Part shown: positions 1-22,489 of the stretch, piece after piece
Position numbering within the stretch: the stretch's first letter is position 1
Layout: the number at the start of each line of letters is the position of its first letter
Source of the DNA: a virus
DNA: 22,489 bases
IMG/VR virus record: IMGVR_UViG_3300047321_000030
Location: 1 to 22,489 of that record
Direction: 5' to 3' (one strand)
The notes under the pieces: generated by a model
Seen by the model: the letters and a program-made list of their open reading frames with translations, nothing else
Databases searched by the model: none
Told to the model about the DNA's origin: nothing
Made by a program: the position numbers and the translations under genes

Positions 1-360
1 CTACAGCCCCAGTACCGCGCGGGCGCTTCGTTCGTCGTGTCGGACAAGACTGCGGCTCAGATGCGGAAGCTAAAGGACGCTTACGGTCAGTACCTATGGC
101 GCACTTCCGTTGAGGTTGGCGCTCCGGACACCTTCAACGGTCGCCCGGTTCTGACTGACGTTGGCGTGCCGGATGACAAGGTTCTGTTTGGTGACCTGTC
201 GAAGTACCGCATTCGGTTCGCGGGTCCGCTCCGTGTCGAGCGTTCGCTAGATGCGAAGTTCACGACCGATCAGGTTGTGTACCGGTTCATTCAGCGTGCG
301 GACGGCCTGCTAGTGGATGAGCTGAGCGCGAAGGTGCTCACCATCGGCGGCGGAGCCTAA
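1..360 (+). CDS. Major capsid protein, HK97 family (C-terminal part only)
   Basis: The reading frame is open from the first base of the window, so the 5' end of the gene lies outside it; 119 residues are visible. The visible part has the pattern of the C-terminal half of HK97-fold capsid proteins: a stretch around LKDAYGQYLW, then a GRPVL strand, then FGDLSKYRIRFAGPLRVERS and a final VVYRFIQRADGLLVDELSAK strand. The protein would form the icosahedral shell. A GTG at 37 could be read as a start but it lies inside the conserved domain, so it is not the real start. The gene is followed by an operator-like palindrome and then the head-tail connector gene, the usual head-to-tail order. The family is recognised by pattern only. 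Confidence 0.85.
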   Translation, partial: LQPQYRAGASFVVSDKTAAQMRKLKDAYGQYLWRTSVEVGAPDTFNGRPVLTDVGVPDDKVLFGDLSKYRIRFAGPLRVERSLDAKFTTDQVVYRFIQRADGLLVDELSAKVLTIGGGA

Positions 361-379
361 GGGCTGAGGGTTTGGGGTT

Positions 380-403
380 GGACCTACTCAATTGAGTAGG
401 TCC
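380..403. promoter_or_regulatory. Operator-like palindrome, copy 1
   Basis: A perfect 24-bp palindrome centred between 391 and 392, containing the 20-bp core ACCTACTCAATTGAGTAGGT with matching GG/CC flanks. It sits in the 69-bp gap between the capsid and connector genes. It is one of eight such copies in the window. The likely role is a repressor-binding site of the phiC31 CIR or L5 stoperator kind, or an RNA hairpin; this is inference. Confidence 0.8.
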
Positions 404-429
404 GGCCCCGTTCCCGGGAAGGCGCACGG

Positions 430-798
430 ATGACATACGCGACGATAGATGAGCTTCGCGCGCTGGACGGCCTAGAGGATTCCGGGGTTTTCTCGGATGC
501 GGTACTCAGCGAGGCAATCGACATTGCCAGCGAAGACGTAGAGGTTTACACGGGGCAGACCTGGGACGGCCTTATCAATCCGGTCCCTGAGGGTATCCGG
601 TGGTGCGTGCGGATGATGGCGCGGCAACTCTGCCTTGACGCCGTTTCCCGTATCCCGGACCGGGCGCTACAGCTACAAAGCGAATTCGGTTCTATTCAGC
701 TTTCGCAGGCTGGTGGTAATTGGCGACCTACGGCGCTGCCTGAGGTGAACGCCCGACTGAATCGCTACCGCGCACGCCTGCCGTTCATTTTCATGTAA
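430..798 (+). CDS. Head-tail connector (HK97 gp6-like)
   Basis: A 122-residue protein starting MTYATIDELRALDGLED. The opening A-T-I-D-E-L-R-A-L pattern, followed by a helix-rich stretch ending around residue 75 (WCVRMMARQLCLDAV) and a short C-terminal arm (LNRYRARLPFIFM), fits the phage head-tail connector family that includes HK97 gp6, which forms a ring under the portal. Position supports this: it directly follows the capsid gene and precedes a tail-terminator-like gene. The start ATG has GGGAAGG upstream. The next gene begins 9 bp after the stop, so the two are probably co-transcribed. The exact subfamily, connector or stopper, cannot be settled from sequence alone. Confidence 0.7.
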   Translation: MTYATIDELRALDGLEDSGVFSDAVLSEAIDIASEDVEVYTGQTWDGLINPVPEGIRWCVRMMARQLCLDAVSRIPDRALQLQSEFGSIQLSQAGGNWRPTALPEVNARLNRYRARLPFIFM

Positions 799-807
799 GG
801 GGGCCGA

Positions 808-1239
808 ATGCCGTTCATGTTTGACGTCAAGTCGGCCCTGTTCGCTGAGCTACAGACCGGTGTCCCGGCGGGTACTCAGGTCACCTACGCGGAGACTGGC
901 AAGGCTGATCGCCGGAACCAAATCTTCCTGGGCAGCGCGACCGATGATGACAACGAAGTAGCGGGCATGCGTAAGGGTCCGCGCAAACCGACGAACGTCT
1001 CAGGCACGATCGAAGTTCACGCCGTGGTGGTTACCCCGGGCAAGCCGATCGACGCTGAGCGGACCGTGTACGGGCTCCGCGATTTAATCGCCGACGCGTG
1101 CGCCGCTGTGGACCGTGCCAGCGTGGCGGGGCTCATGGACCTACGGCCGGAGTCTTCCTCCGTCGATACAGCGGAAACCACTGACGGCGCTTACTCGGCG
1201 CTTACCGTTCGCGTGCATGTGCGCGGGCGGATCACCTAG
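808..1239 (+). CDS. Tail terminator / tail completion protein
   Basis: A 143-residue protein with the build of siphovirus tail terminators: an N-terminal helix (FDVKSALFAELQ), a central beta strand (GTIEVHAVVVT), a helix with GLRDLIADACAAVD, and a C-terminal strand pair ending in SALTVRVHVRGRIT. Such proteins cap the finished tail tube and join it to the head. The assignment rests on this layout and on the position between the connector and the major tail protein. The start is an ATG after GGGGGCC, 9 bp downstream of the connector stop. A head-closure (stopper) protein is the main alternative; no separate gene for that role is seen nearby. Confidence 0.6.
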   Translation: MPFMFDVKSALFAELQTGVPAGTQVTYAETGKADRRNQIFLGSATDDDNEVAGMRKGPRKPTNVSGTIEVHAVVVTPGKPIDAERTVYGLRDLIADACAAVDRASVAGLMDLRPESSSVDTAETTDGAYSALTVRVHVRGRIT

Positions 1240-1256
1240 ACGAAGGGGGCTAAGCC

Positions 1257-2258
1257 ATGGCGCTTGACGCTTCAATCGGTATTGGCGTTGAGAGCGCGTA
1301 CGGTACCGCTGCAACGACCACGAAGGGCTATGAGGGTCACGCGGACTCTTGGAAGACTACGCGGGACTTTATCGAGTCCGTAGGCTTCCGGAAGGGGCTA
1401 CAGACTGCCCGCGCGGATCGCCGGAATATCGTCAACATGGGTGGCGACGGGGAACTAGAGGTAGACCTTCTAGACGCTGGCGCTTCCGCCCTTCTCTCCG
1501 GCGTGTTTGACGTGTACGACGGCGGTGTGAACGATGGTGCTGGCCACATCACGCACACGTTCACCACGTCCACGCACACCACGGCCCCTAGCTTTACGGC
1601 TCAGATGATCCGGCCGACCACGGACAACACGCTTGTTGCCTACACTCACGTTGGCTGCATGGCGACCGGTTGGACTCTCACGTCTGAGACTGAGAAGCCT
1701 GTCACCTTTGACGCGAAGTTCGATTTCCAGGACGTGACTCACACGTCCACTGAGGCTAGCTTCCTCCCGGTTGTCTACCCGGACGACGCGCGGGCGTACG
1801 ACTGGACGGCGGTTGCACTGACCCTTAAGCGGGCGGATGGCAGCGCGGTCACTCTGGACGCTTCGAAGTTCAGCCTCACGGGAGACCTGGGCCTGAACAC
1901 TGACCGGCGATTCCTTCGGGGTTCCTCGCTTAAGAAGAAGCCTGTCCGTGCCGCTGTGCCGACCTACGAAGGCAGCCTAGAAGGTGACTTCGGCGGGGAC
2001 GCTGTGAAGCTGTATGAGGCGTTCCTAGCGGGCGAAATCATCAGTGTGACAGCGACCCTAACCGGCATCACTCCGGGGACTTCGGTCAAGTTCGAGGCTC
2101 CGGCGGTTCAGCTAACGGGTGAGAGCCCGGTTGCGTCCGTCGATGACCTTACGAAGATCACCCTTCCGTTCCGTGTCCTAGACCCGGGGGACGGTACTAC
2201 GGCAGCGCTCAAGGTTACGTACGTTGAGACTGACCCGGCGTACAACCCCGGTGGCTAA
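1257..2258 (+). CDS. Major tail (tube) protein
   Basis: A 333-residue protein whose N-terminus (MALDASIGIGVESAYGTAATTTKGYEG) shows the G-x-E-x-x-Y-G-T motif typical of the phage tail tube family found in actinophages. The remainder is rich in alternating beta strands with many Thr, Asp and Gly residues, as expected for a tube protein that stacks in hexameric rings around the tape measure. The length is at the long side, leaving room for an extra C-terminal beta domain after about residue 250 (SVTATLTGITPGTSVKFEAP). The start ATG lies 17 bp after the preceding stop and has GAAGGGGG upstream. An operator-like palindrome follows directly after the stop. Confidence 0.8.
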   Translation: MALDASIGIGVESAYGTAATTTKGYEGHADSWKTTRDFIESVGFRKGLQTARADRRNIVNMGGDGELEVDLLDAGASALLSGVFDVYDGGVNDGAGHITHTFTTSTHTTAPSFTAQMIRPTTDNTLVAYTHVGCMATGWTLTSETEKPVTFDAKFDFQDVTHTSTEASFLPVVYPDDARAYDWTAVALTLKRADGSAVTLDASKFSLTGDLGLNTDRRFLRGSSLKKKPVRAAVPTYEGSLEGDFGGDAVKLYEAFLAGEIISVTATLTGITPGTSVKFEAPAVQLTGESPVASVDDLTKITLPFRVLDPGDGTTAALKVTYVETDPAYNPGG

Positions 2259-2260
2259 GG

Positions 2261-2280
2261 ACGTACTCAATTGAGTAGGT
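2261..2280. promoter_or_regulatory. Operator-like palindrome, copy 2
   Basis: A 20-bp copy centred between 2270 and 2271 with one change from the consensus: the third base is G instead of C, giving a G-G mismatch between the arms. It fills the 28-bp gap between the tail tube gene and the gp10-like gene and ends six bases before the next start codon, where a ribosome site would lie. A bound protein or hairpin here could affect translation of that gene. Confidence 0.75.
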
Positions 2281-2286
2281 GACCCC

Positions 2287-2721
2287 ATGGCGCAACGCTC
2301 GGAATTCACCGTTCAGGTCGATGGCCTGAACGAACTAAACCGGAATCTCCGGGCGTTGCGTGACCGGGACCTGAACCGGAAGGTTCGGGAGGTCAACAAG
2401 ATGGCGGCCGAAGTCGTCAAGCCTGAGGCGCGGCGTACGGCCCCTGAGGGTCACCGGGACGCGAAGTCTTCCCGGAGGTACCGGCCCGGCAAGCTAGAGC
2501 GCAGCATCACCGTTATTGCGTCCGCGAAGGGCGCTCAGGTCAAGGCTGGTTCAGCGGCCCGTGTGCCGTACGCGGGTGCTATTCACTTCGGTTTCCCTCG
2601 CCGACACATTCGGCCTAACCGATTCCTCTTCCGAGCTATGGCCCGGAAGTCAGACGAAGTATCCGCCACGTATGAGCGCGAGATAGAGACCGTGCTCCGT
2701 GACCATTTGGAGAGCGACTAA
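2287..2721 (+). CDS. HK97 gp10-like structural protein
   Basis: A 144-residue basic protein with the marks of the HK97 gp10-like family: an N-terminal VQVDGLNELNRNLRAL, a helix followed by VVKPEARRTAPEG, then GKLERSI, and near the C-terminus YAGAIHFGFPRR with IRPNRFLFRAM. In HK97-like phages this family acts at the neck or tail completion step. It lies after the major tail gene here, whereas in many phages it comes before it. It has no clear AGGAGG site; the bases before the ATG are the palindrome end and GGTGACCCC. Its stop overlaps the next start by one base, so translational coupling is likely. Confidence 0.75.
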   Translation: MAQRSEFTVQVDGLNELNRNLRALRDRDLNRKVREVNKMAAEVVKPEARRTAPEGHRDAKSSRRYRPGKLERSITVIASAKGAQVKAGSAARVPYAGAIHFGFPRRHIRPNRFLFRAMARKSDEVSATYEREIETVLRDHLESD

Positions 2722-2996
2722 TGCCCGCACGTAAGACCGTTGACGACATGTCCGAAGTTCTCTCGCTGAACATCGACAGCCTGACCCTTGACGAAATCGA
2801 CGCTATCGAAGAGATCATCGACGCTCCGCTAGACGCGCTCTCGAAGCCGGGCATGCGGAAGGCGAAGCTACTCAAGGCTATGGCCTACGTGATCAAGCGG
2901 CGCGATAACCCGGACTTCACGATTGAGGATGCGGGCAAGCTCCGTATTCAGCTCAAGACGAAGGCGAAGGCGGACCCTACCGGGACCAACGCGTAG
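2721..2996 (+). CDS. Tail assembly chaperone, short form (gpG-like)
   Basis: A 91-residue acidic, helical protein beginning MPARKTVDDMSEVLSLNIDSL and ending in a Lys-rich stretch. The position directly before the tape measure gene, and the existence of a second open frame just after it in the -1 frame, identify it as the short tail assembly chaperone, the equivalent of lambda gpG. These proteins coat the tape measure during tail assembly and are not part of the virion. The start ATG overlaps the stop of the gp10-like gene (TAATG). The sequence itself has no motif that would prove the role; context is the main evidence. Confidence 0.75.
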   Translation: MPARKTVDDMSEVLSLNIDSLTLDEIDAIEEIIDAPLDALSKPGMRKAKLLKAMAYVIKRRDNPDFTIEDAGKLRIQLKTKAKADPTGTNA

Positions 2997-3184
2997 TTAC
3001 GTGCGCCCGCCTAGTAGGCCACTTCGAGGGGCTTACGTGGCGGGACGTCCGGTCCCTTGAACTGAGGGACTTTAACGCGTTGGTAGAGCAGATGACGAAG
3101 GACGTTGAGGCTCAGAACAACGAACACCGCCGGGCACCTTCCGGCCGGTCGAATGGGGAGCGACGAACCCCCGTAATGACGTAG
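2721..3184 (+). CDS. Tail assembly chaperone, long frameshifted form (gpGT-like)
   Basis: After the short form stops at 2994-2996, the -1 frame is open from 2927 to a TAG at 3182-3184. From 2999 it reads TCARLVGHFEGLTWRDVRSL, followed by a helix (NALVEQMTKDVEAQNNEH). The downstream frame has no good start of its own, so a -1 ribosomal frameshift in the overlap (2927-2996), as in lambda G-T, is the likely way it is made. The best slip point I see is CCCT at 2975-2978, where the proline tRNA could move from CCT back to CCC; no classical XXXYYYZ heptamer is present. The product would be about 154 residues. It ends 8 bp before the tape measure start. Confidence 0.7.
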
Positions 3185-3192
3185 GGGGAACC

Positions 3193-5376
3193 GTGGCACG
3201 TCCCATCACGATCACGCTGCTAGGCGACGTCTCGGACCTAGTGGATTCACTGGGCGAGGCTTCGCGGGAAGTTGAGGGGTTCGGGTCCAGGGCCGCGAAG
3301 GTGGCTGCCGTTGCTGGTGGTGGTATCGCTGCTGCCCTAGTGGGCGGCCTAAACGAAGCCATGGATCAGCAGCAGGCTACGGCGAACCTTGCCGCTCAGC
3401 TAGGCGCGAACCCGGAGCAGACGAAGCAACTCGGCGCGGCTGCCGGAAAGATTTACAGCGACGGTTACGGGGACTCGATCGAGTCAGCGAACGAAGCGCT
3501 TAAGAACCTTTGGCAACAGGGTCTAGTCCCTGCCGGTTCGACTGCCGCTGAGATGTCCAAGATTTCAGAGTCCGCAATGAGCGTGGCAACGGTCCTGGGC
3601 GAAGACGTCGGCCCTACGGCTAACGCTGTCGGGCAGATGCTTAAAACCGGCATGGCGAAGAATGCACAAGAGGCATTCGACATTCTGACGCGCGGTGCCC
3701 AGGTCGGCGGCAATAAGGCGGAAGACCTTCTAGACACGTTCAACGAATACAGCGTGCAGTTCAAGAAGGTTGGCCTAGACGGCAAAGACGCAATGGGCCT
3801 GATCTCTCAGGGGCTCAAGGGCGGCGCGCGAGACGCGGACCTAGTGGCGGACTCGATCAAGGAATTTTCGATCCGCGCCATTGACGGCAGCGCTACGACG
3901 ATTGCGGGCTTCAAGGCTATCGGCCTGAACGCAAACGATATGCGCGAGAAGATCGCTGCCGGTGGTCCAGCCGCGAAGGAAGCCCTAGGGGAGACCCTAG
4001 ACAAGCTCCGGGCGATTCAGGACCCGGCTAAGCGCGCGGCTGCCGCAACGGAACTGTTCGGTACTCAGGCTGAGGACATGGGACAGGCTCTCTACTCGCT
4101 GAACGTGAGTACGGCTGTCGATGGGTTGGGCAAGGTTGACGGCGCGGCGAAGGCTGCGGGTGACCAAATGTCGAACACGGCGTCAAGCAATATCAAGCAC
4201 TTCGAGCGGGCGCTAACTCAGTCCGTGGTTCAGGTGATCGGGTCGAAGGTGATTCCGGCACTGACCGCGCTTACGACCGGGCTACAGCCGGTTGTGTCCT
4301 GGGCCATGCAGTCCGCTAAGTGGATCATTGCCAACCGTGAGCCCCTGGCAATCGTCGCCGGAGTCATCACGGCGGTTCTGCTGCCCGCGCTGGTTCAGTG
4401 GGGTGTCACGGCCACCATTTCGGCGGCGGCAAGTGTGGCGGCGTGGCTGTCTAGTTCCGCGTCGGCAACGACCGGGGCGGCAAGTCAAGTGCTAGCTTCG
4501 TGGGCCGTGGTCGGCGGGTGGATCAAGCAAGCCGCTCAGGCAGTGCTGTCCGGGGCTATCACCGTGGGTGCGTGGGTGCTCATGGGTGTTGAGGCAATGG
4601 CTAACGCTGCCATCATCGCTGCGGCGTGGCTTCTGTCCATGGGTCCAATCCCGATCATCATTGCGGCAATCGTCGGCCTGGTGGCGCTGGTCATTCTCAA
4701 TTGGTCCACCGTAAAGGACTGGACCGAGAAGGTATTCACGTGGATATGGAACCGGATTAAGGACGTTTTCAACCTGATCCTATTCCTGTTCAAGAACTTC
4801 ACGGGACCTGGGCTGATCATCAGTCATTGGAAGTCGATTATGAACTTCACGAACACGGCCTTTACCTACGTGCAGAACAAGGCGAAGGCGGGGCTTGACG
4901 CGGTTGTCAACTTCGTGAAGGGGCTTCCGGGGCGGATCGCTTCGGCCGGTGGCGCGCTGGTTAGCTCCGGCGACAAAATCGGCTCGAACATCATTAACGG
5001 AATCAAGAACGGCCTAGGTCGCCTAGGCGGGTTCGCTGCCTCACTCGGCGCGGTTGTTACCAACGCGACGAAGGGAGCGATGAACCACGTTATTGACCTG
5101 ATGAACTGGGCCATCCCGGACAAGCTCGGATGGGGTCCGGTTGCGATCAGCATTCCCAGCAACCCCATTCCGAAGATCCGTGCCATGGGTGGCCCCGCGT
5201 CCGGCCTCACGAAGGTCGGTGAGCGTGGCCCTGAGTGGCTGAACCTGCCGAAGGGCTCTTCGGTCATCCCGAACCATGCCGGTCAGTCCGGTGGGGTTGT
5301 GGTCAACGTGCAGTCCAACGCTGATCCGTACGCAATCGGTCGTGAAGTGTCCTGGGCACTGCGCACGGCCCGCTAA
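3193..5376 (+). CDS. Tape measure protein
   Basis: At 727 residues this is the longest structural gene and lies just after the chaperone pair, the standard place for the tape measure. It sets tail length and is carried inside the tube. The N-terminal part is helical and rich in Ala, Gln and Glu (residues about 1-380). Two hydrophobic stretches follow: about 385-415 (VAGVITAVLLPALV) and about 460-505, which includes PIPIIIAAIVGLVALVILNW. The C-terminal part holds a Gly-rich stretch (GDKIGSNIINGIKNGLG) and ends in WALRTAR. The start is GTG with TAGGGGGAACC upstream. A 727-residue tape measure suggests a fairly short tail. Six of its first twelve leucine codons are CTA, which is unusual for a Streptomyces-type genome. 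Confidence 0.9.
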   Translation: MARPITITLLGDVSDLVDSLGEASREVEGFGSRAAKVAAVAGGGIAAALVGGLNEAMDQQQATANLAAQLGANPEQTKQLGAAAGKIYSDGYGDSIESANEALKNLWQQGLVPAGSTAAEMSKISESAMSVATVLGEDVGPTANAVGQMLKTGMAKNAQEAFDILTRGAQVGGNKAEDLLDTFNEYSVQFKKVGLDGKDAMGLISQGLKGGARDADLVADSIKEFSIRAIDGSATTIAGFKAIGLNANDMREKIAAGGPAAKEALGETLDKLRAIQDPAKRAAAATELFGTQAEDMGQALYSLNVSTAVDGLGKVDGAAKAAGDQMSNTASSNIKHFERALTQSVVQVIGSKVIPALTALTTGLQPVVSWAMQSAKWIIANREPLAIVAGVITAVLLPALVQWGVTATISAAASVAAWLSSSASATTGAASQVLASWAVVGGWIKQAAQAVLSGAITVGAWVLMGVEAMANAAIIAAAWLLSMGPIPIIIAAIVGLVALVILNWSTVKDWTEKVFTWIWNRIKDVFNLILFLFKNFTGPGLIISHWKSIMNFTNTAFTYVQNKAKAGLDAVVNFVKGLPGRIASAGGALVSSGDKIGSNIINGIKNGLGRLGGFAASLGAVVTNATKGAMNHVIDLMNWAIPDKLGWGPVAISIPSNPIPKIRAMGGPASGLTKVGERGPEWLNLPKGSSVIPNHAGQSGGVVVNVQSNADPYAIGREVSWALRTAR

Positions 5377-5382
5377 GAGGCT

Positions 5383-5410
5383 GGGGACCTACTCAATTGA
5401 GTAGGTCCCC
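5383..5410. promoter_or_regulatory. Operator-like palindrome, copy 3 (longest perfect copy)
   Basis: A perfect 28-bp palindrome centred between 5396 and 5397: the 20-bp consensus core with GGGG before and CCCC after. It fills the gap between the tape measure and distal tail genes. As RNA it could fold into a strong hairpin, so it could act as a partial terminator or processing site as well as a protein-binding site. No T-run follows it. Confidence 0.8.
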
Positions 5411-5425
5411 TAGAAGGGGCTGAGC

Positions 5426-6202
5426 ATGGCAGAACTTGACGAGTGGACCTGTTCCTACGATGGGCTAGTCATGGGGGAGGCTGACTCCGCAATCTCGATC
5501 GTTGGCGTTGACGGTTTGCTGACGCTGCCTGAGGTTCGGAGCGCGGATCTAACCCTGATCCAGCGTGACGGACTATGGGCCGGTGACGACTACCTGAACG
5601 GCCGTACGGTCACTCTCACGCTTGAGGTCTACGGGGACAGCCCGGAAGAGTTCACAGCGTCTCTCAGCGCCATACAGACGGCTTTCCGGCCCGGTCGCGC
5701 TGAGCTTCCCCTCACGTTCAACTTCCCGGGGCTTGCCGGGAACCTCACGGGTGTGGTCAACGTCCGTCCCCGGAAGCGCTCCGGCCCGCTTGACCTGAAC
5801 TTCGCCTACCGGGTGTGCAATGTGGTGGTTGAGTTGTTCGCCACGGACCCTTACATCTACGGGGCAAGCCCGCGCACCGTGGGCCTTACCGGCAGCAGTA
5901 ACCCGGCGGACCTTACGACGTTCACTGAGTACGGCGGGACTCCGGCGCTTCCCTCAATCGCCTTCGCGGGCGCTACTAACCCCGTGATCACGAACCCTGT
6001 CACGGGCGAGTATTTCGGCGTGACGTACACGGGCTCTTTCACGGCGGACAGCGCAACGGAAAAGGTCACCACGGTTGGCGGGTCCGATATCACGGGCCTG
6101 ATCACGGCCGGTTCTACGTGGCCGGAGTTCCCGAACGGGGATCACAGCTTGCACCTATCCAGCGGTACCGCTGTGATGACGTGGCTAGACAGGTGGGTGT
6201 AA
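5426..6202 (+). CDS. Distal tail protein (Dit-like)
   Basis: A 258-residue beta-rich protein. The N-terminal part (LTLPEVRSADLTLIQRDGLWAGDDYLNGRTVTLTLEV) matches the usual Dit pattern of a strand-rich ring domain with a conserved G-x-R/T-V-T-L-x-L/V segment. A further part (residues about 80-150, including FRPGRAELPLTFNFPG and VVVELFATDPYIYG) is also typical. Dit forms the hexameric hub that links the tail tube to the tip. The position right after the tape measure supports this. The ATG has AGAAGGGGCTGAGC upstream. The stop overlaps the next start by one base (TAATG). A C-terminal region after about residue 155 is probably a small extra beta domain. Confidence 0.75.
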   Translation: MAELDEWTCSYDGLVMGEADSAISIVGVDGLLTLPEVRSADLTLIQRDGLWAGDDYLNGRTVTLTLEVYGDSPEEFTASLSAIQTAFRPGRAELPLTFNFPGLAGNLTGVVNVRPRKRSGPLDLNFAYRVCNVVVELFATDPYIYGASPRTVGLTGSSNPADLTTFTEYGGTPALPSIAFAGATNPVITNPVTGEYFGVTYTGSFTADSATEKVTTVGGSDITGLITAGSTWPEFPNGDHSLHLSSGTAVMTWLDRWV

Positions 6203-7278
6203 TGACCGCGCGCTACACGGTGGTGAACTACAACACGCGGAGTCAGGCAGTAATCAGCACGCTGCCTATCGCGGGGCTTTCGTACACGGACACCCTGAAC
6301 GCGTCGGGTTCGGCAACCGTCACAATCCCGCTGAACGCCCCTGAGGCCAACGCCACGGACCTAGTGCCCGGCGGGTCCGGGTTCATGATCCTGAGGGACG
6401 CTGAGCCTGTTTGGGGTGGGGTTCTGTGGGGTGCGTCGGCGGACCTGGGCGCGGGGACGCTCACCCTGTCCGCTTCCGGCTATCACTCGCATTACAACAA
6501 CGTGCACTTTGCCGCCGGTTACACGGCTACGGGGATGGACTCCGGCGCGATGCTCCGGGACTTCTTCGCACGGGCTAACGCTGGTGGCAGCAACGGCATT
6601 GCGACCGACGCTAGCGGCGTGGCGAACACCGGACAGCTACGCGATAGGAACTGGACGAAGTACGAATTTAAGTCCATGGGTGACGCGATCACGGAGCTTG
6701 CCGAAGAGAACAACGGCTTCAACTTCCGGTACCTGCCGCTGTACGGCCCCGGGAACACGACCGTGAAGAACCGCGTCATGATCTCCCCTCAGGGCGGTAC
6801 GGACCTGGGGATCGTGCTTACGCACCGGGTGAACTGCAACGTCACCGGGGTTACGTACGACACGTCTTCGCTGGCAACCAACGTCTACGTATTCGGCGCG
6901 GACAACGGCAACGGCGAGAAGCTACTAGGCACGGCGATAAACCTTGATCTGTGGAACGCGATTCCGGCTAAGGACGTGGTCCTAACCTACGCGGACGTCA
7001 AGGAAACTCAGACGCTTCTAGATAAGGCGAACGCTGCGGCGAATGTGGGCCGGATGCCGATTGCGTCGCCGACGCTCACCCTTTACCCCGGCCTGTTCGA
7101 CCCAACGACTTTCACTAACGGGGACTTCGTTGAGGTCGAGTGCGATTACGGCTATGTCGCGCTTCTCGATTCCTTCGCCATCACTGAGCGGAAGGTTGAC
7201 GTTGACGACAACGGCACGGAGACCGTAACCCTTTCGCTTGCTAACAGGGAGCTATTCCTCAGTGGGAATTCAGACTAA
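6202..7278 (+). CDS. Tail tip protein (ReqiPepy6 Gp37-like)
   Basis: A 358-residue protein starting MTARYTVVNYNTRSQAVIST. The early strands (IAGLSYTDTLNASGSATVTIPL) followed by PVWGGVLWGASADLGAGTLTLSASGY are the pattern of the tail protein family named after Rhodococcus phage ReqiPepy6 Gp37, related to the tail hub (Tal/gp27) fold. It probably sits below the distal tail ring. I chose the ATG at 6202, which overlaps the upstream stop and has AGGTGGG ahead of it. An in-frame start 84 bases further upstream (6118) lies inside the distal tail gene and lacks a ribosome site. The 3' end overlaps the next gene by 17 bp. Confidence 0.75.
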   Translation: MTARYTVVNYNTRSQAVISTLPIAGLSYTDTLNASGSATVTIPLNAPEANATDLVPGGSGFMILRDAEPVWGGVLWGASADLGAGTLTLSASGYHSHYNNVHFAAGYTATGMDSGAMLRDFFARANAGGSNGIATDASGVANTGQLRDRNWTKYEFKSMGDAITELAEENNGFNFRYLPLYGPGNTTVKNRVMISPQGGTDLGIVLTHRVNCNVTGVTYDTSSLATNVYVFGADNGNGEKLLGTAINLDLWNAIPAKDVVLTYADVKETQTLLDKANAAANVGRMPIASPTLTLYPGLFDPTTFTNGDFVEVECDYGYVALLDSFAITERKVDVDDNGTETVTLSLANRELFLSGNSD

Positions 7279-8077
7279 CGCCCTTCCGCCTTCTCTGGTG
7301 GCGGACCTAAACGACATTCAGAAGCGCATCACGTCCCTTGAGCGCAAGCCCGAACCGCTGAACCGCTTTGACCGCTATCCGTGCGTCGAGTGGACGGCCC
7401 AGGACCGGCCCCTAGTCGGGGGCAATGTTTGGTCTTCGGCGAGTATCGCGGACGTTACCGGGCTCACCTTCGATCGGGTCGAGTGCAAGTTCATCACGGA
7501 CTTTCTCTATACCGGCAAGCGTGAGGCGGAGATCCGGCTAGCCACCTTCCGGCACTTCGGGAACGGCTCGAAGGCGTGCGTGAGCGCGTCCAGCGTGCTG
7601 AACCTCACCGGTCAGGCTTCCCGCGCGATCGGCACGGTTCTCATGCGCTGGATTCACGGCATCCCCTTCGGGTGGGACTACGCCGGAGACACGTCCGTCT
7701 ACACCCTTGAGCTACAGCACCGGTACAAGACTGGCCCTGAGGCGTACGACCCGAACCACCTTCAAGTAGGTGCGTTCTTCCGGTACACGAAGGACGCGAA
7801 GGCTCCGGCTAGCTTCCTTTACACGGATGCTGACGGCGCGGGCGACATTGCCTTGACGGTACGGGACGGAAGCACTACCGCCGGGTGGGTAACCATTCCG
7901 GACGGGCAGGTAGACCCCAACGTAATCAACGGGTCGTACGCGATCAGCGCTATGCAATATTGCGTGGGGCTTCCGGCGGACCGAATTCCCGACGCGACTA
8001 CGGCCGGAGTTGCCTACATCACGGGCTCAGGCTCTTCGTGGGGGCGCGCGGGCGACATTACCGAAGCCTACTTCTAG
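7262..8077 (+). CDS. Minor tail protein, unknown role
   Basis: A 271-residue protein. The N-terminal part (about 1-35) is a likely helix or short coiled coil (SLVADLNDIQKRITSLERKP), the remainder is beta-rich (WSSASIADVTGLTF, ASSVLNLTGQASRAIGTVLMRW). This build, a helical connector followed by a beta domain, is common in tail tip or baseplate proteins between the hub and the fibre. I chose GTG at 7262, which has AGGGAG ten bases upstream and overlaps the preceding gene by 17 bp. An in-frame TTG at 7238 would lengthen it by eight residues. I do not recognise a specific family; the call rests on location between the hub-like gene and the tail fibre. Confidence 0.6.
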   Translation: MGIQTNALPPSLVADLNDIQKRITSLERKPEPLNRFDRYPCVEWTAQDRPLVGGNVWSSASIADVTGLTFDRVECKFITDFLYTGKREAEIRLATFRHFGNGSKACVSASSVLNLTGQASRAIGTVLMRWIHGIPFGWDYAGDTSVYTLELQHRYKTGPEAYDPNHLQVGAFFRYTKDAKAPASFLYTDADGAGDIALTVRDGSTTAGWVTIPDGQVDPNVINGSYAISAMQYCVGLPADRIPDATTAGVAYITGSGSSWGRAGDITEAYF

Positions 8078-8086
8078 GAATCACGA

Positions 8087-8329
8087 ATGCACCTAGCACA
8101 GTTGATTGCCACGGCGGAGAGTGCGGCTCCGGCCCTGCTCTTCGTCGCCTACTCACTACAGCGCTGGAAATCCGGCATGCGGGAAGCGTGGCGGGACGAA
8201 GCTGAGGCGTACAAGGCACGGGCTACCCGGCTTGACGCGGACGTGTCGATCCTGACCGCTGAGGTTCGCCGACTGAGCGACGAAAACGCCCTTCTACGCA
8301 ACCGGATCGAAGACCTACTAGCACGCTAG
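8087..8329 (+). CDS. Small membrane-associated leucine-zipper protein
   Basis: An 80-residue protein in two parts. Residues about 3-26 form a hydrophobic helix (APALLFVAYSL) that may insert in or lie on a membrane. Residues 49-78 form a textbook leucine zipper: leucines at 49, 56, 63, 70 and 77, with V53, V60, N67 and I74 at the a positions, so a parallel dimer is likely. It starts 9 bp after the preceding stop with TAGGAA as ribosome site and is followed by palindrome copy 4. Because it lies between tail genes it could be a tail-tip part. A holin-like or spanin-like membrane role is another option. No family was recognised. Confidence 0.6.
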   Translation: MHLAQLIATAESAAPALLFVAYSLQRWKSGMREAWRDEAEAYKARATRLDADVSILTAEVRRLSDENALLRNRIEDLLAR

Positions 8330-8353
8330 GGACCTACTCAATTGAGTGGGTCC
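8330..8353. promoter_or_regulatory. Operator-like palindrome, copy 4
   Basis: A 24-bp copy centred between 8341 and 8342 with GG/CC flanks and one change, G for A at 8348. In a + strand RNA hairpin this change gives a U-G pair, so the stem would be kept. It begins directly after the stop of the leucine-zipper gene and ends 13 bp before the tail fibre start. Confidence 0.75.
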
Positions 8354-8366
8354 TGAGGGAGGCACC

Positions 8367-9758
8367 ATGACCACCTATGCCCTACCGGCTGCCATCCCGA
8401 CCGTTCGGGTTCACGGCACCTACGTTGGCCCGGACGGAAGCCCGCTAGCCGGTTCTGTCACCTTCTCCGGCCCTGGGCTACTGACCTTCGCCGGTTCTGA
8501 TCTCTTCGTCGCTGGCCCGGTCGTGGCGAAGCTAGACGCGAACGGTCACTTTGAGGTGATCCTTCCGGCGACTGACTACGCGGACATGAACCCCAACGGT
8601 TGGTCCTGGACCGTGAAGGAAAACCTCACCGGGGTTACCGGGTCGCGCACTTACCCGCTTCTACTGACGTCCGGCATGGGGGAGATTGACCTAGCGGACG
8701 TCGCTCCGACCGATCCGGCCCCGCCTGTCTACACGCCCGTTCCGGGGCTCAGTGCGTACGAAGTTGCCGTGTCGGATGGCTTCGTTGGTACTGAGGTTCA
8801 GTGGCTTGCGTCGCTCAAGGGTGACCCGGGCGTAGTGACCACGGTCAACGGCAAGACCGGTTCTTCTGTCACGCTGGCCGCTTCTGACGTCGGGGCTATG
8901 CCTGCTACGAACACCGGAATTGCGGTTACGGGTGCAGCGGGCGGATACCGCTCATTCAACTTGCAGACTGCCGGTGTGAACCGCTGGCAAATTCAGGTGG
9001 ACGACGGGGCGGAGACCGGAAGCGGCACGGGATCTAACTTCCGGCTGAGCGCGCGGGATGACGCGGGAGCGTTCAAGTACACGGTCCTTTACGCGGACCG
9101 GGCTACGGGTGCGCTGGCAGTCAACACCACCCTTCCGGTTACTTCGTCCAAGCTCAGCGTTGCGGGTGCGTTCGCTCTCAAGAATGTCGGTGCTCCGACC
9201 GTAGACGCGAACAGTGTTCAGCTCTACTCGAATGCGGGTACGGCGTGGGCTGTACGCAGCGACGGAAAGACAGTTGCGCTAGGCACGGGCATTGCAGCCG
9301 CTAGCACGTCTTCGGGCGCGTACGTGGGGCAGTACCGGGACGGCGCGATACCGGGAACCCTTGAGCGGTGGGACGGGTCCGCGTGGCAGGTGTATGACAC
9401 GGGTTGGGTGGCGCTCCCTATGCCCACGGGCTATGTGTGGTTCAGCACGAACGCTCCCGCGCTGTCGATTCGCCGGACGGGCACCTTTGTTCAGCTACGT
9501 GGCCGGATCACGCGGAGTGCGGGCAACATTCCGGCAGCCGAGACGCTTACCGCGCTTATCCCCGTGGGCTTCCGTCCGGCGGGTCCGTCCGGTGGCTATG
9601 TGGAGTCTCAGTGCTCCACTAGCGCTGTCGCTCCGGCGTACACGGGAACCGTTCGAGCGGAAATCCGCACTACCGGAGATTTCATCATCGGTAGCGGCGT
9701 GGCCCTGGGGTCTAACTGGATCGGCTTTGGCGGCGGAACTAACTGGACCACTGACTAG
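8367..9758 (+). CDS. Tail fibre / receptor-binding protein
   Basis: A 463-residue protein. The N-terminal domain (about 1-115) has strands with a PDGSPLAGSVTFSGPG motif typical of a fibre attachment domain. At about 129-153 it has SAYEVAVSDGFVGTEVQWLA followed by a short collagen-like GDPG, a signature of actinophage and other fibre proteins. Next comes VNGKTGSSVTLAASDVGA, also frequent in fibres. The middle part looks like a trimeric beta fibre and the C-terminal 120 residues (VWFSTNAPALSIRRTG onward) a globular receptor-binding tip. I chose the ATG at 8367 with GAGGGAGG upstream; an in-frame GTG at 8346 lies inside the palindrome. A hairpin follows the stop. Confidence 0.8.
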   Translation: MTTYALPAAIPTVRVHGTYVGPDGSPLAGSVTFSGPGLLTFAGSDLFVAGPVVAKLDANGHFEVILPATDYADMNPNGWSWTVKENLTGVTGSRTYPLLLTSGMGEIDLADVAPTDPAPPVYTPVPGLSAYEVAVSDGFVGTEVQWLASLKGDPGVVTTVNGKTGSSVTLAASDVGAMPATNTGIAVTGAAGGYRSFNLQTAGVNRWQIQVDDGAETGSGTGSNFRLSARDDAGAFKYTVLYADRATGALAVNTTLPVTSSKLSVAGAFALKNVGAPTVDANSVQLYSNAGTAWAVRSDGKTVALGTGIAAASTSSGAYVGQYRDGAIPGTLERWDGSAWQVYDTGWVALPMPTGYVWFSTNAPALSIRRTGTFVQLRGRITRSAGNIPAAETLTALIPVGFRPAGPSGGYVESQCSTSAVAPAYTGTVRAEIRTTGDFIIGSGVALGSNWIGFGGGTNWTTD

Positions 9759-9765
9759 CAGTATC

Positions 9766-9789
9766 GCCCCGCCCATTCCCGGGCGGGGC
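9766..9789 (+). terminator. Hairpin after the tail fibre gene
   Basis: A 9-bp perfect stem, GCCCCGCCC (9766-9774) with GGGCGGGGC (9781-9789), and a 6-base loop. No T-run follows, only TCC. It sits between the tail fibre stop and the ribosome site of the endolysin gene and may end or reduce tail transcription, or protect the 3' end. Confidence 0.6.
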
Positions 9790-9809
9790 TCCATAGGAGG
9801 GGATTTCGC

Positions 9810-10652
9810 ATGACCGTTTCTGGTATTGACGTTGCGTCGTATCAGTCGAGCACGTACAGCACTGCGGGGCTGTCCTTCGTCTTCGTGAAGGCGACGGAGA
9901 ACACCGGATACGTCAACCCGAAGTACGGGGCTCAGGTGGCTCACGGCCGGTCCGCTGGGCTAGTCGTGGGGCATTACCACTTCGCGCACCACGGCAACGC
10001 TGAGGCTCAGGCCGATTACTTCCTAGCGCACGCTCAGCTAAAGCCGGGCGACATCATCGCGTATGACTGGGAAGAGGCGAAGACCACTCAGGCTGACCGA
10101 GACGCGTGGATCAAGCGCGTAAAGGCGAAGGCTCCGACCTACCGGGTTGTCCTGTACTGCAACAAGTCGTTTTGGAAGTCGCGGGACAGCGAGAATTACG
10201 CGGCGGATGGCCTATGGATCGCCGATCCGAACAGTCCCGCCGGTCACCCGGACGTAACTCACCCGTGGGTGTTCCACCAGTACAGCGAAGCGGGCGGCAT
10301 TGATCACGACGTCGCTAACTTCTCCAGCCTGGGGGCGCTCAAGGCGTGGGCTACTGCGCTGATCCCGAAGCCGAAGCCGCCCGTAAAGGCTCCGGCGAAG
10401 CCGTCCTATCAGCCGTTCCCGGGTGCTGCCTGGTTCTCTAAGGGCCGGAAGTCGCCGATCGTGCTAGCCATGCACAAGCGGCTGATTGCCGTTGGCTGCG
10501 GCCGGTACAAGTCCAGTGCGGGCGCGGACGTGATCGGTTCCGGTGACGTCGCGTCGTATGAGGCGTGGCAGCGCAAGTGCGGTTACAAGGGTGCTGCTGC
10601 GAAGTGGCCGCCCGGCAAGTCCACGTGGGACAAGCTCAAGGTCCCGCGCTAA
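9810..10652 (+). CDS. Endolysin, GH25 N-acetylmuramidase
   Basis: A 280-residue lysin. Residues 1 to about 185 form a GH25 (Chalaropsis-type lysozyme) domain: GIDVASYQ with D7 at the N-terminus, FVFVKATENTGYVNP, GHYHFAH, and the catalytic IIAYDWEE with D86 and E88. A Pro/Lys-rich linker (about 190-205) joins a C-terminal domain of about 75 residues (PFPGAAWFSKGRKSPIVLAMHKRL) that resembles a peptidoglycan-binding module. The enzyme cuts the sugar chain of the host wall at lysis. It has no signal peptide, so it needs the holin. The start ATG has a strong AGGAGG at 9795-9800. The probable holin gene is 52 bp downstream. Confidence 0.9.
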   Translation: MTVSGIDVASYQSSTYSTAGLSFVFVKATENTGYVNPKYGAQVAHGRSAGLVVGHYHFAHHGNAEAQADYFLAHAQLKPGDIIAYDWEEAKTTQADRDAWIKRVKAKAPTYRVVLYCNKSFWKSRDSENYAADGLWIADPNSPAGHPDVTHPWVFHQYSEAGGIDHDVANFSSLGALKAWATALIPKPKPPVKAPAKPSYQPFPGAAWFSKGRKSPIVLAMHKRLIAVGCGRYKSSAGADVIGSGDVASYEAWQRKCGYKGAAAKWPPGKSTWDKLKVPR

Positions 10653-10704
10653 CAGGCCGTGACGTTTGCCACGGGTGTTGTGTCCGTTTTAGGGGCATGC
10701 GCCC

Positions 10705-10947
10705 GTGGCCGGCGTCTGGCCCAATCTCACGGAGCGTGACAAATTGAAGGCTTGGACGAAGGCGCACGCAACCCGGCTTTACGCGGTGCTGTCCGTGGCC
10801 GTGGTGGTGTTCGCGCACTACCGGCCCGGGGTTCCTGTGGACGCGGTGCTTACCGGCGCGGGTGCGCTGCTAGGTGTCGGCGAGGCTGCCCAGCGTGCGG
10901 CGAAGAATGCGGCGAAGGCCGTTCCCGTGGCGAAGCGAAAGCGGTAG
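10705..10947 (+). CDS. Probable holin
   Basis: An 80-residue protein with two hydrophobic segments: about residues 24-40 (LYAVLSVAVVVFAHY) and about 45-62 (VPVDAVLTGAGALLGVG), then a positively charged tail ending in KAVPVAKRKR. Small size, two membrane segments, a charged C-terminus and the place right after the endolysin fit a holin that opens the membrane for the lysin. The GTG at 10705 has AGGGG nine bases upstream; a TTG at 10744 with GGAG upstream is an alternative shorter start. The stop codon's last base is the first base of an early promoter-like motif. No family motif proves the holin role. Confidence 0.6.
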   Translation: MAGVWPNLTERDKLKAWTKAHATRLYAVLSVAVVVFAHYRPGVPVDAVLTGAGALLGVGEAAQRAAKNAAKAVPVAKRKR

Positions 10948-10970
10948 GCAATCGACTCCCTAGCCCCTAA
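10947..10970 (+). promoter_or_regulatory. Early promoter-like motif, copy 1 (dNMP kinase operon)
   Basis: The core GGCAATCGACTCCCT (10947-10961) is followed by AGCCCCTAA, a run shared with copies at 13779 and 14961. It lies 31 bp ahead of the dNMP kinase start. CTCCCTAGCC (10956-10965) pairs perfectly with GGCTAGGGAG (10982-10991), which holds the kinase ribosome site. Repetition ahead of five early operons suggests a phage early promoter; this is inference. Confidence 0.6.
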
Positions 10971-11001
10971 TTGAGAACACCGGCTAGGGAGAGAAGGCCG
11001 A

Positions 11002-11580
11002 ATGCCCCAACACATCGCGCTTATGGGCCGCATGCGGAGCGGTAAAGACACCGTGGCACTTCGCCTATGCGCGGAGCACGCCTATACCCGGATCGCATTC
11101 GCCGACCCGCTCAAGACAATGGCCCTGGCCCTAGACCCGATCATGGAATCGGATAGGTTCGGCGGTACCTACCGGCTCAGTGACATTCTCGCCGAAGAGA
11201 CCGAAGGCGACCCGTGGGAGTACGCGAAGGACAACTACCCGGAAGTACGCCGGACGCTACAGCGATTGGGCCAGTCTCAGCGCGCACTAGATCCGGACTA
11301 CTGGATTCGGCTACTGCTGCCGAAGGTGGACAACGCCGATAAGTGGTCCCTGCCCGTAGTGGTGACTGACGTCCGGTACCGGAACGAAGCCGAAGCTCTC
11401 AAGGCCCGTGGCTTCCGCATGATCCGTGTGGTCCGCCCGGACTCTGTGACGACCGACACACCGGCGGACCGGCATGAGTCCGAAGTGGGGCTAGACCGGT
11501 GGACGCCGGACGCCATGATCCTGAACGCCTTCTCGGTCGCTGAGCTGCATAGACGCGTAGACGAACTAGTCGGCAAGTAG
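11002..11580 (+). CDS. Deoxynucleoside monophosphate kinase
   Basis: A 192-residue kinase of the phage dNMP kinase type (T4 gp1-like). The P-loop GRMRSGKDT is at residues 9-17 with K15 as the key lysine. It is followed by the family's FADPLK, a WIRLLL segment and VVVTDVRYRNEAEALK, in which the Asp-Val-Arg-(Tyr/Phe)-x-Asn-Glu pattern is characteristic. It would phosphorylate dNMPs to dNDPs to feed phage DNA synthesis in the cytoplasm. It is the first gene after the lysis genes and begins the early region, behind an early promoter-like motif. AGGGAG and GAAGG lie upstream of the ATG. A clear terminator follows. Confidence 0.85.
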   Translation: MPQHIALMGRMRSGKDTVALRLCAEHAYTRIAFADPLKTMALALDPIMESDRFGGTYRLSDILAEETEGDPWEYAKDNYPEVRRTLQRLGQSQRALDPDYWIRLLLPKVDNADKWSLPVVVTDVRYRNEAEALKARGFRMIRVVRPDSVTTDTPADRHESEVGLDRWTPDAMILNAFSVAELHRRVDELVGK

Positions 11581-11590
11581 CTAGACCAGT

Positions 11591-11621
11591 GCCCCTCACC
11601 CCTCACCGGGTGGGGGGCTTT
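11591..11621 (+). terminator. Rho-independent terminator after the dNMP kinase gene
   Basis: An 11-bp stem with one G-U pair: GCCCCTCACCC (11591-11601) with GGGTGGGGGGC (11608-11618), a 6-base loop, then TTTCGTCGTT. It should end kinase transcription, so the next gene needs its own promoter. Confidence 0.8.
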
Positions 11622-11633
11622 CGTCGTTGACTG

Positions 11634-11653
11634 ACCTACTCAATTGAGTACGT
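11634..11653. promoter_or_regulatory. Operator-like palindrome, copy 5
   Basis: A 20-bp copy centred between 11643 and 11644 with one change, C for G at 11651, which gives a C-C mismatch between arms. It lies just after the kinase terminator and 73 bp before the next gene start. No copy of the early promoter motif is seen in this gap, so the promoter here must be of another kind. Confidence 0.7.
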
Positions 11654-11726
11654 GGCTTGCGGGGCACCTACGAACGTGCGTAGGTTCCTCATTGCAAGCA
11701 CACGACAGCGACGAAGGGGCGGGATC

Positions 11727-13037
11727 ATGGACGCGAAGGTCTGGGAGATCATCACGGCGGGCGACGCGGACGAGTGGCACGCCTTCCCCGAAGGGTTCAA
11801 CACGCTGTGCTCCCCGGACCTTCTGTCCCAGGGTGCGGAGCGCTTCACGGCAGATGAGATGTTCTCCTCGGAATCGTCTGCGGAGGTCTGCCCGGAGTGC
11901 TACAGTAAGCCTCGCAAGTCCACCACGAAGCACAAGCCGAAGGGCAAGACCATGGCAGCGAAGAGCACCGCGACCGACACGGCCACCGCTGAGGTCAAGT
12001 ACGACGTCACGAAGCCCGAAGGCAAGGCGGCCCTTGAGACCATTGCCGCCAACGCTGAGCGCATCCTGAGCCTACGCGCTGAGGACAACGAAGAGGCCGT
12101 TAAGGCCCTGTTCGCCGAGACGGACGAGATGATCAAGCGGCTGTCCGGCAAGGGTGTTGCCGCCTTCCGGGCCACGGCTAAGAAGCAGGTTTCGGACGCG
12201 CTCGACGCGGAGATCGTGAAGCCGTCCACGGAGATTGCCCTTCCGACCGACTACCGGGAGATTGAGGGTGTCTCCGCGCTGGTGGACGAAGGCGCGAAGA
12301 AGATCCGCGAGGGTATCAAGGTCGGGCTCAAGATGGTGGACCTTGCCCGCTCCGTGGGGGAGATTCAGCTTGCCCAGCGGCTCAAGATCATCGACCCGAA
12401 GACCGGGCTGCCGGACCTGAACGCCGAGACGAAGCCCGCTAAGGACTCTTCGAAGGACACCTACGGCATTGTCCTGTCGGAGATCGCGGCGGACGACGTA
12501 GACGCGAAGGCAATGCACGCGTCCATTCAGAAGGCCACTCAGAACCGGCGCTCGGATGTCCTGGTCAAGTTCCTTCGGGACCTTGAGACCGTTCAGACTC
12601 CGGATGAGATCCGGTCCCTGTTCCCGACCATTCAGCTTGCGGACGAGAAGGGGGCCGAAGAGTCCTACACGGAAGCCGTGTACGCCCTGTACGCGGAGAA
12701 GGGTGTCACGCTGCCCCGGAAGGGTCGCACGGAGCTTGCGGCGGAAGCGGCGCGTGAGAAGGCCGCTAAGGCGAAGGCTGCCCTTGAGGCGGCGGACAAG
12801 CCCAGCGAGGGTGACAGCGAGGGTGGCGAGGGTGCGGGAGAAGGCGCGGCTGAGGCTGCCCCGGTGGACCCGATCGAGTACGCAACGGCCTACATCACGA
12901 AGCTGACGAAGGCCAACAAGGGTTTGAAGGTGGACGTCTTCGGCAAGCTGGACGACGAAGACAAGTCCAAGACGCTGGACGCGCTGAACGCTCAGCTTGG
13001 CACGATCAAGGCCCTGATTGCGGAACTGAGCGTGTGA
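11727..13037 (+). CDS. Unknown early protein, acidic and helical, with possible internal start
   Basis: A 436-residue protein with three parts. Residues 1-75 hold W-H-A-F-P-E-G-F-x-T-L-C and later CPEC, a possible zinc-binding mini-domain, ending in a basic linker (KPRKSTTKHKPKGK). Residues about 76-355 are helical. An Ala/Glu/Gly low-complexity stretch (GDSEGGEGAGEGAAEAAP) follows, then a C-terminal helical segment. The ATG at 11727 has GAAGGGG upstream. A second in-frame ATG at 11952 has AAGGG seven bases upstream and would give a 361-residue form without the Cys domain. An earlier in-frame GTG (11652) lies in the palindrome and is unlikely. No family was recognised. Confidence 0.65.
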   Translation: MDAKVWEIITAGDADEWHAFPEGFNTLCSPDLLSQGAERFTADEMFSSESSAEVCPECYSKPRKSTTKHKPKGKTMAAKSTATDTATAEVKYDVTKPEGKAALETIAANAERILSLRAEDNEEAVKALFAETDEMIKRLSGKGVAAFRATAKKQVSDALDAEIVKPSTEIALPTDYREIEGVSALVDEGAKKIREGIKVGLKMVDLARSVGEIQLAQRLKIIDPKTGLPDLNAETKPAKDSSKDTYGIVLSEIAADDVDAKAMHASIQKATQNRRSDVLVKFLRDLETVQTPDEIRSLFPTIQLADEKGAEESYTEAVYALYAEKGVTLPRKGRTELAAEAAREKAAKAKAALEAADKPSEGDSEGGEGAGEGAAEAAPVDPIEYATAYITKLTKANKGLKVDVFGKLDDEDKSKTLDALNAQLGTIKALIAELSV

Positions 13038-13056
13038 CCTGCTCAATTGAGTAGGT
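13037..13056. promoter_or_regulatory. Operator-like palindrome, copy 6
   Basis: A 20-bp copy centred between 13046 and 13047 with one change, G for A at 13041, which keeps a G-U pair in a + strand RNA hairpin. Its first base is the last base of the preceding stop codon. It is eight bases before an early promoter-like motif, so a bound protein could block RNA polymerase there. Confidence 0.75.
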
Positions 13057-13064
13057 GAGCGGCA

Positions 13065-13079
13065 GGCAATCGACTCACT
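13065..13079 (+). promoter_or_regulatory. Early promoter-like motif, copy 2
   Basis: A perfect match to the 15-bp core GGCAATCGACTCACT. Unlike three other copies, it is not followed by AGCCCCTAA but by a GC-rich hairpin three bases on. It lies 59 bp ahead of the 99-aa gene. Confidence 0.6.
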
Positions 13080-13081
13080 CG

Positions 13082-13110
13082 ACGGCCCCGGGGCCAGACT
13101 CCGGGGCCGT
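13082..13110 (+). terminator. Hairpin between promoter-like motif and 99-aa gene
   Basis: A perfect 10-bp stem, ACGGCCCCGG (13082-13091) with CCGGGGCCGT (13101-13110), and a 9-base loop, followed by TCCC but no T-run. It could be the terminator of the preceding gene or a leader hairpin/attenuator for the next one, since the promoter-like motif lies upstream of it. Confidence 0.6.
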
Positions 13111-13138
13111 TCCCATAGGCAGACACAAGGGAGACACC

Positions 13139-13438
13139 ATGAGCGCCGACACCACTAGCCGGATTTACGCCCTTCTCGGCAACGACAACCCCAACACCGG
13201 GGGCACGATCGGGGAGTCATGCCCGCTGAATTCCCTTGCCGACTTCGAGAGTGCGGCCCGGCGGATGCTGGGGGACCTTACCGAAGTAACCGGCGCTGAG
13301 CTTGACGGGTGCGATTGGGTGGAGTTGTTCTCCGACATGATCGAAGAGTCCCGCGTGTGGATGGCTGCCTTCGCTGAGACCCTTCCGCCGCTCACCCGTG
13401 AGACCTGGGCAGCGATGGATAAGGCGCGGTTCGCGTGA
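13139..13438 (+). CDS. Small acidic early protein, unknown
   Basis: A 99-residue protein beginning MSADTTSRIYALLGNDNPN. It has about 17 acidic and 7 basic residues, so it carries a clear net negative charge, and is mostly helical after residue 30 (ADFESAARRMLGDLTEVTG, then ELFSDMIEESRVWMAAFAETL). The ATG at 13139 has AAGGGAG upstream; an in-frame GTG at 13055 lies in the palindrome and would put the promoter and hairpin in the gene, so it is rejected. The stop overlaps the next start by four bases (GTGA). No family was recognised. Small acidic early phage proteins are often host-takeover or anti-restriction factors, but nothing here shows that. Confidence 0.6.
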   Translation: MSADTTSRIYALLGNDNPNTGGTIGESCPLNSLADFESAARRMLGDLTEVTGAELDGCDWVELFSDMIEESRVWMAAFAETLPPLTRETWAAMDKARFA

Positions 13439-13593
13439 CCGACGTTCCGTGCTGCCTGTGCGGCGTGCGGAAGCCGGATGCCGAGATGTTCGAGTGCCTA
13501 GGTCAGTTCATATGCGACGGGCACGAACCCGAAGACGTACAGGCGCACGTGTCGTTCAAGCTCTTCGGCAAGCTACCGCCTAGGAAGCGCTGA
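13435..13593 (+). CDS. 52-aa Cys-rich protein, probable zinc finger
   Basis: A 52-residue protein read from GTG at 13435, overlapping the previous stop by four bases, so it is probably translated by coupling. Cysteines at 6, 7, 9, 21 and 27 and a histidine at 30 (PCCLCGVRKP, then FECLGQFICDGH) form a plausible zinc site of C-x2-C ... C-x5-C-x2-H type. The C-terminus is basic (KLPPRKR). It could bind nucleic acid or a host protein. It is too short for confident family assignment. A strong terminator starts 22 bp after its stop. Confidence 0.55.
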   Translation: MTDVPCCLCGVRKPDAEMFECLGQFICDGHEPEDVQAHVSFKLFGKLPPRKR

Positions 13594-13614
13594 GCGTCCC
13601 TCTCCGCCCCTCAT

Positions 13615-13651
13615 AGCCCCGTTCGGCCCCAGTGGTCGGGCGGGGCTTTTT
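13615..13651 (+). terminator. Rho-independent terminator
   Basis: The stem AGCCCCG (13615-13621) pairs with CGGGGCT (13641-13647), with a smaller inner pairing possible, followed by five T's (13647-13651). It ends the operon of the 99-aa and 52-aa genes. It is the clearest terminator in the window. Confidence 0.85.
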
Positions 13652-13777
13652 CATGCCCTCAGCGGGCCGCACAGTGACGAAGTGACGTAGTGACTATTAC
13701 TTGGGAACCACTCATAGAACAGATACAAGCCATGTAGAGCCCACCGGAAGCGTGCGCCACCGCGTCACTTCGTCACC
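13652..13777. other. Non-coding region with octamer repeats, inverted repeat and AT-rich centre
   Basis: Three tandem octamers, AGTGACGA, AGTGACGT and AGTGACTA, lie at 13673-13696. Fourteen bases, GTGACGAAGTGACG (13674-13687), recur as a perfect inverted copy at 13763-13776. The 49 bases at 13689-13737 are about 59% A+T (29 of 49), in contrast to the GC-rich surroundings. A host-type promoter is possible inside (TTGGGA at 13701, 17-bp spacer, TACAAG at 13724). No gene is visible. The layout of iterons plus an AT-rich stretch is seen in replication origins and partition or repressor sites; the role here is inference. Confidence 0.6.
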
Positions 13778-13778
13778 G

Positions 13779-13808
13779 GGCAACTGACTCCCTAGCCCCT
13801 AAGTGAGA
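13779..13808 (+). promoter_or_regulatory. Early promoter-like motif, copy 3 (exonuclease operon)
   Basis: GGCAACTGACTCCCT (13779-13793) differs from copy 1 at two bases and continues with AGCCCCTAAGTGAGA. It starts two bases after the inverted repeat of the non-coding region and 61 bp before the exonuclease start. CTCCCTAG (13788-13795) pairs with CTAGGGAG (13823-13830), the exonuclease ribosome site. Confidence 0.6.
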
Positions 13809-13839
13809 CCAACACACGGAGCCTAGGGAGGCACCACGG

Positions 13840-14679
13840 ATGGCTATACGCACTGTCCATAAGGGCGGCGGACGCTTCTACTTCGATACCGACACGCCGG
13901 AGATCAAGGTTCCCGGTGTGACGTCGGTTATCGGCATGCTCGCAAAGCCCTTTCTCCAGCACTGGGCCGCGAAGATGACCGCTGAGCTTGCCGTTGACTC
14001 ATGGGACTTCGTGGCGAAGATGGCGGAGCGGGACCGGGACGGCGCAATCTCGTACCTGTCCGGCGCGGCACGTCGCTACACGAAGACGCGTGCGGATATC
14101 GGCAGCGAAGCGCACGACCTGTTTGAGCGCATGATCCGGGGTGAGCACGTCGGGCGCGTGTCCCTGGATATGGAGCCGTACCGGCGTCACTTCGCTGAGT
14201 TCCTGGACGCCGTAAACCCGGAGCTAGTTCGCGCGGAAGACGTCGCCTGGTCTGACACTCACGGCTATGCCGGTTCGTTCGACGGCATGCTACGGATTTG
14301 GGTGGACCCGAAGACCAGGAAGCCCACCCCGGACCGTTCGGGCGTTCCCGCGCTGGTTATGGGCGACTGGAAGACCGGGAAGAACACCTATCCGGAAGTC
14401 GCGTTGCAGATGGCGGCTTACGCCTTCGCGGACCGCATCATCTCGCCGGACGGCACTTCTGACCCAATGCCGGAATTCGACGGCGGGGCCGTTCTCCACA
14501 TCACTGCCGATCAGTGGGCATTCAAGCCCGTGCGTATCGACCGGGACGTGTTTGAGGTCTTCCTTTCGCTGCGGCACATCTTCGATTGGGACCGGGAGAT
14601 TTCCAAGACGGTCCTAGGTAAGCCCCTGGCGAAGTCGTACGGAGAGCTTGTCACCGGTACTCAGCGAAGGGCGAAGTGA
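13840..14679 (+). CDS. PD-(D/E)XK exonuclease, RecB/Cas4-like
   Basis: A 279-residue protein with the motif order of the PD-(D/E)XK nuclease superfamily. GSEAHDLFERMI (residues 88-99) is motif I-like. HGYAGSFDGM supplies D148. GDWKTGK supplies D176 and K178. QMAAY (Q190, Y194) is the QxxxY motif of RecB/AddB/Cas4-type nucleases. Phage members process DNA ends for recombination or replication. The length fits stand-alone phage exonucleases. The ATG has AGGGAGG eight bases upstream. It is the first gene after the repeat-rich non-coding region, and the lipoprotein gene follows two bases after its stop. Confidence 0.8.
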   Translation: MAIRTVHKGGGRFYFDTDTPEIKVPGVTSVIGMLAKPFLQHWAAKMTAELAVDSWDFVAKMAERDRDGAISYLSGAARRYTKTRADIGSEAHDLFERMIRGEHVGRVSLDMEPYRRHFAEFLDAVNPELVRAEDVAWSDTHGYAGSFDGMLRIWVDPKTRKPTPDRSGVPALVMGDWKTGKNTYPEVALQMAAYAFADRIISPDGTSDPMPEFDGGAVLHITADQWAFKPVRIDRDVFEVFLSLRHIFDWDREISKTVLGKPLAKSYGELVTGTQRRAK

Positions 14680-14681
14680 AC

Positions 14682-14954
14682 ATGAACCGACGTCGTACCG
14701 CGCTGTCCGTCGCTGCCGTGTCCGTGGGGCTACTGGCCCTGTCCGCGTGCGGTGACAAGTACGTAGAGCCGTTCAGGGACGCCCCGCGCTCCGGCACCAC
14801 GAACAGTGCCCCGGCGGACGTCATCGAAATGCCGGACGGCTTCAACAACCTTGCCACGAAGTGTGACCACGGAAACCGGCTGTACGTGACCTATCACGGT
14901 GACTCGGCGTACGGCGCTCCGGCAGTCGTCAAGGGTGACCCTTCCTGCCGCTGA
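14682..14954 (+). CDS. Phage-encoded lipoprotein
   Basis: A 90-residue protein with a full lipoprotein signal: basic MNRRRTALS, a hydrophobic core (VAAVSVGLLAL) and the lipobox L-S-A-C with C23 as the lipidation site. The mature part is short, with two cysteines (in ATKCDHGN and DPSCR) that may form a disulfide and a compact beta-like segment (RLYVTYHGDSAYGAPAVV). It should be anchored on the outer face of the host membrane. I chose ATG 14682, ten bases after AAGGG; a GTG at 14676 overlapping the previous stop is an alternative. Phage lipoproteins often block DNA entry by related phages; that role is inference. Confidence 0.75.
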   Translation: MNRRRTALSVAAVSVGLLALSACGDKYVEPFRDAPRSGTTNSAPADVIEMPDGFNNLATKCDHGNRLYVTYHGDSAYGAPAVVKGDPSCR

Positions 14955-14960
14955 GTGGCT

Positions 14961-14985
14961 GGCAATCGGCTCACTAGCCCCTAAG
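14961..14985 (+). promoter_or_regulatory. Early promoter-like motif, copy 4 (RDF-like gene)
   Basis: GGCAATCGGCTCACT (14961-14975) has one change from the core and continues with AGCCCCTAAG, as in copies 1 and 3. It lies 6 bp after the lipoprotein stop and about 125 bp ahead of the RDF-like gene start, leaving an unusually long leader. Confidence 0.6.
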
Positions 14986-14988
14986 TAG

Positions 14989-15074
14989 AGGGGGACGGAG
15001 CGGCCGGAAAGCGCAGCGAGATGAACCCGGTTCGTCCGGCGGATGAGACATGCGCAAACCCCGCCCGTCCCCCT
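14989..15074 (+). other. Probable structured 5' leader of the RDF-like gene
   Basis: The arms AGGGGGACGG (14989-14998) and CCGTCCCCCT (15065-15074) form a perfect 10-bp stem closing an 86-nt region, with an inner pair GCCGGA (15003-15008) and TCCGGC (15035-15040). It lies between an early promoter-like motif and the RDF-like gene. It may be a regulatory leader; no known riboswitch family was recognised. A 37-codon frame from ATG 15021 overlaps the RDF start but has no good ribosome site. Confidence 0.45.
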
Positions 15075-15108
15075 TGCCAACGTCGCTACACAAATGGAGA
15101 GAACCAGC

Positions 15109-15816
15109 ATGGGTGTTCAGATTTTCGACACTGACCCGGACGCGAAGCCTGAGAAGCGCGAGAAGACCGTTTACGAGACTCCGGACTTCCTGTTCCGGAC
15201 CGGCATGAAAAACCCGGTGACCGGCAAGCCGATGTCCCTTTCGGAGTGGCGGGTCACTACCGCTGAGAAGGACACGGCGGACGCCATCGCTCAGCTTCTC
15301 GGCGGTGAGGTGACGGAGTGGGAGACCACAAAGGAGGACTATCTCCAGGTCCTTACCGCGCGTGACTCGGTCGAAATCGTCATCGACAGCGCGAAGGACG
15401 TAGACGACCGGCTGATCAAGTGGGGTCTTCACGGCCCGGAGCATGAGTGCGACGGCGTTTACTTCCTCTCTCCGCCGGAGGATGCCGGAGACCCGTGCGG
15501 CTGCCCGAAGTTGCTCAAGGATCGGAAGGCGGCTGCCGCTAAGAAGCGCGGTCCCTCGCCTCACGTCACGGTGGACTTCCGCCTTGCCGAGGATTACGAC
15601 CTGGGCCGCGCGCGCCTCACGTCTACCGGCTGGAAGTTCCTTGAGACCCTGCACGAAGTCAAGGATGCGCTTGACGCCGTGAACGGTCCGGCGCTGTGCG
15701 TGCTCCGCCTTGAGCTTGTGGAGTTCGACAGCGACACGTACGGCCGAGTGTCCTACCGGAAGCCGGTCATTGACGTGGTCGGCGCGTACAACGATGCGAT
15801 TGCCGAAGAGCGCTGA
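15109..15816 (+). CDS. Recombination directionality factor-like protein (phiC31 gp3 family)
   Basis: A 235-residue protein close in length to phiC31 gp3 (244). It begins MGVQIFDTDPDAKP and has LSEWRVTTAEKDTADAIAQLLGG, EWETTKEDYLQVLT, a Cys-rich loop (HECDGV, then GDPCGCP) with H112, C114, C130 and C132 as possible zinc ligands, and a late strand pair (ALCVLRLELVEF). This pattern is what I recall of Gp3-like actinophage proteins, several of which are RDFs that make serine integrases excise the prophage. The ATG at 15109 has GGAGAG upstream; an in-frame ATG at 15043 lies in the leader. Many family members also exist in phages without proof of RDF activity, so function is likely but not certain. 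Confidence 0.7.
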   Translation: MGVQIFDTDPDAKPEKREKTVYETPDFLFRTGMKNPVTGKPMSLSEWRVTTAEKDTADAIAQLLGGEVTEWETTKEDYLQVLTARDSVEIVIDSAKDVDDRLIKWGLHGPEHECDGVYFLSPPEDAGDPCGCPKLLKDRKAAAAKKRGPSPHVTVDFRLAEDYDLGRARLTSTGWKFLETLHEVKDALDAVNGPALCVLRLELVEFDSDTYGRVSYRKPVIDVVGAYNDAIAEER

Positions 15817-15818
15817 TC

Positions 15819-15983
15819 GTGTCGCACACCGTAAGGGACTTCGCGTCCATTCTCCGGGGGCTGCCGGATGTCGATATCCAGCGGCCCCTATGGGAGTTCA
15901 CACCGGCTGAGCGCCCGTACGTGATCCATGAGCGACGCCGAAGGTTTGGCGTTGACGACGAAGCGGGGTTCGACTTTGGGTAA
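15819..15983 (+). CDS. 54-aa small protein, unknown
   Basis: A 54-residue frame from GTG at 15819, two bases after the RDF-like stop: it begins MSHTVRDFASILRGLPDVD and ends in a basic-then-acidic tail (HERRRRFGVDDEAGFDFG). The upstream ribosome site is weak (GAAGAG), so coupling with the preceding gene is probable. Its end overlaps the start of the next gene. The amphipathic first half and Arg-rich motif look like a real protein, but no family was recognised. Confidence 0.5.
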   Translation: MSHTVRDFASILRGLPDVDIQRPLWEFTPAERPYVIHERRRRFGVDDEAGFDFG

Positions 15984-16275
15984 GCGAGGCAGCGTTGCCG
16001 ATTACGCGGGGGAGGCTCTTTACGCGGGGGACCTGATCACCTATGCGGTTCGCGCCGGTAACCGGGTGCGAATGGCGGACGCCGTAATCATGAAAGCGAC
16101 CGCGAAAATGGCCGGTGGCAGGCTCCGCGCCATGCTGCTAGTCCAGCCCACGGGAGTTGACTCCGGGTACGGACTGACTCAGCGCGAGACGCTGCGGTCT
16201 TCGTGGATCTCCGCTGAGCACGTGCGGTTGATTCACTCCGGGGTCATGTCCAACCTTGCCGAAGGGGACGAGTGA
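15976..16275 (+). CDS. Small early protein with conserved-looking DYAGEALYAGDLITYA start
   Basis: A protein of about 99 residues. The segment VADYAGEALYAGDLITYAVRAGNRVRMADAV is followed by two strands (MLLVQPTG) and ends with WISAEHVRLIHSG. I recall similar small proteins in other Streptomyces phages but know no function. Two starts are possible: a TTG at 15976 with CGGGG seven bases upstream, and an ATG at 15928 (115 residues) with no ribosome site that would overlap the 54-aa gene by 56 bp. I prefer 15976. The stop overlaps the next start by four bases (GTGA). Confidence 0.6.
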   Translation: MGKRGSVADYAGEALYAGDLITYAVRAGNRVRMADAVIMKATAKMAGGRLRAMLLVQPTGVDSGYGLTQRETLRSSWISAEHVRLIHSGVMSNLAEGDE

Positions 16276-16502
16276 GGGACTACACGGTCCGGATTGACCC
16301 GCTGCACAACTACGCCGAGAGTGCCTATCGCTGGCGGGTGTGGCTAGGCGGCAAGGTGCCCGAAGGGGTGGCGCGCGAAGTGGTCGGCGAGGGTGAGACG
16401 CACTTCCGGCACTCGGCAGTCAAGGCCGCTCAGCGCTGTATCAAGGCGCACGCGAAGGGCAAGCCGTACACGGACGCGCGAGAGTTCACCATCCGCGCCT
16501 AG
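16272..16502 (+). CDS. 76-aa small protein, unknown
   Basis: A 76-residue basic protein starting MRDYTVRIDPLHNYAESAYRWRVWLGG, with a helix (HSAVKAAQRCIKAHAKG) in the second half. The strand-strand-helix order is frequent in small actinophage proteins of unknown role. The GTG start overlaps the previous stop and has AAGGGG upstream in the preceding gene. A terminator follows the stop, making this the last gene of the RDF-like operon. Confidence 0.6.
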   Translation: MRDYTVRIDPLHNYAESAYRWRVWLGGKVPEGVAREVVGEGETHFRHSAVKAAQRCIKAHAKGKPYTDAREFTIRA

Positions 16503-16513
16503 CTAGGGCCATA

Positions 16514-16548
16514 GGCCGGACGTTCCCATTGCGGAGCGTCCGGCCCTT
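16514..16548 (+). terminator. Terminator after the RDF-like operon
   Basis: A 9-bp stem, GGCCGGACG (16514-16522) with CGTCCGGCC (16537-16545), a 14-base loop, then CTTTGG. A short T-run makes it a moderate terminator. It separates the RDF-like operon from the operator-led operon that follows. Confidence 0.7.
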
Positions 16549-16560
16549 TGGCGTTGAGGG

Positions 16561-16580
16561 ACCTACTCAATTGAGTAGGC
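16561..16580. promoter_or_regulatory. Operator-like palindrome, copy 7
   Basis: A 20-bp copy centred between 16570 and 16571; only the last base differs (C for T). It lies just after a terminator and immediately ahead of the ribosome site (GGAGGGAGG) of the 59-aa gene. No early promoter motif is seen here. Confidence 0.75.
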
Positions 16581-16592
16581 GGAGGGAGGCTC

Positions 16593-16772
16593 ATGGACCG
16601 GGTGATCAAGCCGGGCAACACGCTGCCTACTGGCGACGTACGGGCAATGGGCGCGGGTGACGTGCTGTGGCTGGACCCGGGGCTTAGAACGTGGGCTGAG
16701 TGGCCCAGGTACACGGACGCAATCCGCCATGCGATCGGGCGTGGCGCTGAGGTTAGGTGGCTGAATGGCTGA
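16593..16772 (+). CDS. 59-aa small protein, unknown
   Basis: A 59-residue protein starting MDRVIKPGNTLPTGDVRAMG and containing DVLWLDPGLRTWAEWPRYTDAIRHAIGRGA; it is Trp-rich, with a C-terminal helix. The very strong ribosome site GGAGGGAGG before ATG 16593 supports it as a real gene, the first of an operon with the NlpC/P60-like gene. It overlaps that gene by eight bases. No family was recognised. Confidence 0.6.
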   Translation: MDRVIKPGNTLPTGDVRAMGAGDVLWLDPGLRTWAEWPRYTDAIRHAIGRGAEVRWLNG

Positions 16773-17259
16773 GCCCAGACCGGGTGACTTCGCACTCACC
16801 CGCATAGAAGGACTCACGGGGCGGGCAATCGCACTGGGGCAACGGCTGATCGGGGACGGCGCTCCCGTACAGCACGCGATGTTGTACGTGGGGGACGGCA
16901 AGGTAGTTCAGGCAATGCCGGGCGGGGCCGAGTGCATCCCGCTGAGCGAAGCCAACGCGCCCGTTGTGTGGTCCAGCGACGTTATCCGGCTGACGGACTG
17001 GGAACGGCAGGTGATCGTGTCTACCGGCTACGCGCTGGTGGGCACGCCTTACAGCTTCCTTGACTACGGGTCGATTGGGCTTGCCACGTTCGGCATTCGT
17101 CCGCGCTTCGTGCGGGACTTCGTGGCTAACTCCGACCACATGATTTGCAGTCAGCTAGTGGACTTCGCCTATGACATGGCGGGTGTCCACCTGTTCAGCG
17201 ACGGCCGGATACCGGGTGACGTGACTCCGGGCGACCTTTACCACCTGCTACAGCCGTGA
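16765..17259 (+). CDS. Permuted NlpC/P60 (YiiX-like) papain-fold protein
   Basis: A 164-residue protein whose key residues come in the permuted order of the YiiX/LRAT-like branch of the NlpC/P60 superfamily. H37 lies in VQHAMLYVGDGKVVQAMPGG, and the likely nucleophile C128 in SDHMICSQLVDFAYDMAG, with GTPYSFLDYGSIG between them. Members act as peptidases, amidases or acyl transferases. There is no signal peptide, so it would act in the cytoplasm unless exported by other means. The ATG has AGGTGG four bases upstream and overlaps the previous gene by eight bases; the next gene starts on its stop (TGATG). The substrate cannot be inferred. It is not part of the lysis cassette. Confidence 0.7.
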   Translation: MAEPRPGDFALTRIEGLTGRAIALGQRLIGDGAPVQHAMLYVGDGKVVQAMPGGAECIPLSEANAPVVWSSDVIRLTDWERQVIVSTGYALVGTPYSFLDYGSIGLATFGIRPRFVRDFVANSDHMICSQLVDFAYDMAGVHLFSDGRIPGDVTPGDLYHLLQP

Positions 17260-17402
17260 TGTTCCGGGGCCGCTGGACCGTACAGAAGTGCGGCGGGGTG
17301 TGGGGAGTGTTCCGGCCGTGGGAAACCCTGCCGTGCCTCACCTACTGGGACCACTGGGACGCCATCCGGCGCGCTCAGCAACTAGCAAGGGGACTCAAGT
17401 GA
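17259..17402 (+). CDS. 47-aa Trp-rich protein, unknown
   Basis: A 47-residue frame from an ATG that overlaps the preceding stop (TGATG): MFRGRWTVQKCGGVWGVFRP then LTYWDHWDAIRRAQQLARG. It has six tryptophans and a C-terminal helix; this strand-strand-helix micro-domain resembles small proteins I recall from actinophages, with no known role. There is no clear ribosome site, so translation would depend on coupling. It overlaps the HNH gene start by four bases. Confidence 0.5.
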   Translation: MFRGRWTVQKCGGVWGVFRPWETLPCLTYWDHWDAIRRAQQLARGLK

Positions 17403-17824
17403 AGGTGTGCCGACTATGCGGGCGGGGGAAGCCCGCTGAACAGTTCCTAGCCGGTAAGGCGAAGAAGGAGAGTTCCGCGTGTGCCACGTGTCGCCGGAAA
17501 CGGCAGGCGCAACACCGTAAGGACTACTACCGGAAGCTACCGCCGGACAAGCGTCACACGGTCACGCACAAGCGGCGCGCTGAGGCGTACGGCGTAGAGC
17601 ACGTGGAGTATTCGCGGCTTGCCATTCTCCGGCGCTGGAAATCGCGGTGTTGCTACTGCGAGGCAACCGCAACCCACCTTGACCACGTGCACCCGCTTTC
17701 GAAGGGCGGGGCCGACGCTGAACACAACATCGTGCCTGCCTGCCGGACGTGCAATCTCCGGAAGGGGGCTAAGACCCTCGCCGAATGGGCCGAGACGTTC
17801 GGTCCGGGCGATCTGCCTTTCTAG
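17399..17824 (+). CDS. HNH endonuclease
   Basis: A 141-residue protein with two parts. Residues 1-35 hold a zinc ribbon, C4-x2-C7 and C28-x2-C31, which may bind DNA. Residues about 80-130 are the HNH nuclease: C84-x2-C87, DHVHPLSKGG with D95, H96 and H98, N110, and C115-x2-C118. A basic linker joins them (RKRQAQHRKDYYRK). It would cut DNA using one metal ion. I chose GTG 17399 with AAGGGG six bases upstream; an in-frame start at 17288 lies inside the 47-aa gene. HNH proteins next to terminase genes help packaging, but this one lies in the early region, so a homing or replication/recombination role is possible. Confidence 0.8.
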   Translation: MKVCRLCGRGKPAEQFLAGKAKKESSACATCRRKRQAQHRKDYYRKLPPDKRHTVTHKRRAEAYGVEHVEYSRLAILRRWKSRCCYCEATATHLDHVHPLSKGGADAEHNIVPACRTCNLRKGAKTLAEWAETFGPGDLPF

Positions 17825-17833
17825 GGAGTGCGC

Positions 17834-18022
17834 ATGCTCGCAATCGTCACGCCGAATGACCCCGGTTGGTTTCCGTGGACGTTCGAAGCGGAGAAGGGGC
17901 CGCGCGACGAATACGCGGTGACCATTTCGCTTGCGGGTGAGCCGCACGACTCGACCGTGTACGCGACGGCGGACGAAGTGCGAGACATGATCACGGCCCT
18001 TAAGGCGGTGCTCGAAGGCTAG
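17834..18022 (+). CDS. 62-aa small protein, unknown
   Basis: A 62-residue protein starting MLAIVTPNDPGWFPWTFEAE and ending in a helix (TADEVRDMITALKAVLEG). Two strands before the helix (YAVTISLAG, STVYAT) suggest a compact alpha/beta fold. ATG 17834 lies five bases after AGGGAG; a GTG at 17828 is an alternative. The last base of the TAG stop is the first base of the early promoter-like motif. No family was recognised. Confidence 0.55.
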   Translation: MLAIVTPNDPGWFPWTFEAEKGPRDEYAVTISLAGEPHDSTVYATADEVRDMITALKAVLEG

Positions 18023-18036
18023 GCAATCGACTCACT
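18022..18036 (+). promoter_or_regulatory. Early promoter-like motif, copy 5 (primase-helicase)
   Basis: A perfect match to the core GGCAATCGACTCACT, beginning at the last base of the preceding stop codon, just as copy 1 does. A small hairpin, TCACT (18036 region) with AGTGA, follows. The primase-helicase start is 34 bp downstream of the core, with GAAGGGAA upstream of its ATG. Confidence 0.6.
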
Positions 18037-18070
18037 CACTTGTCAGTGAAGGCACTTCGAAGGGAACCCA

Positions 18071-20566
18071 ATGCAGTTCGGCGAAATTCTGGGCCGCTTC
18101 ACTGACGTGAGCGAAGAGCAGGACGGGGGATATCTCGCGCTGTGTCCGGCGCACGGTGACTCCCGTCCGTCGCTCCGGGTATGGCGCGGCGAAGACAACA
18201 AAGTCCGCATGACGTGCCGTGTCGGATGCAAGACCGAAGATGTGATCAAGGCCGTGGGGCTTTCCTGGGCGGACATGTTCAACGCCACCGGGGAAAGCCT
18301 CACGGTTCCGACTGAGCGGGCACAGCTTGTGTCCGGGGCGTACGTGGCTCAGCTTGCCGACTACGCCGAACAGGCTTCGTTCCGCCTTCTCGACTTCACG
18401 TCTTCTCTCGCCGCTCAGGCGCGGGGCTACATGACTCGGCGGTTCGGTCTGGACGAAGACACGGCTGCCGAACTAGGTATCGGCGTTGACGCTGGCGGCC
18501 CGCCTTCGTCCGTGCTGCCGTACCTGTCCCGCTCGTATCTCGCGTTCCCTCGCCTTACGGTTCCGCTCCGGGGCTTCGATGGTGCGCCGCGCGGGTTGCA
18601 GGGTCGGGACCTGTCCGGCGACTGTCCGGGCCGGTGGGTGTCCCTGATGAACCCTGAGGGCTTCCGCTGGGCTCCCTACGGGGTTTTCAGGGGGCAGGGT
18701 GGCTATGGGGTTGTCCTGGTCACTGAGGGGCCGGGAGACGCGCTCACAGCGGTTTCGTGCGGGTACGACGCGGTAGCGATCCGGGGTGCGTCCCTCGCTG
18801 TGTCGCCGGACCTGATCGCGGAACTTGCGGCGGGGCTTCGCGGGTCTCAGGTCATCATCTGTGGGGACAACGACACGGCCGGAAACGGCTTCACGAAGCG
18901 TCTCGCGGATGGGCTTGCGGCACTCGGCGTGTCCGTGGCAACCCTTGAGATCCCGTACGCGGGTGCGGACCTTACGGACTGGCGTGAGCGTGTCGGCCCG
19001 CGTGCCTTCCCGGGTCTGCTGCATGAGGCCGTTAAGGGTGCTCAGACGCTCCCTGGGGCTCACGGATTGGCCGTGCCGGACGGAGACACCGGGGCACTGA
19101 TTCCGGACGCTGACGAAGCGCGTAGGGCCGTCCGGCTGGTCTCTGAGCTTATGGAGCGCTACGGGTCCAGCGACGTTCTGAACGCACACGCTTTGGTGAC
19201 GTTCACCGGGGGCCGGATCAAGTACGCCCCGGGTCTTGGCTTCTACGTGTGGAACGGGACCATTTGGGAGCGCAGTGAGACGCGCGTCCGTCAAGCCATT
19301 CACTACATGGGTGCGGCGCTCACGGTGGCTGCCGCTGAGAAGTCCGCTGAGCACCGGGCGAAGGGCGGAGACCCGAAGGACGACCCGGGGGAGAAGCTGA
19401 GGAAGACCGCGAAGGGGTTCACGCTCACGCGGAACATTGACTCACTCATGCGTGAGCTTCGGGCAGTGCCCAGCGTGGCCGTTGAGGCGGAAGCGTTCGA
19501 CGCGCGGGAAGACCTGCTCTCGTTCCGGAACGGCACGGTGAATCTCCGCACGGGCAGGCTCCGGGAGCACTCGAAAGCGGACATGCTCACGTACGCCATG
19601 GACATTGACTATGACCCTGAGGCGACGTGTCCGCGCTGGGAAACGTTCCTCGCCGAGATTTTCCCGGACTACCCGGAACTAGTGGACTACATGCGCCGGA
19701 TGGTGGGTTACGGCATTACCGGCAGCGTGGCCGAACAGTGCTTCTGTGTTTTCTGGGGCAAGGGTGCTAACGGAAAGTCCGTGTTCACGGAGACCGTTGG
19801 GTCCGTGTTCCGGCCCCTGTCCAAGACAACGCCTTTCGCCACGTTCGAAGACAAGGCATCCGGCGGCATCCCCAACGACCTAGCGGCACTTCGAGACGCG
19901 CGGCTTGTGATGGCGTCCGAAGGCGAGTCGGGCAAGCCTATGTCCGAAGCGGTTCTCAAGCGCGTGACCGGAAAGGACGAGATAGCCGCGCGCTTTCTCC
20001 GACAGGAATTCTTCACTTTCAAGCCCCGGTTTTTGCTCATGCTGGCCACAAATCATAAGCCCAAATTCCGGGGCCAGGATGAGGGGCTTTGGCGGCGCGT
20101 GAAGATGATTCCCTTCAAGCGCTACTTTGCGCCGAGTGAGCGGGATTACACCCTTGACGCAAAGCTTTTGGCGGAATCCCAGGGCATTGCAGCGTGGGCC
20201 GTCCGTGGCGCTGTCGAGTGGTTCGCGGGTGGCTTGCAAGATCCGGCCATCATCGCTGAGGCGACGAAGGAATATCGGGAGACGTCAGACGCGCTTGCCG
20301 GATTCTTCCCGGGCGTACTTGAGCCGTGCGAGGAAGGCGAGGCAATCGACGGAGCGGCGGCTTTCAATGCCTACCTTGAGTGGTGCGAAGCCGAGAATCT
20401 GCCGCTAAAGGAACGGTGGACCCGACGTGCCTTTTATGGGGCCATGGAAGAGCGCGGAGTGACCCGGCGGAAGCGGGCACAGGGGATTGTCCTGATCGGC
20501 TGCCGCATCCCTCCCACGGGCACGAAGGCGACCGGTCCCGGGATCTTCTCCCGTGACGCTGAGTGA
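18071..20566 (+). CDS. Primase-helicase, P4 alpha-like
   Basis: An 831-residue replication protein with three regions. Residues about 20-66 hold a zinc site, C25-x2-H28 and C49-x3-C53 (CPAHGDSRPSLRV, then CRVGC), as in CHC2-type primases. Residues about 215-300 hold a TOPRIM domain: VTEGPGDAL with E219, and GDNDTAGNG with D266 and D268. The C-terminal half has the D5-type region and an SF3/P4-type helicase: Walker A GKGANGKS (563-570), then a Walker B-like MASEGE segment and LMLATNHKPKF as the sensor. It should open the origin and make primers for the polymerase encoded next. The gene has its own early promoter-like motif. Leucine CTA codons are rare here, unlike the tail genes. Confidence 0.88.
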   Translation: MQFGEILGRFTDVSEEQDGGYLALCPAHGDSRPSLRVWRGEDNKVRMTCRVGCKTEDVIKAVGLSWADMFNATGESLTVPTERAQLVSGAYVAQLADYAEQASFRLLDFTSSLAAQARGYMTRRFGLDEDTAAELGIGVDAGGPPSSVLPYLSRSYLAFPRLTVPLRGFDGAPRGLQGRDLSGDCPGRWVSLMNPEGFRWAPYGVFRGQGGYGVVLVTEGPGDALTAVSCGYDAVAIRGASLAVSPDLIAELAAGLRGSQVIICGDNDTAGNGFTKRLADGLAALGVSVATLEIPYAGADLTDWRERVGPRAFPGLLHEAVKGAQTLPGAHGLAVPDGDTGALIPDADEARRAVRLVSELMERYGSSDVLNAHALVTFTGGRIKYAPGLGFYVWNGTIWERSETRVRQAIHYMGAALTVAAAEKSAEHRAKGGDPKDDPGEKLRKTAKGFTLTRNIDSLMRELRAVPSVAVEAEAFDAREDLLSFRNGTVNLRTGRLREHSKADMLTYAMDIDYDPEATCPRWETFLAEIFPDYPELVDYMRRMVGYGITGSVAEQCFCVFWGKGANGKSVFTETVGSVFRPLSKTTPFATFEDKASGGIPNDLAALRDARLVMASEGESGKPMSEAVLKRVTGKDEIAARFLRQEFFTFKPRFLLMLATNHKPKFRGQDEGLWRRVKMIPFKRYFAPSERDYTLDAKLLAESQGIAAWAVRGAVEWFAGGLQDPAIIAEATKEYRETSDALAGFFPGVLEPCEEGEAIDGAAAFNAYLEWCEAENLPLKERWTRRAFYGAMEERGVTRRKRAQGIVLIGCRIPPTGTKATGPGIFSRDAE

Positions 20567-20647
20567 ATTCCGCGGGACACGCCGGCCACGGGTATACGGG
20601 TAAGAAACGGACATCGCGGGCCTAGTCCGCTACACAGAGAGTCACAG

Positions 20648-20675
20648 GGGCACCTACTCAATTGAGTGGGTGCCC
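20648..20675. promoter_or_regulatory. Operator-like palindrome, copy 8
   Basis: A 28-bp copy centred between 20661 and 20662 with GGGC before and GCCC after, and one change, G for A at 20668, that keeps a U-G pair in + strand RNA. The flanks differ from those of copy 3 but remain complementary. It is followed by TTCGTGTTT and sits 23 bp ahead of the polymerase start, so it could be a terminator for the primase-helicase gene, an operator, or both. Confidence 0.75.
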
Positions 20676-20697
20676 TTCGTGTTTGGAGGGCTCACGC

Positions 20698-22489
20698 ATG
20701 ATCGAGTACCGGCACCGGGTAGCGGGCGACGTCGTAACCGTCCACGTTCCGCAGACCCTCGCCGACCTGTCGAAATTCCGCACGTGGCTCCGCGATGCAA
20801 ACCGCCGTGGCCCTATCGCGCTGGACACGGAAACGACCGGCCTTGACATATTCGGTCCGGGCTACCGGCTACGCACTGTGCAATTCGGCGACGCAAACGA
20901 CGCATGGGTAATTCACTGGGAGCGCGGTGGGCATTTCCAGGGTGCCGCATCCTGGGCGCTCAAGGTCGTTACGAAGTTCCTGATTCACAATGCGCCGTTT
21001 GATTGGCTGGTCTTGGACCGGCATGCGGACACGTCCCTTGAGAGCCTTGCTCCGCGCACGGTGGACACTCGCCTACTCGCTGGGCTTGTGGACCCGCGAC
21101 AGCCCCAGGAAGGCGGCATAGGGACCGGCCTTAAGCCGCTTTCCGCCTACTGGTTCGACCCGGACGCCCCGGACACTCAGGGCGACCTTACGGCCGTGTT
21201 CCGGTCCATGGGTCTCACGAAGGCAACCGGGTGGGCAGGCATCCCGCTGGATCACCCGACGTACAACCTTTACGCGGGTCTAGACGTGATCTATACCGCG
21301 CGCCTGTTGCCGTGCCTGGTGGCTGAGCTTGACGCACTCGGCGTGCGGGACCGGCTGATCAAGTACGAACACGAAATAGCCCGTATCTGTGCCCACATGC
21401 AACGGCGCGGAATCGTGCTGGACGTGGACTATGTGCACACGCTGTCCGGCATGCTGCGGGAAGAGGAAGAGAAGTACCGGGACGTGGCAGCGTCCTACGG
21501 CGTGGAGAACGTCAACTCGACCCGGCAAATCGCTGAGGCCCTGATGGCTATGGGCGAAGTTCTGACGGAGACCACGGCATCCGGCGCTGTCAAGGTCGAT
21601 AAAGCCGTGTTGCTGTCGCTGGCGGACCTTGACCGGGACTGGCAGCGCGAAGGGCTCAGGGATAGCAACCCGCTTGCCGAAGCGGTGCTCAGGTCGAAGC
21701 GTGCGGGCAAGTGGTGCACCACGTACGCGGACACCTTCCTTGAGACCATGGACGCGGACGGGCGGATTCACCCGTTCATCAATTCCATGCAAGCCCGCAC
21801 GGGCCGTATGTCGATTACCCGTCCGGCGCTTCAAACGCTGCCTTCGTCCGATTGGATGATCCGGCGCGCAATGCTGGCGGAGCCCGGTGAGCTTTGGTTC
21901 TCCGTGGACTTTCAGGCAATCGAAATGCGCGTGTTGGCTGCGCTGGCAGACGTCAAGAGGATGAAAGAGGGATTCGCTTCCGGCGGGTCTGACTTCGATA
22001 TCCACTTGTACACGGCTCAGCTAATCAAGGGCATTGACGCTACGCCGAAGCACCGGAAGATTTTCAAGGGTGCGGGGTTCGGCAAGGTGTACGGCGGCGG
22101 GGTTGGCACGGTCGCCCGACAGACCGGGGCCGAAGAGGATGAGATCCGGCACGCGTTCGCGGAGTATGACCGGGTGTTCCCGGAGATCCGCCGTGCGTCC
22201 GCCCGGTGGCAGCGTGAGGCTTACCAGACTGGCATGGTGCATGTCTCGGTCACTGGGCGACGGATGCCCCTTGACCGGCACCGGGCGTACGCCGTTGTGA
22301 ACTACGCCTGTCAGTCGGCGGCTCGTGACTGTCTGGGGCAAGCCCTGATCAATATGGAGGACGCGGGGCTGTTGGACACGCTCCGGCTGCCGATCCATGA
22401 CGAAGTGGTCGGGTCTGCCCCGGAAGCGGAAGCCATGGACGTTGTGCGCGAGATTGAGCGCTGTATGACCTTTGACCTGTTCGGGGTGC
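20698..22489 (+). CDS. DNA polymerase I-type (family A), 3' end beyond the window
   Basis: The frame is open from ATG 20698 to the window edge (597 codons); the C-terminus is missing. An N-terminal 3'-5' exonuclease is present: ALDTETTGLD with D43 and E45, HNAPFD with N98 and D102, and YAGLDVIYT with Y192 and D196. The polymerase motifs follow: motif A SVDFQAIEMR (D404, E409), motif B from R453 through K457 and F461 to Y465-G466, and motif C IHDEVV (H567, D568, E569). No 5'-3' exonuclease domain precedes them, as usual for phage enzymes. It would copy the phage genome together with the primase-helicase. The ATG has TTTGGAGGG upstream. Confidence 0.92.
   Translation, partial: MIEYRHRVAGDVVTVHVPQTLADLSKFRTWLRDANRRGPIALDTETTGLDIFGPGYRLRTVQFGDANDAWVIHWERGGHFQGAASWALKVVTKFLIHNAPFDWLVLDRHADTSLESLAPRTVDTRLLAGLVDPRQPQEGGIGTGLKPLSAYWFDPDAPDTQGDLTAVFRSMGLTKATGWAGIPLDHPTYNLYAGLDVIYTARLLPCLVAELDALGVRDRLIKYEHEIARICAHMQRRGIVLDVDYVHTLSGMLREEEEKYRDVAASYGVENVNSTRQIAEALMAMGEVLTETTASGAVKVDKAVLLSLADLDRDWQREGLRDSNPLAEAVLRSKRAGKWCTTYADTFLETMDADGRIHPFINSMQARTGRMSITRPALQTLPSSDWMIRRAMLAEPGELWFSVDFQAIEMRVLAALADVKRMKEGFASGGSDFDIHLYTAQLIKGIDATPKHRKIFKGAGFGKVYGGGVGTVARQTGAEEDEIRHAFAEYDRVFPEIRRASARWQREAYQTGMVHVSVTGRRMPLDRHRAYAVVNYACQSAARDCLGQALINMEDAGLLDTLRLPIHDEVVGSAPEAEAMDVVREIERCMTFDLFGV

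Follow-up and report, generated by a model that had tools for sequence, protein, structure and literature searches.

The DNA analyzed here (the window, 22,489 bp) is part of a phiC31-like siphovirus, a virus record covering about half a genome, and carries a phiC31-type gene set composed of repressor c (PF25746), a gp1-type exonuclease, a gp3-like recombination directionality factor, an HNH protein, and a Toprim-D5_N-SF3 primase-helicase of the P4 family. Among the scanned proteins of this half genome, neither an integrase nor a partition gene was recognized, the former in agreement with an earlier note on this DNA, which had seen no integrase next to the locus. Between a terminator and the exonuclease gene lies an inverted-iteron element, here called site A (Table 1). 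The strong terminator that had been placed before the element was recovered, the exonuclease indeed adjoins it, and the primase-helicase gene, described as not far away, starts ∼4.3 kb off. After the element, a stem-loop (CTCCCTAG...CTAGGGAG, 13785-13833) covers the ribosome-binding region of the exonuclease (gp1) gene, and visual inspection of phiC31 and Lilbooboo showed an equivalent pairing (CCTTCAGC...GCTGAAGG). The window contains eight repressor operators of the phiC31 type, with the sequence CCTACTCAATTGAGTAGG or one close to it, at 383, 2262, 5388, 8333, 11635, 13038, 16562, and 20653. They have a central AT where those of phiC31 have CG, suggesting that the immunity specificity may differ from that of phiC31. 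The 18-bp palindrome of the CIR operator (CCTACTCANNTGAGTAGG), considered as a candidate and rejected, is absent from site A and has its nearest occurrence at 13038.

Table 1. Features of the locus and of the primase-helicase gene, in window positions
Feature	Position	Strand	Remarks
Rho-independent terminator	13615-13647	+	z -3.7; separates the element from the repressor-side transcript
Whole inverted-iteron element (site A), 103 bp	13674-13776	.	Proposed replication origin or cis-acting site
Left iteron set, three GTGAC units, 8-bp period	13674-13694	+	AGTGACGA AGTGACGT AGTGACTA; GTGAC read from the sequence at 13674-13678, 13682-13686, and 13690-13694
Core between iteron sets, 61 bp	13695-13755	.	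AT-rich on left side; presumed melting region
Right iteron set, inverted	13756-13776	-	GTGAC 13772-13776, GTGAC 13764-13768, GTGGC 13756-13760
gp1-type exonuclease	13840-14679		Nearest gene to the element
gp9a-type primase-helicase (Toprim primase, D5_N, SF3; P4 family)	18071-20566	+	Proposed iteron reader
C-terminal domain of the primase-helicase	20231-20563	+	Predicted winged helix; proposed origin-binding domain

The left side of the element had been described as three copies of one octamer in tandem (13673-13696). Three units are present, but a reading of the sequence gives AGTGACTA as the third octamer, hence AGTGACNN instead of AGTGACGN. The perfect 14-bp inverted repeat of GTGACGAAGTGACG (13674-13687 and 13763-13776) is there as reported, and the third unit of its right arm, GTGGC, had been overlooked; with it the array becomes a symmetric 3+3 one, and phiC31 also has a GTGGC as the third unit of its right arm. 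When mismatches are allowed, the inverted repeat grows to 24 nt with 83% complementarity and arms 65 nt apart. The 49-nt AT-rich stretch was likewise confirmed: the 49-mer starting at 13688 has an A+T content of 30/49 (61%), a level reached by only 2 of ∼22,441 such windows (top 0.009%), and the core holds the most AT-rich 49-mer of the whole window. A perfect 14-bp inverted repeat within 150 bp appeared in 4 of 300 simulated windows (Markov-1, same dinucleotide make-up), while the paired arrangement GTGACN3GTGAC...GTCACN3GTCAC appeared in none of 300. A transcript across the element would fold well (z -2.9), and Rfam and tRNA searches of the window gave no matches. The early promoter-like motif proposed for this locus was not supported by a sigma-70 scan, which found no promoter at the element.

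Comparison with related phages, which the earlier note had advised, found the element kept in the same place. The phiC31 counterpart of site A lies at 21668-21766, before gp1 (locus L434), and the element is also upstream of gp1 in Shawty and Lilbooboo, though the DNA of these three phages is divergent, and by eye in phiBT1, as well as before the exonuclease of Arthrobacter phage Liebe. Rowa and Sebastisaurus have an equal layout and position with GTGTAG and GTGCAG units, respectively; the accompanying differences in the wing region of their winged helices, compared by eye, are not conclusive. Upstream of the exonuclease of phiSASD1 and of Microbacterium phage Armstrong, the latter with a D5 gene, the element was not found. 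A search with the element alone (blastn against phage records) matched mainly its terminator side.

phiC31 has a second copy (site B) at 40447-40545, between int and tRNA-Thr and with its annotated late lytic promoter ∼28 bp to the right, and the second copy of its relatives sits near the right genome end. Two copies were present in 11 of the 11 near-complete relatives checked (10 from IMG/VR and phiC31); eight IMG/VR genomes and phiC31 were scored directly, and for G005 and G040, where the other copy fell outside or across the fetched stretches, it was taken from loci L038 and L171. The half-genome window record has one copy. Since relatives have another copy toward the right end of the genome, site A probably works as one of a pair, and the strong resemblance of the two copies singles out neither as the initiator. 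They lie approximately opposite each other on the circle, in relatives that share one genome plan and hence do not constitute independent evidence. Core identity was 0.81 within a genome and 0.57 between genomes, with the sister copy as best match for only 21 of 34 cores, values suggestive of a concerted evolution that may keep the copies alike. No change in GC skew was seen at either phiC31 copy, and we found no published origin for phiC31 in the open-access papers covered.

We then have two surveys that connect the element with a helicase family. In the first, IMG/VR was searched for GTGACN3GTGAC...GTCACN3GTCAC with 52 to 82 bases between the pairs, which gave at least 119 matching stretches against 7 for the reversed control, several of these 7 being similar elements with another iteron. 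D5_N, the mark of the SF3 primase-helicase, was found in 35 of 50 contigs with the pattern and in 6 of 37 without it, the latter being contigs with a single arm only; 5 of those 6 have the pair at one mismatch. Of 17 pattern contigs checked for DnaB_C, none had it. Where pattern and D5 gene occur together, the element is often 3′ of the helicase gene, beginning within ∼100 bp of its stop codon in many unrelated contigs, and several pattern contigs without D5_N have another primase or helicase gene beside it (VapE, Prim-Pol, BT4734-like, or DUF5906). Among the matches from genome collections, which were kept out of the evidence, are many unrelated tandem GTGAC repeats of metagenome-assembled genomes (MAGs).

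Several observations were made alongside this survey. GTGAC-type elements occur beside the other replication genes just named at loci in which a D5 gene was not found (L135, L136, L153, L165, L166, L169, and L187). Some MAGs, among them Steroidobacter JAICPY01 and Planctomycetota JAHWKJ01, have facing GTGAC tandem repeats on several contigs (L220-L337). Locus L070 has GTGACGAAGTGACG six times in tandem with a 16-nt period (30-123, minus strand, close to the end of the contig), and no partner was found for this array. In Mycobacterium phage CrimD (L482, ∼2890-3135), the gap that follows the 3′ end of the D5 primase gene contains many GGCACAGAT iterons pointing in either direction, likely an origin of the same kind.

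The second survey ran in reverse, with 80 loci fetched by helicase homology alone and the element playing no part in their selection, although the query alignment was made from helicases of pattern-bearing contigs and the sample therefore leans to their relatives. An inverted tandem iteron pair of any sequence was present at 35 of the 80 loci compared to 2 of 80 shuffled loci. Within ∼250 bp of the helicase stop, 41 of the 80 loci scored 18 or more out of 21, a level attained by 0.95% of 1,792 background windows and, where other long open reading frames (ORFs) stop, by 12 of 688 windows. These two sets served as controls, a single-protein DnaB query having returned only 16 close relatives. Given that the 80 loci include near-duplicates, they were clustered, and a median score of at least 18 was obtained at 70% identity for 24 of 45 clusters and at 50% identity for 14 of 29. 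At half of the homology-fetched loci, no element was detected by the score used. The iterons vary by lineage (GTGACGG, CTGACAG, GTGAACG, GTGCCAG, GTGGCGC, and others), with a period of mostly 8 to 10 bp.

The primase-helicase of the window matches PF08706 (D5_N; E value of 6.7e-31) and Toprim_2 (8.7e-10) and scores 243.7 bits with TIGR01613, above the cut-off of 108.7, which places it in the P4 family. We aligned the C-terminal domains of 38 homologues, 31 of which match PF03288 (Pox_D5), the family to which the P4 alpha C terminus belongs. The window's own domain, taken alone, has no PF03288 match, the match of phiC31 gp9a to Pox_D5 is weak (E value of 0.023), and an hhalign comparison with P4 gave an E value of 0.001 but a probability of 21%. 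The predicted model of the domain has the H-E-H-H-E-E order of a winged helix at low confidence (pLDDT of 65), and its Foldseek matches are weak, the best with an E value of 0.06 and the nearest being the African swine fever virus (ASFV) PrimPol C terminus and RFX5.

Taken with these data, the P4-type iteron origin put forward in the earlier note is favored, given that the element is conserved in relatives, tracks SF3/D5 primase-helicases, and shares the architecture of P4 crr and of SaPI/PICI origins. It is very probably a cis-acting replication site of this phiC31-like phage, most likely its origin, read by the phage's own gp9a-type primase-helicase. We infer gp9a binding, core melting, and initiation here from the anatomy of the site, its conservation, its two copies, its association with the helicase family, and the design of proven sites elsewhere. 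The C-terminal winged-helix domain of the gp9a homologue would bind the GTGAC iterons, and three facing iterons per side would align two SF3 helicase rings in a head-to-head arrangement. The intervening AT-rich core would then melt, the rings would unwind outward, and the N-terminal Toprim primase would prime both forks, with the site probably being one of a pair as are ori1 and crr in P4. Counting against an origin are the 4.3 kb that separate the element from the helicase gene in phiC31-like phages, where the two do not adjoin, the unchanged GC skew at both phiC31 copies, the half of the fetched helicase loci with no element detected by the score used, the failure to find one before the exonuclease of Armstrong and phiSASD1, the weak winged-helix model and Foldseek matches, and the late promoter close to site B.

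The element could instead be a cis-required region comparable to P4 crr, bound by gp9a while synthesis starts at the other copy or upon bridging of the two. The two copies in all 11 relatives would suit such a role, and ori1 and crr of P4 are both built of the same iterons; we nevertheless consider it unlikely, since the AT-rich core suits melting and the two copies are much alike, unlike ori1 and crr. Transcriptional control, in which a phage protein on the inverted iterons would regulate a gp1 promoter and the late promoter beside the second copy, is an improbable explanation. It would account for the position of site A before the early gene gp1 and of site B beside the phiC31 late promoter, but not for the many unrelated phages whose element immediately follows the helicase gene at its 3′ end, nor for the tracking of that gene family, and no sigma-70-like promoter was found at the element.

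We regard it as very improbable that the inverted repeat serves as an RNA hairpin or terminator, even though the transcript would fold well and in other phages many copies are located 3′ of genes: a hairpin has no need of the direct 8- to 10-bp periodicity within the arms, the arms are 65 nt apart, the true terminator comes before the element, and such elements are rare where other long ORFs stop. For a centromere-like partition site, one of the possibilities named before, or for an incompatibility site, nothing at this locus speaks in favor, and the chance is equally small. Iterons can serve partition in plasmids, but the window scan recognized no partition gene and the association found is with replicative helicases. 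Slimmer still is the chance of a repressor operator (phiC31 CIR type) or an attachment site, both of which the earlier note had also listed. The repressor gene does lie upstream, but the phiC31-type operators of this phage are a different palindrome at eight other places, and an attachment site is unlikely because phiC31 has the element twice with neither copy annotated as attP.

Beyond the role of the site itself, it is possible, though we would not yet favor it, that phiC31-family phages use two near-identical SF3-helicase origins, approximately opposite on the circularized genome and kept alike by concerted change, and that D5/P4-type helicases use a general origin code of inverted iterons flanking a melting core. 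If true, origin and iteron could be predicted from sequence in hundreds of phages. For phiC31, a model Streptomyces phage and the source of a widely used integrase, and for its relatives, the analysis provides two precisely placed candidate sites. Since the iterons vary while the layout is constant, helicase-iteron pairs could be used in studies of specificity, of incompatibility between coinfecting phages, and of satellite parasitism.

The design itself is already known from sites established by experiment, namely P4 crr and the SaPI/PICI and pRN1 origins, and the window element is a variant of it. At SV40 and papillomavirus origins, too, SF3 helicases load as two hexamers onto short inverted sites next to AT-rich DNA; these helicases use an N-terminal origin-binding domain of another fold, and no relation is claimed. 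In P4 (X51522), inverted sets of short iterons (GGTGAACA, the first two 9 bp apart) surround a core at crr and ori1, both bound by the alpha protein, as do the 3+3 units of 8-bp period in the window. In the annotation of the P4 record, crr comes directly 3′ of alpha and has a ++ / -- arrangement of iterons, and ori1 is a second site, so that P4 has two sites per genome like the window's relatives (the window record has one), and alpha is a Toprim-D5-SF3 protein of the P4 family with a C-terminal Pox_D5 domain. The window differs in its GTGAC(G) iteron and in the 4.3 kb between site A and the helicase gene, while crr lies beside alpha and is a pair of 120-bp direct repeats; the two sites of the window's relatives are near copies of each other, unlike ori1 and crr.

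The pRN1 origin, of ∼100 bp with 21-nt arms and a 58-nt middle, lies 54 bp 3′ of an SF3 and winged-helix replication gene and is necessary, as well as sufficient together with the replication operon (PMC4234260). Its size, its arms around a middle, and its nearby SF3 and winged-helix gene resemble what we describe, but it belongs to an archaeal plasmid with another primase type and is described as a stem-loop without recognized iterons. SaPI/PICI origins consist of two iteron sets flanking an AT-rich region (PMC6092414), as in the window; an initiator helicase reads them with its C-terminal domain and reportedly does so as two hexamers (PMC6092414; PMC7581432). They occur in satellites, immediately 3′ of rep, whereas the window phage is a full-size siphovirus whose site lies away from the helicase gene and is duplicated in relatives. 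No other known bacterial replicon was said to have this organization (PMC6092414); the present survey finds it widely in phages.
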